Shown here piece after piece: positions 1 to 64,000 of a DNA stretch of 64,000 nt. The notes below the pieces were generated by a model. The model was given only the letters and a program-made list of their open reading frames with translations, was not told the DNA's origin and made no database searches. Each line of letters opens with the position of its first letter. Position 1 is the stretch's first letter. Source of the DNA: Roseibacillus sp. Lineage in GTDB: Bacteria; Verrucomicrobiota; Verrucomicrobiia; Verrucomicrobiales; Akkermansiaceae. The translations under genes were made by a program, and so were the position numbers. Location: the NCBI GenBank assembly GCA_029242545.1, contig JAQWTV010000123.1, forward strand, positions 108,695 through 172,694. Reading direction: 5' to 3'.

Positions 1-1
1 G

Positions 2-1267
2 CTTGCCCTCGCAGAGTTATTCAGGCTGCGGGGGATGGTGGGCGAGGCTTTTCGAAGCCTGTCCGAAACTTATCCCGGTAATCTTCAGGCGAAGTGCCTC
101 GCGATCTATTTACAGCGAGACGGCTATGATCGGTTTGGTCCTAGAGCAAAACAGGCTCTGGCTATTGAGCAAATGGAAGAGTTGGTGGCCGCTAATCCTG
201 ACAATATGGCAGTCCTAGGCTTCTGGGTAATGCTACACGGTGAAGCGCCCGAGGCCACAACCAAGCTCAGGGAGCAGATTCTTCCGGTCGTAAGGAAAAT
301 GGCTAGGTTAGTTCCGGGGTTTCCTCCCTATCAGCATCTACTTGGTCATTTTGAATGGCGTTGTGGGAATCATGCGTTGGCTGAGGCTGCTCTTGATCGT
401 GCAAGCAGCCTCTACGCAGCCCACAATGAAAAGCATAAGCTGAGTGTCCATGAGTGTGATGGGTGGATCCGGTCTCAGCTATATCTTGCGACCGCCATGC
501 AAAGTCGGGGAAAATTTGAAGAGGCGATGTCGATTGCGGTTCGACTATCTAAGCTGGAAGTCGATTCTTCCAGGTTGGGCTCCAAGGGAGCGAGTCTCTT
601 GATGTGGGAGGCCAAGACTCTTCCGGCACGGCTTTACCTGGCGAGGGGAGACGAGGGAGATTTCACGAGGGCGATCACCAGTTTGCCGGGGAAAAACGAT
701 CCTTTTCTGGGAGAAATTAAGGACCGGACTTTGTCGGTTTTCTACCTTGAAAGCCTGATGCAATATCTCGAGTGCAGAAAGGCGTTGGAGGAAGGGAAAA
801 CCGAATTGGCACAGCAGAAGACCCTAGCTCTGAGCTCTATACAGCAGAGAATGGAGGCTCTGAGAAGTCAGGCGCTTAAAAGTGCATCAATCTCTGAATA
901 TGTGCGAGCGCTTGCGGGAGTTAAAGTCTACACCGCGGAAGCCCGAGGGCTGGTGGCCCTCGCTCGTGCGACTTCTGACGCACAGCGGCAGATCGCAAGG
1001 AGTTGGTTTAAGACCGCAGTTGATAAGCAGCAGCGGCCTGCTCTCCTGATGCCTCCAGTGGTGCTTTCCCCGATGGAATTGCGTCTCGCGCAATACTACC
1101 TTGCTTCCGAAGAGAACGCGAAAGCGGTCGAAAGTTATCAATCAGCTATCAGGCGTCGGCCCAATGATCTTCAGTCTCTACTGGGTTACCGTAATTCCCT
1201 CAAGATATCGGGAAGAGAGAAGGAGGCCGCCCAAGTCGAGGCTGTGATCTCAGCAGTGAAAGAGTAG
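2..1267 (+). CDS. TPR-repeat protein, 5' end outside window
   Basis: The reading frame is open from the first bases, with no stop upstream of the first Met at 35, so this is the C-terminal part (about 421 residues) of a longer protein. The visible part is alpha-helical and alanine/leucine rich, with TPR-like helix pairs such as residues around HLLGHFEWRCGNHALAEAAL and the last repeat EENAKAVESYQSAIRRRPND just before the C-terminus. TPR arrays usually act as protein-protein scaffolds. No enzymatic motif is seen. It converges on ispH with only 10 nt between the two stop codons and no obvious hairpin terminator. The specific role is unknown; the fold class is fairly sure. Confidence 0.75.
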   Translation, partial: LALAELFRLRGMVGEAFRSLSETYPGNLQAKCLAIYLQRDGYDRFGPRAKQALAIEQMEELVAANPDNMAVLGFWVMLHGEAPEATTKLREQILPVVRKMARLVPGFPPYQHLLGHFEWRCGNHALAEAALDRASSLYAAHNEKHKLSVHECDGWIRSQLYLATAMQSRGKFEEAMSIAVRLSKLEVDSSRLGSKGASLLMWEAKTLPARLYLARGDEGDFTRAITSLPGKNDPFLGEIKDRTLSVFYLESLMQYLECRKALEEGKTELAQQKTLALSSIQQRMEALRSQALKSASISEYVRALAGVKVYTAEARGLVALARATSDAQRQIARSWFKTAVDKQQRPALLMPPVVLSPMELRLAQYYLASEENAKAVESYQSAIRRRPNDLQSLLGYRNSLKISGREKEAAQVEAVISAVKE

Positions 1268-1277
1268 TCAGCTCAGT

Positions 1278-2546
1278 TCAAGCCGCCTCGACATCGGAAG
1301 GGTTAATGCCCCGAAGCTCAAACACACGCAGGATAGTGGCTTCAATCAGGTTTGCAGGGCAGGAAGCTCCGGCGGTGACGCCGACGATTACCTGGCCCTC
1401 GTCCAAGAGCTTAGAGGGATAGTCGCTCTCGATCTCTTGACGTGCTTCCAGATCGTAATTGGCGATCTTTTCAAAAGAGGCCAGACAACTTGCGTCCTGG
1501 ATAAAGAAGGTAGGGAGTTCTTCTTGCCCTATCTCCACGAGGTGAGTGGTGTTGGAGCTGTTGTATCCTCCTACGACAAGAAGGATGTCCAGGGGGGTCT
1601 TGAGCATGTCAAAAAGTGCATCTTGCCGTTCCTGGGTTGCGCCACAGATTGTATCAAATACTTGGAATCGCTCGGCGGAGCCATCCCGCTTTGTGATTGC
1701 ATCGCTGATCCGGCGCTGAATCTCCTCTGTTTCGCTCTTCAGCATGGTTGTCTGGTTTGCGACACCGATCTCAAGCAGGTGAAGATCAGGATCGAAGTTT
1801 TTTGAGGTCGCCCCTGCAAACTTGGTCAGGAAAGCGCTCTTCTCGCCCCCATTCCGGATGTAGTCACAAACGTAATCCGCTTCGTCGAGGGTCAGGATAA
1901 CCAGATAGTGACCTTTGCCGTCATCACCCTCGGCGCGGGATGCGGTGGCGCGGGTTTCCTCGTGCCCCTCTTTGCCGTGGATGATGGAGGTAGCACCGGT
2001 TTTGGCGTAGTTTCGGACGCGCCTCCATACTTTCATGACGTCACCACAGGTAGTGTCTATCACGTAGCAACCGGCCTCTCCGATCTTATCCATGAACGAG
2101 GTAGGGGCTCCGAAAGCGGGGACCAGGACAACGTCATCTTCGGAGAGTGCATCATACTGCTCGTCCATTTCTTTCCACGGAAGAGAGACGATACCCATTT
2201 CCTCTAATTGGCGATTCACCTCGGGGTTGTGGATGATCTCTCCGATCAGGAAAATACGGTTCTCGGGGAAAACGCGCCGGGAGGCATAGGCTAAATCGAT
2301 AGCTCGCTCTACTCCATAGCAGAACCCGAATTGTTGGGCGAGGCGCAGGGTCGTGGACCCGATGGTAAGTGAGCCTCCGCCTTTACGGAGTTTCTCTACA
2401 ATCGGCGACCGATAGTGTTTCTCTACCTCCGCCTGGACATCTTTCATGACGTCGGGGCGGCGGACATTGACGCGCTTGCGTTTTTGTGGCGGAGCTTTGC
2501 TCAAGAGAGGTTGGGGGAGTGTAGTCGGGTATTGAGTTTGGCGCAA
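1278..2546 (-). CDS. ispH: 4-hydroxy-3-methylbut-2-enyl diphosphate reductase (IspH/LytB), long form
   Basis: Last enzyme of the MEP isoprenoid pathway, reducing HMBPP to IPP and DMAPP with a 4Fe-4S cluster. The three cluster cysteines are visible: C76 in FGFCYGVERA, C167 in DTTCGDVMKVW and C396 in TAGASCPANLIEA. Substrate-site histidines sit in IGEIIHNP (H106) and SIIHGKEGHEETRAT (H190). At 422 residues it is about 100 longer than the E. coli enzyme and resembles the cyanobacterial/plant-type long form with an N-terminal extension. The start chosen is TTG at 2546: an AAAGGAGA Shine-Dalgarno lies 11 nt upstream (2558-2565), whereas the first ATG (2447) would remove 33 residues. The gene is followed 37 nt before the next minus-strand gene stop at 2584, so it is transcribed after the sulfatase cluster or alone. 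Confidence 0.95.
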   Translation of the reverse strand: MRQTQYPTTLPQPLLSKAPPQKRKRVNVRRPDVMKDVQAEVEKHYRSPIVEKLRKGGGSLTIGSTTLRLAQQFGFCYGVERAIDLAYASRRVFPENRIFLIGEIIHNPEVNRQLEEMGIVSLPWKEMDEQYDALSEDDVVLVPAFGAPTSFMDKIGEAGCYVIDTTCGDVMKVWRRVRNYAKTGATSIIHGKEGHEETRATASRAEGDDGKGHYLVILTLDEADYVCDYIRNGGEKSAFLTKFAGATSKNFDPDLHLLEIGVANQTTMLKSETEEIQRRISDAITKRDGSAERFQVFDTICGATQERQDALFDMLKTPLDILLVVGGYNSSNTTHLVEIGQEELPTFFIQDASCLASFEKIANYDLEARQEIESDYPSKLLDEGQVIVGVTAGASCPANLIEATILRVFELRGINPSDVEAA

Positions 2547-2583
2547 GGGAAGCTGCGTCTCCTTTTTCCTTTAAATGCAGGGG

Positions 2584-4485
2584 TTAGCGGTCGCTTTTTT
2601 CCCACGAGAAGGTATCCGGGATTGGTTCGGCGATATGTTGATGCATCCGTGCCGCATATCCATTTGGCCGTCCGGGAACATCAGGATCGTTTGTGGGCAG
2701 TTTAGTGATGCGTTGCTTATATGGCGCGAGAACCTTCTGGGGTTGATGGTCGAGAGCGTTGAGAGCTGCGACTGCGTGATACGCGCTCGATTTAGTGGGG
2801 TCCGCATTGGCTAGGAGGACCTCAAGGGCTTCCTCGCCTCCCTTTGCTCCCACCGGGTAGGTAGCAAGGGCTTCAGCAGCGGCAATTTGTACGCTTCGGG
2901 AGGGGTCCTTGAGTAGGGAGTTGAGGGCTTCCAAGTGTTTATGGATGACCTTTTCGCCAAGATAGAGACAGGCATGGGCGGCCCAGTAGCGCTGCGCTGG
3001 AAGTTTTGCGCGGAGCATGTTGACGATGCGTTCCTCGTCCACCGTTGTTTCGAGGAGTATATCCGAAGCCTTACGGATCCGCTGGATGGGATAGAGTGAC
3101 TTGTCCCGAGCAAGATCACCGGGTGTCAGACCATGCTCCTTGGCAAGGTCATGTAGCAACCCCTCCGGAAGGAGGGCCACATCAAAAGTCTTCTCAAGGT
3201 TCTGGTAGAGGGCGTTCCTCATGGAGATGAGAGTAGCTCTGAACTTGGGGTCCTGAGCCAGGTTGCGGGTCTCGTGGGGGTCCTCAGAAATATCGTAGAG
3301 CTCCTCGGGTGCCTTTCTTTCCCAGAACGCTGACTGGACTTTGTTGAGTTTACCCTGGTTGTGGAGGCGACGCCAGATACGGGTGCTCTGAGTTTCCATC
3401 TGGTAGTGAAGAGCCTGCCCGTGCGGAAGATGAGGCATGAAATTTCGGATGTAGACGAATCTCCCGTCAGCCACGGTCCGAGAGCAGTCTGGGCGTTCGT
3501 CCATGCGACCTCGGAACCCAAACGAGTGCGCCGGTTTCTCGGTGACATGTTTTCCTGCAAAGGGTTTTCCCTGTTGGAAGGCAGGAGGTTTTATTCCCAC
3601 GAGGGAAAGCATGGTCGCCCCTAGATCGACGAAGCCAACCAGCCTCTTCGAAATGCTACCAGATTTGTATTCTGGTGGGCGGAGGTGCTTCCACTTCTCC
3701 GGAATGTGCATGATCATGGGAACGTGAAGGCCACTCCATCCGGCGTAGCGTTTACCACGCGGCATACCGGATCCATGGTCAGCCCAAAAAATGACGATGG
3801 TATCTTCGGCTAGCCCTTCTTCTTTGAGAGCGCGGAGATGAGCTCCGAACCATTCATCCATCTGGCTCAATCGGTCGTAATACTGAGCCCAGTTATCCCT
3901 GACCGCAGGAACATCTGGGTGATAGGGAGGAATAGGTGCTTTGGATGGATCATGCTTCGTCGCGCTTTTGCGAGCCCGGATCCGACTTTCGTGGGTGCAG
4001 GTCTGGTTGAAAATTGCGAAGAAGGGCTGGCCCTTTTTGCGCTTGTTGTAGTGCGCTTTGCCAGAGGACTCGTTCCAGATGTCCCTGATGTTGTGCTTAA
4101 TATTGTAGTCTGTCTTCGAGTTGTTCGTGCAGTAGTAGCCGGCCTCCCGCAGGTATTGCGGATAGAATTTTAGCCACTCCGGTTTTGCGGCCTCCGAACG
4201 CATGTGGTGTGCGCCAAGCGAGGGGGCGTACATGCCACAGATGATGGTTGTGCGAGCAGGTGCGCATACAGGCGCAGTGGAAATCGCGTTTTTGTAGAGA
4301 AGAGAGGACTTCGCAAATGTATCGAGATTGGGAGTGTCCGCGTAGGTATCCCCGTAACAGCCGAGATGAGGACCATGATCCTCGGCAGAGAGCCAGAGAA
4401 TGTTGGGGCGGTCGACGGCCAGGAGAGGAGGCAATCCCCCCGAGGCGATCAGGAAGAGTAGGATTTGAAGTCTAATTCTATACAT
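2584..4485 (-). CDS. Secreted sulfatase with C-terminal HEAT-like repeats
   Basis: A type I sulfatase, hydrolysing sulfate esters (or N-sulfates) on glycans. The formylglycine signature C-A-P-A-R is at residue 74, metal ligands E35-D36 follow RPNILWLS, and an ADHGSG block is present in the middle. The LGCYGD and CAPARTTIICG blocks look most like the heparan N-sulfatase (SGSH-like) group, which is an inference. The last ~140 residues are HEAT-like helical repeats (around RSVQIAAAEALATY), a frequent add-on in Planctomycetes/Verrucomicrobia sulfatases. An in-frame start at 4596 exists, but ATG 4485 gives a clean signal peptide (MYRIRLQILLFLIASGG) and overlaps the uxaC stop by 8 nt, suggesting translational coupling. 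633 residues. Exported, probably periplasmic or outer-membrane associated. Confidence 0.9.
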   Translation of the reverse strand: MYRIRLQILLFLIASGGLPPLLAVDRPNILWLSAEDHGPHLGCYGDTYADTPNLDTFAKSSLLYKNAISTAPVCAPARTTIICGMYAPSLGAHHMRSEAAKPEWLKFYPQYLREAGYYCTNNSKTDYNIKHNIRDIWNESSGKAHYNKRKKGQPFFAIFNQTCTHESRIRARKSATKHDPSKAPIPPYHPDVPAVRDNWAQYYDRLSQMDEWFGAHLRALKEEGLAEDTIVIFWADHGSGMPRGKRYAGWSGLHVPMIMHIPEKWKHLRPPEYKSGSISKRLVGFVDLGATMLSLVGIKPPAFQQGKPFAGKHVTEKPAHSFGFRGRMDERPDCSRTVADGRFVYIRNFMPHLPHGQALHYQMETQSTRIWRRLHNQGKLNKVQSAFWERKAPEELYDISEDPHETRNLAQDPKFRATLISMRNALYQNLEKTFDVALLPEGLLHDLAKEHGLTPGDLARDKSLYPIQRIRKASDILLETTVDEERIVNMLRAKLPAQRYWAAHACLYLGEKVIHKHLEALNSLLKDPSRSVQIAAAEALATYPVGAKGGEEALEVLLANADPTKSSAYHAVAALNALDHQPQKVLAPYKQRITKLPTNDPDVPGRPNGYAARMHQHIAEPIPDTFSWEKSDR

Positions 4486-5893
4486 GATGAGGAAGAGCGA
4501 GGTAGGACCTGGCGTTTTCATAACAGATGTTACGAATGAGGGAATCAAGGAAGTCCTGATCGTCGGGGATCTCTCCGTTTTCGACGTCTTCAGCAATAAT
4601 ATTACAGAGAAGCCGGCGGAAGTATTCGTGACGCGGATAGGAGAGAAATGAACGGGAGTCAGTCAGCATCCCAATGAAGCGGGAGAGAAGTCCGATTGAG
4701 GCAAGGGTTTGCAGGTGGTCAGTCATTCCCCGGAGGGTGTCATTATACCACCATGCGGAGCCCCACTGGATCCGTGAGGGGGTTGGGCCTTCCTGAAACG
4801 AGCCACACGCAGAGGCGAAAAGCGCATTATCCCTCGGGTTGAGGTTGTAGAGGATGGTCTTGGGAAGGGAGTTTTTCTGATGGAGGCCGTCGAGGAATCG
4901 AAGCAAGCGCTCTCCCTGGGGCCAGTCCCCGATCGTATCGAACCCACTATCGGGACCAAGTTCATGGAAGAAACGAGTGTTAGGGTTTCTTACTGGTGCA
5001 AGGTGAAGTTGCATGGTCCATCCGCGCTCGTTATTCCAGTTCCCGAGTTGTTGCATCAGAAAGTAGCTGAACGCATCAGCCTCGCTCTTGGTGGAAGGGC
5101 TCCCATCTAATGCTCGCTGGAAGATTTCCGCCGCTTCATCCTCTTTACAGGGCTGGATGGGGCAATAAGGCATGCCGTGATCAGAGAGGCGGCATCCCGC
5201 CGAATGGAAGTCATCATGGCGAGTGCGCAAGGCCTGAATAAGTTGATCAAGGCTCTGGATCTCTATATTACACTGTTTGCCGAGAGCCTCGCAGAATGGA
5301 TTTAATATATGAGGACGCTCGACCATGAAGGCCTTGTCCGGCCTGAAAGTGGGGTAGACTTTGGTGGTGATCCCAAGAGAGGCGCATGCCTCATGGTGAG
5401 AGAGGCTGTTGGAGGGGTCATCAGTCGTGCCAACAGTGTCGACATTGAATTTGTTGAGAAGTCCCTGAGCGCAAAAGTTATCATCCTGGAGACGCTCGTT
5501 GGTCTCATTCCAGATTGCCTCTGCAGTGTCCGGGTTCAGGAGGGTGTCGATTCCAAAGCACCGGCGGAGCTCTAGGTGAGTCCAGTGAAACAGAGGGTTG
5601 CCGACAGTGAAGGGGATAGTCTCTGCCCAAGCTTGGAATTTTTCACGCGGAGAGGCGTCACCGGTGATGTGTGATTCCGGTATTCCATTCGCTCGCATGG
5701 CCCGCCATTTGTAATGATCCTCACCGAGCCAGAGGCTGCTGATGTTATCCCAGCGTTTGTTTTCCGCGACCTCCTCAGGAGGAAGGTGAGTGTGATAATC
5801 TATGATCGGCTGGATTGCAGCGACTTCATGGAAAAGGCGCTCCGCAGTTTTACTGCGAAGAAGGAAGTTGTCGTCCAGGAAGGCTCTGGCCAT
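4478..5893 (-). CDS. uxaC: Glucuronate isomerase (uronate isomerase)
   Basis: Converts D-glucuronate to fructuronate (and galacturonate to tagaturonate), the first cytoplasmic step of uronate catabolism. 471 residues, the usual family length. The metal-binding D-Y-H-T-H-L motif is at residues 32-37, and the N-terminal block FLDDNFLL...AERLFHE is typical. No signal peptide, as expected for a cytosolic amidohydrolase-superfamily enzyme. It lies between two secreted sulfatases, so it probably feeds on uronic acid released from a sulfated polysaccharide (for example a glycosaminoglycan-, ulvan- or fucoidan-like polymer). No polysaccharide lyase, uxaB or uxuA/B homologue is seen in the window, so the rest of the pathway must lie elsewhere. 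Confidence 0.95.
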   Translation of the reverse strand: MARAFLDDNFLLRSKTAERLFHEVAAIQPIIDYHTHLPPEEVAENKRWDNISSLWLGEDHYKWRAMRANGIPESHITGDASPREKFQAWAETIPFTVGNPLFHWTHLELRRCFGIDTLLNPDTAEAIWNETNERLQDDNFCAQGLLNKFNVDTVGTTDDPSNSLSHHEACASLGITTKVYPTFRPDKAFMVERPHILNPFCEALGKQCNIEIQSLDQLIQALRTRHDDFHSAGCRLSDHGMPYCPIQPCKEDEAAEIFQRALDGSPSTKSEADAFSYFLMQQLGNWNNERGWTMQLHLAPVRNPNTRFFHELGPDSGFDTIGDWPQGERLLRFLDGLHQKNSLPKTILYNLNPRDNALFASACGSFQEGPTPSRIQWGSAWWYNDTLRGMTDHLQTLASIGLLSRFIGMLTDSRSFLSYPRHEYFRRLLCNIIAEDVENGEIPDDQDFLDSLIRNICYENARSYLALPHHV

Positions 5894-5997
5894 GCCGTAT
5901 CGTAGAGGTGCGCGCCGGGTGAGTGAATCGGAATCTCACCCATCTTGATAACGCGCAGAATAGGGCAAAGATACTGCGCGAAAGAGTCGAATGCTTC

Positions 5998-7407
5998 TCA
6001 CTGGGACCCCGATCTCCGAACGCGGTCATATTCGGGATTTACACACTTATCCTTCCACTGATTGAGAACTTCACGAAGGCCCGCCTCTGATTCCGGGTAT
6101 TGACCTTTATCGTCAGTCCGCAGCTGCCACTCGGCGAGAATAGAGCGATGTTGTTCCAGAACCTTTGCGAAGGCCGGATCAGACGCGAGATTTTTGATCT
6201 CATGAGGATCCTGTTCTATATCATAGAGTTCTTCTCGAGGGCGTGGGCCGAAAAAGATCTCGTCCGTCAGGGCTGGGAGAGTGCCCGCTGCATGGCCTTG
6301 GCGGAGAAATACGACGTAGTCACGGTTGTCACGATATTGAGGCTGGAGAAATGGGCGGTCGGTAAGGAAATTGCGGATGTAGCGATATCGTTCGCTACGG
6401 ACGCTGCGTATATAGTCGATCGTGTAATCACAGCGATCACGAGCGGAGATCACATATTCACGTGGAGTGAAAGAAGGAGAGAAGAGATCTACGCCATCGT
6501 AATGGGAGGGTATTTGGATGCCTGCAAGGGCGAGAGAAGTCGCTGAGATGTCGAGGGTCGATGTTAGTTCGTTGCGGAGGCTCCCTGCCTGGATGCGTTT
6601 GTCAGCTCCAGAGATAATCAATGGCACGTGGGTGCCTGCTTCGGTGCAGAACTGCTTGGCTCTCAGGGAATGGTTATTTCCGTGGTCGGTGAACCAGAAG
6701 ATGATCGTGTTTTCCAGGAGGCCATCCGCTTTGAGATTTGCGAGGATCTTTCGGGTGTCGTCATCGGTTTGGCGCACGGTGTCATAGTGGTGGGCGTGCC
6801 ACTTACGAAAGAGGGCGGTGTTTGGCAGGTAAGGAGGAGGAGTGACGGAGTCAGGGTTGACCTTGTCGTTCCACTTTTTGGTATTGCTTTTGCCCCCTGC
6901 GAGCTGGATTTGACCAAACCAAGGTTTGCCTTTTGGGAGGTTACGCCATGCGCCAAAATCTCTCCGGGGACCCTTGATGGAATAGAGGTCGGAGTTTTCG
7001 AAGACGAAGTTGTAGTCCTCCTTCCCGCTATTGAAGGTGAGGTAGCCGTGCTTGCTGAAGAGTTGGGGGATCGTTGTGATGCCGGCAGGAAGGTTGATAG
7101 CTCCAGCCTTGGTTCTGGAGGAACGGTGGTTGTGCAGACCCGTGGTTGTCTGATAGGTGCCGGTAATCATTGCGGACCTGCAAGGTGAGCACACAGGGGC
7201 AGGGACGTAGCACCGGGAAAATCGCACCCCACCCTTAGCGAGGGCGTCTATATTTGGTGTCTTGTCTGCGTTCACCGGATCGCCGTAGCAACCGATCAGA
7301 GGAGACATGTCCTCGATGAAGATCCAGAGAATGTTAGGATTGGCTGCAGTGCTCTGCTGGGATTGCAGGATCAGGAGCGAGAGAAAGAAGGTCAGGAATC
7401 GCGGCAT
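5998..7407 (-). CDS. Secreted sulfatase
   Basis: Type I (formylglycine-dependent) sulfatase of 469 residues. A signal peptide covers about residues 1-22 (MPRFLTFFLSLLILQ...). The maturation site is C-S-P-C-R at residue 73 and metal ligands are E32-D33 in NPNILWIFIED; a second block reads WFTDHGNNHSLRAK. Unlike the downstream paralogue it has no HEAT extension and ends soon after the REELYDIEQDPHE block common to these enzymes. It is the first gene of the three-gene minus-strand cluster, 104 nt upstream of uxaC. The substrate is not predictable from sequence; a uronic-acid-containing sulfated glycan is inferred from uxaC. A maturating enzyme (anSME or FGE) is not encoded in the window. Confidence 0.92.
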   Translation of the reverse strand: MPRFLTFFLSLLILQSQQSTAANPNILWIFIEDMSPLIGCYGDPVNADKTPNIDALAKGGVRFSRCYVPAPVCSPCRSAMITGTYQTTTGLHNHRSSRTKAGAINLPAGITTIPQLFSKHGYLTFNSGKEDYNFVFENSDLYSIKGPRRDFGAWRNLPKGKPWFGQIQLAGGKSNTKKWNDKVNPDSVTPPPYLPNTALFRKWHAHHYDTVRQTDDDTRKILANLKADGLLENTIIFWFTDHGNNHSLRAKQFCTEAGTHVPLIISGADKRIQAGSLRNELTSTLDISATSLALAGIQIPSHYDGVDLFSPSFTPREYVISARDRCDYTIDYIRSVRSERYRYIRNFLTDRPFLQPQYRDNRDYVVFLRQGHAAGTLPALTDEIFFGPRPREELYDIEQDPHEIKNLASDPAFAKVLEQHRSILAEWQLRTDDKGQYPESEAGLREVLNQWKDKCVNPEYDRVRRSGSQ

Positions 7408-7533
7408 CTCAGTATCTGAAATTCGAATTGGGGCAAATGAGTTGTTACTTATGCTGCGCTGAATCTTTAAGCGCCGCAGTTCGTCGAGGGCGGTAAGGGC
7501 GTAAACACGTTTTCTCCAGCGATGCCGTCCCCT

Positions 7534-8955
7534 CTAGCCTTTGACAAAAATGGCTTTAAGGATGAAGTAGAATACTGCTGCGAGGCCGCCGCCAGCCGGA
7601 ATCGTTATAACCCAAGACAACGCGATATCTCGCACTACCTTGAGGTTCAGGTAGTCGATTCCCCGCGCCAACCCGATTCCCAAGACAGCTCCAACCAAGG
7701 TGTGAGTCGTTGAGATGGGAAATCCCATGCGACTAGCAACCACGATTGTGGTTGCTGCGCCAATATTGGCAGCAAATCCTCGGCTGGGCGTTAACTCGGT
7801 TATCTTTTTTCCGACAGTCTCCATCACCTTGTAGCCCCAAGTCGCCAGACCGATGACGATTCCTGCGCCACCTAAGAGAAGGATCCATATGGGGACAGGG
7901 GCCTCGTCGGCGATCGCCCCGGTTTTCAGGATCTCTACCACGGCTGCCAGAGGGCCAATTGCGTTGGCTACATCATTGGCTCCGTGAGCGAAGGCAAGAA
8001 AACATGCGCTGAGGACCATGAGGGTAGCGAAGATCTTCTCCATTTTCGCATACTCAAACTTGCGCCGATGTTCCCACCGTCCGCTGCCAATGTTAGAGCC
8101 GGGAGCGAGAGGTGGGCGCAGAAGGGGCTCCATGTCGGGTGTGGACTTTCGGACGAAGGGAACTCCCTCTTCGTAATCATCCTCCAGTTCAATGCCCTCG
8201 GCAACTCGCTCCTCGTTGTGCTTCACCCTCATCTTCCTAACCCACGCTTTACCAATGCCGAAGCAGACAAAACCGATTAAGGTTGCGACGATCAGGGCCT
8301 CTCCGAGGTTGAGGTCAAGTTTCAGGTTTTTCAGTCCTTTGTAGACCATCACCAGCGTTAGTACGAATCCGATGTAGAAAACCAGGTAAGGCGTAAACCG
8401 GTATGCTTGGCTCAGTGGTTTCTTATGGTTGATTATGCTGCCCTGAATAAACCGAAAGAGGAAGAAGGCGATAGCGCCCCCGCAGAGAGGCGATGTCACC
8501 CAAGACGCGGCAATCTCAAATACCTTCGCCCAATTCACAATTTCAGCCCCGCCTATCACAATGGCAATTCCTATAACGGCACCCACGATTGAGTGGGTCG
8601 TGGAGACTGGCCATCCGAACCAGGTAGCAGTTTGTAGCCATGCTGCTGCGGCCAGCAGGGCCGCAAGAAAGCCGAGAACGAGCAGCATAGGCTCAAAAAT
8701 CGAAGGATCAAAAATGCCCTTGCGCACCGTATTGGTGACGTGGCTGCCAACCAGAACGGCACCCGCGAGCTCCATAATGGCCGCAATGAGAACCGCCTTG
8801 GCGACCGTTAATGCGCCAGAACCCACCGAGGTTCCCATCGCATTGGCCACATCATTGGCTCCAATATTCCAAGCCATATAGAAGCCAAACACCAAGGCCA
8901 GGATCATCAGAATCGATCCGTAGGGGAGGGTGGTTTCAAAGAGTGCAAGTATCAT
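7534..8955 (-). CDS. pit: Low-affinity inorganic phosphate transporter, Pit family
   Basis: Inner-membrane phosphate (metal-phosphate) proton or sodium symporter. The two inverted-repeat halves each carry the PiT signature: GANDVANAMG at residues 32-41 and GANDVANAIG at 325-334, and each half also has an STTH(S/T)(I/L)VGA block (near 118 and 413). About ten hydrophobic segments are visible, with a charged cytoplasmic loop of roughly 90 residues in the middle (residues about 225-305). Length 473 is normal. The start ATG lies 2 nt after the stop of the DUF47 gene, so the two are one operon, a widely conserved pair in which DUF47 is thought to regulate Pit. The substrate could also include sulfate in some subfamilies; phosphate is favoured by the partner. 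Confidence 0.94.
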   Translation of the reverse strand: MILALFETTLPYGSILMILALVFGFYMAWNIGANDVANAMGTSVGSGALTVAKAVLIAAIMELAGAVLVGSHVTNTVRKGIFDPSIFEPMLLVLGFLAALLAAAAWLQTATWFGWPVSTTHSIVGAVIGIAIVIGGAEIVNWAKVFEIAASWVTSPLCGGAIAFFLFRFIQGSIINHKKPLSQAYRFTPYLVFYIGFVLTLVMVYKGLKNLKLDLNLGEALIVATLIGFVCFGIGKAWVRKMRVKHNEERVAEGIELEDDYEEGVPFVRKSTPDMEPLLRPPLAPGSNIGSGRWEHRRKFEYAKMEKIFATLMVLSACFLAFAHGANDVANAIGPLAAVVEILKTGAIADEAPVPIWILLLGGAGIVIGLATWGYKVMETVGKKITELTPSRGFAANIGAATTIVVASRMGFPISTTHTLVGAVLGIGLARGIDYLNLKVVRDIALSWVITIPAGGGLAAVFYFILKAIFVKG

Positions 8956-8957
8956 AG

Positions 8958-9641
8958 TTAGCTCTTTTGGTTTTCAATAATAATTCTAATGCCATTGGCC
9001 GTCTTGTCCGAGTAGGCGCTCAATTCCTGAAGCAGACTCACGATCTTGACCCATAAGATGATCTCTACGGGTGAGAGTGTCTCGCTGGCAGCATAGACCT
9101 TGCGAGTGGCTTCCAGACAGGCGTCGCGTGTCGAGTCGTCTCGACCACGAAGTTCGTTAATGAGTTTCATGGTAGTCTCGGCATCTCTGCCTGCAAACGA
9201 CGACCTGATGAGGAGTTCCACCTTCGAAATGACTCCTGATGCCAACGTGCAATTCTCGAGAACTATGGAGATGAAATGGGCAATTTCTTCACGGATTATG
9301 TCTGGCAACCCGAGCGGTCGAAAAGTAAAGCTGGTAGCGATCTCCTCGGCCATGTCGGCCATGGAGTCCTGCTGTTCGACAGTATCGAACAACTCGGACC
9401 GGCTTACGGGGAGCATAAGCTTGCCGGAAAGCGCTTCGTGAATTTTGTTGCGCAGGTCATCAGCCTCTGTTTCCAGCGCGGATACTTCCTTGGCCAATCT
9501 TGCTATTTCTTCCTCTCTGCCATTGTTCAGCACAACAGAGAGAAGGGATGAAAGGCGAGTGACACATTCCTCCACCTTTCGACCGTGCTCGACTATGTGA
9601 ATGAAGGGAGAGCGCCCAAATAAACTGGAGAGTGTACTCAT
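8958..9641 (-). CDS. DUF47 / PhoU-like Pit accessory protein
   Basis: A 227-residue, almost entirely helical protein of the DUF47 (TIGR00153) family, related to PhoU. The E/D-rich helices bind metals in PhoU-like proteins; the blocks KEVSALETEADDLRNKIHE (about residues 66-84) and LFDTVEQQDSMADMAEEIA are diagnostic. Known family members accompany Pit transporters and are believed to control their activity or the phosphate starvation response. No membrane segment or signal peptide, so cytoplasmic. It is the first gene of the operon with pit; its promoter must lie in the 494-nt gene-free stretch that also carries a perfect GTGACA/TGTCAC inverted repeat. Confidence 0.88.
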   Translation of the reverse strand: MSTLSSLFGRSPFIHIVEHGRKVEECVTRLSSLLSVVLNNGREEEIARLAKEVSALETEADDLRNKIHEALSGKLMLPVSRSELFDTVEQQDSMADMAEEIATSFTFRPLGLPDIIREEIAHFISIVLENCTLASGVISKVELLIRSSFAGRDAETTMKLINELRGRDDSTRDACLEATRKVYAASETLSPVEIILWVKIVSLLQELSAYSDKTANGIRIIIENQKS

Positions 9642-9749
9642 GATTAATGGAGATAGATCCGGAGATATTGCAGGTTGAACGCGGCACTACGGAAGAAAAA
9701 TAACGGGGTCATGTTTGACAGGCTTTGATCACTTTGAAGATCGAAAGTT

Positions 9750-9765
9750 GTGACAGAATTGTCAC
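9750..9765. promoter_or_regulatory. Perfect inverted repeat, possible operator
   Basis: GTGACA-GAAT-TGTCAC, two 6-nt arms with a 4-nt spacer, flanked by GAAAG and CTTTC. It lies 109 nt upstream of the DUF47-pit start codon. The half-site resembles the CTGTCA element of PhoB boxes, but PhoB boxes are direct repeats, so a dimeric repressor/activator site is an equally good reading. The symmetry is seen directly; the function is inferred. Confidence 0.35.
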
Positions 9766-9807
9766 TTTCTTCTAGTTGTTCACATTGAGAGGGTCTCTTG
9801 TCCCCAG

Positions 9808-9970
9808 AGCCTGATCAAGGGAGGTCGCCCACGGGTCAGGCTCATGGCATGAGAGAAGGGCGTGTTCTAACCTCAGGGCGGGTAATCAGTAACCCGTCTG
9901 CAGTGGGGACTTCGTGTGGAATCATCCTCTGGATGGCCAAGGAAACCCATAACCTTCTAGTGATCAGGTT
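9808..9970 (+). ncRNA. Possible structured RNA (leader or small RNA), low confidence
   Basis: Segments 9808-9817 and 9961-9970 are complementary over 10 bp (one G-U), and would close a domain of about 143 nt. Inside it, ACGGGT (9831-9836) can pair with ACCCGT (9892-9897), CTCAT-ggc-ATGAG forms a tight hairpin at 9841-9853, and CGGGT/ACCCG (9879-9883 with 9892-9896) offers an alternative pairing. The strand is assumed plus because the next gene in that direction is the sigma factor, 166 nt downstream, but minus is possible. The size would suit a 6S-like RNA or a 5' leader; no known family consensus was recognised. Folding was not computed. Confidence 0.25.
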
Positions 9971-10135
9971 GTTTCGAAATCCGATCTCTCTCTAACTTCG
10001 GCAGGGGATTTTGGATGAGGGGTCTGGACTGGGGAGGGTGTGCGCTGTGTAGTAGTAGGGGTAAAAATTTACATAGTAGTGACAGCGGATCGCTTCCTGC
10101 TTTGGACCGTCAACAAGCATCAAGAAAGTAGAACC

Positions 10136-10978
10136 ATGGCCAGAATTGACTCAGACAGTAGCTTGCGCGTGTATTTACGTGAGATCACCCAAACAGAGCT
10201 TCTCACCGCTGCCGAGGAGGTCGCATTGGCGGCCCGAATCAAAGCTGGAGATGAGCGGGCTCGTGCCGCGATGATCAAGGCGAACCTTCGATTGGTGGTG
10301 AAAATCGCGCAGGACTATTCTGGATATGGGTTGCCCCTCGCGGACCTGATTTCGGAGGGAAACATAGGTTTGATGAAAGCGGTTGAACGTTTCGACCCGG
10401 CGAAAGGAGGAAAGCTGAGCACCTATGGCTCGTGGTGGATCAAACAGTCTATCAAGCGAGCCCTCGCCAACCAAAGTAAGACCATCAGATTGCCCATCCA
10501 CATGGTGGATAAAATAGCGAAGATGAGAAGGATCTCAGCGCTTCTGTCGGAGTGTCTTGGTCGGGAGCCCTCCGAGGAAGAGCTCTCGGAAGAGCTAGGT
10601 CTCCCGCGGAGAAAGGTATCTCTGCTGAAACGGGCCTCGCAGAGGCCGGTCTCCCTGGACGCACCCGTTAATGAGGATGATACCGTCGGCCTTGGAGATG
10701 TGATTGGAGATGAGAAGGCACTGAATCCTCTGGACACTCTGGTCGCCAAGAATATTCATCACCAGCTGGAGGATCTTCTCGAGGTGCTGGATGCCAGAGA
10801 GCGTCGAATTATTGAAGCGCGATTCGGGTTGCGCGATATCGAGCCAAAGACCTTGGAGGAAGTGGGAATCGAGTTAGATGTAACCCGAGAGCGTATCCGG
10901 CAACTTCAAAACATGGCGGTGTCCAAAATGCGGAAGGCGCTCAGGAAGAAGGAAAAGCCGCTGCCAAAAGCAGTGTAA
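10136..10978 (+). CDS. RNA polymerase sigma factor, sigma-70 family (RpoD/RpoS-like, group 2)
   Basis: A 280-residue sigma factor. Region 1.2 is at about 8-40, region 2 at 46-116 with the -10 melting/recognition block GKLSTYGSWWIKQSIKRAL (92-110), region 3 at 117-195, and region 4.2 with the -35 helix-turn-helix KTLEEVGIELDVTRERIRQLQ (238-258). The long acidic region 1.1 and the non-conserved insert of a primary sigma are missing, so this is a group 2 (stationary-phase or stress type) factor, not the housekeeping RpoD. The start ATG 10136 (MARIDSDSSLRVYLREI) was preferred over an upstream in-frame start at 10040, whose 32 extra residues look non-coding. No anti-sigma gene is adjacent. It converges with the next minus-strand operon, with 57 nt between them. 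Confidence 0.92.
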   Translation: MARIDSDSSLRVYLREITQTELLTAAEEVALAARIKAGDERARAAMIKANLRLVVKIAQDYSGYGLPLADLISEGNIGLMKAVERFDPAKGGKLSTYGSWWIKQSIKRALANQSKTIRLPIHMVDKIAKMRRISALLSECLGREPSEEELSEELGLPRRKVSLLKRASQRPVSLDAPVNEDDTVGLGDVIGDEKALNPLDTLVAKNIHHQLEDLLEVLDARERRIIEARFGLRDIEPKTLEEVGIELDVTRERIRQLQNMAVSKMRKALRKKEKPLPKAV

Positions 10979-11035
10979 AAGACTGCGCGCGATTCCGCCA
11001 TTAAGTCAAACAGGTAGGTGGCTCGGGGCAGGGGC

Positions 11036-12436
11036 TTACCAGTTGCCGCCGCTCCTTAGGGCCTCGAGTTCTTCATTGTAAATATTGAACTCGAGTCTCG
11101 AGAAGGCATTTAGCTTGAACTCTACGTTTCCAAAGGTCTGGCTGTAACCAGTCAAGGTGTCTTTCGAGAAGGCGTCGAGGCGGAAGGTGATCCGCCCTCC
11201 TTCCCTTAGCCATCCCCTAACATCTCCCTTTTTTCGAATGGGCTCTTCATAATCGCCTTCGGTAAGGTCAATGGTGCGCATCCGGTCAACAGGGATATTC
11301 ATTTTACAGAATGGGGTCTCTACGGCGAGCACTCCGTCTTTAATAAGTCCGACATTACCCACCACCGTGTCGCCGTTTTGTAGACGAATCTTCTGGCCTT
11401 CTAATTCATCCTCTTCGGGATCAGCCTCGAGCTCGGCAGTGTCAGGCAACTCGTCTTTCCAAGGGCTGACTCTGATGCGGCTAACCTTTACCTTGTAGAA
11501 GTCCTCCGAGATGAAGTGGAGCCAATTTCCAAAGCTTCCAGCCTTCGGGTTCTCATCAGTCCATACTTGTGCCTGTCTGCCATCGATATAAAGGGCGATG
11601 GTTCCTTCCTTTCGGTCAATATAGAATTCGAACCGAACACTTTCCTTTTCGGCCAGTTCCGGGATGTTCGCCTGGCCAACGATTTTTGAGCCTCCGGCTG
11701 CACGATCGACCCAGCGTTTCCGCAGATAGACGAAGCGACGCTGGCAGACCAGATCATAACAATTGTCTGGCTGGGTGGTCGATCCCTTGTCCGAGAGAAG
11801 GAGAACGCGGAACCGAAGGGAGCTTCTCCAGGCGAGATCGAACTGGATGCGGCAGCGGTCAGGGGTCTTTATTTCCCTCGCGATTCCAGCACCCTTGTTG
11901 GATGAGAGGGATCCTCCGTTGAGACTCCAAGAGTCTTTCTCGCCTTCGATGATCCATGAGTCAAAGTCCTCAGGCCCTGAGTAGACGGTCTGGTTGGCCC
12001 TTTGGATCTCCAGATCAGAGGCCATGGTTCGACGGATTTTAAGAGGACCTGCATACCATGTCTGAAGGGTAACATGTTCCTCGTCCAGAGCATCAAGCTG
12101 GCCGCGCAGGGTGTCTCCGTTGGTAAGAAGTAGGAGTGCTTGGTGTTCCCCCTCATCTTTTGGCGAGAGTCCTCCCTCCAGGCGCATTTCCAGCAGAGAG
12201 GAGGGCTTGACTGGGATAGGCTGATGGAGGAATGGAGCGTTCCAGCGGAGATTCCCATCCTCATCGATTCCCTCAGGAGTGCCGCTGACCTTGTCCTCGT
12301 TGGCAAAGGTGAGGAAGCCCTGGACTGAAGTGAGCTCTGCTGGGAGAGCGGCATTCCCATTGCCTTCTTCCCCGGGTTGCTGCTGTCCAATTACGATCGC
12401 AGGAAACAGGAGGATTAGTAGGAGAGACTTCTTCAT
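11036..12436 (-). CDS. Exported NGD-repeat/LamG-like protein, paralogue 3 of tandem trio
   Basis: A 466-residue protein of unknown function with a signal peptide (MKKSLLLILLFPAIVIGQQ, residues 1-19). Visible layout: an N-terminal segment with the repeat LLLTNGDTLRGQL (about 103-115), a central LamG/concanavalin-like beta domain (about 155-330) with an RFVYLRKRW block and a GTIALYIDGRQAQVWTD strand pair, and a C-terminal IRLQNGDTVVGNV repeat. The same layout occurs in the two genes upstream, so the three arose by duplication. The start overlaps the previous stop by 4 nt (ATGA), so it is the last gene of the operon. No catalytic residues can be named; a carbohydrate- or protein-binding envelope role is only a guess. 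Confidence 0.8.
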   Translation of the reverse strand: MKKSLLLILLFPAIVIGQQQPGEEGNGNAALPAELTSVQGFLTFANEDKVSGTPEGIDEDGNLRWNAPFLHQPIPVKPSSLLEMRLEGGLSPKDEGEHQALLLLTNGDTLRGQLDALDEEHVTLQTWYAGPLKIRRTMASDLEIQRANQTVYSGPEDFDSWIIEGEKDSWSLNGGSLSSNKGAGIAREIKTPDRCRIQFDLAWRSSLRFRVLLLSDKGSTTQPDNCYDLVCQRRFVYLRKRWVDRAAGGSKIVGQANIPELAEKESVRFEFYIDRKEGTIALYIDGRQAQVWTDENPKAGSFGNWLHFISEDFYKVKVSRIRVSPWKDELPDTAELEADPEEDELEGQKIRLQNGDTVVGNVGLIKDGVLAVETPFCKMNIPVDRMRTIDLTEGDYEEPIRKKGDVRGWLREGGRITFRLDAFSKDTLTGYSQTFGNVEFKLNAFSRLEFNIYNEELEALRSGGNW

Positions 12437-13758
12437 GATCCGTTCTTCTGAGGTGCCTCAATCGCAAGTCGCTTGAGGGTGTTTCGGTCGAGCGTTAATT
12501 TTCCAAGAAGCGGGTGGGTTGCCTCTATAGAGGAGTCTTTCATCTCGAGGGCGGTGCATTGAAGGGATCCTCCACCGGTGAGAGATAGAGCAACTGGGGC
12601 CTGGCCCTCGGGGAGTTGTAAAGGATGCTTGAAGTAGAGGGCGGAAATTCTCGAGGTTTGAATGTTAAGGGGTTGATCGTTGAAGGGACTTTCAAAAATG
12701 ATGCTATCACCCTGGTCGCTGGCTTGGAGTTGAAGTGCAGATCCGCTAAGATGCTGGCCCTCTACGTCGACCAGTCCGTCGGTCTTGGGGTCTTCATGGC
12801 CTTCATCGCGCCGTAGTTCAGTGACTGCGTCCCACTCATAGATTTCAAGCTTGCTGACGATGTTCTTCAGGTCTCCGCCAGCTTGACTCTGAAGCATGAT
12901 CCCTGTGCCTGTGGGGAAGGTGTCGATGGGGTCAGGCGTTCTTTGGATCTTCTCGCTGTTCAGATAGAGATAGATCTGCCTGCTGTCCCGGTTGACTCGT
13001 AACTCGACGTCTATTCCACGGCCGGGGTATTCGCGGGGCTTCTGATGTGACTGCGCGAGGGTATGCCAGCGGCGGCCGCCCTCGGTGGTTTGTCTTTTCA
13101 GCTGTGATCCCATTGAGTTGACCTCAAAGTAGTATCTATCCGCATTCCCGGTCCTCTTCAGGAAGTCGTCACAGAAGTAGATTCGAAAGTTGGGATCGTT
13201 TTCCCAATCCAATCTGAATCGCAGGATGAATTGCCGGGGGAGAACGTTTTCCGCAGCAATTGTGCCGCTCGTGTTGCAGGTGAGACTGCCGTTCTCCCAC
13301 TCCCAGTCATCATTATCACTCCATTCGGTAATGGGCTTTGGTCCCGAGTAGACGAGTTTTTGCGGGGTGACGCCAAAGTCGATGGAGTGAACGTGGTCGC
13401 GGGGAATTGTCAGCTCATTAGCATAGCCGGTGAGGAAGCTGACTTCTTTACTGTCGAGATTTTGCAGGGTGCCGGGGAGGATGTCCCCATTTACGAGATG
13501 GAGAAGCTGAGGAGCTTTTTGAGAATTTGCGTTGTCGTTGCGGAAGCTGATCGAGCTGAGGGACTGAGCCCTGAGGTGTATGTGTTGATCACTAAAGTCC
13601 GAATCAACCACCACTTTATCGTTCCCCTCGATAGCGAGAACCTTGCCGCTGAGTCGGCTCCCATCATTGAGTTCGAGGGTGTCCTCCGTGGGCTCCGCCG
13701 GAACTACAACGAGCACGCACAGCATGGCTATGCCGGTAAGAATGGGGGTTTTGGTCAT
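12433..13758 (-). CDS. Exported NGD-repeat/LamG-like protein, paralogue 2 of tandem trio
   Basis: About 441 residues, unknown function. ATG 13758 was chosen because it gives a clean signal peptide (MTKTPILTGIAMLCVLVVV) and its TAATG overlaps the preceding stop by 1 nt; ATG 13776 six codons upstream is possible. The N-terminal part carries LELNDGSRLSGKVLAIEG and HLVNGDILPGTLQNLD, two copies of the same NGD-type beta repeat. The middle is LamG-like (YYFEVNSMGSQLKR, then RDSRQIYLYLNSEKI), and the C-terminal part has a weaker third repeat (LSLTGGGSLQCTALEMKD). It is the middle member of three tandem paralogues and is translationally coupled on both sides. Confidence 0.78.
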   Translation of the reverse strand: MTKTPILTGIAMLCVLVVVPAEPTEDTLELNDGSRLSGKVLAIEGNDKVVVDSDFSDQHIHLRAQSLSSISFRNDNANSQKAPQLLHLVNGDILPGTLQNLDSKEVSFLTGYANELTIPRDHVHSIDFGVTPQKLVYSGPKPITEWSDNDDWEWENGSLTCNTSGTIAAENVLPRQFILRFRLDWENDPNFRIYFCDDFLKRTGNADRYYFEVNSMGSQLKRQTTEGGRRWHTLAQSHQKPREYPGRGIDVELRVNRDSRQIYLYLNSEKIQRTPDPIDTFPTGTGIMLQSQAGGDLKNIVSKLEIYEWDAVTELRRDEGHEDPKTDGLVDVEGQHLSGSALQLQASDQGDSIIFESPFNDQPLNIQTSRISALYFKHPLQLPEGQAPVALSLTGGGSLQCTALEMKDSSIEATHPLLGKLTLDRNTLKRLAIEAPQKNGS

Positions 13759-15323
13759 TAGTAGTCGTCGTCCCATGAATCCAAAATACTCGATCCGAAT
13801 GAGAATTCCATTAGACCGGTATAGCGGAGGTTAAGGTTGATTTCCCCGAGGGCGGGGTGGCGGGCCTTAAGGGTGTCGGAATTTGCTTTAAGGGGAAGAA
13901 CTGTGAGGCGGCCGTGAGGCTGGAGGAGCAGGCGTATCCTCTGTCGACTAGCCCAGTCTTCATCCTCCTCTGTCCGGCTAGACTCGGCCAGACGTATTTC
14001 CTGGATCTCGTGAGCGGGAACCTTCATCTCGGCGTAGGTTCCCTTAATTAAAAACTGGCCCTCCTTGAGTGATTCCAGTTTGCCGGAGAATCGATCGGTC
14101 CCGTTGGTGAGCAGAACCACATCCCGGTCTTCAGCCTCCATGCTTTGCGCGCTATCCATCATGCCGTTCCAGCCTGTCACGAGGACGTCTGAAATGCGAA
14201 GGCGAGCGGAGGAATTCTGTGAGGCAAAGGCGAGGTGGGATCCGCTGCCGACGTATCCTTGTCGGTCGGTCCATTGACTTACGAACCTCCCATTGGCAAA
14301 GAGGGCTATTGTGCCGGCTGTCCGGTCACAACGAATCTCAAACTCCGCTTGACCCGCTTCATCAAGACGCAGGTTGGCACTTGAATTGGAAAGGCGATCG
14401 ATGTCGGCATTTCCGTCTTCAGTAAAGTCACACCGGTAAATCTGAGCATAATTGGAATAGATGGTGAGGACGTAGCTGTGTCCGTAGGTATAGGCAAATC
14501 CTTCCTTGAATTTTGAGCCAGCATTCGGGGCTAACTTACGCTTTTCCTCTGCTTCTTTTTCACCCCCTTCTTCTTTCTTGGCTTGATCTGGCCGCTCCAT
14601 GGTTGCGTGGAATGCGATCGCTGTATTCAGTCGATTACGCCATGCGAGGGTGAAGCGGATACGAGAACGATCTCCGGCATTGGTATCTACTGCGATAGGG
14701 AGTTGCCCGTTACTATAGTAGGCGCCACCACTGAAGACCCACGGATCCTCTTGAGGTTCCTGTTCCTCTGGATCCTCGTTTTGTTCCTCAGGTTGCTCTT
14801 CTGGATTGTCGGTAACAGGGGCATCCGGAGGGGTGATGACACTCCACTCGCCATCGCTGAACGGACCAATATATTGGACGTGACCACCATGTGGAGATGG
14901 TGCGATCTGGCTGACAAATTCCCGAGGAATGGATACTCGTCCTGCGAATTCAGTGTCAATCTCGAGCCTTTCCGGGTCGAGGCTTACGAGTGTTCCAGGG
15001 ATTCTGTCGCCGTCAGCGAGTTGAACGAAGGAGGGGCTGCGGAGGTTTTTGCGGGCACGGCCCCCGTTGAAGGACAGCCGCCGAATCTTATCGGTGCGAA
15101 GGGTGATAGGTTCGGCTGCCTCCGAATGAAGCCAACGTAGTTCTCCGTCACCGAGGCCAAGGAAGGAGCCATGGAGGGAATCTCCATTACGAAACCTGAG
15201 AAGGTCTTCCGGCTCGCTTGGATTTTCTCCGAGCAATGAGGATGAGAGGGCCACTCCCAAGGCGAAGATGGCCTTGGTTATCCGAGGAGGGGAGCCGCAC
15301 TCCATTGGGGGGCTACTTCTCAT
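13758..15323 (-). CDS. Exported NGD-repeat/LamG-like protein, paralogue 1 of tandem trio
   Basis: 521 residues, the longest and first of the three paralogues. The N-terminus has a hydrophobic stretch (AIFALGVALSSSLLG, about 18-32) consistent with a signal peptide; a shorter start at 15305 (M7) is possible. Repeats LRFRNGDSLHGSFLGLGD and QLADGDRIPGTLVSLDPE are followed by an acidic, Glu/Pro-rich linker (about residues 170-195), the LamG-like core with GTIALFANGRFVSQWTD, and a C-terminal LLTNGTDRFSGKLESL repeat. The acidic linker is absent from the other two copies. The start overlaps the stop of the alpha-toroid gene by 11 nt. Function unknown; secretion and paralogy are clear. Confidence 0.8.
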   Translation of the reverse strand: MRSSPPMECGSPPRITKAIFALGVALSSSLLGENPSEPEDLLRFRNGDSLHGSFLGLGDGELRWLHSEAAEPITLRTDKIRRLSFNGGRARKNLRSPSFVQLADGDRIPGTLVSLDPERLEIDTEFAGRVSIPREFVSQIAPSPHGGHVQYIGPFSDGEWSVITPPDAPVTDNPEEQPEEQNEDPEEQEPQEDPWVFSGGAYYSNGQLPIAVDTNAGDRSRIRFTLAWRNRLNTAIAFHATMERPDQAKKEEGGEKEAEEKRKLAPNAGSKFKEGFAYTYGHSYVLTIYSNYAQIYRCDFTEDGNADIDRLSNSSANLRLDEAGQAEFEIRCDRTAGTIALFANGRFVSQWTDRQGYVGSGSHLAFASQNSSARLRISDVLVTGWNGMMDSAQSMEAEDRDVVLLTNGTDRFSGKLESLKEGQFLIKGTYAEMKVPAHEIQEIRLAESSRTEEDEDWASRQRIRLLLQPHGRLTVLPLKANSDTLKARHPALGEINLNLRYTGLMEFSFGSSILDSWDDDY

Positions 15324-16305
15324 AAATTGGCAGAAACCGATAGTTCAGGGCCATCGATAGCAGGGCTCCTGAGGTGCTGAAAGCTGCGCCCTTGTTTCCT
15401 GGCCAGCTCCCATCGCGGGCTTGCAGGGTGGAAAGATACCGGATGTTCTTTGAGTTCCACTCCTCCCATACCTGTTCATCAGCGTGGAAAAGGGCCTGGG
15501 ACATATAATATTCGAAATAGTAGGGATAAAAACGATCGCGATAGTTGAGCCGTTTGCCAAGGTATCCGAGGCTGGCTTTGTAGCCTTTGTTGTCCTTCTC
15601 CTTAGCGAGGGCCAGGCAAAGTGAACCGATTGCGGTGAGAGTTGGTTTTCCGCTTCCAGCCGAAGTGTATCCGTAACCGCCGTCTGATGCGCGGCATCTC
15701 TTCATGAAGGCATGACCTTTCTTAAGCGCATCCTCGGGAACTGGGATGCCAGCATTTCTGGCCGCGTATAAAGCCACCATTTGTGCGCCGGTTACGGTGG
15801 TATCAGCATCTTGGCTGTCGGGAGTATATCTCCACGCGCCCCGGCTGTTACGTTCCTGCGCACTTAGGATCAGGTCAACCGCTCCTTTGAGTGCGAGGGC
15901 CAGCTTGTCGTCCTTCAGGACTCCGTATGCCTCGGCCAGAGCGAGGGTTGCGAAGCCGTGATTGTACATGCTCGATCCGATATAGCCGTTCGTCTCATTC
16001 TGGTTCTCTAGAATAAAGCTGATGCCCCCACGAATATTTCGCGCATAGGGCCCGTGATTAGGGTCCTCACCGTGGGCGAGGAACGCCATCACACATAGTC
16101 CAACCACTCCCGGCTCACTGCCGTTCCTATCCGGCCAATTGCCATTTTCTGTCTGGCTTTCCGCAAGATAGCGCAGCCCCTTGATATACATCTGGTCAAC
16201 CTGGGGGGGGATGGGGTCGTCCTGCCTGCGGGGTAACGCCTGAGAGCGCCCGACCAGGGACGTTACCAGTAAAGCTGCTGAGACAAGCGGTAAAAACAGT
16301 CTCAT
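15313..16305 (-). CDS. Exported alpha-toroid (prenyltransferase/squalene-cyclase-like repeat) protein
   Basis: 330 residues with a signal peptide (about 1-23). At least four QW-like repeats of the terpenoid cyclase/prenyltransferase alpha-alpha toroid are visible: YLAESQTENGNWP, ILENQNETNGYIG, RCRASDGGYGYT and YLSTLQARDGSWPG. A DADTTVTGAQ block sits where squalene-hopene cyclases have their DxDD acid, but the full catalytic motif is not present and the protein is half the length of a cyclase. In this phylum such exported toroids are common and are probably structural or binding proteins rather than cyclases (inference). It starts 5 nt after the stop of the small Gln/Gly-rich gene, so it is in the same operon. 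Confidence 0.82.
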   Translation of the reverse strand: MRLFLPLVSAALLVTSLVGRSQALPRRQDDPIPPQVDQMYIKGLRYLAESQTENGNWPDRNGSEPGVVGLCVMAFLAHGEDPNHGPYARNIRGGISFILENQNETNGYIGSSMYNHGFATLALAEAYGVLKDDKLALALKGAVDLILSAQERNSRGAWRYTPDSQDADTTVTGAQMVALYAARNAGIPVPEDALKKGHAFMKRCRASDGGYGYTSAGSGKPTLTAIGSLCLALAKEKDNKGYKASLGYLGKRLNYRDRFYPYYFEYYMSQALFHADEQVWEEWNSKNIRYLSTLQARDGSWPGNKGAAFSTSGALLSMALNYRFLPIYEK

Positions 16306-16310
16306 CGCAT

Positions 16311-16574
16311 TCAGCGCACCTTATTGTAGGAGTCGAGAGCCTTTTGGAACTCAGGTGGGAGGTAAGAGCCTGATTTTCCTGCTTTTTTCCCGATAGTACG
16401 CTCCTCTTTCTTGCCTTTGCCAGCATCAGTGAACTCCTTGTTAGGGGAGTCAGAGTCACCCTCTTGGCCTTCGCCCGCCTGTTCTCCGGGCTGTCCTTTT
16501 TGCTCTCCCTGACCTTGTCCGGGAGTTTTGCCCATCATGCGCTGCATCATATCGAGCATGGCACCCATGCTCAT
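16311..16574 (-). CDS. 3' part of a TGA-interrupted small gene (low-complexity C-terminal segment)
   Basis: 87 residues counted from ATG 16574. It is Met-rich at first (MGAMLDMMQRMMGK), then Gln/Gly/Glu-rich low complexity (TPGQGQGEQKGQ...), then a basic segment ending LPPEFQKALDSYNKVR. It is in exactly the same frame as the gene just upstream, separated by one TGA (16587-16589) and four more codons; reading through gives a smooth linker (QQSGGT-stop-PDSGMSMGAM). There is no clear ribosome binding site before ATG 16574. I therefore think the two were one protein of about 231 residues. It could instead be translated by re-initiation 12 nt after the stop. No signal peptide of its own. Confidence 0.55.
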   Translation of the reverse strand: MSMGAMLDMMQRMMGKTPGQGQGEQKGQPGEQAGEGQEGDSDSPNKEFTDAGKGKKEERTIGKKAGKSGSYLPPEFQKALDSYNKVR

Positions 16575-16586
16575 TCCACTGTCTGG

Positions 16587-17006
16587 TCATGTGCCGCCAC
16601 TTTGCTGTGAACGCTGTTTGGCGGCTTCAAAAATCTTTTCTATGATTTCGGTTTCTGCAGCGATGGTCGGTCCGCCGGTATCGGTTTCATCGAGTGAATC
16701 GATCACCTCTGCCATGACCTCTTCGACCTCTTCCAGAAGGGATATCAGTTTTTCGTCGGTCTGCTCCTCAATCAGGTCCTGAACATCGGCAGCAAGTTCG
16801 TCCTGTTCTCCGGCGAGGTTCTGCGAGCCTTCACGATGTTTTCCGGCAGCCTTTTTCTGGGACTCCGTGACCGGATCAGGATAGATGATCTCAGGGAGCT
16901 CGATTGCGAGCTTGGTGTCTGGCGGATCCTGCGCTTTCTGTGAAAGCGCGGGGACTGTCAGAAAGAGGAGCGCTCCAACCGCGAGGAGGAGAATATTGTT
17001 CTTCAT
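16587..17006 (-). CDS. 5' part of a TGA-interrupted small exported protein
   Basis: 139 residues with a clear signal peptide (MKNNILLLAVGALLFLTVPALSQ). The mature part is acidic and helical (QDELAADVQDLIEEQTDEKLISLLEEVEEVMAEVIDSL pattern in two stretches), ending EIIEKIFEAAKQRSQQSGGT before TGA. Such acidic, Gln-rich proteins commonly sit beside DUF4175-like coiled-coil proteins in this phylum, so a partner role is inferred. It starts 61 nt after the stop of that gene. The frame continues without another stop to 16311; see the finding on the in-frame TGA. Confidence 0.65.
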   Translation of the reverse strand: MKNNILLLAVGALLFLTVPALSQKAQDPPDTKLAIELPEIIYPDPVTESQKKAAGKHREGSQNLAGEQDELAADVQDLIEEQTDEKLISLLEEVEEVMAEVIDSLDETDTGGPTIAAETEIIEKIFEAAKQRSQQSGGT

Positions 17007-17067
17007 GATATCTATGAGGTTCTAGCTGTTGGAAATTGACTGGTTTATTGTTCGGTGTCTGGAAGGT

Positions 17068-19863
17068 CTACTCTGAAAGATCCTGCAGATGAAGAGTTCG
17101 CCGAAGTTGTTCGAGGGCCCTCGTCCGGGCCCGGATGTCCTGTTCAGTCTGGATCATCGCCATGACTTTCAGCATAAACTCAAAATCATTGTCGTCTAGA
17201 GAAGGCTCCTGACCTTCACCCCCGCCGCCGCCGCCGGCCCCGGAAGGGTCTTCAGGAGGATCAAGGATATCGGCCCATGCCTTCAGCTGGTCAGCCCACT
17301 TTTTCGCGGAGGAGAGGGCCATGAATGTCCGGTTGGTAACGATCTTCTCGCGGACCGCCTCTAAGTGGGAGTCGATGTTCGATTCCCTCATCTCGACCAT
17401 GATCTGCTTGTGTTCCTCCTTTTCCGTTCGTGCATAAAAATGCCCAAGATCCTCATGGATCCAGTGAACGTCTGAAGCTGTTCTTCGCTGCTGCATGGAA
17501 AGCTCTCCGAGGACTCGCTGATCTACTGGATCAAGTTCGTCATAGGGTGTCCCGGCGATAGTGGTGTTGCCCTTGTCGTCGATAGAAGCGATGAGGGTGT
17601 TAGCAATCCCATCTTCCTCGGAGGCAGCGCGACGTAATCTGTTGACAAAAGTGCTGGCTTCGAAGTCCTGGTTAGCTTCGTTGGCGCCTTCGATTGTCTC
17701 CCGCATTTTCTCAAGGACCTTCTCCTGCTCCTCAATGGCCTCTTGAAGGTCTTTCTCTGACTGTTCAGGGGTGGAGCTTGGGTCCTGTGCCTCCTGAAGC
17801 TGCTGCTCTACCTTGGGCATGTCCTCTTTGCTAAGCTCCTGCATTTTCTGCATGGTTTCGGCCATCTTCTGCATGGTTTCTGCTTCAACCTCTCCGTTCT
17901 TCAGGGCCTCCCCGAGAAGTTCTTCCATCCGTTCAGACAGCTCGGACATCTTTTCGATATTCTCTGCCTCGTTCATCTCCTGCTGCTCCAACCTCTCCTT
18001 GTTGGCTTCCTCCTGAAGCTTTTCGGCTCCATCCTGTTCTATTCGACGATTCTCGTCGAAGTTGTTCTGCTCACGGCGAGCCGCATCTTCGAGTTCGCCG
18101 ATGACACGGTCGAACTGGTCCTTCAGGAGCTGGGCTTGTTCGTCCTTGGTCAGGATGTGGAGGGTGATGGGCTCGGAATAGACCCGCCCTCGCCCGGGAA
18201 AGTAGTCTTCGACAAATGCACGAACCTGTAGCTTCTGGGCAGGAATATTGCGAGTTTTGGGCGAAAAGTGAACCACTCCTGAGAGTCGTCGCTGGTTGGG
18301 TGCCCCGAGCTCGAGGACGTGACTTCCCCTGGAAGGAGTCTCATCGGTTGGCTTAGTGAATTCTCCGGTCCATTCGTAGCCGATCTGCTTCGAGCCGTAG
18401 TCGTCTTCCGCAATGATTTCGAAGCTGACCGTCTCTTCCTCTAGAATGACGGTTTGTCTCTCAATGTCCTGAATGTAAGCGATGGGCTTCTGGTCTTCAA
18501 GGGGTTCGACTCGGATTCTGTGTCCACCTGCATCCTCCAGACCGTTGACGTCTTCCCAGTTCATTTGGAGTTCGAGAGGCTGAGATTGAAGAGAGATTCG
18601 GGGGGAGATCATCTGGGAACCTGCGACCCTCAGCGGAAGAATCCGCGGGGGGGCCGGTTGGTCCTCTTTCTCCCCGTCGAGTAGTGGGTCCGCTGCGAGG
18701 GGAGCGTTCGAATCAGAGTTGTCGGTAGCTTCTCCGATTTCCTCACTGTCGCCGAGGGTCTCGAGGTCGCTATCAAAAAGGTCTCTTTCGGTGGTCTTGG
18801 GCAGCTCTTTGATGGTAAGCATACCAGTTTTTAATTCGCGACCTTCCAAAGTTGTCGCCTCCAGAGAAACCTGACTTCCTACCACGACATCCCCTGAGAG
18901 AGTTCCCACGCGGAGCTCCTTGGTTTTATCTTGGAGTTGTAGATATTCAGGATACACGATTGTGGCCCGGACGGATTTAATGGCGGGGCGTGTCTGAGGA
19001 ATTACCTCCACTACCGGGCGAGCATCTCCGATACTGATCAGAACGCGGCCCGGCTCAGACTGTCCCGGGAAATCAAAGGTATAGGATTTCTTGTCGTCCT
19101 GAAGCTGGGCAGAGACAGGCTCCTGAATGCCAAACCTCGCGACCCCACTCGTAGGTCTCTGATCGGAGAGCTCGCTCAGGGAAACCGTGACACTGAATGG
19201 CTCATCCATCGGAACGATGATGGTTTCTTTGAAATCGCTGATTTTGGTGAAGGTATACCGTTGAACATCCGAAAATGGCCTAAGCCACCGCTCGAACGCG
19301 TTCTGGCTCGGTTTTGGGACCTTCCACAGGGCGGCCGCAATGATGGCGGCAGTCGTGAGAACCATCAGGGCCCAGCGGATGTGCCGCGGAGCTGGTAAGG
19401 CCGCTTTCAGATTCCGGCCTTCGGCCTGCTTCGCCACGGCCTTCATCGCAGCAGCTCGAAGCTCCGGGGAGAGGGCCTCTTTACTTTCTCTTTGGTCCTG
19501 AAGCTCCACGACGCCCAGCATCCGGTCGCCGAGGCGAGGAAACTTTCGAGCAATTAAGCGTGCGAGCTGAGCTTCGCGGCGATGCCTAAAAACCCAGCGG
19601 TGGATCCAGTAGGGTGCGAAGAGGGTGAAAAGGGAGGTGCCTCCTAAAAGAATGACGAGCCGCACGGTTGGAGGAGTGTTCCAAATGCGGTCGAGTCCGA
19701 AGACTACCAGATAGGAAAAGAGGAGTCCGAAGAGACCTGCTAATAAGGCTTCCGCGACCTTGATAAACCATAGGCGCCCACGGAACGCTTCCAGTTGCCT
19801 TCTGAGGCTGTCGGGTAAAGGCGCGCGCTTGTCCTTCGAGTGGGGGCCTTGGTCAGGTGACAT
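17068..19863 (-). CDS. DUF4175-like membrane and coiled-coil protein
   Basis: 931 residues from ATG 19863; a TTG at 19929 would add 22 residues that look non-coding. Two transmembrane helices near the N-terminus (VAEALLAGLFGLLFSYLVVFG and VRLVILLGGTSLFTLFAPYW) and a third near residue 170 (WALMVLTTAAIIAAALW) are followed by a large extracytoplasmic part: beta-rich Ig-like segments (about 200-560), then a long charged coiled coil (about 590-720, with METMQKM repeats) and a Gly/Pro hinge (GAGGGGGGEGQEP) before a C-terminal helical tail. This matches the DUF4175 type found in Planctomycetes, Verrucomicrobia and Alphaproteobacteria, often near MoxR/DUF58 genes, which are not seen here. First gene of the operon running to 11036. 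Function unknown; probably an envelope scaffold. Confidence 0.75.
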   Translation of the reverse strand: MSPDQGPHSKDKRAPLPDSLRRQLEAFRGRLWFIKVAEALLAGLFGLLFSYLVVFGLDRIWNTPPTVRLVILLGGTSLFTLFAPYWIHRWVFRHRREAQLARLIARKFPRLGDRMLGVVELQDQRESKEALSPELRAAAMKAVAKQAEGRNLKAALPAPRHIRWALMVLTTAAIIAAALWKVPKPSQNAFERWLRPFSDVQRYTFTKISDFKETIIVPMDEPFSVTVSLSELSDQRPTSGVARFGIQEPVSAQLQDDKKSYTFDFPGQSEPGRVLISIGDARPVVEVIPQTRPAIKSVRATIVYPEYLQLQDKTKELRVGTLSGDVVVGSQVSLEATTLEGRELKTGMLTIKELPKTTERDLFDSDLETLGDSEEIGEATDNSDSNAPLAADPLLDGEKEDQPAPPRILPLRVAGSQMISPRISLQSQPLELQMNWEDVNGLEDAGGHRIRVEPLEDQKPIAYIQDIERQTVILEEETVSFEIIAEDDYGSKQIGYEWTGEFTKPTDETPSRGSHVLELGAPNQRRLSGVVHFSPKTRNIPAQKLQVRAFVEDYFPGRGRVYSEPITLHILTKDEQAQLLKDQFDRVIGELEDAARREQNNFDENRRIEQDGAEKLQEEANKERLEQQEMNEAENIEKMSELSERMEELLGEALKNGEVEAETMQKMAETMQKMQELSKEDMPKVEQQLQEAQDPSSTPEQSEKDLQEAIEEQEKVLEKMRETIEGANEANQDFEASTFVNRLRRAASEEDGIANTLIASIDDKGNTTIAGTPYDELDPVDQRVLGELSMQQRRTASDVHWIHEDLGHFYARTEKEEHKQIMVEMRESNIDSHLEAVREKIVTNRTFMALSSAKKWADQLKAWADILDPPEDPSGAGGGGGGEGQEPSLDDNDFEFMLKVMAMIQTEQDIRARTRALEQLRRTLHLQDLSE

Positions 19864-20027
19864 ACAGGAAGCAGGGGAGCGGGGACTAAAGTTCTTACAG
19901 GAGGACTCTTGCAGAGGAGGCACGGCCAATCCAGTTGGAAATTACCCCGGAGCTGATTGAATTACAGGTTTGTCCAAGGCAGTTTGCCATCAGGCGCTCA
20001 CAATCCCGACTTCTTATGTTTTTTAAA

Positions 20028-20642
20028 CTATTGCAGATAGGGGTTATTGTGAATTTCCTCGCCGAGAACGCCAGTGGGTCCGTGGCCTGGGAGAAGTTGA
20101 GTTGCAGCTGGGAGGCAAGCTATATTGGATTTTATGCCTGATATCAGGAGATCATGATCTCCATGAGGGAAGTCGGTACGACCAATTCCACCTCTCGCAA
20201 AAAGGGTATCACCAGAGAAAAGTTTTTGAAAAAGTGCCACGTGGAACACAAAAGAATCTGGAGAGTGGCCCGGAACGGGGGCTGGCTCAAATTCAATGCC
20301 GTTGATCTCGATTCGGCTCGTTTCCGGGGTGAAGACTTCATCCACTGAGAACTCGGGGCAGGACACCGTGAGTCCCCACTTTGCTGCTAGATCCGTTAAT
20401 TGGAGTTCAGGGGAGAATGGCGCGGACGCGTAGATGGGGACTCCTGCCCGTTGAAAGAGTGACACATCTTCTATATGGTCGAAGTGCTGATGGGTGAGTA
20501 ACAGACCGGTCGGTTTACTTCCTCTTTGTTCGCAGAAGTTAAACATACCTTCTGGGGCGTCGATCACTACTCCGCCCTCTGTGGTTTCAACAAGGTAGCC
20601 ATTAGTTTGACAAAATCCTCCACAGTGTGCGCTGAGCTTCAT
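20028..20642 (-). CDS. Metallo-beta-lactamase-fold hydrolase (glyoxalase II-like)
   Basis: About 204 residues from ATG 20642 (MKLSAHCGGFCQTNGYLVE, the usual start of the family); an ATG at 20690 would add 16 residues. The zinc-binding motif T-H-Q-H-F-D-H-I is present, with further ligands in VPGHSPDS, FSGDTLF and LLPGHGP, as in glyoxalase II and related thioesterases. It most likely hydrolyses a thioester such as S-lactoylglutathione or a persulfide/other small thiol ester; the exact substrate cannot be read from sequence. No signal peptide, so cytoplasmic. It lies alone on the minus strand, with a perfect AT-rich inverted repeat just upstream. Confidence 0.88.
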   Translation of the reverse strand: MKLSAHCGGFCQTNGYLVETTEGGVVIDAPEGMFNFCEQRGSKPTGLLLTHQHFDHIEDVSLFQRAGVPIYASAPFSPELQLTDLAAKWGLTVSCPEFSVDEVFTPETSRIEINGIEFEPAPVPGHSPDSFVFHVALFQKLFSGDTLFARGGIGRTDFPHGDHDLLISGIKSNIACLPAATQLLPGHGPTGVLGEEIHNNPYLQ

Positions 20643-20712
20643 GGCGAGACGGTGTCCTAATTTATAGGAAGGTGCAAGCCGTCGCAACATGAAGGATCGG
20701 CGTCGGTTAACC

Positions 20713-20729
20713 TAACATTAAAAATGTTA
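20713..20729. promoter_or_regulatory. Perfect AT-rich inverted repeat upstream of the MBL-fold gene
   Basis: TAACATT-AAA-AATGTTA, 7-nt arms with a 3-nt spacer, flanked by CCTAA-like and TTAGG-like half-repeats. It lies 23-39 nt before the upstream ATG (20690) and 71-87 nt before the preferred start (20642). An operator for the metallo-hydrolase gene is plausible; a weak terminator for the DUF3108 gene is less so because no T-run follows. Confidence 0.35.
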
Positions 20730-20795
20730 ATTAGGAGTCCAGATTGAAATTTTGGAGGGAGAGGCATCTCCCAGCGGGATCTAAGAGGCGGGCCT

Positions 20796-21596
20796 CTACA
20801 GATACTTTTTGCCTGTCAGTATCGCTCGAACGTCACCAATGAAGACTTCGGTTCGGAGTTCGACAGGGAGTCGCTCGCGGTCATCGCTGAGCCACAGGGT
20901 TGCGGTCTTCATTTTGTTGTAACTGATCAGTTTTCCTCCGGCTCCAATCTTCTGAAGCTTGATATCCATTTTGAGGCACTTCAGCCCGCGGTGCGTCTCA
21001 CGGCTGAGCACGGATACCCTTGCAAGATAGGGACTTGCAAAAGGATGCACCACGAGAACGGCCTTCTCTCCAATTCCCATTTCGAGGCGCCTCAGGTAAA
21101 TCAATGCGGAGGCCAAGTCATAGATTGGGGCCTTCGAGAAGGAGAAGGTGGAATTCCTTGTTCTGGGGCCTGAACCCTTAGGCGATGGCGTGAAGATCTC
21201 CCTGCTGCGTAGTGAGGGGCGATACCAGTTGCTGGTCTCGGTGCGCCCTTTGCTTGTCGTTTCCGTGGAGGTAAACATGGAGGGCAGGTAGGAGCCTTTC
21301 TTCAGAAACGAGGTGAAACTGTAATTGTAGGGGTATAACGATCGAGCCAGACCGGTGCTCTCTCCGTAAATTTGTGTAATAAAATGGTTGGGATAGCGGG
21401 CGTCTTTTCGCCCGAAGAGCATGTTCAAGCGCCCTGAGTTAATTGCGCCATTCCAATTCATCTGGAAGCTTAAATGAACGGGTCTGATAGTTAAAAATGA
21501 AGGGTCCGGCTTGCGGGTTGTCACTTCGTCCTGCCAGCCTTGTAGCGACGCCGTAAATGCTCCGATGAATGCCGCAGTAATGAGATATGATTTCAT
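20796..21596 (-). CDS. DUF3108 domain-containing exported protein
   Basis: 266 residues with a signal peptide (MKSYLITAAFIGAFTASLQG). The C-terminal block ATLWLSDDRERLPVELRTEVFIGDVRAIL is the characteristic end of DUF3108 proteins, beta-barrel-like envelope proteins of unknown function, and the block DLASALIYLRRLEMGIGEKAVLVV in the middle also fits. It shares no operon partner that would reveal a function: the next gene upstream (hisI) is on the same strand 114 nt away. Confident on family, not on role. Confidence 0.82.
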   Translation of the reverse strand: MKSYLITAAFIGAFTASLQGWQDEVTTRKPDPSFLTIRPVHLSFQMNWNGAINSGRLNMLFGRKDARYPNHFITQIYGESTGLARSLYPYNYSFTSFLKKGSYLPSMFTSTETTSKGRTETSNWYRPSLRSREIFTPSPKGSGPRTRNSTFSFSKAPIYDLASALIYLRRLEMGIGEKAVLVVHPFASPYLARVSVLSRETHRGLKCLKMDIKLQKIGAGGKLISYNKMKTATLWLSDDRERLPVELRTEVFIGDVRAILTGKKYL

Positions 21597-21710
21597 CTGC
21601 CTAGTTAGACGAGGTTGAGGGTGAATAATTCAATTCGCTCGCTCTTCCTCCAGTCTGAGCTGGGGAAGATTGCGGCTGTCTACGCTGCCTTTGCCTTAGG
21701 GTCTTCGAGA

Positions 21711-22169
21711 TTATTCCGAGCTATAAACCTTTGCCGGATCAAAGGTGCGCTTCCCCCAAAAGGCTAGTGCGGAAGGGTCGCCGGGAGTGACGGATCGGTA
21801 GAAGCAGGAACGACGACCCGTATGGCATGCGCCTGCTCCTTGCTGGTCCACATATAAAATCAGTGCATCCTGATCGCAGTCGGTGCGAATCTCGAGGATC
21901 TTCTGGGTGTGTCCGGAGGTTGCCCCTTTATGCCAAATCTCCTGCCGGCTACGCGAATAGTAGACGGCCTCGCCTATTTGAAGCGTCTGTTTCAGGGATT
22001 GCTCGTTCATCCAGGCCAGCATCAGAGGCTCCTTGGTCTCGGCGTCGATCGCAATGGCGGGAATAAGGCCTTTGGAATCGAACTTGGGGCAAAATTGGTC
22101 TGTTTCGTCGACTGCGGCGGAATCCTTTGTGGAAAAGGTGACAGGTTTCGGCTGGTCCTGATTGCTCAC
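21711..22169 (-). CDS. hisI: Phosphoribosyl-AMP cyclohydrolase
   Basis: Third step of histidine biosynthesis: hydrolytic opening of the adenine ring of PR-AMP. 152 residues; the core with LMLAWMNEQSL, the zinc/magnesium region EIRTDCDQDALILYVDQQG and the cysteine motif GACHTGRRSCFYR (third zinc ligand pair) is complete. The HisE pyrophosphohydrolase domain, often fused, is absent, so this is the stand-alone HisI form. The start is GTG at 22169; no ATG is available before the conserved core. The first 30 residues are a poorly conserved extension. The gene stands alone, divergent from the delta' gene, and is far from hisC (54,906), so his genes are scattered. Confidence 0.94.
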   Translation of the reverse strand: MSNQDQPKPVTFSTKDSAAVDETDQFCPKFDSKGLIPAIAIDAETKEPLMLAWMNEQSLKQTLQIGEAVYYSRSRQEIWHKGATSGHTQKILEIRTDCDQDALILYVDQQGAGACHTGRRSCFYRSVTPGDPSALAFWGKRTFDPAKVYSSE

Positions 22170-22294
22170 GGATTTGATGCTGGCCGGGGCGCGTAAAAAG
22201 GAAAAGTCGGAAATCTGGGAAATGAGGTGGCAGCAGGGCTTATCTGGCTGTCGGTTTTAATTGCAGGGTGCTCAGGGATCCGTTGGATTGAGGC

Positions 22295-23335
22295 ATGGCG
22301 CTGACAGAGAACATGGCTTTCAATTTGATTGAGGGTGCCCATGCAAGAGAGCGTCTTGCTCATGCATTTCTGATTTCCGGAGCTACCGGAAGCGGTAAGC
22401 GAGAACTTGCGGCAAGGGTTATCGCCATGGTGAACCCTGCCGAGGCCAGCGGGGGGGGTGATCTTTTTGGAGGATCTCCTGATGTGCCGTGCTCGGCAGA
22501 TCTCGATGATCTGGAGGGAGAGTTTGTTAGGGTTGTTAGGCCTCGTTCGAGGTCGAGGAGGATTCTTATCGACGATATTCGTGGGCTGGAGCGCAGCATG
22601 CATCTTGCTGCTCCGTCGGGGGTGTGGAAGGTTGGTGTCGTTGTTGATGCGGATCGTATGTTTGACGAGCCTGCAAACGCTTTCCTAAAGACGCTGGAGG
22701 AGCCGCCGCCCGGCTGCCTTCTTCTTCTGCTGACTTCCAATGCAGATATCCTCTTGCCAACCATTCGCTCCCGTTGTGTTGAGATTGTTCTTCAGTCGAG
22801 TGGTGAGAATCAATTTCTTGAAGAGCAAGAAAGCGCTGCGTTTGCTGCAATTCTGGCTCACAGTGCGGCAAAGCCATCGGCTCATAGCGCACTGCTGCTG
22901 AAGGCGGCTTTTGAATCGTTGCTGAATAGAAGAAAGGAGGGGATCAACGCCGCGAATAAGGACTCCTTGAAGCAGGAGGCAGATGCCTACAAGCAGGCGA
23001 CGGAGGGTGACTGGCTGGATGAACGTGAAAAGTATTACGAGGCAATGGCAGCCTCGGAGTATCTGGCTGTCCGCTCTGCCTTGGTAGACTGGTTGATTTC
23101 ATGGCTGGGCGATGCGGTGAGGCAGAAAGCAGGCTCCACAGCTCTTAGCCTCTCTCAACATGGAGAGGATACGAGGAAGCTTGCGGAGGCCGAGGACATG
23201 ACCGGACTCCTTGCCCGGATTGAGACTCTTCAGGAGCTCAGGGATCTCCTGAATACCAATGTGCCGGAAAATCTGGCCCTTGAAGTGTCGTTCCTTAAGG
23301 CTTTTGGAGCCTCTGGTGCAGGCCAGAGATGCTAG
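22295..23335 (+). CDS. holB: DNA polymerase III, delta' subunit
   Basis: Clamp-loader subunit of the replicase, an AAA+ protein that transmits ATP hydrolysis within the gamma/tau complex. 346 residues. The start MALTENMAFNLIEGAHARERLAHAFLISG is typical, with the P-loop-like GATGSGKRE at 29-37, the lid-region NAFLKTLEEPP and the sensor 1/SRC motif (TIRSRC). The zinc-binding cysteine cluster of E. coli delta' seems to be missing: only one Cys is in that region (VPCSAD). The C-terminal helical domain is present. It is followed 88 nt later by fabG on the same strand; a functional link is not apparent. Confidence 0.88.
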   Translation: MALTENMAFNLIEGAHARERLAHAFLISGATGSGKRELAARVIAMVNPAEASGGGDLFGGSPDVPCSADLDDLEGEFVRVVRPRSRSRRILIDDIRGLERSMHLAAPSGVWKVGVVVDADRMFDEPANAFLKTLEEPPPGCLLLLLTSNADILLPTIRSRCVEIVLQSSGENQFLEEQESAAFAAILAHSAAKPSAHSALLLKAAFESLLNRRKEGINAANKDSLKQEADAYKQATEGDWLDEREKYYEAMAASEYLAVRSALVDWLISWLGDAVRQKAGSTALSLSQHGEDTRKLAEAEDMTGLLARIETLQELRDLLNTNVPENLALEVSFLKAFGASGAGQRC

Positions 23336-23423
23336 CGCTGAATCGCGCCTTCTCGTGCTGGATTGCATAGATCTGGAGAGAATAAATCTTTCGAATCGTT
23401 CCATTTCATCGCAAACCATCCCC

Positions 23424-24170
23424 ATGGATCAGTTCAAGGATAAGAGGGTGGTGGTGACCGGGGCAGGCCGGGGTATCGGGCAAGCTGTCGCAGAGGCGTT
23501 TGCGGCGGAGGGCGCAAGGGTAGCCGTTCTAAGTCGGAACGAGCAAAGTTGCGGGCAGGCTGCTGCCACGATTAACAAGCAGTATTCGGACGCAGCGATA
23601 CCCTTCGCGGTGGACGTCGCGGATTATGATGCGATGCAAGCGGTCGGTAAGGAGATCGTGGCAGAGTTTGGCGGGGTAGATATTCTCGTTAACAACGCAG
23701 GGATCACGCGTGATGGGTTGTTGCTCCGAATGAGCGGTGAGGATTGGGACGCGGTGCTCGATACAAATCTCAAAGGGGCCTTTAATGCGGTGAAGGCCTT
23801 TCAGCGACCTCTCATGAAAGCTGGTGGTGCGCGCATCATTAATGTGAGTTCGGTGATCGGTCTGATTGGTAATGCTGGCCAGGCGAACTATGCGGCTTCG
23901 AAGGCAGGGTTAATAGGGTTTACGAAGTCAGTTGCCCGTGAGCTCGCTTCGCGGAAGGTTACCTGTAACGCGGTCGCGCCCGGATTTATTCGGACCGACA
24001 TGACGGATGCTCTCAGCGAGGAGATGCAGGAGGAAATTATCAAAAGGATCCCCTTGAAAGACATGGGTGAAACCGCAGAGATCGCAAGCCTTGTGCTTTA
24101 TCTTTCCAGCCCAGAAGCTCGGTACTTGACCGGACAGGTGGTAGCCATTGATGGCGGCATGACCATGTGA
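23424..24170 (+). CDS. fabG: 3-oxoacyl-[acyl-carrier-protein] reductase
   Basis: NADPH-dependent reduction of 3-ketoacyl-ACP in fatty acid elongation. 248 residues from ATG 23424 (MDQFKDKRVVVTGAGRGIGQ); an in-frame start at 23259 would run back into the delta' gene and is rejected. The Rossmann motif TGAGRGIG, the NNAG motif (90-93), the catalytic N115, S143, Y156 and K160, and the end GQVVAIDGGMTM are all present, so it is a canonical FabG. The ACP, fabD and fabF genes that usually surround it are not here. A different SDR dehydrogenase is possible but the C-terminal block favours FabG. Confidence 0.93.
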   Translation: MDQFKDKRVVVTGAGRGIGQAVAEAFAAEGARVAVLSRNEQSCGQAAATINKQYSDAAIPFAVDVADYDAMQAVGKEIVAEFGGVDILVNNAGITRDGLLLRMSGEDWDAVLDTNLKGAFNAVKAFQRPLMKAGGARIINVSSVIGLIGNAGQANYAASKAGLIGFTKSVARELASRKVTCNAVAPGFIRTDMTDALSEEMQEEIIKRIPLKDMGETAEIASLVLYLSSPEARYLTGQVVAIDGGMTM

Positions 24171-24201
24171 TTGAGGTCTCGAGTTGAGGGTGGGTATAGT
24201 T

Positions 24202-25194
24202 TTACCGTTGTCCCTCAAAGGGGCGAACCTGCTCCGTTTCTGCACATTCAGTGAGCCAGCTGAAGAGTCTCCGCACCTCCTCATTATCAGTGCGGATGGC
24301 ATCAAGGGCAGCCCAATCCAGGTGGTCCCTGAGCCGAGGGCTGGCTATCCTCCTTACATCGAAGCGCTCCATAAGAGCCTCTGTCTCACGAGGTTGCCCG
24401 GTCAGAATATGCTCAGCCCCTGGAAGTTCATCGAGCATCTCAGCTGTCAGGCCAAAGGTGGTAATTCCAATCCCGAAACGGTTGCTTAGCTGACGCAGGG
24501 CGTCGGCTAGAGCCTCATCCTCGATGGGACCAGCATAGAAGAGTTCTCCTCCCTGGCACCACGAGCTCACGCTTAGAGCTTGGAAAAATTCTTCCCGGAA
24601 TAGCTCGTGATTTGGGACGAGGCGGAGGGTCACAGATTGAATCCGATAGGGGGGAATCCCAAGGCTGCTCTTGAGAGCCAGAGTCTCGGGGTCGAGATTG
24701 AGGACTTGATCAGCAGGTTCGCCCCCTTCCCAGTCAACGACCGCCATATCTGGGAATTTCCAGAGGTTACCGAGAGGGGAGTCTCGGGTAAGGGCATCCC
24801 TGAACTGATAAGGAAAGCGTCCGTTAATTTCGCAGTAGCGGGTGGCCGCAGCTCTGAACTTACGGATCCTCTGTAGCATATGGTCCACCGCCCCAAGGTC
24901 TCCTGCGAAATCATCGAGGCGCCCTTGGGTCATGGAGAGTAGATCCTGCGCCCCTGACAGGGCGGGGACCGGGGCAGTTCGGCGGTAATATCCCTGACCC
25001 TTTTCAACCTTCGCGATCGGCGAAGCGGGATCGCAGGACATAATTGAAAAATGGTAGCGGAGGGAGGCGTCCGAATAGTCGCCTTCAAGCCGCAGTCTTA
25101 CGAGCCGGATGAGCTCGGTTCCCTTTGTCGCCTCCTTGGGGCTAGACGGAAGAATCGTAGGGAGGATGTCGGTCAGTTGCTGGCGGAGACTCAT
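24202..25194 (-). CDS. Hypothetical protein, possible winged-helix N-terminus
   Basis: About 330 residues from ATG 25194 (MSLRQQLTDILPTILPSSP); a TTG at 25248 would add 18. The N-terminal ~90 residues (ELIRLVRLRLEGDYSDASLRYHF, then DPASPIAKVEKGQGYYRR) look like a winged-helix module of the kind in HARE-HTH or restriction-associated proteins. The rest (RIRKFRAAATRYCEINGRFPYQF, WKFPDMAVVDWEGG) resembles a REase-like or DNA-binding domain by feel only. No signal peptide or membrane segment. It ends 31 nt from fabG, converging on it. I recognise no named family; function unknown. Confidence 0.7.
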   Translation of the reverse strand: MSLRQQLTDILPTILPSSPKEATKGTELIRLVRLRLEGDYSDASLRYHFSIMSCDPASPIAKVEKGQGYYRRTAPVPALSGAQDLLSMTQGRLDDFAGDLGAVDHMLQRIRKFRAAATRYCEINGRFPYQFRDALTRDSPLGNLWKFPDMAVVDWEGGEPADQVLNLDPETLALKSSLGIPPYRIQSVTLRLVPNHELFREEFFQALSVSSWCQGGELFYAGPIEDEALADALRQLSNRFGIGITTFGLTAEMLDELPGAEHILTGQPRETEALMERFDVRRIASPRLRDHLDWAALDAIRTDNEEVRRLFSWLTECAETEQVRPFEGQR

Positions 25195-25438
25195 GACAGA
25201 TACTGTAGAAGCGGTCCTAACCAAGTCCCCCCGACGATCAGGTCGCAAGCAGCAATACGCCCCCGGCGTAAAATTTTTCTCTAATCGTGAACAACCTGCT
25301 TCTTATTAACAGAAACTCCATTGATACTCCCAAAAATATCAGACTTGATCCGGGAAAAATAGCGATCGTTGATAAAACGGGCCAATTGAATAAAGAAGCC
25401 ACTCTTGCGTCTTAGATAGGTAACTGCGATATTCCTGT

Positions 25439-26176
25439 ATGACCTCAGTACCTTGGCTTGCATTCCTGCTTGGTGGTGTTTTTGCGCTTGGTGCAATAAC
25501 AGCCTCTGGGCGAGATGAAGCTCCCGATGCCGACGCTTTGCTGAAGACCGCCAGATTTGTGACGACGTTGCAGCAACAGGATCTGAAAGGCTATATACGG
25601 AAGGGGGAGACCAAGTTTCCTGTCGGGCTTTACCTGCGAGGTCAGGATATTCAGTTGAGCTATACTCGGCCACGCGAGGGGAAGGATATCCGCTTTCACA
25701 TGCGGCTTGGGGAAAATCGTTATGATCTCTTCGAGCTGGCAAATGGTAAGACGGTAAGGTTTCCGGAAGAAAAGCTAGGGCAGTCAATCGAGGAGACTGA
25801 TTTGTCTTACGAAGACCTGGCAATGAGATTTCTTTATTGGCCCGGCGGTAAGATCGATGGCTTGGAAAAGGTGAAGGGGCAGGATTGCTGGGTAGTTCGC
25901 CTCATAAACCCCACTCAGACAGGGCGCTATGTTCAGGTGCGAGTCTGGGTTCATAAGAAGTCGCAGGCGCTGATGAAGGTGGTTGGCTACGACAAGGACG
26001 GGAAACCTCTGAAAAGATTTGCGGTCACAGATGTGATGAAGGTTGGAGATGCCTATACCTTGAGAAGGATGCGGGTCGACAGTGTAGACCCGATCCAGAA
26101 CAGGGTTGTGGGGATGACCTACCTCGAATTTGACAAGCCGAAGGTAAGAGCTCCCAGGCCCGGGGGGCTGAGGTGA
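25439..26176 (+). CDS. Outer-membrane lipoprotein-sorting (LolA-like) protein
   Basis: 245 residues with an N-terminal hydrophobic signal (MTSVPWLAFLLGGVFALGA). The block ETDLSYEDLAMRFLYWPG, followed by GQDCWVVRLINP and VRVWVHKKSQALMKVVGYDKDGKPLKRFAV, is typical of the LolA-like periplasmic family (outer membrane lipoprotein-sorting protein, PF17131) which forms an open half-barrel binding lipids. True LolA carries lipoproteins from LolCDE to the outer membrane; whether this one does is not shown, and several paralogues usually exist per genome. It is alone on the plus strand, ahead of asnS by 166 nt. Confidence 0.8.
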   Translation: MTSVPWLAFLLGGVFALGAITASGRDEAPDADALLKTARFVTTLQQQDLKGYIRKGETKFPVGLYLRGQDIQLSYTRPREGKDIRFHMRLGENRYDLFELANGKTVRFPEEKLGQSIEETDLSYEDLAMRFLYWPGGKIDGLEKVKGQDCWVVRLINPTQTGRYVQVRVWVHKKSQALMKVVGYDKDGKPLKRFAVTDVMKVGDAYTLRRMRVDSVDPIQNRVVGMTYLEFDKPKVRAPRPGGLR

Positions 26177-26342
26177 GGAGCTTCGCTGGAGGGTCTTGAA
26201 AAGGGGCGATTGGCTTCATGCAACTCTTCGCTGGTATGGTTCCCTCGTTTGGGCGGGATTCATTCTCTGGGAGCGCGCATATGAATTGTAGCGCCCCACC
26301 AGTTCTTCGTTGCAGGCCCGCTCGTTCGTCGTAAAGAGAGGC

Positions 26343-27698
26343 ATGCGGACGTCCGTGAAAGAAGTGTTAAGCCGGGTGGAAGCGGCTGAAGGAATCAGCG
26401 TTTCGGGTTGGGTGCGCACCCGACGGGATTCCAAGGATTTTTCCTTTCTTGAGGTCAACGATGGTAGCTGCCTGAGTGGTTTGCAGGTAATCGCTGATGC
26501 CGGCGTGAAGGGGTATGGGAATATCCAGATGATGTCCACTGGATCGGCGATCAGGGTGGAGGGGGATCTGGTGGCTTCTCCCGGTGAGGGGCAAAATTGG
26601 GAGTTACAGGCTACTGCGTTAGTTTTGATGGGTAGCGCGCCAGAGGATTACCCGCTTCAGAAAAAGCGACATGGACCGGAATTCCTCCGCGACATTGCTC
26701 ATCTCAGGCCGCGGACAAATCTGTTTGGTGCCGTTTTCCGGACGCGAAGTCGCCTTGCGCTGGCGGTTCATCACTTCTTCGAAAAAAGAAACTTTGTCTA
26801 CGTTCATACTCCTATCATTACCGCTAATGATTGTGAGGGAGCGGGGGAGATGTTTCAAATTTCTACGGAGGGGGCCGATCTTCCTGGCGGTGAGCACTTT
26901 TTCGGGAAGCCAGCCCATCTTACGGTAAGTGGACAGCTAGAGGGTGAAACTTTCGCCTGCGCCCTGAGCAACATCTACACCTTTGGGCCAACCTTTCGTG
27001 CGGAGAATTCGCACACCTCGCGTCACGCGGCTGAATTCTGGATGATAGAGCCAGAGATGGCTTTCTGCAATCTCGAGGGAGATATGGATCTCGCGGAGGC
27101 TTTTGTTAAGGAGCTCACCCAGAAAATCCTGGATGGCCCCGAGGACGATTTCGGGCTCTTTTCAAAATTCGTAGATAAGGGTTTGGAGCCTAGGTTGAAG
27201 ATGATTGTGGAGCGGCCCTTCGCGAGAATCAGTTATACGGAAGCGGTCAGGATTCTTCAGGACTCCGGGCACAAATTTGAGTATCCGGTGGCTTGGGGTG
27301 AGAATCTTCAATCTGAGCATGAGCGCTACCTTACCGAGGAGCATTGCAAATCTCCGGTCACGGTTTTTGACTATCCTGAAAAAATCAAACCCTTCTACAT
27401 GAGACAAAACGACGATGGGAAGACCGTTGCAGCCATGGATGTCCTGGTTCCTGGAATCGGAGAAATTATTGGTGGGAGCCAACGGGAAGAGCGCCTCGAG
27501 GTGCTTCAGGGGAGCATGAAGGCTGACGGGCTTAGTGAGGGGGATTACCAATGGTATCTCGATCTGAGAAAATTCGGAAGCGTTCCCCACGCAGGTTTTG
27601 GTCTGGGTTTCGAGCGAATGCTGATGATGGTCACGGGGGTCCAGAACATCAGAGATGTCATACCCTTTCCGAGGACTCCCGGCACCTGTGGCCCTTGA
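26343..27698 (+). CDS. asnS: Asparaginyl-tRNA synthetase
   Basis: Class IIb synthetase charging tRNA-Asn. 451 residues from ATG 26343 (MRTSVKEVLSRVEAAEG); a TTG at 26310 is rejected. The N-terminal OB anticodon-binding fold has VSGWVRTRRDSKDFSFLEVNDG; motif 2 is FRAENSHTSRHAAEFWMIEPE; motif 3 is GFGLGFERMLMMVTGVQNIRDVIPFPRTPG. The spacing and the FRAENSHTSRH form point to AsnRS rather than AspRS. A GAGAGG run sits just before the start, rather close to it. It converges with the alcohol dehydrogenase gene, 16 nt apart. Presence of a direct AsnRS implies that Asn-tRNA can be formed without the GatCAB route. Confidence 0.95.
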   Translation: MRTSVKEVLSRVEAAEGISVSGWVRTRRDSKDFSFLEVNDGSCLSGLQVIADAGVKGYGNIQMMSTGSAIRVEGDLVASPGEGQNWELQATALVLMGSAPEDYPLQKKRHGPEFLRDIAHLRPRTNLFGAVFRTRSRLALAVHHFFEKRNFVYVHTPIITANDCEGAGEMFQISTEGADLPGGEHFFGKPAHLTVSGQLEGETFACALSNIYTFGPTFRAENSHTSRHAAEFWMIEPEMAFCNLEGDMDLAEAFVKELTQKILDGPEDDFGLFSKFVDKGLEPRLKMIVERPFARISYTEAVRILQDSGHKFEYPVAWGENLQSEHERYLTEEHCKSPVTVFDYPEKIKPFYMRQNDDGKTVAAMDVLVPGIGEIIGGSQREERLEVLQGSMKADGLSEGDYQWYLDLRKFGSVPHAGFGLGFERMLMMVTGVQNIRDVIPFPRTPGTCGP

Positions 27699-27714
27699 AG
27701 AAATGGGCTCATTG

Positions 27715-28758
27715 CTAGGAAAGTTCGGTGATCACAGTGATGCCTGGCTTCCCGAATGCCTGCCCTGAAGTCAGGAGGGCGGCACCCTCGGAGAGATCGC
27801 AGGTCCCTGAAATAAGAAGCCCCGGGTCGATGCCCTTGGAGGTGATCAGGTCAAAGAGCTCGGGGTAGCAGTGGGATTGCATTCCATGGCTTCCAATGAT
27901 TTCAAGTTCGCGAGCAAGGATTTGGTCAAAAGGAACCGGGGAGGTTGCGTCCTGCCCAACCATGAGCCCGACTTGAATATGTCGGCCGCGGGGTCGCAGG
28001 CATCGAATGGAGTTTGTGGCGGTCTCCCTGCTGCCGAGGGAGTCGATCGAATAGTGGGCTCCCCCGGATGTCATATCAACAACGGTGCCGACAATTTCAG
28101 AAGTTGCATTTGCATTGATGGTTTTTGTGGCGCCCAGTTTGGTCGCGAGACGGAGTATTTCCGGGTCTAGATCGATAGCAATGGTCTGAACGTTCAAAGC
28201 ATTGGCCACCATCAAAGCAGAAAGACCCACTCCGCCACATCCATGAATTGCCAACCAATGCTCGGGACGGGCTTGGGCTTGATGCACTACCGCGCGATAT
28301 GATGTAGCGAGGCGGCACCCGAGGCTTGCCGAGGAGACGAAATCGAGTTCATCCGGTAGTTGGACAAGGTTCTCCTCTGCGTGGGGGATGGATACGAGGG
28401 AGGCGAAGGAGCCCCAGTGGGTGAATCCCGGTTGCTGCTGATCGGGGCAAACCTGTTGGTTGCCGCTCTCGCAGAATTCACAGGAGCCGCAGGCGCAAAT
28501 GAAGGGAGCAGTTACGCGGTCTCCTCGTGACCATTTCCGGACGTTTTTCCCTGTTTCCTCAACAACTCCTGCAAACTCATGGCCCGGTATATGGGGAAGA
28601 GTGATATCAGAATCGTGTCCTTTCCAGCCATGCCAATCGCTGCGGCAGATGCCGGTAGCCTCGACGTGGATCACCACTCCGTCCGGAGAGGGAGTGGGGT
28701 CAGGCGCGGTGGTGACCTCTATGGCTTCCTCGAACTTGTGGAAGAGAGCTGCTTTCAT
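27715..28758 (-). CDS. Zinc-dependent alcohol dehydrogenase, MDR family
   Basis: 347 residues. Catalytic zinc ligands are C38 and the H-E pair in PHIPGHEFAG, and the structural-zinc cysteines form C-x2-C-x2-C-x7-C in CGSCEFCESGNQQVC. The Rossmann motif is GCGGVGLSALMVA. This is the threonine/alcohol/sorbitol dehydrogenase superfamily; the substrate is unclear, though the D-W-H-G-W-K-G-H-D region resembles bacterial zinc alcohol dehydrogenases acting on primary or secondary alcohols. Cytoplasmic. It is the sole minus-strand gene after the 171-residue hypothetical (75 nt apart), with no evident pathway partner. Confidence 0.9.
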   Translation of the reverse strand: MKAALFHKFEEAIEVTTAPDPTPSPDGVVIHVEATGICRSDWHGWKGHDSDITLPHIPGHEFAGVVEETGKNVRKWSRGDRVTAPFICACGSCEFCESGNQQVCPDQQQPGFTHWGSFASLVSIPHAEENLVQLPDELDFVSSASLGCRLATSYRAVVHQAQARPEHWLAIHGCGGVGLSALMVANALNVQTIAIDLDPEILRLATKLGATKTINANATSEIVGTVVDMTSGGAHYSIDSLGSRETATNSIRCLRPRGRHIQVGLMVGQDATSPVPFDQILARELEIIGSHGMQSHCYPELFDLITSKGIDPGLLISGTCDLSEGAALLTSGQAFGKPGITVITELS

Positions 28759-28833
28759 GAGGAGAAAAGCAGAGCGAACCTGACTGAGGGCTTGGAGGGG
28801 AAAGGTTTGCTTAGAATAACGGCTCGAAGTTTT

Positions 28834-29349
28834 TTACTTGCCCTCGCTGATCATTTTTTTGAAAGCGGCCGAATGAGCTGAGACGGTTGCCTTGGGGCCG
28901 GTAAACTTTGCAAAGATGGCACCCTGCTTACTCTCAATGATTGCCCCAAGGAGTGCGTATCCTGGCTTTTCTTCAATCGGACCGCGGGGCGGTCCTGCCT
29001 TGAATGTGCCCTCGGCGGATACGAAAGTAACCACCGATTCACCGGCTTTCGATTTTTCCGTCTTCGCGTTGATGTTTTTTCTGGGCTCTGTGAACTGACC
29101 AAACCAGCGATCGACATTGGCTTGCAGGCCGCCCCCGCCCTGGGGGCCAAAATGAAAGAAAACGATCTGGCCTTCGGCTGCGTCTACGCCAACCTTAAGC
29201 TGGGCCTTTCGCATGAAGGAACTTGGTTTGACCGAGAGGAACTCCTTGGGTCCATTGAAGGTCAGGCCTGCAACTTTGAACTCGCCTGCTTGAACTGGGC
29301 ACAGGCTGAGGAGTATTGAGGTGGTGGCAAGGAGTTTGAAAGTCTTCAT
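28834..29349 (-). CDS. Exported hypothetical protein
   Basis: 171 residues with a signal peptide (MKTFKLLATTSILLSLCPVQA). The mature part has the feel of a beta-sandwich (FKVAGLTFNGPKEFLSVKPSSFMRKAQLKV, VVTFVSAEGTFKAGPP, FAKFTGPKATVSAHSAAFKKMI), with no catalytic motif. Similar short secreted proteins of unknown function are common in Planctomycetes and Verrucomicrobia; I cannot name a family. Divergent from the Gfo/Idh/MocA gene across 371 nt, and 75 nt upstream of the alcohol dehydrogenase. Confidence 0.75.
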   Translation of the reverse strand: MKTFKLLATTSILLSLCPVQAGEFKVAGLTFNGPKEFLSVKPSSFMRKAQLKVGVDAAEGQIVFFHFGPQGGGGLQANVDRWFGQFTEPRKNINAKTEKSKAGESVVTFVSAEGTFKAGPPRGPIEEKPGYALLGAIIESKQGAIFAKFTGPKATVSAHSAAFKKMISEGK

Positions 29350-29720
29350 GGTGCTTCCCTAGCCCCCTTGGAGACGTTGGTCAAAGAAAAGAGACGTAAC
29401 ACGGATTCCTCGGGCGGATTGGGATTCGGGGGAGTCGGTCTGAAATCTTCAGTTTCTTGGTGTAGCAGGGCAATTCGCTGCTGCCCTCAAGAGGGAGAAC
29501 CAGTGTCCCGGTGTCAGACGTGTGACAGATCTTCAGAGGGCAGCTCTTTTTTAGGTTTTCAGGTGTTTTGGTGAGAGAAAAGGCTTTCAAGATTCGTATT
29601 TTAAGCGTCACCTATGCTCGGTTCAGGGGATTGGCGCGTCTACGCTGTTCTCTGGTCCAAAACAACTGCCGGGCTCTCTGAATGAAGAAGGTTCCGGCCC
29701 ATAATAAACAACACAATATC
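29350..29720. other. Gene-free stretch upstream of the Tat oxidoreductase gene
   Basis: 371 nt between divergent genes. Two short reading frames (plus 29368-29574, minus 29381-29611) overlap each other, lack ribosome binding sites and look like chance. The notable content is a terminator-like hairpin with a competing upstream hairpin at 29464-29552, listed separately. I see no clear -35/-10 pair. Confidence 0.7.
29464..29552 (+). promoter_or_regulatory. Candidate leader attenuator with competing hairpins
   Basis: GCTGCCCTC (29480-29488) and GAGGGCAGC (29536-29544) are perfectly complementary over 9 bp and are followed at once by TCTTTTTT (29545-29552), an intrinsic-terminator pattern. The left arm can instead pair with AGGGCA (29467-29472, using 29482-29487) or AGCAG (29464-29468, using 29478-29482), which would destroy the terminator. 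The 47-nt loop holds a small hairpin (TGTCA 29512-29516 with TGACA 29523-29527). The plus strand downstream is the Gfo/Idh/MocA gene, about 170 nt away. Could be a riboswitch-like attenuator or a short sRNA with its terminator. Structure inferred from base pairing only. Confidence 0.45.
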
Positions 29721-31010
29721 ATGGAAGATTCCATTCAATCTGACCGGAGGAAATTCCTCAAAGCGAGCGGGGTAGCGGCAGCTGCTACCTCATTGCCCAT
29801 TGCCGCCTATGCGCAGGTAGAGGGTAAAAGTGAAATCAAGGTGGCCCTCGTTGGTTGCGGAGGACGGGGAACAGGTGCAGTCTCGCAAACTCTGAATGTT
29901 GAGGGAGCCAAGCTTGTCGCCGTGGCCGATGCATTTCCCGATAAGACACAGGGTGTGATCAATAATCTCAAGGGTCGCTTCAAGGAGAAGGTGGATGTTC
30001 CCGCCGAGCGAATGTTCCATGGATTCGATGCCTACAAGAAGGCAATTGAATTTGCGGACATGGTGATCCTGACTACGCCTCCGGGATTCCGTCCTGAGAT
30101 GTTTGAGTATGCAGTTTCGCGCGGTAAGCATGTCTTTATGGAGAAGCCAGTCGCGACCGATGCGGGAGGGATCCGAAGAGTGCTGGCGGCAGCAAAAGAG
30201 GCCGATGCTAAAAAGCTCAAGGTGGTCTGTGGTCTGCAGCGCCGCTACCAGAAATCCTATACCGCAACACATCAGGAAGTGATGGAAGGTCGGATCGGCA
30301 AGGTGCTTAGCAGTCAGGTCTACTGGAATGGTGGAGGAGTCTGGGTCCGTCCGAGAAAAAAGGAGCAGTCAGAGATGGAGTATCAGATGAGGAACTGGTA
30401 CTATTTCAACTGGCTCTGTGGAGATCATATCTGCGAGCAGCACGTCCACAATCTGGACGTAGCGAATTGGTTTATGGGTAGTCATCCCACGGTTGCTCAA
30501 GGCATGGGGGGCAGGCAGCAGAGAATTGGGCCCGATTTCGGAGAGATCTTTGATCATCACTTCGTGGAGCTTCAGCATGAGGGTGGTGGTTATACCAACT
30601 CCCAATGCCGGCATCAGAGGGGATGTATGAACCGGGTCACGGAGGTCATCATCGGTGAGAAGGGTCGTGCCTACCCGGGGAGGATCACAGACAACGATGG
30701 TAAGGTTGTGTGGAAGCTGAACGAAAAGTCGAAGAATCCCTATCAGGTGGAGCACGACGAGTTGCATCGCCACATCAGGGAGGACAAGCCAATTAACAAT
30801 GCATACTACACTGCAGAGAGCACGATGACTTCGATCATCGGGCGGATGGCTACCTATTCTGGAAAGGAATTGAAGTGGGATGAGGCCCTCAATTCTGAAA
30901 TCAGTATCATGCCCAAAAATTATGCTTGGGACGCAGACCCTGGTCCGAAAATGGATCCTGAGACGGGGCTTTATCCCTGCCCTGAGCCTGGAGTCACGAA
31001 AGTGATTTAA
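29721..31010 (+). CDS. Tat-exported Gfo/Idh/MocA family oxidoreductase
   Basis: 429 residues from ATG 29721 (MEDSIQSDRRKFLKASG); an upstream in-frame start at 29682 is rejected. A twin-arginine signal (RR at 9-10, then FLKASGVAAAATSLPIAAYAQ) precedes the Rossmann motif VALVGCGGRGTG and the FMEKPVATD block (EKP motif) of the family. Members use NAD(P) to oxidise sugars, inositols or glycosides; in this phylum a large Tat-exported group of unknown substrate occurs beside DUF1501/DUF1553 and sulfatase genes. Folded and loaded with cofactor before export, presumably. It is followed by a strong terminator. Substrate unknown. Confidence 0.9.
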   Translation: MEDSIQSDRRKFLKASGVAAAATSLPIAAYAQVEGKSEIKVALVGCGGRGTGAVSQTLNVEGAKLVAVADAFPDKTQGVINNLKGRFKEKVDVPAERMFHGFDAYKKAIEFADMVILTTPPGFRPEMFEYAVSRGKHVFMEKPVATDAGGIRRVLAAAKEADAKKLKVVCGLQRRYQKSYTATHQEVMEGRIGKVLSSQVYWNGGGVWVRPRKKEQSEMEYQMRNWYYFNWLCGDHICEQHVHNLDVANWFMGSHPTVAQGMGGRQQRIGPDFGEIFDHHFVELQHEGGGYTNSQCRHQRGCMNRVTEVIIGEKGRAYPGRITDNDGKVVWKLNEKSKNPYQVEHDELHRHIREDKPINNAYYTAESTMTSIIGRMATYSGKELKWDEALNSEISIMPKNYAWDADPGPKMDPETGLYPCPEPGVTKVI

Positions 31011-31031
31011 GCTGCTTCAGCGTTTTAACTG

Positions 31032-31060
31032 AAAAGCCGGGCCACTGGGTCCGGCTTTTT
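31032..31060 (+). terminator. Rho-independent terminator
   Basis: AAAAGCCGG and CCGGCTTTT form a 9-bp stem around a 10-nt loop, running into TTTTT and ATTT. It starts 22 nt after the stop of the Gfo/Idh/MocA gene. The mirrored A/T ends could also terminate transcription from the minus-strand side, but the nearest minus-strand genes are transcribed the other way. Confidence 0.85.
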
Positions 31061-31131
31061 ATTTGGTCGAGGACTAGAAGAGCAATGCGCTTCTCCTATC
31101 GGTGTGCTCGCTGGGTGGGACTGCCCACAAG

Positions 31132-32544
31132 CTAGGATAGGATTTCGCTCACGACCCGGCCATATACGTCGGTAAGGCGGAAGTCCCGTCCATCGTAGCG
31201 GTAGGTGAGTTTCTTGTGATCAAGTCCGAGTTGGTGAAAGATGGTGGCATGAAGGTCGTGCATGTGGACTTGTTGCTCGACCGCGTGGTGACCATGGCTG
31301 TCGGTCTTTCCGTATGAAACGCCAGGTTTGAAGCCCCCTCCGGCGAGCCAGACCGTGAACCCGTCGGGATTATGGTCTCTTCCAGTTCCTTTATTCTGGG
31401 CGTAAGGAGTGCGTCCGAATTCGCTACCCCACCAGACGATGGTGTCTTCGAGGAGGCCGCGGCGCTTAAGGTCTTCGAGAAGGCCTGCGACAGGTTTGTC
31501 TGTTGCGCGTGCATGTTCGATATGCTTTGGCATATTGGAATGCTGGTCCCAAGCTGGATTGTTGGAGTTGTCGGTGTAGTTGACCTGTATGTAGCGCACA
31601 CCGGCTTCGCTGAGGCGACGGGCCCGGAGGCAGTATTGTCCAAAGTTATCAGTGTGCTTTTCCCCGATTCCATACATCTCAAGGGTCGAGGGGCTTTCCT
31701 GCGAAAGGTCGAGAATGTCCGGAGCGTTATTTTGCATGCGCCAGGCTAGTTCGAAGGAGCTAATGACGGCTTCAAGTTTGTCGTCCCCCGGCATTCTGCT
31801 TGCCTGCTCAGCGTTTAATTGGCGTAGGAGTTCAAACTGGTGCCGTTGTTCAGCCGGGCTGTTGTTAAAGTCGATAAGGTTCCTGATTGTCGCTTCGTGT
31901 GCCGGTATGCCCGCTCTTCCGACTGGGGTGCCCTGATAAGCCGCGGGTAAAAACGCGTTGCTGTAGTTGCGCGGGCCACCGTTGCCCATGGCGGGCCCGA
32001 TGCTGACGAAACCTGGGAGGTTGTTATTCTCGGTTCCCAATCCGTAGTTTGCCCAGGAGCCCATGCTTGGACGAACAAGATTTATCGAGCCGGTATGTAG
32101 GAATAATGTGCTTGGGCCGTGCGCGACCCCTTCAGTGTGCATTCCTTTAAGAAAGCAAAGGTCGTCGACGTGCCGGGCGGTATGTGGAAAGAGCTCGCTG
32201 ACATGCTGACCAGTCTGTCCATATTGCTCGAAGTTCCAGAGTGGCTTCATCACCCGGTGCTCAACGATCTTACGCGTCTTCGCCAGAGTTCTGGCATCGT
32301 CGAACCGGATCATTTTTCCATCATCCTGGAATAGCTTCTCCTTGTAGTCGTAGGAGTCCACGTGGCTGACGCCTCCGGCCATAAAGAGAAAGATGACGCG
32401 CTTGGCTTTTGGGGGGTGGTGCAGGATTCTGCTGTTTGCGGCCGGCTTCCCAGCGCTCGCCTGCTCATGGGCCAGAGCGCCCACGGCGAGGCCGCCAAAG
32501 CCACAGGCCATGTCGCGGAGGGCGTGTCGGCGGGAGATATTCAT
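31132..32544 (-). CDS. DUF1501 domain-containing exported protein
   Basis: 470 residues with a twin-arginine-type signal (MNISRRHALRDMACGFGGLAVGALA). The blocks KRVIFLFMAGGVSHVDSYDYKE, LPGFVSIGPAMGNGG, WWGSEFGRTPYAQ and GRDHNPDGFTVWLAGGG are diagnostic of DUF1501, a sulfatase/alkaline-phosphatase-like fold widespread in Planctomycetes and Verrucomicrobia. Its catalytic function is not established. It is encoded 80 nt downstream of the DUF1549/DUF1553 gene, the usual pair, so both probably act together in the periplasm. Confidence 0.93.
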   Translation of the reverse strand: MNISRRHALRDMACGFGGLAVGALAHEQASAGKPAANSRILHHPPKAKRVIFLFMAGGVSHVDSYDYKEKLFQDDGKMIRFDDARTLAKTRKIVEHRVMKPLWNFEQYGQTGQHVSELFPHTARHVDDLCFLKGMHTEGVAHGPSTLFLHTGSINLVRPSMGSWANYGLGTENNNLPGFVSIGPAMGNGGPRNYSNAFLPAAYQGTPVGRAGIPAHEATIRNLIDFNNSPAEQRHQFELLRQLNAEQASRMPGDDKLEAVISSFELAWRMQNNAPDILDLSQESPSTLEMYGIGEKHTDNFGQYCLRARRLSEAGVRYIQVNYTDNSNNPAWDQHSNMPKHIEHARATDKPVAGLLEDLKRRGLLEDTIVWWGSEFGRTPYAQNKGTGRDHNPDGFTVWLAGGGFKPGVSYGKTDSHGHHAVEQQVHMHDLHATIFHQLGLDHKKLTYRYDGRDFRLTDVYGRVVSEILS

Positions 32545-32624
32545 GGGAAGGAAAAAAGACTCGGTGGAGCGGTTGTTTTCTCAGGAGGATCGTATCGGAT
32601 AGATGGTTCGGCCTCAAGCGTGCC

Positions 32625-35156
32625 TTAGTGAAGGTGTCGGAAGTCAAGGCTGGCAAAGAGGCTCTGAAAAACCTGTGACCAGGATTCTTTCGAGTTTTTA
32701 TTTATTTGAAGATAGTCGAGAAGGATCCGCTCCTCCCTGGTAGTGGGGAGGCGTCCAAGGACAAGAAGGTAGGTGTATTCAATTCTAGATTTTTCACCGG
32801 AAAGAGACTCCTTGAGAAGGCGGTCAGCGGCAAGGTTTGCCTGCTTTTGCACAAAGGGGTTGTTCATCATGAAGAGCGCCTGAGTGGGAACGCTACTCGT
32901 TGTCCTTATGCCCGTGACAAGGTTGGGGTCCGCAAAGTCAAAAACCTGCATAAGCTCAGGCAGCGTATTTCGAAAAACCGGCGTATATATACTTCTGCGG
33001 GTGCCGCCAAATTGATAACCATACTCTGTTTTAGTGCCGGGCTTCACGGTATTACCGCCGAGTCGGCCGTCGAGTGCGCCGCTCACCGAGAGAATGGAAT
33101 CCCGAATGGCCTCAGCTTGCAGACGCCGGTGGTTCTGGCGCCAATGGAGAAGGTTTTCAATGTCAGATGACGCTTGCGAAGGCGCGGACGAGGAGCTTAG
33201 TTGATAAGCTCGGGACAACACGATCTTGCGCACAAGTTTCTTGGTGGACCAGCCCTCCTCAATAAAGAGGGTGGAAAGGTAGTCGAGCAGCTCGGGGTTT
33301 GAGGGTGAATCACCCATTTGCCCAAAGTTGTCGACGGACTTCACGATCCCCCTGCCAAAAAGGTGATGCCAGACCCGGTTGACAAATACCCGGGCGGTGA
33401 GGGGGTTGTTGGGGTCGGCAATCCAATTGGCCAGCTCCATCCGCCCGCTTGATTTCGGAGCGATGACGGGTGTTGGGGTGGTTTGTAGGATCTTAATAAA
33501 TCCCCTGGGTGCTTTCGGTCCGGATTCGTGAGCGTTACCGCGTAAGGCGATTGGGATATCAGCGGGACCAGGAGCCTCTTCGGCTGCAATCACCATCGCG
33601 GATGGACTTCCCGCTTCCCGTAGGGATTTGAGTTCGTTTTTCAATGCTGCCAGTTGCGCTTGCGTTCTCTCGCTCTTCTCTGGGGACGGAGTGCTGTTTT
33701 TTGGGGCTGTCCCCTGGGGAATTAACTGCACGGCATCAGCGATGACGTGCGCAGTTGTCCCCTGATTGGAAATAAGGACGACATCCCAGTCGCCTGCAAG
33801 AAAGTCGTAGGTTCCGAGGGAGATGAAACTGCCATCGATCGGAGGGCGGCGGGTCTGGTCGACATAGATGGTTTTTTCGCCGTCGGCGTGGCGAACTACT
33901 ACAGGAACTTTGCGGTCCCTGTTCGTGCCTTCCGTGTAGGAAATACGGACTTCAAATTTTCCATCACCAGGAATCCCAGCCCTGTAACGGACTTCTTTCT
34001 CTCCCTTCCCAGTAGCTCCATCATGCAGGTAGTTCGCTGCCACATACCCGCTGTTCGAGGTTGACCGGGTCCACTCGCCCTTCCTCTGGGCATTCTCATC
34101 GTCAACGACAATGCCGGGGAGAGAGCTCAGAGGGATGGATGCCTTCGTCTTCTTGTTGCTGAGGAGCGATATTTCCTGCTGGAGGGTCTTGATGCGGGCG
34201 GCTTGCTGCTTGTGGAGGTGTTCCTGTTCTGGAGAAAGAGGAAGGGGTCGCTTGTTCCAGGTAGACACATTGCTGTGGATTACCACCTTGGTTCCTTTCA
34301 GGATACCCGCCATTCCGTAGTAGTCTCCGGAATCTATTGGGTCGAACTTGTGATCGTGGCAGCGGGCGCAGCCGATGGTTAGCCCGAGAAAAGCCTTTCC
34401 AATGGTATCAAGCTGTTCATCGATAATATCCATTTCAAGGACCGTCTTGTCCTGGAGTTCATAATTGGTTGGTCCAAGAAGGAGAAACCCGGTGGCGATT
34501 AAAGCTTGTTGCCTTTCTTCGAGGCTGCCGCCTGCGAGCAGATCGCCAGCTATCTGCTCGCGGATGAAGCGGTCATAGGGTTTGTCAGAATTCAGGGAAT
34601 TGACCACGTAATCACGGTATCTCCACGCTTCACCAAAGAGAAGAGTGCGTCCTCCTCCAGTGGATTCCGAGTAGCGGGCGATATCGAGCCAGTGCCTAGC
34701 CCATTTGACGCCGAAATCTGGACTGGAAAGGAGGTTGTCTACGACGGCCGCGATTGCTTCGTCCCGGTTTTTCCTCACAGCCTCGAGGAAGGCTCGGATC
34801 TTAGCTGGGCTGGGAGGCAGGCCGACCAAATCGAAATAAATTCGTCTCAGGAGAGTGGTGGCAGGTGCGTCTGGGACCGGAGATAGTCCGTGGCGTTGTT
34901 GGGCGGATAGGATAAACTGGTCGATTCCGGTCGCAGGCCATTGGGAATCTTGAACGGCAGGAGGACTCGGGCGAGTGATGGGTTGGAACGACCAGAAATC
35001 CTTTCCTGCCCTGTGAGAGTTCTCAGTCTCCGAGGCGCTACTACGATCCTCAGCAGTCTCACCGGCGTTAGCAGCTGCACCGAGGCAGGCAATAGCGCAG
35101 AGCAAAACCTTTGGGTTGAAGCTGGAGAGGCTAAGTGTGATCGGGTTTGATGCCAT
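32625..35156 (-). CDS. DUF1549/DUF1553 exported protein with CxxCH and golvesin-like domain
   Basis: 843 residues. A signal-like hydrophobic stretch is at about 16-31. DUF1549 spans about 75-290 and holds a haem-type C-A-R-C-H at 263-267 (followed by DHKFDP). A central region (about 370-490; GYVAANYLHDGATGKG, ADAVQLIP) looks like a golvesin/Xly-type carbohydrate-binding domain, followed by a coiled segment. DUF1553 is C-terminal with ELANWIADPNNPLTARVFVNRVWHHLFGRGIV. The separate N-terminal PSCyt1 cytochrome domain of longer relatives is missing, leaving only the single CxxCH. Partner of the downstream DUF1501 gene. Probably periplasmic; electron transfer or polysaccharide oxidation is a guess. 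Confidence 0.92.
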   Translation of the reverse strand: MASNPITLSLSSFNPKVLLCAIACLGAAANAGETAEDRSSASETENSHRAGKDFWSFQPITRPSPPAVQDSQWPATGIDQFILSAQQRHGLSPVPDAPATTLLRRIYFDLVGLPPSPAKIRAFLEAVRKNRDEAIAAVVDNLLSSPDFGVKWARHWLDIARYSESTGGGRTLLFGEAWRYRDYVVNSLNSDKPYDRFIREQIAGDLLAGGSLEERQQALIATGFLLLGPTNYELQDKTVLEMDIIDEQLDTIGKAFLGLTIGCARCHDHKFDPIDSGDYYGMAGILKGTKVVIHSNVSTWNKRPLPLSPEQEHLHKQQAARIKTLQQEISLLSNKKTKASIPLSSLPGIVVDDENAQRKGEWTRSTSNSGYVAANYLHDGATGKGEKEVRYRAGIPGDGKFEVRISYTEGTNRDRKVPVVVRHADGEKTIYVDQTRRPPIDGSFISLGTYDFLAGDWDVVLISNQGTTAHVIADAVQLIPQGTAPKNSTPSPEKSERTQAQLAALKNELKSLREAGSPSAMVIAAEEAPGPADIPIALRGNAHESGPKAPRGFIKILQTTPTPVIAPKSSGRMELANWIADPNNPLTARVFVNRVWHHLFGRGIVKSVDNFGQMGDSPSNPELLDYLSTLFIEEGWSTKKLVRKIVLSRAYQLSSSSAPSQASSDIENLLHWRQNHRRLQAEAIRDSILSVSGALDGRLGGNTVKPGTKTEYGYQFGGTRRSIYTPVFRNTLPELMQVFDFADPNLVTGIRTTSSVPTQALFMMNNPFVQKQANLAADRLLKESLSGEKSRIEYTYLLVLGRLPTTREERILLDYLQINKNSKESWSQVFQSLFASLDFRHLH

Positions 35157-35315
35157 TCCTGCCGGTCAGGAAACGTCCTGTAACAACCGGATACTACTCA
35201 TTATCTCTCCTTTTTTCAGTGAGAATCTGAGGTGGAGGACTTTATTTACCCCAAGTATCAGGAGGAAATCAGTGCTACCCTCGGATGCAGCATGGTTATT
35301 GCCCATGTGCTTCTT

Positions 35316-36755
35316 TTAATCGTGGGGTTCTGGCGCGCGGGTCTCAAAACGCATGAGCTGCTTGAGGAAGGTGAGCTCCACATTGCCTGTCGGGCCATTT
35401 CGATTCTTGGCAATAATAAGTTCTGCCTTGCCTTGGTTAGCATCGCGCTCGTGGTCGGCGTCGTCGCCCTCCGGCGTGGTATTATCATAATACTCCTGCC
35501 GGTAGAGAAGGCCGATGAGGTCGGCATCCTGCTCCAGTGATCCAGACTCTCGAAGATCAGACATCCGTGGGGCACCTCCTCGCTGCTCAGGACCACGATT
35601 GAGCTGGGCAAGAACAATGATGGGAATGTTGAGTTCCTTCGCGAGGGCCTTGAGGCCAGCTGAAATTTCGGCGATCTCACGTTCGCGGGAACCTTCAGCC
35701 TGGCGGGATTGTGAGCGCATGAGCTGGAGATAATCGACCGCGATCAATCCAATGTCAGAGTCCCGTTTCTTACGGCGTGCTTTTGCCCGGACGTCGCCGA
35801 TGGGAATCGCAGGAGTGTCGTCAATGTAGAGCGGTGCGGACTTCAACTGTTTGGAGGCATCAAGGATGTTCTGGAGTTCTTCCTTGGTTGGCTGCAGGCC
35901 AGGTCGAAGATTCGCCATGCTGTAGCGGGCCCTTGAGAAAAGGAGTCGCTGCACGATCTGCTGGGCACTCATTTCGCATGAAAAGACCAGAGTGGGAACC
36001 TCTTGCTCAATAGCAACGTGCTCCACGATATTCATCATGAGAGAGGTCTTTCCCATCGAAGGACGCGCGGCGATAATGAACATCTCTCCGGGCTTAAGAC
36101 CTTTGCTCATTTCATCGAGCTTGGTGTATTTCGTCGAGACCCCTTCAAGCGGGCGCTCGTTATGCATAAACTGCTGTAGAACCTCAATGACGCCCTCAAT
36201 CAGGTCGCCGACCTTCGTCTCGCCCTGTACTTCTGAATCCTCCTTGATTGCGAAGACTTTGGACTCCACCGCGTCGAGGAATGATTGGACGTCCTCAGGG
36301 TCGTCGTAAGCCTTACTGATGGAGTCCGTGCAGGAGGAGATGACAGACCGGAGAATATGCTTGGCCTTAACGATGCCAAGGTGGTGTTCGAAGTGAGCTG
36401 CTGTCGGGGAATAGGTGTAAATGGTGGTTAGCTCACCTGGTCCTCCGAGGTTCTCTAGAAGATTTCTGTCTTTCAGGAGCTGGGTCAGGGAAACGAGCTC
36501 GATAGGTTGGCCTTTCTCATAAAGCTCCAAGAGGGTTTCATAGAGAGTGCCATGTGATGGAATGTAGAAATGGCCGGGAGCGAGGTGCTCCTCAACCGCG
36601 GCGCCGATGTATTCCGTTGGCTCCTGCATCATGGAGCTAAGGATGCTTTTCTCGGGCCCAATCGCATTGGGTAGTGCGCGGGCGGCGCCCTGGTCACCTG
36701 CCTCTACAACTTGCAGGCGTGGGGAGTCCTTGTTAGGCGGCGAGTCAGAAGGCAT
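35316..36755 (-). CDS. dnaB: Replicative DNA helicase
   Basis: Hexameric 5'-3' helicase of the replication fork. 479 residues. N-terminal domain at about 28-130 (GPEKSILSSMMQ, HFYIPSHGTLYETLLEL), linker, then the RecA-like domain with Walker A ARPSMGKTSL (230-239), LIAVDYLQLM (Walker B-like), and AQLNRGPEQRGG plus SGSLEQDADLI, all typical. The C-terminus is complete, ending with the FLKQLMRFE block. It follows rplI on the same strand with 279 nt between, so the common rplI-dnaB neighbourhood is kept, without rpsF/ssb/rpsR. A small hairpin covers the 5' leader just before the ATG. Confidence 0.96.
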   Translation of the reverse strand: MPSDSPPNKDSPRLQVVEAGDQGAARALPNAIGPEKSILSSMMQEPTEYIGAAVEEHLAPGHFYIPSHGTLYETLLELYEKGQPIELVSLTQLLKDRNLLENLGGPGELTTIYTYSPTAAHFEHHLGIVKAKHILRSVISSCTDSISKAYDDPEDVQSFLDAVESKVFAIKEDSEVQGETKVGDLIEGVIEVLQQFMHNERPLEGVSTKYTKLDEMSKGLKPGEMFIIAARPSMGKTSLMMNIVEHVAIEQEVPTLVFSCEMSAQQIVQRLLFSRARYSMANLRPGLQPTKEELQNILDASKQLKSAPLYIDDTPAIPIGDVRAKARRKKRDSDIGLIAVDYLQLMRSQSRQAEGSREREIAEISAGLKALAKELNIPIIVLAQLNRGPEQRGGAPRMSDLRESGSLEQDADLIGLLYRQEYYDNTTPEGDDADHERDANQGKAELIIAKNRNGPTGNVELTFLKQLMRFETRAPEPHD

Positions 36756-36759
36756 GTTG

Positions 36760-36773
36760 GGTAGGAAACTACC
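36760..36773 (-). promoter_or_regulatory. Hairpin immediately upstream of dnaB start
   Basis: On the minus strand GGTAG-TTTC-CTACC forms a perfect 5-bp hairpin ending 4 nt before the dnaB ATG (36755). No other Shine-Dalgarno is visible there, so the hairpin occupies the expected ribosome binding site. Translational control is possible but unproven. Confidence 0.3.
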
Positions 36774-37034
36774 AAGAGGAGGGGGGCAGGGAATCTAACT
36801 GAAGGTAAGATTTGGTTAAGGGGTCCGAGTTAATGTGAATCAGAGATCGGAGGGGCCCGCCGGTCCCTAGTAGTAAAGGTTTCCAGATGCCGGAGCGGGC
36901 TCTCTGACTGTGAAGAACCCGGGGAAAAACTTGTTTAATTGTTAGAAACGCATGCCGCCGGGGCACGGTGTCCCCGCGGGCGGAAGGTGTTCCTATGGGC
37001 TGGGATGGCCCCGGGGTGGCGATCTGCCTTTCCC

Positions 37035-37529
37035 TTAGCTTTCCGATTCCCCACTCGCAGAAGCGGGGGCAGAGCCTTCTGCAGTCTCGACCGTCACTGT
37101 TAGAGTAGTGGAGACCTCGGAGTGAATCTTGACCTCAACATCGCTTTTGCCTGAACGTTTGAGTGGCTTGTCCAACTTGATAGCAGTGCGGTCGATGATG
37201 ATGCCCTTGGCCTCAAGTTCTTTCTGGATATCCATGGAGGTGACCGATCCAAACGCTTTTCCACCCTGTCCAGTTTCGAGAGTGAACTTCGGTTTGATAC
37301 GACTGATCTTACCGGCGAGTTCCTGTGCGTCGGCCAACTCTTCGGTTTCTCTCTGAGCACGCTTGGCGTGCAAGGATTCCAAGGTCCGAAGGTTTCCCTT
37401 TGTAGCTTCAAGAGCCTTTCCGTTCGGGATGAGGAAGTTTCGCGCAAAGCCGGCTTTGACTTTCACGACATCAGCCTCGGCTCCTAAGCCGGTTATTTTC
37501 TCGCGGAGGATGACTTCGGTAGTTGCCAT
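37035..37529 (-). CDS. rplI: 50S ribosomal protein L9
   Basis: Binds 23S rRNA at the base of the L1 stalk and helps hold the reading frame. 164 residues; the N-terminal domain MATTEVILREKITGLGAEADVVKVKAGFARNFLIPNGKAL with its G-x-x-R-N-(F/Y)-L-(I/L)-P motif, the long central helix (ATKGNLRTLESLHAKRAQ) and the C-terminal domain (TLETGQGGKAFGSVTSMDI) are all there. It is slightly longer than usual because of an Ala/Ser/Glu tail (EGSAPASASGESES). The usual partners rpsF, ssb and rpsR are not next to it; dnaB is downstream. Confidence 0.96.
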   Translation of the reverse strand: MATTEVILREKITGLGAEADVVKVKAGFARNFLIPNGKALEATKGNLRTLESLHAKRAQRETEELADAQELAGKISRIKPKFTLETGQGGKAFGSVTSMDIQKELEAKGIIIDRTAIKLDKPLKRSGKSDVEVKIHSEVSTTLTVTVETAEGSAPASASGESES

Positions 37530-37650
37530 GTCAGTCTTAGTAGTGGTTGAAGCCAGGCCCTAAAGGGAGGGCAGGCGGCCGCTGGAGATAGTAGCGGGCG
37601 GACTCCCGGTCAAGGAGTTAATCGCAGTGAAGGCCTGTTTTCCAGTGATA

Positions 37651-38376
37651 TCAGGGGAGGGACCAGGCGGACTTCAGCCTCCGGTAATCCTGCAGGGGCA
37701 GGAGGACGTAGACAGGATTTTTACCGGGGTCCAATCCTGCAATAAGGGAGCGAAGGTGAATTTCCTTCATGGTTGTGCACCCCGCAGTAGGGCGTGTGCC
37801 GCCGCTGCGCCAGATATGGAAGAATATGGAGGATCCCGCCCCGGGAAGAGGCTTGGGTTCAGTATTGTGAGCAATAAAGAGCTTCAGGGAATGCGGGTAG
37901 TCGTTCTGCCGCATCTGGGCCTTCTTTTCCCACAATTCCCGAGGCTCGTGATTGAGAGTAAGGTGTCTGTTGTAGTGAGCAGAGGTTGGATCTTCGACCC
38001 ACAGGTCGCGGGTGGTGATCTGGTGGTAGTTCGTGCCGGGCCTCTTTTTTATGGACTTCTCGTAACCCCAAACACCTCCAAGGGTGAAGACTCCTGCAGG
38101 AGAACACCAATCACCTTCTTTTTTAATTAGAGGGGTATTGGATGCGGGATGGAGACCACGACCCCACGCAAGGCCCTTTTTCCCGCACCGGCCTTTCCAG
38201 GGGCCGGCAGCCTGTCGCCATGAATGCCCCGGAACTCTCTCGTATATTGATAAGGTAAGATGCGAGCTCTGCCACGACTCTGAAGTGCCGACAATCACTT
38301 GAAGGCAATCGTCGGCGATTTCAAAGCCCGATGCCGGCAGGGACAAGGCGAGGCTGAGGAGGAGAGACCGCTTCAC
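37651..38376 (-). CDS. Exported L,D-transpeptidase family protein
   Basis: 241 residues with a signal peptide (MKRSLLLSLALSLPASG). The C-terminal block FFHIWRSGGTRPTAGCTTM has the YkuD-type histidine (H187) and catalytic cysteine (C200) in H-x12-C arrangement. Such enzymes cross-link peptidoglycan or attach proteins to it; this one resembles the COG3786 group, whose substrate is less clear. Cell-envelope location. The start is GTG at 38376. It lies 121 nt upstream of rplI and 19 nt downstream of the methyltransferase gene, on the same strand. Confidence 0.85.
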   Translation of the reverse strand: MKRSLLLSLALSLPASGFEIADDCLQVIVGTSESWQSSHLTLSIYERVPGHSWRQAAGPWKGRCGKKGLAWGRGLHPASNTPLIKKEGDWCSPAGVFTLGGVWGYEKSIKKRPGTNYHQITTRDLWVEDPTSAHYNRHLTLNHEPRELWEKKAQMRQNDYPHSLKLFIAHNTEPKPLPGAGSSIFFHIWRSGGTRPTAGCTTMKEIHLRSLIAGLDPGKNPVYVLLPLQDYRRLKSAWSLP

Positions 38377-38395
38377 GAGAGGAGTGTAAACTCGA

Positions 38396-39442
38396 TTAGC
38401 CTATCGTGACAGGACCGACTTCGGATCTCTCCTGCTCCAGGACCTTGAACGCGTTGCCGGCCCCGGCGGGGTCGGTTAGGAATCGGGCTTCTTGGGTGTC
38501 GGTCACACGGCCCTGATGAGCCTGACAGTAGTCGTGCTGATTCACGAGCCTTCTGGTTGAAAGCTCAGACTGCTCGCCCCAGTAGATTAAGTCCTCAAAA
38601 TTGACATCTGCTGTCAGGTCCTGTCTCCCGCAAAGCCGGTAGATGTCTGGTCCGGTGAGATGTTCGTGGTGGTAATAGGCACGGAGTGTTCCTTGAGGCT
38701 TCCGGTAGTATACCTCGGCTCCTGAGCCACCGTAATCGATGGTGACCAGTTTCCCGTTTTGAAACGAGGGGAGCCATTGGTCGAGCCATGTGCGGTAACT
38801 GTGATGAATCTCCAGGCGTTGTTTCGGGTCTCGAGGGAGATTGAATTGTGTTGAGTCCGGGATCTCGCTCGTGGGCACCCACTCCTCGACAAGGCTGCCA
38901 CCTTTCAAAGAAAGGAAAAGCTCATGGATAGCTCCGGGGGCCCCCTGGAATACTCGAACTGGAAATGCATCAACAAGTTCGTTGGATATGACAAAGCCAG
39001 TTCCACCCGTGACCTTGAGAGCAGACTGCATGTCAGGGTGGAATTTCACCGAGCGGCCGAGTCGTTGTTTCAGGAGAGCTCTCAGAGGGGCTGAGCGCTC
39101 CACAAGGTGATACCGGATTCGCTTTCGCAAGGAGAGAGCGGATGGCCTTAGCTGGAGCAGAAGTTGAGAGGCGAGGTCTCCAGCACCGGGGCCTACTTCG
39201 ATAATGTCGCGCAGGCCGGAAGTCATGATGGCTTGAGAGAGCGCGATAGCGAGGACCGGTGAAAGGCTGGGCGTTGTGGAAAAGTCCCCGCTAGTCCCGA
39301 CAGAGTTTATGTTTCTCGCATAATACCCATTCTCCTCGTCATAAAGGCAGAGCTCCATGAAGCGCTCGAACCGCAGGAGGTTTTCTGCCTCAATAAAATG
39401 AGGGCGGAGCCAATGGGGCAGGGCGCTCTCGGATGTTCCCAT
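38396..39442 (-). CDS. MidA/NDUFAF7-like SAM-dependent methyltransferase
   Basis: 348 residues. The blocks LYDEENGYYA, GTSGDFSTTPSLSPVLAIALSQAI and IIEVGPGAGDLASQLLL (SAM-binding glycine motif) and ISNELVDAFPVRVF are typical of the MidA/NDUFAF7 family, arginine methyltransferases acting on complex I subunits in mitochondria; bacterial function is not well defined. ATG 39442 lies 2 nt after the stop of the AMP-ligase gene, so the two are co-transcribed. Cytoplasmic, no signal. Confidence 0.85.
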   Translation of the reverse strand: MGTSESALPHWLRPHFIEAENLLRFERFMELCLYDEENGYYARNINSVGTSGDFSTTPSLSPVLAIALSQAIMTSGLRDIIEVGPGAGDLASQLLLQLRPSALSLRKRIRYHLVERSAPLRALLKQRLGRSVKFHPDMQSALKVTGGTGFVISNELVDAFPVRVFQGAPGAIHELFLSLKGGSLVEEWVPTSEIPDSTQFNLPRDPKQRLEIHHSYRTWLDQWLPSFQNGKLVTIDYGGSGAEVYYRKPQGTLRAYYHHEHLTGPDIYRLCGRQDLTADVNFEDLIYWGEQSELSTRRLVNQHDYCQAHQGRVTDTQEARFLTDPAGAGNAFKVLEQERSEVGPVTIG

Positions 39443-39444
39443 GT

Positions 39445-41634
39445 TTACACCCCGTGTGCGCTCTCCTGCGCCAAGGTGTTGCAGGCCTTCAAGTCGAGTT
39501 TGCCAGATGCGAGGAGGGGGATCTCATTCACCGGGATGATGGTCTTGGGACACCAGAGGGAGGGGATGCCTTCGTCCATAAGCTGATGGCGGATGTCGAC
39601 CAGCTCCTGCTGAAGGGTGTCGCCCGAAATGGTCGAGAGGAGGCCGATGACTTCGCCTTTCTTCTCGTCGGGTATTCCGACAACTGTGATCTTCCTCTCC
39701 TCTTCTCCATCAAGGTTGAGAATCCTATTCAGGTGCCCCTCGATGACTTCATGGGGGACCATTTCTCCGGCAATTTTAGAGAAGCGCGACATCCTTCCCT
39801 CGATGTAGAGGAATCCATTCTCGTCCATTCTTCCGACGTCGCCTGTCTTGAACCAGCCGTCAATCATGACCTCCTCGGTGAGATCCTCCCGACCCAGGTA
39901 TCCAGGAAAAACGTTGGCGCCCCGAAGCCAGATAATCCCGCTCTGGTCTACTGTGCACGGTGCGTCGGTGGACGCATCCGTGATTTTGACAGCCATCCCA
40001 GGAAGGAACGGGCCCACTGAGCCGAGCTTACTACAGGATATCACTGGGACACTCTCTATTGGAGTCTCAGGATCGGGCAGGTTGACGTTGGTAGCAGGGG
40101 AAGTTTCAGTGAGGCCGTATCCCTCGAAGGGAAGTTTTCCGAATTTCTTTTCGAAGGACTCGGCAAGGTTCGAGGGAAGCTTCTCTGCTCCGGTGACGAC
40201 ATAGTCGAGCGAGGAGAGGAGCTCTGGGTCCACCCGGCGCATATATCCGCGCAGGAAAGTAGGCGTGGCTAGCAGCAGGTTGAGCTGGTGTTCATGAATC
40301 AACTCAGCGAGGCGCTTGGTTTCAAGGGGGCTGGGATAGGTTACGAGCCTGGTGCCTTCGATGATTGGATACCACAGGGTGACGGTGCAGCCAAAGGAGT
40401 GAAAGAGTGGCAGGGAGCCAAGGATTCCCGCATTCTTAGGCAGCGATAATCGCGTGCCAAACTGGCAGACATTGGCGAGCACATTGCGGTGAGTGAGTGG
40501 GACTCCCTTTGGTTCGCCCGAGGATCCGGAGGTAAATAGAAGCGTTGCTTCATCGTCTCCTCGTCCAGATTTGTGTAGTTTCAGGAGCAAGGAGAGAGCC
40601 CAGGTCGGAAGGAGCTTGGAAAGAAGGAACCATCGAGTAATCGCTAGTTTGATCCCGGGGAGAATTCTTTCTATCAGGAGAAGGTCCCGGGTGGGCGGCC
40701 AAGGAAAGGTTGGGACCTTTCGGACGAAGGGGTCTGCGGTAATGAATTTATCGAGATCAGCCTGTCTGATGGCTGATTCCACTGCTTCCTGCGATGCAGT
40801 AAAATTCAGGTTAACAGGGATCTTGTTTGCAAAGAGAACGGCGATATTTGCGAGCAATCCTCCCTTGCCCGGGGGCAGGATGATGCCAACCCTTTTTTTG
40901 TCAGTGCTTCTCCGAATCTCCTTTGAGAGGGCGATAGCGGCAGCGAGCAGATTGCCGTAGGAGAGTGAGCTGTCATCGGTGCCGTCGTGAACGGAGGTCT
41001 TACTGTGTTTCTTCAGTCCGGTGAGGAGGTGTCTGCTGAGAGATTCCCGCAGGAAGGTTCGTGAGCTAAAGCTGCTTTCGGAGGCTCGAAGGAGGTTTTC
41101 CTGGTAAGCAGGCAGGGTGACCTCGCTGGCCGGGATCAGGTCACCGAGGGCAAAAATCGCGGAGGGGAGATGAGATCCGGACTCCGTGGCAAGCTTGAGT
41201 TCAGAGGGAAGAGAGACAGCAAGGGGGATGGTGGGCAGCTTGAGATCACAGAGAAATGCGTTCAGTGCCGGGGGAATGTGGCATGCAGTACCCCGACGGG
41301 CGGCCGCATCTCCGGGTATGAAGATCATCAAGGAGTCGTCCTTTATTTTTTCTGCCAGGGCCTTCCCGATGGCCGCGGGATCTGGGTCGGCCTGGGAAAA
41401 GGTTACAGCTCGGATGTCCTCACCGTTAAGGTATTCCTGGGTGGCGGGATCCACCATGGCGGTTTCCTCGACCAGCCATATCAGGCTCCGGGGTGCTAGT
41501 CTGGCAACTAGCGCTAGAAGCTCCTCATGTCGGAGTCGTCCAGGTACGAGCAAAGCTCCGTGGGCAGGGAGAGTATCAAAACCTAAGAAACTTGGGGAAG
41601 AGGCCATCAGATTCTTTGATAAGTTGTCATCCAT
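39445..41634 (-). CDS. AMP-forming acyl-ACP/CoA synthetase with degenerate PlsC-like N-terminus (Aas-like)
   Basis: 729 residues. The adenylation domain (about 215-729) has the P-loop TLLFTSGSSGEPKGV (364-378), EGYGLTETSPA, and the hinge GWFKTGDVG...YIEGRMSRFSKIAGEMV, ending in LLASGKLDLK with the catalytic Lys. It looks like the ligase half of bifunctional Aas proteins. The N-terminal ~200 residues (GALLVPGRLRHEELL, then MIFIPGDAAARRGTACHIPPALNAF) align by eye with PlsC acyltransferases but lack the H-x4-D catalytic motif, so this half seems inactive or regulatory. Probably activates fatty acids for phospholipid turnover. Co-transcribed with the methyltransferase. Confidence 0.82.
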   Translation of the reverse strand: MDDNLSKNLMASSPSFLGFDTLPAHGALLVPGRLRHEELLALVARLAPRSLIWLVEETAMVDPATQEYLNGEDIRAVTFSQADPDPAAIGKALAEKIKDDSLMIFIPGDAAARRGTACHIPPALNAFLCDLKLPTIPLAVSLPSELKLATESGSHLPSAIFALGDLIPASEVTLPAYQENLLRASESSFSSRTFLRESLSRHLLTGLKKHSKTSVHDGTDDSSLSYGNLLAAAIALSKEIRRSTDKKRVGIILPPGKGGLLANIAVLFANKIPVNLNFTASQEAVESAIRQADLDKFITADPFVRKVPTFPWPPTRDLLLIERILPGIKLAITRWFLLSKLLPTWALSLLLKLHKSGRGDDEATLLFTSGSSGEPKGVPLTHRNVLANVCQFGTRLSLPKNAGILGSLPLFHSFGCTVTLWYPIIEGTRLVTYPSPLETKRLAELIHEHQLNLLLATPTFLRGYMRRVDPELLSSLDYVVTGAEKLPSNLAESFEKKFGKLPFEGYGLTETSPATNVNLPDPETPIESVPVISCSKLGSVGPFLPGMAVKITDASTDAPCTVDQSGIIWLRGANVFPGYLGREDLTEEVMIDGWFKTGDVGRMDENGFLYIEGRMSRFSKIAGEMVPHEVIEGHLNRILNLDGEEERKITVVGIPDEKKGEVIGLLSTISGDTLQQELVDIRHQLMDEGIPSLWCPKTIIPVNEIPLLASGKLDLKACNTLAQESAHGV

Positions 41635-41741
41635 GAGTCGCCCTGAAAAGTTATAAACAATACTCTTTAGGAGACTTACTCACATCGGTATTCCGGAAAA
41701 ATTCTTCCCTCGGCGTGTTTGCATTGTTAGACCCCGCGAGC

Positions 41742-42026
41742 ATGAGCGAAACCCCCTCCGCCGCTGCCCGGGCCCGGTATTGGCGAAAGAACTTATCCTG
41801 GCTGGGAGGGCTTCTCTCCGTGTGGTTCATTGTGTCCTATGGATGTGGGATCCTCTTTGTGGACCAGCTGGACAAGATTCGGATTCCAGGAACTGGGTTC
41901 AAGCTTGGGTTCTGGTTTGCACAGCAAGGAAGCATTTATGTTTTCTTAGTGCTTATTGCTATCTACGTCCTTGCGATGAACAGGTTGGATCGAGAGCTAC
42001 TCGGCGAGGAGGGCGACGATGCATAG
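41742..42026 (+). CDS. DUF4212 small subunit of sodium:solute symporter
   Basis: 94 residues from ATG 41742 (MSETPSAAARARYWRKNL); a GTG at 41715 is rejected. Two transmembrane helices (LLSVWFIVSYGCGILF and YVFLVLIAIYVLAM) and the block RIPGTGFKLGFWFAQQGS define DUF4212, the partner of VC_2705-type symporters. The stop codon overlaps the start of the symporter gene by 8 nt, so both are translated together. Divergent from the AMP ligase gene. Function: needed for assembly or activity of the symporter (inferred from family). Confidence 0.92.
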   Translation: MSETPSAAARARYWRKNLSWLGGLLSVWFIVSYGCGILFVDQLDKIRIPGTGFKLGFWFAQQGSIYVFLVLIAIYVLAMNRLDRELLGEEGDDA

Positions 42027-43782
42027 TCTTCTTTCAAATAATGTTTATCTGGCCGCGATGGACCCGGTCCAGAAGTGGACGCTGGGTATTGCAGTTCTGA
42101 CCTTTGCCTTCTACATCGGGATTGCGATCTGGGCCAAGGCGAAGTCGACCGGGGAATTCTATATCGCCGGGAAGGGAGTGCCCTCGGTTGCCAATGGGAT
42201 GGCGACTGCAGCCGATTGGATGAGCGCGGCCTCGTTCATTGGAATGGCAGGCATTATCTCGTTCGCGGGGCGGGATGGCGCTCGCTATCTCATGGGTTGG
42301 ACAGGTGGATATGTTCTTCTGGCTCTTTTGCTCGCCCCCTATTTACGTCGCTTCGGTAAGTTTACGGTGCCGGATTTCATCGGCGATCGCTACTACTCGA
42401 ATATTGCCCGATTAGTGGCTGTGGTTTGCGCGATATTCGTCTCATTTACCTACGTCTGTGGACAGATGCAGGGCGTTGGGATCGTCTTTGCCCGTTTCCT
42501 GAAAGTTGACGCGGAGGCCGGGGTTTTGATCGGGATGGGACTGGTGTTTTTCTATGCGGTGATGGGGGGGATGAAGGGGATTACCTACACCCAGGTAGCG
42601 CAGTATTGCGTCCTGATCTTCGCCTTTACGGTGCCAGCCATTTTTATCGCGATCCAGATGACGGGGAACCCGATCCCACAACTTGGGTTTGGTGGCGAGT
42701 ACAAGGATAGTGGGATGTATCTGCTGGACCGTCTCGATGGGCTCTCAACGGAACTCGGGTTTGGAAATTATACCGAGGGCCAAAAAGGAACCTTCGATAT
42801 GTTCTGTATCACGGCGGCGCTCATGCTGGGTACTGCCGGACTGCCACACGTCATTGTCCGCTTCTACACGGTCAAGAAGGTGAAGGCGGCGCGAACGTCT
42901 GCGTTCTGGGCTCTGTTGTTTATAGCCATCCTCTATACGGTGGCCCCAGCGGTTGCGGTCTTCGCCCGTTCCAACCTGCTTGATACGGTATCCAATAAGC
43001 CTTATGCCGAGATGCCGTCCTGGTTTAAGAACTGGGAGGAAACAGATTTGATCGTCTTTGATGACAAAAATGGGGATGGAATCATTCAGTATACCGGGAG
43101 AACCGATAAGAATGCTGCTGAATTGCCTGATCTTGAAATGAACGAGTTGACGGTAAATCGCGACATCATGGTTCTGGCTAACCCAGAGATTGCGAAGTTG
43201 CCGAACTGGGTGGTCGGTCTTGTGGCAGCAGGGGGGTTGGCGGCTGCGCTTTCGACGGCAGCAGGGTTATTGCTGGTAATCTCAACCGCGGTGGCGCACG
43301 ACCTCGTCAAGAAGACGATAAAGCCGGATCTTAGCGAGAAGAAGGAGCTTCTCCTCGCGCGAATTGCAGCAGGTGGTGCGGTTGTTGTGGCTGGGTATTT
43401 CGGAATGAATCCGCCGGATTATGTTGCGGCGGTGGTGGCCTTTGCCTTCGGTCTTGCCGCGTCCTCCTTCTTCCCGGCCATTATCCTCGGGATTTTCTGG
43501 AAGCGGGCGAATTTGCCGGGGGTTGTAACAGGTATGGTTGTTGGGCTTCTCTTTACCGCGGGGTACATCGTTTACTTCAAGTTCCTCAATAAGGCAGCTG
43601 GTGAGGACGAATGGTGGCTCGGGATTTCCCCCGAGGGAATTGGAACCTTCGGAATGATCATCAATTTCGTTCTCGCGATTGGAATCTCACTCGCAACCAA
43701 ACCGCCGCCGCCGGAAGTCCAGCATCTTGTCGATCGGGTGCGTTTTCCAAGGAAGGCGTTTGTGGACGAGGAGAACGAGTAA
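42019..43782 (+). CDS. Sodium:solute symporter, VC_2705 subfamily
   Basis: 587 residues, about 13 transmembrane segments. The SSS signature regions are clear: EFYIAGKGVPSVANGMATAADWMSAASFIG, then GYVLLALLLAPYLRRFGKFTVPDFIGDRYYS, then GLPHVIVRFYTVKKVKAAR and the sodium-site stretch AAALSTAAGLLLVISTA. A large extracytoplasmic insert with an EF-hand-like DDKNGDGIIQ sits at about 350-360. The subfamily includes acetate/carboxylate carriers (ActP-like), but the substrate cannot be told. It follows DUF4212 in the standard pair and converges with aroB (27 nt apart). Confidence 0.93.
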   Translation: MHSLLSNNVYLAAMDPVQKWTLGIAVLTFAFYIGIAIWAKAKSTGEFYIAGKGVPSVANGMATAADWMSAASFIGMAGIISFAGRDGARYLMGWTGGYVLLALLLAPYLRRFGKFTVPDFIGDRYYSNIARLVAVVCAIFVSFTYVCGQMQGVGIVFARFLKVDAEAGVLIGMGLVFFYAVMGGMKGITYTQVAQYCVLIFAFTVPAIFIAIQMTGNPIPQLGFGGEYKDSGMYLLDRLDGLSTELGFGNYTEGQKGTFDMFCITAALMLGTAGLPHVIVRFYTVKKVKAARTSAFWALLFIAILYTVAPAVAVFARSNLLDTVSNKPYAEMPSWFKNWEETDLIVFDDKNGDGIIQYTGRTDKNAAELPDLEMNELTVNRDIMVLANPEIAKLPNWVVGLVAAGGLAAALSTAAGLLLVISTAVAHDLVKKTIKPDLSEKKELLLARIAAGGAVVVAGYFGMNPPDYVAAVVAFAFGLAASSFFPAIILGIFWKRANLPGVVTGMVVGLLFTAGYIVYFKFLNKAAGEDEWWLGISPEGIGTFGMIINFVLAIGISLATKPPPPEVQHLVDRVRFPRKAFVDEENE

Positions 43783-43809
43783 GAAGAGAAGAGCAGGAGG
43801 CGAAGCCTT

Positions 43810-44895
43810 CTACATCGGCGTGCGGACGTGCTCGATGGCCTCGATGAGATCTTGCTCGATAACTTCGTCAGAGACAAAGGCCTCGCCCAGCTGACGCAGG
43901 AGGACGAAGCGGATTCCTCCTGCGGTGAACTTCTTGTCCCGGGCGAGGGCGGTCATGATTGCATCGCTACGGAGATCAAGTTCAAGGATAAGAGGGAGTC
44001 CCCAGTGCTCATGAAGATGGAGAAGTCGGGCGGTGTCCGCGGGGGGGAGGTCGGCCCTCTTCTCGGAGAGATAGAGGGCGGCCCGGACTCCGAGAGAGAT
44101 GGCCTCGCCATGAAGAAGGGTGCCGTATTCGGCGGTGGATTCGATTGCGTGTCCAATGGTATGTCCGAAATTGAGAAGGGCGCGGATGCCCGAGGTCTCC
44201 TGTTCGTCTTCCTCCACGATGCGGGCTTTAATGGCCAGATTGGCAGCGATAAGTTCGGGTGAGACCTCCTGATTCTGAGGGTCCATTGCTTCGAGTTCCG
44301 AGAGCATGGACGCATCCCGAATGGCAGCGTGTTTGATGACCTCAGCGAATCCCTCGCAAAACACGTTGCGGGGGAGAGTGCGCAGGACGCCAGGGTCAGC
44401 GAGGACGAGACGAGGCTGCTGAAACGCTCCAAGGAGATTTTTCCCCTCGGGGACGTTTACGCCCGTTTTGCCGCCAACTGAACTGTCAACCTGGGCCACG
44501 ATGGTGGTCGGGATCTGCACGAAAGGAATACCGCGATAAAAGATGGCTGCCACGAAACCAGCCAGGTCCCCGACGACGCCCCCTCCGAGAGCGACCACGA
44601 AGCTGCCGCGATCATGCTGGTGCTCGATGAGAGAGCGGCAGAGGGATTGGGCCTGCTCCATGGACTTGGAGGACTCCCCCGCAGGAATGAGGTGGGAGGA
44701 GACTTCGAAGCCAGCTGCCTCGAGGGATGCGCGGACTTCCTCGCCGTAATGGCGGGCGACATTCTCATCGCTGATAAGTGCTGCTCTACCTGTAAGCCCA
44801 GCTTCCTTAATCAGGGAGCCTGCTCTAGCAATGCCGTTAACTTCGACAATGATATCGTAGGAGCGTTCGGGTAGGTTGACAGTAACTTGGGGCAC
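43810..44895 (-). CDS. aroB: 3-dehydroquinate synthase
   Basis: Second step of the shikimate pathway, converting DAHP to 3-dehydroquinate with NAD and zinc. 361 residues. Motifs: LISDENVARHYG, GGGVVGDLAGFVAAIFYRGIPFVQIPTT, DSSVGGKTGVN, FCEGFAEVIKHAAIRD, and FGHTIGHAIES with zinc-binding histidines. The start is GTG at 44895; no ATG is available. Full length, no frameshift. Nothing else of the pathway lies nearby. Cytoplasmic. Confidence 0.95.
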   Translation of the reverse strand: MPQVTVNLPERSYDIIVEVNGIARAGSLIKEAGLTGRAALISDENVARHYGEEVRASLEAAGFEVSSHLIPAGESSKSMEQAQSLCRSLIEHQHDRGSFVVALGGGVVGDLAGFVAAIFYRGIPFVQIPTTIVAQVDSSVGGKTGVNVPEGKNLLGAFQQPRLVLADPGVLRTLPRNVFCEGFAEVIKHAAIRDASMLSELEAMDPQNQEVSPELIAANLAIKARIVEEDEQETSGIRALLNFGHTIGHAIESTAEYGTLLHGEAISLGVRAALYLSEKRADLPPADTARLLHLHEHWGLPLILELDLRSDAIMTALARDKKFTAGGIRFVLLRQLGEAFVSDEVIEQDLIEAIEHVRTPM

Positions 44896-44949
44896 GGTGG
44901 ACTTCTATGCAGGCAGGTTCTGGACGTGATGGGCGTGATTGGCAAGCTA

Positions 44950-45576
44950 CTACGAAGGTCTGAGGGACTTCCATGCCGAGAGATCGGGACGGAGGAGGAG
45001 ATCCAGAGCTTTGTCATGAAGGGAAAGGGAAGTGATGAGGTGGTCCAGAAGGATGGCAGAGGCGGTGGCGTCATAAAGTGCATCATGCCAGTGTCGCTCG
45101 GGATGAATGTCATCAACTTTCTGCTTCAATTTAAAGTGCCCTACCAGCTCCCCTAGAGAAAACTCAGCAAGAGCCGGCCACGCGGCACGGGCAATATTCA
45201 AGGTGTCGGCCCAAGGCCCGAATTGATGGCCAGGAAAGGCCCGGAGGAATCGTTTCTCTGTGCCGTGCCCATGGGCGACAAGGACCCGATTCTGCAGAAG
45301 GTCACGGATCCGGGGGTAGAGAGAGAGTAGAGAGGGTGCGCCAGAAAGGTCTTCGAGGGTGATGCCGTGCACTTTTCGAGCTGACCAGGAAATTGGCTGG
45401 TCAGACGAAAGATAGGAGCAGAACGATTCCCCAAGCCCTTGCCGCGGGCACCAGAGAGTGATGCCGACCTGAACTGGAACATCGGTTCGTCCGCGTGCGG
45501 CACCAGCGGATTCAAAGTCGATTGCGGCGAACTTCTGGGACCGAATGGGATCGGCAGCGGTGATGGAGAGGGGCAT
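44950..45576 (-). CDS. DnaQ-like (DEDDh) 3'-5' exonuclease
   Basis: 208 residues. Exo I motif: AAIDFESAG, with D20 and E22. Exo II region VLVAHGHGTEKRFL carries E107 where the canonical motif has Asp. Exo III: HDALYDA with H164 and D169. It is a free-standing exonuclease domain similar to the epsilon/RNase T superfamily; substrate (DNA or RNA) is not clear from sequence. A DNA-polymerase-III-epsilon annotation is common for such proteins, but the missing beta-clamp and alpha-binding parts make that uncertain. It lies upstream of aroB by 54 nt on the same strand. Confidence 0.82.
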   Translation of the reverse strand: MPLSITAADPIRSQKFAAIDFESAGAARGRTDVPVQVGITLWCPRQGLGESFCSYLSSDQPISWSARKVHGITLEDLSGAPSLLSLYPRIRDLLQNRVLVAHGHGTEKRFLRAFPGHQFGPWADTLNIARAAWPALAEFSLGELVGHFKLKQKVDDIHPERHWHDALYDATASAILLDHLITSLSLHDKALDLLLRPDLSAWKSLRPS

Positions 45577-45657
45577 CCGGGTTTGAGGGGTCTAAATATG
45601 GGATGGTTTTATAATGGCGACTCAAGAGTCGTGCGCTAGTATTGTGCTCCCAACATC

Positions 45658-46287
45658 ATGAATGAATCACTTTCTCAAAATTTAGCGTTTTTGGATGGAG
45701 GAACGATGGTCCTGCTCGCCTTCGGTGTGTTGGTAGTCTTCTTCCTTCTGTGGGCGATTGGAGCTTACAACGGGTTGATTAGATTGCGGAACATGTATCG
45801 TAACGCCTTTGCCCAGATTGACGTTCAGTTGAAGCGGCGCCACGACCTGATTCCAAATCTGGTGGAGACGGCTAAATCGTTCATGAAGCACGAGCGTGAG
45901 ACCCTTGAAGCGGTTATTCAGGCGCGTAATGCGGCAGCGAGTGCTCGGGATGGATTGAACCCGGATGATGCTGCCCAGATGCAAGGATTGATGGCGGCCG
46001 AGGCAGGGCTGGGTTCGATGATGACCAAGTTTTTTGCGCTTGCAGAAGCGTATCCGGATCTCAAGTCCAACCAAAATATGATGCAGGTGAGCGAGGAGCT
46101 TACCACCACCGAAAACAAGGTCGGTTTCTCCCGTCAGGCCTACAATGATGCAGCAACTCTCTACAACACGAAGATAGAAGTTGTGCCCTCTAATATCATC
46201 GCTGGAATGTTTAATTTTAAGGCTGCAGTTCTCTTCGAAGTCAGTAGTGAGGCCGAACGCGAGGCCGTAAAGGTGAGTTTCGACTGA
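45658..46287 (+). CDS. LemA family protein
   Basis: 209 residues. An N-terminal transmembrane helix (MVLLAFGVLVVFFLLWAIGAYNGLI) is followed by YRNAFAQIDVQLKRRHDLIPNLVETAKSFMKHE, the diagnostic LemA block, and ends ...AVLFEVSSEAEREAVKVSFD. Four-helix-bundle domain on the periplasmic side. Function unclear; many genomes pair it with an M48 metallopeptidase, as here (61 nt upstream of the protease start), suggesting a joint membrane-quality role. Confidence 0.93.
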   Translation: MNESLSQNLAFLDGGTMVLLAFGVLVVFFLLWAIGAYNGLIRLRNMYRNAFAQIDVQLKRRHDLIPNLVETAKSFMKHERETLEAVIQARNAAASARDGLNPDDAAQMQGLMAAEAGLGSMMTKFFALAEAYPDLKSNQNMMQVSEELTTTENKVGFSRQAYNDAATLYNTKIEVVPSNIIAGMFNFKAAVLFEVSSEAEREAVKVSFD

Positions 46288-46347
46288 TCGGCTGAATTGC
46301 TAATTTGGGGTGTCTCTGGGGATAGAGGAGCGACCTTGTGTAAAGCG

Positions 46348-48264
46348 ATGAATTTTTTTGAGGCGCAGGATCAGGCTCGCCGCAGAACCAAGTGGCTGAT
46401 TGCTTATTTTGTCTGTGCGGTGATCTCCATCGTGGTTTCGGTGTATTTCGGTGTTGCCTTTGCCATGAAGCTGGCAGGGTCCCTGCCAGAGCTCTGGGAT
46501 CCAGAGCTGTTCGCTTTCGTTGCCGGGGCAACCTTGCTTCTGATCCTCGGAGGGACGGCCTATAAGTCGATCGATTTACGAAGAGGAGGGCGGGCGGTTG
46601 CTGAAGGTATGGGAGGGCGTCCCGTGCAGCCCGACACCGGAGATCTCAAGGAGCGACAGCTCCTGAATATCGTGGAAGAGATGGCAATTGCGTCAGGAAC
46701 ACCGGTTCCACTTGTCTACGTGATGGATCAGGAAGCCGGGATTAATGCCTTTGCGGCGGGCACCGAGCCCTCCAATGCCGTGATCGGCGTGACGAGGGGG
46801 TGCCTTGATTTGCTTTCTCGGTCAGAGTTGCAGGGGGTTATTGCACACGAATTCAGCCATATCCGGAATGGCGATATGCGCCTCAATATGCGTTTAGTTG
46901 GGTTTATTTTTGGGATCCTCGTCCTCATGATTGTGGGACGAGTGCTGATCTCTTCATTACGGTATGCTCGCCCCAGTAAGAATAGCAAGGAGGGTGGGGG
47001 CGTGCTCGTTGTGCTACTGCTCTCAGGGTTTGCCCTCTTCCTCGCAGGGGCAATTGGAGGGTTTTTCGCACGGGCGATTCAGGCCGCGGTGTCCCGTCAA
47101 AGGGAGTTTCTTGCCGACGCGTCGGCTGTTCAATTTACTCGTGATACCGATGGACTTATAGGGGCCTTCAAGAAGATTGGAGGTTGGAAGGAAGGTGCCC
47201 GGGTTCAGAGTCCCCAAGCTGCCGCGATGAGTCACATGTTTTTCGCAGAGGGCGGATTGTTCCGTTGGGGTATGGCGACTCATCCTCCGCTTCAGGTGAG
47301 AATTCGGGCCCTGGATCCCAACTCTTCCAAAGTCAATTTTGACTCCGTATCACTACCCGATGTAGATATGGCGGGCGTCGGGGCTCCCTCGGCTTCGATG
47401 GCTGGTTTTTCTTCTTCGGCTTCGACTCGAGAGCCGCCAGCCATAAAGGCAGCCGAGACGCTTGCTTGCCTGGGTGATGACATCGATTGGCAGCTGGAGC
47501 GCGGGCAGCAGATTTGCGTTGGGATTGATGAGGAGTGGAGCGCCGCCGCGCGAGATCGAAGTAAGGCGCAGGTCCTGATATTCGCAATGTTGCTGTCCGG
47601 AGATCCTAGGAAATGCAGGGAGCAGCTGGAGGGCTTGCGCCAGGGTATGGGGCGGAAATACGTGGAAACACTCAGCGAGTGGCATGAAACCATTGGGCCG
47701 CTTCACTCAGCCGCGAAGATTGCGATTCTAGACCTCTGCATTCCAACTCTCAAGCGGCTGAGCGAGAGTGAGTATGAGCGTCTCCTGCAGATGCTGGACT
47801 GGGTTATTGCAGCTGACGAGAAGGTGGACCTGTTCGAGTTTATGCTCCAGCACTCGTTGTCTAGGCACCTGTCTAGACACTTCTTCACAGGAAAAAGGAA
47901 GCTCGAACGCGGTCCCGGGCTGACGAAGGGGCTTTCGGAATCCGGAGACATTCTGCTTTCAATGATGGCGTGGAACGGGCGCGATAGTAAAGGAGCGGCA
48001 AAGGCTTTCAAATTTGCTGTAGAGGGGTCTACTCCATTCGAGAGCAGGGTGCCTTCTCTGCTTCCCGAGGACGGCCTTAACTCGGAATTGGTATTGGCAG
48101 CTCTTGCTGCGTTCGAGGAGGCGTCACCGCTCTTAAAAAAGAGAATCCTCGAAATGTGCGGTCATGCGGCTGCCGAGGATGGGGTGCTTAGCAATGAGGA
48201 GGCCGAGCTCCTCCGAGTGGTTGCCGATGGAATTGGGGTAGCTCTTCCGCCATTCCTTCTGTGA
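46348..48264 (+). CDS. M48 metallopeptidase with TerB-like C-terminus
   Basis: 638 residues from ATG 46348 (MNFFEAQDQARRRTKW); TTG 46297 is rejected. Two N-terminal membrane segments (about 17-38, 56-70), the zinc site H-E-F-S-H at 167-171, two more membrane segments (about 182-202 and 218-240), and REFLADASAVQFTRD with the third zinc ligand. This is the HtpX/M48B arrangement. Beyond about residue 350 the protein is unusual: a helical C-terminal half with two TerB-like stretches (LLQMLDWVIAADEKVDLFEF and ILEMCGHAAAEDGVLSNEEAELLRVVAD). Inner-membrane protease; coupled with LemA upstream. The C-terminal half may sense or bind the substrate (inference). Confidence 0.9.
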   Translation: MNFFEAQDQARRRTKWLIAYFVCAVISIVVSVYFGVAFAMKLAGSLPELWDPELFAFVAGATLLLILGGTAYKSIDLRRGGRAVAEGMGGRPVQPDTGDLKERQLLNIVEEMAIASGTPVPLVYVMDQEAGINAFAAGTEPSNAVIGVTRGCLDLLSRSELQGVIAHEFSHIRNGDMRLNMRLVGFIFGILVLMIVGRVLISSLRYARPSKNSKEGGGVLVVLLLSGFALFLAGAIGGFFARAIQAAVSRQREFLADASAVQFTRDTDGLIGAFKKIGGWKEGARVQSPQAAAMSHMFFAEGGLFRWGMATHPPLQVRIRALDPNSSKVNFDSVSLPDVDMAGVGAPSASMAGFSSSASTREPPAIKAAETLACLGDDIDWQLERGQQICVGIDEEWSAAARDRSKAQVLIFAMLLSGDPRKCREQLEGLRQGMGRKYVETLSEWHETIGPLHSAAKIAILDLCIPTLKRLSESEYERLLQMLDWVIAADEKVDLFEFMLQHSLSRHLSRHFFTGKRKLERGPGLTKGLSESGDILLSMMAWNGRDSKGAAKAFKFAVEGSTPFESRVPSLLPEDGLNSELVLAALAAFEEASPLLKKRILEMCGHAAAEDGVLSNEEAELLRVVADGIGVALPPFLL

Positions 48265-48307
48265 TCCGAACTTGATGAATACCTGAGTCGAACTATCTTG
48301 CTTTGTC

Positions 48308-49201
48308 ATGCGCGTCGAGGGAGGTTTGTGCGCGCCCATGGCACGTCGTCCCCTTTGGATTTGGCCTAACATTCTGAGTCTCGATGCTCCCTTAGTGGCG
48401 CTCGCATGGTTCTGGATGTTCAAGCAGATTTGGCTGGTGAAATACCACCAGCCTTCCTTGCCGTGGCTCCTGGCTCTGACAGTATGGTGTATTTATGTGG
48501 CCGACCGCCTGATGGACTCCCGAGGTCAACGAGGATCGAAGGATGAGCTGTCTTTACGGCACCGCTTTCATTGGGACTATCGCGGACTGATGAAAATTGC
48601 ACTCTGTGTCGGCGTGGTGGGAGTGTTTTTTCTCTTGTCGCGGCAATCACGGGGACTGCTAGCCTATTGCTACCCAGCTGCTGCTCCGGTCATCTTGTAT
48701 TTTCTGATAAGTTTTCAGAGTTCCAGCAGAGGGGTGTCCTGGTTCAAGAACGTTGTTGCGGGGTTGGCTTTTGCTTATGGGACAAGCGTAGGAGTGCACT
48801 TTCGTAGTGGAAGCTCGGTTGGTTTTCACGAGCTGGCTTTGTCTTCGGAGGTCGTGGTGTTTGCGGCCCTGTGCATGATCAATATGATGGTGATTGACCA
48901 CTGGGAGTCGACTAGTGAATCTCAAAGGGGTGCGGAGGAGAGAGATGAGAGTGACACCGAGAATAAGATTCTCAGGATCCTCCTTCTCGCCTTGGTGATC
49001 GTATGTTACCTGCTTGCGGGCTCTGCCGAGGCCTTTGGCTCGCAGGCTCATAAGGCCTTTTACCTGGCCGCGATGGTGGGTGCAGGGGGGGTGGCCTTTC
49101 TTGCGTTATTCCGTCATCTCTTTTCGCGGGTATCACTGAGAATTCTCGCAGACGTTGCATTGCTCCTGCCGCTGCCTTTCTTTTGCCTCTTTGCCTATTG
49201 A
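48308..49201 (+). CDS. UbiA-like integral membrane protein
   Basis: 297 residues, about eight or nine transmembrane segments. The Asp-rich motif D66-x3-D70 in CIYVADRLMDSRG, after WPNILSLDAPLVALAW, suggests the UbiA prenyltransferase superfamily; the second Asp motif is weaker (MVIDHWESTSE). UbiA proteins join an isoprenoid chain to aromatic or other acceptors, but the weak second motif makes a catalytic role doubtful. An alternative start is at 48338. Located between the M48 protease and adenylate kinase on the same strand without clear coupling. Confidence 0.65.
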   Translation: MRVEGGLCAPMARRPLWIWPNILSLDAPLVALAWFWMFKQIWLVKYHQPSLPWLLALTVWCIYVADRLMDSRGQRGSKDELSLRHRFHWDYRGLMKIALCVGVVGVFFLLSRQSRGLLAYCYPAAAPVILYFLISFQSSSRGVSWFKNVVAGLAFAYGTSVGVHFRSGSSVGFHELALSSEVVVFAALCMINMMVIDHWESTSESQRGAEERDESDTENKILRILLLALVIVCYLLAGSAEAFGSQAHKAFYLAAMVGAGGVAFLALFRHLFSRVSLRILADVALLLPLPFFCLFAY

Positions 49202-49347
49202 TCTCCGCCTTTTAAAGGTTTGGAAGCGTTGCGGAGGGGGGGCTGGGGAAAGCACTAAGGATGAGGGGATCACCAGCGGAAATTTGATTTGGAGCTTGGA
49301 GCGGCTATGATTCGTTATTAGGAAGAATGTCTAACTCGCTTTAAATT

Positions 49348-49977
49348 GTGGGAGAAAAATCACACAAACCTTTCCCGGCAGTTCTAATTGTTGGGGCCCC
49401 GGGTTCCGGGAAGGGAACCCAGGGAAAAGTGCTGGGCACTATTCCCCGTTTTTTCCATTGCGCATGTGGCGATGTATTTCGCTCTCTGGATACCCGGACT
49501 GCTCTTGGGCAGCAGTTCGTAGAGTATTCCAGTAAGGGAGAACTCGTGCCGGATGAGTTGACCATAGGGTTGTGGAAGGTTCAGATCGACAACTGGATCG
49601 AAACCTACCGCTACAAGCCGGATATCGATGTTCTTGTGCTCGACGGCATTCCAAGAAACGTGCAGCAGGCCGAAATCATTGAGAACTACCTTGAGGTTTA
49701 TACAGTGATACATCTGACCTGCCCGGATCGTGAGGAGCTGGCCCGGCGGATGAGGAAACGTGCCTTGAAGGAAAACCGCTTCGATGATGCCAGCGACGAG
49801 GTAATCAGTCACAGGATAGAAACCTACGTTGAGGAGACTCGCCCGCTGACCGAGTATTACACTGACAAGGTCATTGATGTCGATGCTACCCGCCCGCCGG
49901 TTGAGGTTCTTGGCGATATAATCGGGGAAATTGTAAAGATAGATGCTTACAAGGAGCGGGCAAAGATAGTGGTCTAG
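49348..49977 (+). CDS. adk: Adenylate kinase
   Basis: Interconverts AMP + ATP and 2 ADP. 209 residues. P-loop GAPGSGKGTQG (16-26), the AMP-binding blocks with ISSGD replaced by CACGDVFRSLDTRT, LDGIPRNVQQAE and RMRKRALKENRFDDASDEVISHRIETYVEETRPLTEYY (which fits the adk core without the zinc LID insert). The start is GTG at 49348, because a TAA lies directly upstream. The LDGIPR block differs slightly from LDGFPR, and another NMP kinase (for example a UMP/CMP-like kinase) cannot be wholly excluded. Confidence 0.88.
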   Translation: MGEKSHKPFPAVLIVGAPGSGKGTQGKVLGTIPRFFHCACGDVFRSLDTRTALGQQFVEYSSKGELVPDELTIGLWKVQIDNWIETYRYKPDIDVLVLDGIPRNVQQAEIIENYLEVYTVIHLTCPDREELARRMRKRALKENRFDDASDEVISHRIETYVEETRPLTEYYTDKVIDVDATRPPVEVLGDIIGEIVKIDAYKERAKIVV

Positions 49978-50046
49978 GCCGATTCTCTATCCCCTCGAGT
50001 GGGCTGCGCGTATGGCAGTCAGTCTACTGGTCACCACAAATTGATT

Positions 50047-51009
50047 ATGCGGCTACTCTTCATGGGCACAGGAGATATCGCTCTTCCAACCTTTCGGAGA
50101 CTGGCGGAGAGAGATACCCTGGTTGGGCTGGTGACCCAACCGGATAGACCGGTAGGGAAGAGCTCAAAACCCAGGCCTCCGAGGATCAAGGAGGAGGCCC
50201 GTTTGCTCTCCATCCCGGTGTTCCAGCCTGAGGATGTGAGGAGCGAGGAAGAGATTGTGGCGATTAAAGCCCTCGATCCGGAGCTTATCGTGGTGATGGC
50301 CTACGGTCAGATCCTGACCAAGGCCCTCTTGGCTGTTCCTCCTCTTGGCTGTATTAATATTCATGCCTCCTTACTCCCGAGGTACCGGGGGGCATCCTGT
50401 ATTCAGGCCGCCATTGCGGCGGGGGATCGGGAAAGCGGCATCAGTATCATTGAGATGGTAGAACGTCTCGATGCGGGCAACGTGGTCTTGTCGAAGGCGA
50501 TTCCTCTCCTAGCGGAGGAGACTGGGGGAACGCTCCACGATCGTTTAGCAGCCCTGGCTCCTGAAGTGGTGGAGGCGTGTCTCGAAAAGCTTGCCAGTGA
50601 TGAAATGGCCGGGAAGCCCCAGAATGAGGAGCTTGCCACTTATGCTCCGCAGCTACAGCGTTTGGATGGTCAGCTTGACTGGGAGTTTTCGGCTGAGGTT
50701 CTGGAGCGCCGTATTCGCGCATATGAGCCGTGGCCCGGCTCTTATACGAACTTCAAGGACGGCCGTGGCCGGTCCAAGCGAATGAAAGTGTTTGCTGGAG
50801 TAGAGGTGACAAAAGGGGGTAGAGGCGCTGTTCCCGGGGAGATCGTTGACGTCAGTGCTTCCGGGGTTACGGTCGCATGTGGAGAGGGTGCTCTTGTCTT
50901 GAATGAGCTTCAGCTTGAGGGCGGAAAGCGCTTGTCAGTCGCAGAACTCATCAGGGGTAACACACTCGAGGTGGGGCAGTGCTTCTTTTCGCTGGTGAGT
51001 AGGACCTGA
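50047..51009 (+). CDS. fmt: Methionyl-tRNA formyltransferase
   Basis: Formylates initiator Met-tRNA using 10-formyl-THF. 320 residues from ATG 50047 (MRLLFMGTGDIALPTFRRLA); the upstream in-frame start at 49999 is rejected. The catalytic triad N104, H106, D142 lies in INIHASLLPRYRGASCIQAAIAAGD and ERLDAGN, and the substrate loop is TQPDRPVGKSSK. The C-terminal OB domain (ETGGTLHD..., VACGEGALVLNELQLEGGKRLSVAEL) is present. Usually next to def; here no deformylase is adjacent. It precedes a 192-residue hypothetical and pyrH. Confidence 0.95.
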   Translation: MRLLFMGTGDIALPTFRRLAERDTLVGLVTQPDRPVGKSSKPRPPRIKEEARLLSIPVFQPEDVRSEEEIVAIKALDPELIVVMAYGQILTKALLAVPPLGCINIHASLLPRYRGASCIQAAIAAGDRESGISIIEMVERLDAGNVVLSKAIPLLAEETGGTLHDRLAALAPEVVEACLEKLASDEMAGKPQNEELATYAPQLQRLDGQLDWEFSAEVLERRIRAYEPWPGSYTNFKDGRGRSKRMKVFAGVEVTKGGRGAVPGEIVDVSASGVTVACGEGALVLNELQLEGGKRLSVAELIRGNTLEVGQCFFSLVSRT

Positions 51010-51028
51010 AGAACACAGACTATAGTTG

Positions 51029-51607
51029 ATGCTCTTAAGATCCTTGGTTTTGCTCCTTCTTCTGTGTTCGCCTGTTCTGGCGGTCACTCTTGAGGTCGTG
51101 GAGCTCTACCAGCCCCTCTCCCTGCATCGCACAGATGGTGTCGGGGAAACTCTCGGAGAAGAGGGGCCGGTGCAGGCTGGGGTTTTTGCCCGTCCCTATG
51201 CCGTAACTGGAGCGATGCCAGAAGATCTAGTGAAGGCCGTGGCTGCGCCTCATCGGATAGCTACCAATAGCGAAGGATATGAAGTCGAGGATGCAAATCT
51301 TCTGAATCTTTGTGGCGTAGCCTTGAGTTCGGAAATGAAGGTGAACCGGTTACTGGTTAGGTTCGACATGGGTAATTTCAAGTTGCCTGAGGATTTGGAT
51401 CTTACTGCAAGGCAGGTAGTCCAGCTTTCCATTATTGCGGTCGAGCGGACTCTTCGTTCCTACTTTCGAAACTTCAAGGACGAGGTCCTGAGCGTTTCGA
51501 TTGGGATCACTGGGACAACTGATGGAAACGAGTCGCTCAAGGATCTGGCGAAGCGGTTCAGGCTTGGCCGACAGGCTGGGGGTCAGCGGAGTAGCGAGGG
51601 GAGGTAA
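51029..51607 (+). CDS. Exported hypothetical protein
   Basis: 192 residues from ATG 51029 with a signal peptide (MLLRSLVLLLLLCSPVLAV). The mature part (VVELYQPLSLHRTDGVG, VNRLLVRFDMGNFKLPEDLDLTARQVVQLSIIAVERTLRSYF, LSVSIGITGTT) looks like a small alpha/beta domain. No known family recognised. It starts 19 nt after fmt, so it is probably in the same operon, but nothing suggests a role in formylation. Followed by 115 nt to pyrH. Confidence 0.7.
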   Translation: MLLRSLVLLLLLCSPVLAVTLEVVELYQPLSLHRTDGVGETLGEEGPVQAGVFARPYAVTGAMPEDLVKAVAAPHRIATNSEGYEVEDANLLNLCGVALSSEMKVNRLLVRFDMGNFKLPEDLDLTARQVVQLSIIAVERTLRSYFRNFKDEVLSVSIGITGTTDGNESLKDLAKRFRLGRQAGGQRSSEGR

Positions 51608-51722
51608 AGGCCTTGCGGAAGGCGTGGATCAGGGCCTCAGAGGGAGAAGGGGAAGAGGTCCTGCCTTTTCGCTTTTCACGGATGAGGACTATTGCTTCAC
51701 TGCTCTAACGGATTAACTACCT

Positions 51723-52451
51723 ATGGGTGAAAAGGAACGTTCCTTCAAGAGGGCCATTTTGAAATTGAGTGGAGAGGCTTTGAGAGAGCCCGGTAGCACG
51801 GATAATATATCACCTGAGATCGTGGGCCGAATCGCGAGTGAGATCTCTGCGGCAGTCGAATCGGGAGTCGAGCTGGGGATCGTAGTTGGTGGAGGAAATT
51901 TCTGGAGGGGTGCTGCGGCAAGTGAACGGGGGATGGATCGGGCAACCGCTGATTATGTTGGTATGTTGGCCACCGTGATGAATGCGTTGGCGCTTCAGGC
52001 AGCCCTCGAGGAGCGGGAGGTGACTTGTATCGTGCAATCTGCCATCGAGATGAAGAATGTCGCTGAGCCATTCCTCAGGTGGAAGGCTAGTCGGCACCTC
52101 GATCAGAAACGGGTTGTGGTTTTTGCTGCAGGAACGGGTAGTCCCTTTTTTTCCACTGATACTACTGCGGCTCTCAGAGCCAGCGAAATGAGTGCGGACG
52201 TGATCCTGAAAGCTACAATGGTGGATGGAGTTTACACCGCTGATCCCAAGAAGGATCCGGAGGCTGTGAGATACGAGCGTGTTACTTTCCACGAGTGTAT
52301 TAGGAATCGGTTAGAGGTGATGGACTCCACTGCATTCAGCCTCTGCATGGATAATGATTTGCCCATCATAGTCTTTGATCTGGGGGAGCCTGGAAATATT
52401 GAAAGGGCGCTCCGCGGTGAAGGGCTTGGCACAGTGGTCTGCGCCGAGTAG
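51723..52451 (+). CDS. pyrH: Uridylate kinase
   Basis: Phosphorylates UMP to UDP in pyrimidine synthesis. 242 residues: AILKLSGEAL at the start, VVGGGNFWRGAAASERGMDRATADYVGMLATVMNALAL, FFSTDTTAALRASEMSADVILKATMVDGVYTADP, and VMDSTAFSLCMDNDLPIIVFDL, all hallmarks of the hexameric bacterial PyrH (amino acid kinase fold). It is followed 31 nt later by frr, the standard partner, but rpsB and tsf are not upstream. Confidence 0.96.
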   Translation: MGEKERSFKRAILKLSGEALREPGSTDNISPEIVGRIASEISAAVESGVELGIVVGGGNFWRGAAASERGMDRATADYVGMLATVMNALALQAALEEREVTCIVQSAIEMKNVAEPFLRWKASRHLDQKRVVVFAAGTGSPFFSTDTTAALRASEMSADVILKATMVDGVYTADPKKDPEAVRYERVTFHECIRNRLEVMDSTAFSLCMDNDLPIIVFDLGEPGNIERALRGEGLGTVVCAE

Positions 52452-52482
52452 ATTAAATGGAAAGACATAATAATCAGTCACA

Positions 52483-53052
52483 ATGGACCAGGAAACGAGC
52501 AAACAGGAAGTAAACACCGCAATGGCCAAGGCGGTCGAGCACATGCTACAGGAGTTCCTCGGGGTGAGGACAGGGAAGGCTTCGCCCAGTTTGGTGGAGA
52601 ACCTTGAGGTTCATGTTGAGTCTTATGCGAGTAATATGAGACTCAAAGAGCTAGCTGTCATCACGACCCCCGAGGCGCGGACGATCATGGTGCAGCCTTT
52701 CGACCCGAGCGTGACGGGGGATATCGAGAGAGCTATTCGCGAAAATGGCAAGCTGGGCTTAAATCCGGTGAGTGATGGCAAGGTTATCAGGCTGCCTATT
52801 CCGGAGCTGACGGAGGAGCGGAGAGTCGAATTTGTGAAGGTGATCAGGAACATGGCGGAAGAATCCAGGATCAGGGTGAGAGCCTGTCGGAAGGATGGGA
52901 TGGATGCCGCCAAGGCAATGAAGACGGAGAACGTTCTCACCGAGGATCAGGCGCGCGATTTTGAGTCTGAAGTGCAAGTCCTTACTGACCGCTACATCAA
53001 GGAAATCGATGGGAAGCTGGCCGAGAAAGAGCAGGAATTGATGACTGTTTAA
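52483..53052 (+). CDS. frr: Ribosome recycling factor
   Basis: Splits post-termination ribosomes with EF-G. 189 residues. MAKAVEHMLQEFLGVRTGKASPSLVENLEVHVESYASNMRLKELAVITTPEARTIMVQPFD pattern, then NDGKVIRLPIPELTEERR-type block (SDGKVIRLPIPELTEERRVEFVK) are canonical; length is normal. Together with pyrH forms the usual pair. Converges with a minus-strand membrane protein gene only 8 nt away. Confidence 0.97.
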   Translation: MDQETSKQEVNTAMAKAVEHMLQEFLGVRTGKASPSLVENLEVHVESYASNMRLKELAVITTPEARTIMVQPFDPSVTGDIERAIRENGKLGLNPVSDGKVIRLPIPELTEERRVEFVKVIRNMAEESRIRVRACRKDGMDAAKAMKTENVLTEDQARDFESEVQVLTDRYIKEIDGKLAEKEQELMTV

Positions 53053-53060
53053 GGGTGCGC

Positions 53061-53480
53061 TCAGGACGCCCCTTCATCACGCTCGTCAGAGGTCAACCCC
53101 TCCCTGAGCCGTGCGATCGCGATCGCACGGCGGGAGCGCTTCCAGGTAGCGAAGGCGGTGCCAAGATAGAGCGCGGACAGGATCATCACTATCATAGATT
53201 GGCGGTGCTCAATCCTGAACCAGTCGAAGACGCCACGATATAGCGGTCCCAGTGCCGCTGGTGCGCTTGTGAGAAATGCAAGAAAGGTGAGGAAGGATGC
53301 GGCGGCCATCCCATGTCGCTTTTCCCTGAAGGCATAGAGGGCGGCGATCAGGGCAGATCCTCCAAAAAAGAGCCCGGGAATTGCCTGAGCCTGAATCTCA
53401 GCGGCCGAGGTTGTGTTTAGCAGTCCTATTGTGCCGAGAGCGAGCAGGGCGGCGGCAAGAGTGAAAGTTAAGACGTGCAT
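53061..53480 (-). CDS. Small hypothetical membrane protein
   Basis: 139 residues from ATG 53480 (MHVLTFTLAAALLALGTIGLL); an upstream TTG at 53531 is rejected. Four hydrophobic segments: about 5-23, 33-51, 62-80 and 104-122; the C-terminal end is positively charged (WKRSRRAIAIARLREGLTSDERDEGAS). No family recognised with certainty; it has the size and feel of a TMEM14-like or unannotated inner-membrane protein. It ends 8 nt from frr, converging. Confidence 0.6.
   Translation of the reverse strand: MHVLTFTLAAALLALGTIGLLNTTSAAEIQAQAIPGLFFGGSALIAALYAFREKRHGMAAASFLTFLAFLTSAPAALGPLYRGVFDWFRIEHRQSMIVMILSALYLGTAFATWKRSRRAIAIARLREGLTSDERDEGAS
53109..53130. repeat. 22-bp perfect palindrome within a coding region
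   Basis: CCGTGCGATCG-CGATCGCACGG reads the same on both strands. It encodes the AIAIAR stretch near the C-terminus of the minus-strand membrane protein and lies 57-78 nt past the frr stop. No T-run follows on either strand, so it is a poor terminator. Confidence 0.6.
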
Positions 53481-53642
53481 GGATTTGCGAATCAAAGTTG
53501 GGAAAAGCGACCATCTTTTCTGCGGAATCAATTCTCATCTCTCCGGCACAAGGTCAATTCATGAACGAAGCCGTGAGGATTCTTGCGCGTGATCCTCATG
53601 ATTCCCGGTTGCCCTCATTGCTTCAGAGCGTAGTCTTCTCGC

Positions 53643-54122
53643 ATGATCGACATGCTGGTGCGCCTTTATGATCTCCCCGATTCCTCGGAGATCTACGGGG
53701 CGGTTGAGTCCAAAGGGATTACTCTCCGAAGACCGATGGCCTACGAGCGTCATATCCTGGCAGACTGGGTGGGAGCGCACTTCTCTCCAAAGTGGGTAAG
53801 CGAGGTGAAGGTGGCCTTTAGCAGGCAACCAGTTAGCTCGTTTGTAGCCACGCGGGATAGGGAGCTACTTGGTTTTTCCTGCTATGAAACGACGAGCAAG
53901 GGGTATTTTGGGCCGACCGGAGTCAAGGAGTCTGAGCGGGGTTCAGGCCTGGGGAAAGCCCTCCTTTTCAAGGCCCTAGAGGCAATGCGAAACGAGGGAT
54001 ACGCTTATGCAATAATCGGGGGAGTGGGCCCGAAGGAATTCTACGAGAGAGCGTGCGGAGCATTCGAAATTCCCGGGAGCGATCCAGGGATTTATGCGGA
54101 TCTTTTACCGGATCCATCGTAG
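53643..54122 (+). CDS. GNAT family N-acetyltransferase
   Basis: 159 residues. The acetyl-CoA-binding block GPTGVKESERGSGLGKALLFKALEAMRNEGYAYAII (RGxGLG-type loop) defines GNAT, preceded by SSFVATRDRELLGFSCYETTSKGYF. Substrate unknown: the family covers amino acids, aminoglycosides, ribosomal proteins and small amines. Start ATG 53643 (MIDMLVRLYDLPDSSE). Alone on the plus strand; 43 nt before ubiE. Cytoplasmic. Confidence 0.85.
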   Translation: MIDMLVRLYDLPDSSEIYGAVESKGITLRRPMAYERHILADWVGAHFSPKWVSEVKVAFSRQPVSSFVATRDRELLGFSCYETTSKGYFGPTGVKESERGSGLGKALLFKALEAMRNEGYAYAIIGGVGPKEFYERACGAFEIPGSDPGIYADLLPDPS

Positions 54123-54165
54123 GCGAACTCAGTAATATGTCTGGTAGATTGACGAGGGGTTGAAG

Positions 54166-54861
54166 ATGGAAAAAAGGGAGGCACAGGATCCGGAGTTCGT
54201 GAAAGGTGCCTTTGCGCGTATTTGCAAGAAATACTCACTGGCAAACCATGTGCTGAGCATGGGTACCGACATCCTCTGGAGAAGAAAAGTAGGTCGATTA
54301 GTGGCAGAGCATAAACCCGGGCGCATCCTCGACGTTGCAACCGGAACAGGCGATCTCGCACTCGAGCTGCAGCGCTCATGTCCCGATGCAGAGGTAATGG
54401 GAGCGGATTTCTGCGAGGAGATGCTCGACATTGCCCGGGACCGGGGTTTGAAAAAGAGCTTGGTTGCAGATGGGTTAGAGCTTCCTTTTGAGGATGACAG
54501 TTTTGATGTCGTGACGGTCGCCTTCGGCCTGCGAAACATGAAGGATTGGAAAGGAGGGCTCCAAGAGATGGCCCGGGTTGTCCGGCCTTCTGGACTTCTT
54601 CTTGTCCTGGATTTTTCCCTTCCCGAGGGTCTTCTCAGGCGTCCCTACGCATTTTACCTGAACCGGATCCTTCCGAGGATTGCCGGTGTGCTTACCGGGG
54701 AACGAGACGCGTATGATTACCTTGCCGGTTCGATTGAGCGCTTTCCGAGTGGCGGGGCGATGCTGGACCTATTGAGTGAGGCGGGGCTGCGCGAGCAGGA
54801 CTGGAAGCCTCTCACTAACGGTATAGCCTCGATTTATACGGGAAAAGGCCCAGCCGAGTAG
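54166..54861 (+). CDS. ubiE: Demethylmenaquinone/ubiquinone methyltransferase
   Basis: Methylates the quinone ring. 231 residues from ATG 54166 (MEKREAQDPEFVKGAFARICKKYSL); TTG 54160 is rejected. The SAM-binding motif ILDVATGTGDLALEL, then DFCEEMLDIARDR, LELPFEDDSFDVVTVAFGLRNM and DFSLPEG are the UbiE/MenG hallmarks. In this phylum menaquinone is the usual quinone, so MenG-type activity is likely. The N-terminal F-A-x-I-x-x-x-Y motif is present. Confidence 0.92.
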   Translation: MEKREAQDPEFVKGAFARICKKYSLANHVLSMGTDILWRRKVGRLVAEHKPGRILDVATGTGDLALELQRSCPDAEVMGADFCEEMLDIARDRGLKKSLVADGLELPFEDDSFDVVTVAFGLRNMKDWKGGLQEMARVVRPSGLLLVLDFSLPEGLLRRPYAFYLNRILPRIAGVLTGERDAYDYLAGSIERFPSGGAMLDLLSEAGLREQDWKPLTNGIASIYTGKGPAE

Positions 54862-54905
54862 TCTTAACGCTTAACATTAATACTCAGGGGATTCAGACTT
54901 ATTCC

Positions 54906-56000
54906 ATGTCCATCCAGAGCTTCGCCAATCAATTTGTCTGCGATCTGGCCGCTTATGAGCCAGGGAAGCCAGTGGAAGAGACCGCCAGAGAATTGGGGCT
55001 CCGTCCTGAGGAGATCGTAAAGCTGGCGAGTAATGAAAACCCCCTTGGTCCATCGCCCAAGGCGAAAGAGTCGATGCGTGCCGCGATCGAACAGGGGCAC
55101 CTATATCCTGATGGTGGTGGATGGGAGCTGCGCGGTGCAATTGCGGCAAAGCATGGAGTCGAAATGCAGAATGTGGTGCTCGGAAACGGATCAAATGAGC
55201 TTATTGAGCTTCTCTGTCATTGCTTTTTGAATGAGAAGACATCTCTCGTAGCGGCTGAGCATGCCTTCGTGGTTTACCGGTTGATGGCAAAGCTCTTCGG
55301 GGCGGAATACAAGGAGGTTCCGGATCCTGGTTTTATCCATGACCTTGATGCCATGGCTGATGCTATTACCGCAGATACCCGGCTAGTCTTTATCGCGAAC
55401 CCCAATAATCCCACTGGGACCATGGTGGACGGTGACATGATAGGGCGCTTTCTCGACAGGATCCCCGATCATGTCATCACAGTTTTCGATGAGGCTTATC
55501 ATGAGTTCCTCAAGGATCCTCCGGATACCATCAGCCACATCAGGAATGGGAAGAATGTATGCGTGATGAGAACGTTCTCAAAGGCTCAGGGGCTGGCAAG
55601 CCTGAGGATAGGTTATGGGATCGCTCCGGTGGCCATTGCGGATTTGTTGAATCGGGCCAGACAGCCGTTCAACGCCAATGCTATCGCTCAGGCAGGAGCA
55701 TTAGCTTCCCTCGAAGATAGCGAGCACGTGGCAAGGACCGTAGAGAATAATGATGCCGGCCTTGCGTTTTTACAGGGTGGCTTCGCCCAGCGGGGGCTGA
55801 GCTATGTCGATAGTAAGGCGAACTTCGTCCTGGTTGAGGTAGGTGATGGGGACGCCGTCTTTGCGGGAATGCTTGCCCGAGGAGTAATTGTGCGAGCCAT
55901 GCGGGGCTACAAATTGCCCGAATGGGTAAGGATCTCAGTGGGGACCAAAGCTGAGAACGAGCGCTGTTTGGAGGTGCTGGACGAGGTTCTAAAGGCCTGA
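54906..56000 (+). CDS. hisC: Histidinol-phosphate aminotransferase
   Basis: PLP enzyme of histidine biosynthesis. 364 residues, start ATG 54906. Motifs: LASNENPLGPSPKA, LGNGSNELIELL, FIANPNNPTGTMV, FDEAYHEF, and the PLP lysine K226 in RTFSKAQGLASLRIGYG. Aromatic-acid aminotransferases of the same fold are the main alternative. It follows ubiE by 44 nt and is far from hisI. Complete; the C-terminal VGTKAENERCLEVLDE region is normal. Confidence 0.92.
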   Translation: MSIQSFANQFVCDLAAYEPGKPVEETARELGLRPEEIVKLASNENPLGPSPKAKESMRAAIEQGHLYPDGGGWELRGAIAAKHGVEMQNVVLGNGSNELIELLCHCFLNEKTSLVAAEHAFVVYRLMAKLFGAEYKEVPDPGFIHDLDAMADAITADTRLVFIANPNNPTGTMVDGDMIGRFLDRIPDHVITVFDEAYHEFLKDPPDTISHIRNGKNVCVMRTFSKAQGLASLRIGYGIAPVAIADLLNRARQPFNANAIAQAGALASLEDSEHVARTVENNDAGLAFLQGGFAQRGLSYVDSKANFVLVEVGDGDAVFAGMLARGVIVRAMRGYKLPEWVRISVGTKAENERCLEVLDEVLKA

Positions 56001-56069
56001 CTAACAGGCGTTCGCTGGTTGACAGGGGCGGAGCTCCGAATTATTCTCTTTAGAGTTCTTAATAATCAG

Positions 56070-57569
56070 ATGGCACGTACTACCGCTCCGGCTACCCGGA
56101 GGTTTCATTGCGATTCCTGTCGTGGCGAAATTGAGATCCCTTTTGATCTGTCTTCTACGACCGCACCCTGCCCTCATTGCGGAATAAGTGTTTCGTCGCC
56201 GCCACCGCCGGAGGTCTTCCCGGAATCGTTGACCCGGGATCCATCGGTGGCGCGAGTCTCCGGCACTGAGGGGGAAGGGGCTCCAAGTGGCCCTCCGGTC
56301 GATTCTGATGTGACGCCCCCTGAGGTTGGAGTGGAGCCTGAGCATCAGAGTGTGCACGGGTTCGGTGGTCAGGCTCCCGGCCCGGAGAAGCGGGGGCATC
56401 CCGTGCTGGTCTTTTTGGGAGCTCTCGTAATTGTGGCGGGAGCTCTTGCCACGTTAGTATTTCTGAATAACAACGGAGTGGGGAGCGTTGTGCCTGCTCC
56501 GGAGAGGCCGGTCATTGAGAAAGATCCTCTTCCTGAGATGGAAAACCCAGTCCTCACCCGGGAAGAGTTTATTGGGGAGGGGTGGAAGAGCAGGGCGGCG
56601 GCTTCCCTTCAGGGGTTTCTTAGTGCTAGGAACGCCCGGGCGAAGTCGAACTACGTGATTGGTGGTGCGGGGCTTCTTGATGAAATGGAGCGGTTTTATG
56701 CTGGAGCAGAGGAGGTAGACGAATCGGATACGCCGGCTGAGGGCTTCAGTTACCTGCAGCTCGATATCGCGGACCGGCGGAGAGGATTGTTTTTGATGCG
56801 GTTTGAGAGGTCCTCGGAAATAAAGATGTCAGAATTTTTCCGGCCAGTGGGGTCTCTGGAGGTAGAGCACGGAGTCGAAGAGCCGGGTCTTTTGCTCTCC
56901 TCTCTGGCTTATAAAGAGCGGTTTTCGACGGAACCAGTTCGCGTTATGGGCTTCTTCAAGGAGAGAGAGGGGAAGCTCCTGCTCGACTGGCACGTCTATA
57001 CCCAGACCAAGTACCGTCTGTTCAAACATTTTATTAATACGCCACGGCCCGGAAGAGTCGGAGTATTTCGACTCATGGTCAGGGAGGCTCTGCCGCTTGG
57101 CCTGTCCGGTGAAGCATCTGAGGGGGTGCGGTTCTTTCGTTTTAGCGATCCAGCCTTTGGTCATGACCGGGTCACGGTTACAGTTCCTAATGATGGTTTA
57201 AACGGGAGGATTCTGTCCGATGTGGCATGGATTAATATTGCCGGGAAGCGGGACCAGAGCCGCTATGCAACGGTAAGGCTACGTTGGACAGAGGAGGAGG
57301 AAAGTAAGGTCGCTTTGGAGGAAGTTGTCTGCTGGGAGTTTCTTGGGCTCGGTGGTGAGATGGGAAATGCTTCTCCCCGGGAGGTTGGTGACCACGCTTT
57401 AACCGCTGAGCGGAATGGGCCCCTGCCTGAAGAGGAGCCTCAGGCGATTTCCTATCGCGAGGGTGACCAAGGAGTTGAGTCTGCCAGTGATGAAGGCGGA
57501 TCTGAAAAGAGTGACTCCCTGTCTCTGGGTGAGCCAAAGGCTCCCCGCGAGCTCCCCGAAAGCCAGTGA
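56070..57569 (+). CDS. Zinc-ribbon, single-span membrane protein of unknown function
   Basis: 499 residues from ATG 56070 (MARTTAPATRRFHCDSCRG). A zinc ribbon (C14-x2-C17 ... C34-x2-C37), a Pro/Gly-rich linker and one transmembrane helix (VLVFLGALVIVAGALATLVFL, about 117-137) lead to a large extracytoplasmic domain with no recognised family; it has beta-rich blocks (FFRFSDPAFGHDRVTVTV, YATVRLRWTEEEESKVALEEVVCWEF). The ribbon is cytoplasmic by topology. The last codons overlap the mnmE start (GTGA), so it is co-translated with a tRNA-modification GTPase, although any functional link is doubtful. The C-terminus is an acidic, low-complexity tail. Confidence 0.78.
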   Translation: MARTTAPATRRFHCDSCRGEIEIPFDLSSTTAPCPHCGISVSSPPPPEVFPESLTRDPSVARVSGTEGEGAPSGPPVDSDVTPPEVGVEPEHQSVHGFGGQAPGPEKRGHPVLVFLGALVIVAGALATLVFLNNNGVGSVVPAPERPVIEKDPLPEMENPVLTREEFIGEGWKSRAAASLQGFLSARNARAKSNYVIGGAGLLDEMERFYAGAEEVDESDTPAEGFSYLQLDIADRRRGLFLMRFERSSEIKMSEFFRPVGSLEVEHGVEEPGLLLSSLAYKERFSTEPVRVMGFFKEREGKLLLDWHVYTQTKYRLFKHFINTPRPGRVGVFRLMVREALPLGLSGEASEGVRFFRFSDPAFGHDRVTVTVPNDGLNGRILSDVAWINIAGKRDQSRYATVRLRWTEEEESKVALEEVVCWEFLGLGGEMGNASPREVGDHALTAERNGPLPEEEPQAISYREGDQGVESASDEGGSEKSDSLSLGEPKAPRELPESQ

Positions 57570-58906
57570 ATGAGACCATTGCGGCGATTGCTACCCCTTT
57601 CGGTCCGGGAGCGATCGCAATTATTCGTCTTTCGGGGGACGAGGCCCTCAGTATTACCGCGGATGCCCTTGGGAAGGATTGCGAGGAACAGGAATCAAGA
57701 AGCGTGCAGAGGGCGCGAATCCGGTCATTAGAAGGAGAGGTCATTGATGACGTCCTTGTGACCATCTTTCGAAAACCCAATAGCTACACCGGGGAGAATC
57801 TGGTGGAGGTCAGCTGTCACGGTGGGGTATTGGTCGTACAACGGGTTCTTGATCGCCTCCTGGAATGTGGCGCGAGGTCTGCGATGGCTGGAGAATTTAC
57901 TCAACGGGCCTTCCTGAATGGCAAAATGGATTTGACCCAGGCCGAGGCGGTAATGGACGTGATAGGGGCCCAGACGGACCTCGCGCTCCGGGCGGCGCAG
58001 CAGCAACTTGGTGGTAGAATTGGAGTGGAAACCGAGGAGATTCGGAGTCAGCTCCTTCATATCGTCGCTCAAATTGAGGCTTACATCGATTTTCCAGATG
58101 AGGATATCAGTCCGAAGACAGGGGACGAGCTAGAGAGGCAGCTGGAAGTATCTCGGGAACGAATCACATCATTATTAGCAACGGCTCAGCAGGGGAGAAT
58201 CCTGCGCGAAGGTGCCAAGGTCGTGATCTACGGTGAGCCTAATGTAGGTAAATCCAGCTTGCTAAACATCCTTCTTGGCCAGGAAAGAGCTATCGTAAGC
58301 GCTACTGCTGGCACGACCCGCGATACGGTTGAGGAAGTGATCAATCTCGGCGGCTTTCCTGTCCGGCTAATCGACACCGCAGGGCATCGGAAAGCGGATG
58401 ATGAGCTCGAGCGGGTTGGCGTGGAGAGAACTCTTGATAAGGTTGCCGAGGCCGATCTCATATTGGAAGTCGTCGATGCGAGCGGTCCCGGCACAGAGAG
58501 CTCGTTACGGTCGTTCAGTAACAATGCCCCTCGCCTTCTGATTCTTAACAAGTGCGACCTTCCCCTTCATTCCGATTGGAAAGGGCGGTCGGGTTCAATT
58601 GAGATCTCCTGCGCGAAGGGCTCGGGGGTCGAGGAATTGATTGCCGCGATTGTTGGAGAGTTCACTCTAGGGAATGGAACCTGGGGACAGGAGGCCGTGG
58701 CGGTCAACGCACGGCATCAAAACTGTCTGCGACGCGCAAAAGCGGGTTTGGATGAGGCTTTTGGGCAGCTTCAGGGCGGGGTAGGGCCTGAATTTGTGGC
58801 GGTAGACCTCAGGCTGGCGCTGGACGCTATTGGGGAAGTGGCTGGCAGGGTAGAGACCGAGGAGCTGCTGGGGGAGATCTTTGGGCAATTCTGTATTGGC
58901 AAATAG
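57566..58906 (+). CDS. mnmE: tRNA modification GTPase MnmE
   Basis: Works with MnmG to install cmnm5 on U34 of certain tRNAs. 446 residues. N-terminal TrmE domain: TIAAIATPFGPGAIAIIRLSG; helical part; G domain with GEPNVGKSSLLN (G1), GTTRDTVEE (G2), DTAGH (G3), LNKCDL (G4); ends with the catalytic-type C-terminus FGQFCIGK. The start is GTG 57566, overlapping the previous stop by 4 nt (GTGA). MnmG is not in the window. Confidence 0.97.
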   Translation: MNETIAAIATPFGPGAIAIIRLSGDEALSITADALGKDCEEQESRSVQRARIRSLEGEVIDDVLVTIFRKPNSYTGENLVEVSCHGGVLVVQRVLDRLLECGARSAMAGEFTQRAFLNGKMDLTQAEAVMDVIGAQTDLALRAAQQQLGGRIGVETEEIRSQLLHIVAQIEAYIDFPDEDISPKTGDELERQLEVSRERITSLLATAQQGRILREGAKVVIYGEPNVGKSSLLNILLGQERAIVSATAGTTRDTVEEVINLGGFPVRLIDTAGHRKADDELERVGVERTLDKVAEADLILEVVDASGPGTESSLRSFSNNAPRLLILNKCDLPLHSDWKGRSGSIEISCAKGSGVEELIAAIVGEFTLGNGTWGQEAVAVNARHQNCLRRAKAGLDEAFGQLQGGVGPEFVAVDLRLALDAIGEVAGRVETEELLGEIFGQFCIGK

Positions 58907-59008
58907 GGTATCCCGCCTGGATTCTCAGCTGCTCTGGGAGGGGTTGATTTTGAGACCAGAGGCTTGAAGATCTGGGATGTTGTGGCTTGCTAAGAGCACG
59001 CCTGCTTA

Positions 59009-61762
59009 ATGAACTCACTGCGCCTCGTTTCAATCTTCGGTGTCATCGGATTGGCCCTCGGTATCCTCGCGTTGGGTCAGGAGGAGGCTCCTCCGCAGGG
59101 GGAGTTGGAGGCAGACGCTTCGAAGCCTGATGCAGCGGCTGAACAGCAAAGGGTGGAAGGTGGCGCAGGGCAGGTTTTGGGAGAGGCACGCAAACTGGTG
59201 GCCCGGCTCGGAGACGACTCCTACAAGGTCAGAGAAGCTGCTACTCAGAGCCTTTGGGATCTTGGCGACGTTGGGATCGCAGCCATCAGAGAAGGCGTTG
59301 AGGCAGATAATCCTGAGATTTCCTACCGGTCGCGGATTGTCCTGCGCCGCATCATGACGGGGATTACCTCGGATACTCCGCCAGAGATTGTGGAGCTCGT
59401 TCAGCGATACTTTCGCTCCGGGCCGGAGGTGAAGAAGGGTATTTTCCAGGAGCTCCTAAATGCAGAGGCCTATATGCAAATGTTGAGGATCTATCGCTTT
59501 GAGGACAACGAGGAAGCCCGTGAGATCTGTGGAGAGCTGGTAGAAAAAGCAGTTTTGCCGCTGACCCTCAGAGAGCTAGTCGAGGGGAGGCGAAATGAGG
59601 CGGAAGAGATTCTTCGTCTCGCACCTCGCGGTGAAGAGAATAATCGACGTCTGGCATGTCTCCTTAGAATGACCGGGGAGCTGGACGAGGAAATTTTGAG
59701 CAGGACCCATGCCGTTACTCTTGGAGATGATGGGAAGGTTACTGATGCTGCCCGGGAGGCTGGCGAGCTTCAGCTTGCTCTCCTGCGCTCTGCAGGAAGG
59801 TTGGTGGAGGCGCGGGTGTTGGCAGAGAAACTGGGGCGCTCAGATGTGGTGGCGGTCATGGCGCTACTGGAGGGGGATCCTGAGCCTTACCTGCGGTGGT
59901 GTATGAATCGTCCGAGGGAGTCTGCTATTGTCAGAGTGCACGCGGAGACCGTTTTGCGTCGCTGGAAATTGGATCACGAGGAGGCTGATCGCCTGATGGA
60001 GCAGATGGCCAACGAAGCCTCCGGAGAAGGCGAAGGTGAAGAGCAGAGGGCTGCCGTTCTCTCGCTGCTGCTCAACGGGAATGTCGATTCGGGATTGCCC
60101 TTACTGTTTAGAAAGAACAAGGACTCAGCCTTTACCTATTATGACACCGTAGAGCAGCCGAGTAAGGCGCTTCAGGTGTTTGGTTACGCCGGAGGCGACG
60201 AGCAACGTCGAGAGTGGCTGGATAAGCGTCTTGAGGTGATGGCGATGGACTGGTCTGAATCAGAGGAGGAGCGGTATGAAGTGCTCACTATTGCCGCTTT
60301 TCTGCACACCCGTGGGGAGCAGGAAGAAAGCGTCAGGATCATGGAGCGGATTTCCGAGCTGGCAATGAAGGAAGGTTTTTCGAACTGGCTGGAGTTCATC
60401 GGGCGGCTGAATGATCTCGGTGGAAGTCTTTATGAGATGGCCTTCATGGCTGCATCAAAAAGGCTCACTGCGGATTCGAAGGAGCGAGATGATCTGCGGG
60501 TTGTATCACACCTCTTTGGGGAGGGTGACTCCGCGCCGCGTCTATGGGGATTTCTGAAGAAGATCGAAGGGGAAAAGGCCAAGAGAATTCTCCTGCTAGG
60601 GGCTCTCTACGGGATCGTGCACATGGACGACGAGAAATTTCGGGCTGCTCTCAAGAGCTTGGAAGAAAAGGCTGCCGAAGAGGAAGCACAGCAACAAATT
60701 CTAGGTGACCTTTTGGAGGCCGCGGAGGCGCGGGATGAGGCTGCCGTATCTGTCGCCCTGCTCGAAGAGCTGGCGAAAGAGGATCCAGATATGAAGTGGG
60801 GCAAGAAGCTGGCCGCAAAGTACGGGCAGGTATCAGAATGGGGAAGGGCGGTTTCCAAATTGCAGGAGGTGATCGAGAAGGAGCCTGCCAATATGCGCTA
60901 TCTTGCCTACTACGGAGGTGCTCTTGTGAGGACCGGGAATGAAGGGGATGCGCTGGAGCCGCTCGAAAAGGTGGAAACGTTCTCTTTGGATGAACCCATC
61001 AGGCTCCTCCGGATGGCCCTGGATGTGAATAGTAGTGGGGCGGTGGGTAAGGCGGAGCAATACTGGCGGAAGCTGGTTATGACGGGAGGTCCGGCCGACT
61101 GGTATTGGCAAACCGCAGCTTCCTATTTCTCCAAGCTGGCAAGACAGAACAAGAGGTGGAGGGTGGCTGCCGCCTTTGCGGAGGTTGACGCCATGCAATA
61201 CCTCAAGGGGAGATCAACGTTTATTAATCCAGTCACCTTTATTCGAAAGCGATTTATTGCAGATCTCTATCGTGGATTGGCCCTTCACGAGGAGGGGAAT
61301 CTGGAAGAGGCGAATAAGCTCTTTCGAAGTTCTTTCGAGATTTTGAACGGGGACGGAATTCTGGCGGACGACTATTTCCCGCTTCTCCGTGAAGCTGGGC
61401 TCGTAGAGGAGCATGATCGTAACTTCAGGATCGTTTACGAGCGGTTGGGTAAGTCCATCGAGGCCTATCCGCGAGCGCACAATACTTACAACAGTGCGGC
61501 CTGGATGGCGTCGCGGGCCTGCCGGGAATTGCCCGACGCCATGCAAAAGATCGAAAGAGCACTAGCGATGCGTCCCCGCCAAGCGGCCTATCTTGATACC
61601 ATGGCTGAGGTCTGGTTTGCGCAGCGCGACCGAAGCAAGGCTGTGGAGTGGTCCCGTAAAGCCGTCCGGGACAGCTTTCACGGAGGCTCAGGGTCCGAGG
61701 CTGGCGTTGGATTGAGGGAGCAGTATGACAGGTTTTCCTCCAGCGAGTTTCCGGTGCCATAA
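59009..61762 (+). CDS. Large HEAT/TPR-repeat exported or anchored protein
   Basis: 917 residues. An N-terminal hydrophobic segment (VSIFGVIGLALGILALG) could be a signal peptide or anchor. Then a Glu-rich linker, a HEAT-like segment (KLVARLGDDSYKVREAATQSLWDLGD, about 62-115), and long TPR-like helical repeats, ending with the block YNSAAWMASRACRELPDAMQKIERALAMRP. Probably a protein-interaction scaffold in the envelope. No enzymatic motif. Distinct from the TPR protein at the left edge, though of a similar kind. The stop lies 25 nt before the tRNA gene (opposite strand). Confidence 0.8.
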   Translation: MNSLRLVSIFGVIGLALGILALGQEEAPPQGELEADASKPDAAAEQQRVEGGAGQVLGEARKLVARLGDDSYKVREAATQSLWDLGDVGIAAIREGVEADNPEISYRSRIVLRRIMTGITSDTPPEIVELVQRYFRSGPEVKKGIFQELLNAEAYMQMLRIYRFEDNEEAREICGELVEKAVLPLTLRELVEGRRNEAEEILRLAPRGEENNRRLACLLRMTGELDEEILSRTHAVTLGDDGKVTDAAREAGELQLALLRSAGRLVEARVLAEKLGRSDVVAVMALLEGDPEPYLRWCMNRPRESAIVRVHAETVLRRWKLDHEEADRLMEQMANEASGEGEGEEQRAAVLSLLLNGNVDSGLPLLFRKNKDSAFTYYDTVEQPSKALQVFGYAGGDEQRREWLDKRLEVMAMDWSESEEERYEVLTIAAFLHTRGEQEESVRIMERISELAMKEGFSNWLEFIGRLNDLGGSLYEMAFMAASKRLTADSKERDDLRVVSHLFGEGDSAPRLWGFLKKIEGEKAKRILLLGALYGIVHMDDEKFRAALKSLEEKAAEEEAQQQILGDLLEAAEARDEAAVSVALLEELAKEDPDMKWGKKLAAKYGQVSEWGRAVSKLQEVIEKEPANMRYLAYYGGALVRTGNEGDALEPLEKVETFSLDEPIRLLRMALDVNSSGAVGKAEQYWRKLVMTGGPADWYWQTAASYFSKLARQNKRWRVAAAFAEVDAMQYLKGRSTFINPVTFIRKRFIADLYRGLALHEEGNLEEANKLFRSSFEILNGDGILADDYFPLLREAGLVEEHDRNFRIVYERLGKSIEAYPRAHNTYNSAAWMASRACRELPDAMQKIERALAMRPRQAAYLDTMAEVWFAQRDRSKAVEWSRKAVRDSFHGGSGSEAGVGLREQYDRFSSSEFPVP

Positions 61763-61787
61763 CGCGCCGTTGCTTGATTGGGCCAAG

Positions 61788-61875
61788 TGGCGGAGGGGGT
61801 GGGATTCGAACCCACGATAGGTTGCCCTATGCCAGTTTTCAAGACTGGTGCATTCAACCGCTCTGCCACCCCTCC
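61788..61875 (-). tRNA. tRNA-Ser(UGA), CCA encoded
   Basis: 88-nt gene, 5' end at 61875, CCA at 61788-61790. Acceptor stem GGAGGGG (61869-61875) pairs with CCCCTCC (61792-61798); discriminator G at 61791. Anticodon loop CTTGAAA with anticodon TGA; class II with a long variable arm; T-arm GTGGGTTCGAATCCCAC. The only tRNA seen in the window; next to a tyrosine recombinase gene. Confidence 0.95.
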
Positions 61876-61930
61876 GCTATTTGATGATCAATGAGTTACG
61901 ACGGAACAAAATGGGCCTTTCCTGATCTTG

Positions 61931-61947
61931 TATACTAGTTATATACT
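61931..61947 (+). promoter_or_regulatory. AT-rich direct repeat, possible integrase promoter/operator
   Basis: TATACT occurs at 61931-61936 and again at 61942-61947, 11 bp apart (one helical turn). Either copy could serve as a -10 element for the integrase gene (ATG 61976), and the pair could bind a regulator such as the excisionase-like protein. A TTGAT-g-ATCAA inverted repeat lies at 61881-61891, at the tRNA 5' end. Inference only. Confidence 0.3.
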
Positions 61948-61975
61948 GAAGCGTATCACCACTGATCGCGACGGT

Positions 61976-63043
61976 ATGGAAACTAGTAACAGGTTTGAAA
62001 AGGTTCATGGGGTTAGGTCGCTCTACAAACGAGCGGGGCGGTTCTATGCGAGGATCACCGTCGGGGGCAAGCAAACTTACCGCTCACTCAATACGAGCAA
62101 GAAAAGGGAGGCCGAGGATGCGCTGGCGCAACTCAAGACGGGCAAGCCCATGGCTGTGGTGAGCCGGAAGCAACCCACGCTCTATGAGGCCATCGAGCAG
62201 TGCCTAGAATTCCGCAAAACTCGTAGGGGAGCGTCTCGGCCGCTTTCTCGTAGGACGATCGGCACCCACCGGGAACTTGCCAACCGAGCGCATACGCTTT
62301 TCCCAGATAAGCAGCTTTCCCGGTTCAAGGATTCCGACTTCATGAAGCCTCTTGAGGAGAGCGGTTTGTCTGCGTCTTGGAGGAAGCAGATTTTTGAACT
62401 GATTAAAGGGTCTTACGAAAGGGCAGTGAACCTGGGCCAGATTGAGCTCAACCCGCTGAAGGGGATTGTCCCGGCTCAAGTTAGGCGCAAAGAGCGTTCG
62501 CTTCCCAGCCGCGAGCAGTTCGATGCAGTCTGTGATTCGATGGAGGTTTTGTTTTCCAAGCGGGGGAAAGGGCTATCGGTTGCAGGGGGAAAGGGGGCCG
62601 CTCTTTCAACACGGTTCCTCGCCTTTTCTGGAATGCGAATCAGTGAAGCCCTTGGCGTTGATTGGGATCACATTGTTGATGGAAAGATTGAAGTCTACGG
62701 CAGCGATGGGGAGCTCAAGACTGAGAACTCCCGGCGCAAGATTCACATCAACGGACCTTTGCAGGAGGTTCTTGATGAAATCGCTCGGATATACGGAAAA
62801 GAGGGGCGCGTAATGCCCACGGCCAATCTGAGGAAGTATTTGGAGCACGCTTGCGCTCATGTGGGGATTCAGAGGATGACTCACCACGATTTGCGCTCTT
62901 GGTTTTGCACTTGGTGCGTGCTCAGCGGTGTAGACGTTAATACCACGGCCGAGTGGATGGGGGATGAGGTGCAAACGATCCTTAAAATCTATTTGCAGGT
63001 TAACGATGAAGCGCAACGGGAGGCCGCGACTAAGCTGCAATGA
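61976..63043 (+). CDS. Tyrosine-type site-specific recombinase (integrase)
   Basis: 355 residues from ATG 61976 (METSNRFEKVHGVRSLYK); a TTG at 61928 is possible. N-terminal arm-binding-like domain, core-binding domain about 65-165, catalytic domain from about 175. Catalytic R221 (FSGMRISEA), K248 region (ELKTENSRRKI), H304-x-x-R307 (MTHHDLRSW) and nucleophile Y339 (LKIYLQV). The usual LGH box is AEWMGD, with Asp in place of the second His. Integrases of this kind insert elements into tRNA genes; the neighbouring tRNA-Ser fits. The next gene starts inside its stop (ATGA). Confidence 0.92.
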   Translation: METSNRFEKVHGVRSLYKRAGRFYARITVGGKQTYRSLNTSKKREAEDALAQLKTGKPMAVVSRKQPTLYEAIEQCLEFRKTRRGASRPLSRRTIGTHRELANRAHTLFPDKQLSRFKDSDFMKPLEESGLSASWRKQIFELIKGSYERAVNLGQIELNPLKGIVPAQVRRKERSLPSREQFDAVCDSMEVLFSKRGKGLSVAGGKGAALSTRFLAFSGMRISEALGVDWDHIVDGKIEVYGSDGELKTENSRRKIHINGPLQEVLDEIARIYGKEGRVMPTANLRKYLEHACAHVGIQRMTHHDLRSWFCTWCVLSGVDVNTTAEWMGDEVQTILKIYLQVNDEAQREAATKLQ

Positions 63044-63561
63044 GCGAGGAGCTAGACCTAAGCCCGACTCCAGAGGAGGACTCCCCTGAGTATTGCCATT
63101 GGCAATGTCTGATGCATTGGCTTAGCCCAAAGAGGAGGGATTTAGAGCCTTTGACGATGTTAGTTGCCGCTGGATATTTAGCGAACCACCCCCAATGGAA
63201 TCAGCCAGACTCGGAAGAATTGCTTGAAGAGGTTGTGGCAACGCTTGGAAGGCAAGTCATTAAGTCGATGGCAAGTAGTAACCCAGAGCACTTTAAGGAT
63301 TTCATTTCGACACTTACTAAGATTAAGAAAAATCTTGATCGCCCTATTCCTCGGGAGGCGCACGCGTGGAGTGCTGCGGGTGACTATTGGAAAGAAACGG
63401 GTTCTCCTCCGAGCAAAGTTGAGTTGCGAAAGTATATGATCGCAAGGCGGGAAAAATATAGCGATCAACCTAGCCCGGACGCGCCGTGGACACGCCTTTG
63501 GATAGACAGCGGGTTGACGGATTTTTGGGAGCGGATAGCGTCGCAGGATAGCAAGGGGTAG
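63040..63561 (+). CDS. Hypothetical protein of the integrated element
   Basis: 173 residues. ATG 63040 overlaps the integrase stop by 4 nt, so it is co-translated. Acidic N-terminus, mostly helical (LEPLTMLVAAGYLANHP, LLEEVVATLGRQVIKSM), and a Trp-rich C-terminus (APWTRLWIDSGLTDFWER). No family recognised, no signal peptide or membrane segment. Its place directly after the integrase suggests a recombination-associated or control protein. Confidence 0.7.
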   Translation: MSEELDLSPTPEEDSPEYCHWQCLMHWLSPKRRDLEPLTMLVAAGYLANHPQWNQPDSEELLEEVVATLGRQVIKSMASSNPEHFKDFISTLTKIKKNLDRPIPREAHAWSAAGDYWKETGSPPSKVELRKYMIARREKYSDQPSPDAPWTRLWIDSGLTDFWERIASQDSKG

Positions 63562-63635
63562 GCCGCCAAGGTAAGCGGATGAGCTAAAAATATCGCTTAG
63601 GACAAAGGCCGGCTTGTTCTGAGAGAATTCTCTTT

Positions 63636-63848
63636 ATGCTTCAGAGCAGTATTGAAGAGAGACGGGCAAGTTCTTTGTGGGAGCAGCTACGCGCCGAGCG
63701 TGCGGCTGTTACCATCGAGGAGCTTTGCGAAATCCTAGGTTGGCACCGGAGCCGATTTTATCGGCACAAGGACAAGATCAGAACTCTGGACGGTTACGGC
63801 CGCCCAATGATCCCAGTGGCAGAAGTCGAGCGCATCCTAGGCGAATGA
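63636..63848 (+). CDS. Helix-turn-helix protein, excisionase-like
   Basis: 70 residues. A MerR/excisionase-type motif is visible: TIEELCEILGWHRSRFYRHKDKIRTLDGYGRPMIPVAEVERIL, a small winged helix-turn-helix that reads like AlpA/Xis proteins binding near att sites. It lies 74 nt after the hypothetical gene, with GAGAGA 13 nt upstream of ATG 63636. The following gene starts within its stop codon (ATGA). Confidence 0.75.
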   Translation: MLQSSIEERRASSLWEQLRAERAAVTIEELCEILGWHRSRFYRHKDKIRTLDGYGRPMIPVAEVERILGE

Positions 63849-64000
63849 AAACAAAAAATAAGCCCGCGGCGAGGCGGGCTATAGTCGGAAAGCCGGGAAG
63901 CAATCGACTGTGTAAACAGTGCGTTAACCTAGGGCGATTTGAAAAGGATCAATTCGTATTTGAGGAAAAGAAAAAGAGGCCGATTAATGCGATACTTCAT
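63845..64000 (+). CDS. Start of a small protein gene, cut by window edge
   Basis: An open frame from ATG 63845 with no stop to the last base (52 codons seen). It overlaps the preceding stop by 4 nt (ATGA), so it is probably translated with the excisionase-like gene. The basic N-terminus (KTKNKPAARRAIVGK) is followed by a Cys pair (C-K-Q-C) and a charged stretch (FEEKKKRPI). A zinc-finger-like protein is possible; the other Cys pair is beyond the edge. Confidence 0.55.
   Translation, partial: MKTKNKPAARRAIVGKPGSNRLCKQCVNLGRFEKDQFVFEEKKKRPINAILH

Follow-up and report, generated by a model that had tools for sequence, protein, structure and literature searches.

Several described systems share features with the locus studied here. 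The Bat operon (Bacteroides aerotolerance) holds a MoxR AAA ATPase, a DUF58 protein and BatA; the Bat proteins have been proposed to be periplasmic and possibly to reduce oxidised proteins, and a study in Leptospira biflexa found no protective role of Bat against oxidative stress (PMC3557215, in the sections consulted). The DUF4175 protein AdvA of Acinetobacter baumannii has been tied to cell division (PMC7481262, in part). For bacterial selenoproteins, a bSECIS hairpin is expected to have a loop of 3-9 nt with a G among its first two bases, a stem of 4-16 bp, a distance of 16-37 nt from the UGA and a minimum free energy (MFE) of -7.5 or below (PMC13188914, in part).

The operon described here lies in a window (the whole stretch of DNA that was analysed) of 64,000 nt from Roseibacillus sp., assembly GCA_029242545.1, contig JAQWTV010000123.1, positions 108,695-172,694 of the forward strand. 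As with known bacterial selenoproteins, its gene S has an in-frame UGA, a downstream bSECIS-type hairpin, UGA-free homologues and sometimes two candidate selenocysteines, and SelB and tRNA-Sec occur in the window's genus; in contrast to them, it resembles none of the 119 families or subfamilies in Table 1 of PMC13188914, and Cys counterparts are nearly absent. Genes of the kinds found in the Bat operon, MoxR, DUF58 and BatA, precede gene D4 in families other than the window's, although D4, S, TOR and N were not met in the consulted part of the Bat description (PMC3557215) and the two halves lie apart in the window's own family.

Our results show that the operon is real and conserved in Verrucomicrobiota. 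From sequence comparison we consider it probable that it encodes six proteins, S among them with UGA read as selenocysteine, and that these form the periplasmic half of an envelope system of the MoxR-DUF58-BatA type; S is thus a predicted new selenoprotein family. If true, a widespread and unexplained MoxR/BatA cluster gains a constant set of partners that are likely periplasmic. We found no account of the system, or of S as a selenoprotein, in the consulted parts of PMC12283558, PMC3557215, PMC13188914, PMC1088965, PMC12013277 and PMC7159879, and neither was described in the portions seen of the literature on verrucomicrobial selenoproteins, on MoxR/BatA and on Akkermansia selB.

The D4-S-TOR-N operon and its conservation

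The seven frames of positions 11036..19863 are present as the original prediction described, all on the minus strand, and their products have signal-like or membrane segments as judged by eye. The first gene, D4 (17068..19863), encodes a 931-aa predicted inner-membrane protein with probable membrane-spanning helices at 18-92 and 161-194, followed by a beta region (205-573) and long helices (573-923). The beta region is Ig/Fn3-like with unspecific fold matches, the rest of the protein is barely covered by such matches, and neither Pfam nor NCBIfam gave a family for D4 at E 0.1. It had been called DUF4175-like, and with DUF4175 proteins such as AdvA it shares membrane helices and a large extramembrane part; UniRef even names some D4 orthologues 'DUF4175 family protein'. 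Nevertheless, the window protein does not match PF13779 (DUF4175) and a single one of 26 aligned members does, at E 7e-4, and we rejected the label for D4.

The neighbourhoods of 140 D4 loci were compared (40 from relatives, 80 from named contigs and 20 from the phylum), some of which represent the same genome twice (e.g. L042 and L091). For 111 loci, 6 kb or more of sequence downstream of D4 was available. In 99 of them D4 is followed on the same strand by TOR and one or more N genes; TOR is absent there in the remaining 12, and TOR without N was never seen. The compact envelope gene set that had been proposed is therefore a conserved one, and the D4-TOR-N order, which spans most of the window's family and reaches other classes of Verrucomicrobiota, is not unique to the window genome. 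A D4 match at E <= 0.001 occurs in 49 of the 58 nearer genomes, the window's own included; weak matches in G042, G049 and G051 (23-41 bits) were left out as orthologues. Nine Akkermansia loci, named via their protein names, all hold D4, TOR and two N genes, and S was recognised in seven of them, in the UGA-free form. Since gut Akkermansia carry this form, the system is genetically testable in a commensal.

Where TOR does not adjoin D4, an orthologue was found elsewhere in six of the ten genomes searched (G024, G019, G031, G033, G055 and G249). In L053, L064, L133, L141, L144, L150, L159 and L160, D4 is followed by S, and TOR and N are absent from the fetched stretch; for the genomes of the first two (G024 and G019) the orthologous TOR sits on another contig. 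In some loci of other families, D4 is separated from TOR, or from N, by an additional gene encoding about 680-850 aa (positions 6287-8848 of L066, likewise in L065 and L068-L070), which had no Pfam family in the two cases scanned, L066 and L070.

The prediction of an alpha-toroid protein was borne out. TOR (15313..16305, minus strand) has a signal-like N-terminus and passes the cut-off of the squalene-hopene cyclase C-terminal family PF13243 (E 8.8e-8, 32 bits against 26.1); in PDB it matches one terpene cyclase, at E 0.00097. TOR differs from the toroid of that family in its length of only 330 aa and in its signal-like start (by eye), and cyclase activity is not expected. TOR paralogues, of at most 173 bits, are held by G007 and G010, so TOR alone is not specific.

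The last three genes of the operon, N1 (13758..15323), N2 (12433..13776) and N3 (11036..12436), all on the minus strand, had been taken for NGD/LamG-type paralogues, and direct search, alignment and tree agree that they are homologous. In N1, NGD units flank a ConA-like core, and the alignment gives N2 and N3 the same architecture. In the structure model, made of N3, a fold search identifies the core as a ConA-like/LamG jelly-roll; the NGD units, for the most part built of five strands with a short helix preceding the final one, were barely covered by that search. A tandem triplication had also been suggested. Three paralogues there are, but in a 74-protein tree each goes back to a single origin within the family (supports 100/100, 91/86 and 58/43), which makes them old and led us to reject a recent triplication. 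Copy number also varies: three N genes in 69 of the 99 loci, two in 15, one in 13, four in one and five in one, and some single-N loci encode one N-type protein of about 1000-1400 aa. In the same tree the N proteins of three Akkermansia loci join N2 (the first copy) and N3 (the second copy), so that N1 seems to be missing there. For N3, the highest-ranking Foldseek matches come mainly from the binding domains of botulinum-type toxins (TM 0.24-0.30, rmsd mostly near 18-20); we read these matches as the common jelly-roll and discarded kinship with the toxins. The A2 profile searched against PDB sequences had bS1m as its best match (E 0.0035).

An in-frame UGA and a hairpin in gene S

Between D4 and TOR the original prediction had placed a split small protein. 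A single gene interrupted by UGA explains this region better: in every one of the 31 split loci, which represent 26 distinct genes, the two parts are separated by TGA; a hairpin is conserved; and 73 further loci (72 distinct) have S whole and without interruption, a count that leaves out L101, which is UGA-interrupted, and L115, a fragment. In the window, S (16311..17006, minus strand) forms a single frame of 232 residues provided that the UGA is read. The in-frame TGA (16587..16589, minus strand) is the predicted selenocysteine codon, corresponding to residue 140, and a predicted bacterial SECIS, GAGCATGG-GTG-CCATGCTC (16554..16572, minus strand), lies 14 nt 3' of it. The parts on either side, sA and sB, share one frame and protein homology runs across the UGA. 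The product has an N-terminal signal-like segment with a helical half, a Gly/Gln-rich linker that contains the UGA and a conserved C-terminal tail; its scores stay below the cut-off of every NCBIfam and Pfam model. If the prediction is true, S adds a selenoprotein family, one that was missed because gene callers cut the gene in two.

Could the UGA be a true stop, with sA and sB as two proteins and the hairpin controlling restart of translation at the sB ATG? The distances would suit such a restart, since an in-frame ATG follows the TGA after only 12, 18, 24 or 36 nt in all 31 split loci, and overlaps between adjacent genes make coupling a common feature of this operon. Nor does the Shine-Dalgarno motif speak against it: the motif is absent from sB in 25 of 31 cases and about as often from sA (27) and TOR (28), which makes it uninformative as a test of reinitiation. 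On the other hand, UGA is used alone in these loci, at 39 of 39 in-frame stops, though the stops of the predicted genes nearby are about one third each (TAA 114, TGA 106, TAG 95), and restart does not fit with the uninterrupted frame of the 73 relatives. Furthermore, sB by itself has no signal-like N-terminus (by eye), and its ATG lies inside or overlaps a stable hairpin; of the in-frame ATGs of sB, the hairpin of the window contains the second and overlaps the first. Two in-frame UGAs are present in eight S genes (L104, L111, L113, L117, L123, L132, L156 and L162), and restart also gives no reason for the link with SelB described below. We regard it as unlikely. A 32nd split locus, L101, likewise has two TGAs and a hairpin, in a gene cut by the contig end. 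In several of the two-UGA genes a GCCGGC palindrome brackets the second UGA.

With S read as a selenoprotein gene, the window hairpin agrees with every listed feature of the bSECIS model of PMC13188914: it has an 8-bp stem, a 3-nt loop starting with GU, 22 nt from the UGA to the loop and an MFE of -14.5. The hairpin is found in all 31 split loci and in L101, against none of 62 uninterrupted S loci with the peptide motif, and none was found near other single frames. In 27 of the 31 split loci 14 nt separate the nearest TGA from its start (15 nt in those with a 7-bp stem); the distance is 19 nt in L046, L051 and L102 and 32 nt in L099. Measured to the loop, the distance is 40 nt for the single UGA of L099 and, in genes with two UGAs, for the first of them, beyond the 16-37 nt of the model. 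Among 15 aligned loci the 17-nt core of the hairpin varies at one loop position only, and its codon usage is uniform: the Gly codon is GGT in 26 of 26 cases versus 79 of 575 elsewhere in those genes, and the Ser codon AGC in 26 of 26 versus 77 of 362. Covariation is slight, as the outer pair and the loop alone vary and the outer pair is not always compensatory. Folding z-scores are modest (-1.0 to -2.4 in eight segments, two of which did not span the UGA), and an Rfam scan of the S region gave nothing above the gathering score and no SECIS family.

A search for TGA-N14-hairpin returned 38 sites in 37 of 195 family genomes, in four genera, and none in the reversed control. All 30 sites fetched out of the 38 fall inside S with TOR after it, and D4 precedes it in 29. 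SelB is above cut-off in 68 of the 195 family genomes, in the window genome itself (279 bits, and 293 bits in a second search) and in 34 of the 37 pattern-positive genomes; of the other three, G385 and G415 have tRNA-SeC and G401 showed neither. When only good genomes are considered (completeness of 90% or more, contamination of 5% or less), 19 of the 40 SelB-positive ones show the UGA-hairpin pattern and none of the 109 SelB-negative ones does; these were counted by eye, and the Fisher p of 2.7e-13 overstates the case because the genomes are related; SelB-positive good genomes that do not carry the pattern are about as common (21 of 40) as those that do. Of the 15 genomes in the window's genus, 7 have a tRNA-Sec match of at least 63 bits, and ARAGORN reported tRNA-SeC (TCA) in the five of these that were fetched (G002, G007, G009, G012 and G013). 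In the window genome a complete tRNA-Sec was not found; 33 nt of it match at 100%, at a contig end.

These counts also bear on readthrough of the UGA by an ordinary near-cognate tRNA, which would yield long and short forms of S that do not contain selenocysteine. A UGA followed by C may be a leaky context, and UGA-C is the commonest context among the listed sites. Yet some sites read UGA-A or UGA-G, the geometry of the hairpin fits the bSECIS model, and the pattern is missing from all 109 SelB-negative good genomes. Readthrough of this kind we hold to be very improbable.

Selenocysteine remains our preferred reading of the UGA. Cys occupies the exact site in one of 74 uninterrupted orthologues (L124), and this near absence makes a conserved catalytic role doubtful. 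In bacterial selenoproteins, homologues with Cys in that place are the rule though not universal; for GrdA none is known, according to the part of PMC1088965 consulted.

The MoxR-DUF58-BatA-F genes

The original prediction stated that the operon lacks the MoxR, DUF58 and VWA genes. Locally this is correct: MoxR, DUF58 and BatA genes were not found beside the window operon, and none of MoxR, DUF58, BatA and F was present in the fetched stretches around D4 in the window's family (L036-L058). Genome-wide the statement does not hold. In some other families of the order (f2-f4) and in other classes, D4 comes after a MoxR-DUF58-BatA-F cluster, whose matches are strong for MoxR (AAA_3, E 1.4e-62), DUF58 (7.8e-48) and BatA (2.6e-15), the three genes lying upstream of D4 in L065, L066, L067 and L070. 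F is a protein of about 750 aa encoded just before D4, with weak Filamin/Fn3 matches below cut-off only. The window genome has several MoxR-DUF58 clusters, of which L085 (contig C165) is closest to the D4-linked type, with identities of 65% for MoxR, 49% for DUF58 and 42% for F, against 27-29% for F in L084, L086 and L087. The latter three clusters of the window genome have their own weakly D4-like genes (66-102 bits), and the neighbour in L084 reaches PF13779 at E 3.6e-6, below cut-off.

The D4 and F profiles were each run over 288 genomes of the phylum. Strong D4 and strong F matches were found in an identical set of 51 genomes, with none discordant. The two classes are well apart: the weakest strong D4 match has 371.9 bits and the best in a genome that has none 102.8 (G277), and the corresponding values for F are 544.6 and 247.9 bits (G246). 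In 19 of the 51 genomes F and D4 lie within 6 kb of each other, in 11 farther apart on the same contig and in 21 on different contigs; nine of the 51, all from outside the window's family, are cases where D4 and F just sit on separate contigs. Within Akkermansia (genus g3) both genes occur in 13 genomes of the sample and neither in nine, which offers a ready natural comparison of presence and absence. The Akkermansia genomes in which neither gave a strong match are G016, G107, G124, G160, G192, G238, G245, G248 and G331. Three discordant cases for D4 and F were met in the nearer set of 58: F is present while D4 and an orthologous TOR are missing in G007 (88% complete) and G010 (86%), and G033 has D4 with just a contig-end fragment of F.

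This co-occurrence bears on the view of the operon as an independent system for surface or matrix assembly, which the original prediction offered as a guess, with no tie to the MoxR/BatA genes. Such independence would accord with the signal-like or membrane segments of the products, with the N core fold, which is common in carbohydrate-binding proteins, and with the stretches around D4 in the window's family, where the cluster was not found. It is at odds, however, with the joint presence of D4 and F in 51 of 51 genomes, the split within Akkermansia included, and with the 19 genomes in which F adjoins D4; moreover, a shared fold shows no function. An independent system is, in our judgement, quite improbable, somewhat more so than translation restart within S.

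A possible redox or folding role

We propose, with reserve, how the two halves could work together. The UGA of S would be decoded as selenocysteine, directed by the predicted SECIS that begins 14 nt after it. D4, S, TOR and N may assemble as one complex, in which the beta domains and coiled coil of D4 would dock S, TOR and N in the periplasm. The MoxR ATPase and the membrane VWA/BatA/F proteins could then act on D4 across the inner membrane. The jelly-roll cores and small barrels of N may bind envelope clients, on which the selenol of S, or in other families a TlpA-like redoxin fused to N, would carry out redox repair or folding. The system would perhaps serve an ATP-driven redox or folding maintenance of the envelope.

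What hints at such a role is that elsewhere N is fused to a redoxin and, once, to a PPIase. A redoxin domain lies near the C-terminus in eight of the nine complete long N proteins scanned. More boldly, S may be a selenoprotein of a new kind and provide the selenol arm of a machine, as yet undescribed, that spans the envelope, is driven by ATP through MoxR/BatA and repairs or folds proteins of the envelope; this reading is tentative, and we give it less than even weight. The picture of S that goes with it is equally tentative: S would be exported, coiled and rich in linker, with one or two selenocysteines in the flexible linker, and other lineages would use the N-fused thioredoxin-like domain instead. 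Redox or folding work on envelope clients is, to us, a possibility somewhat on the doubtful side, and we offer it as a hypothesis because the Leptospira mutants did not support the reduction role proposed for Bat (PMC3557215, in the sections consulted).

Among the long N proteins, the one of L062 (14183-17956) is fused both to a PPIC-type rotamase (E 2.5e-11) and to a redoxin/TlpA-like domain. Elsewhere in the window, positions 2584-4596 and 5998-7407 encode two proteins that we take, by eye and from a motif, to be sulfatase-like, and at 7534-9641 a phosphate-transporter-like gene adjoins a PhoU/DUF47-like gene (by eye).
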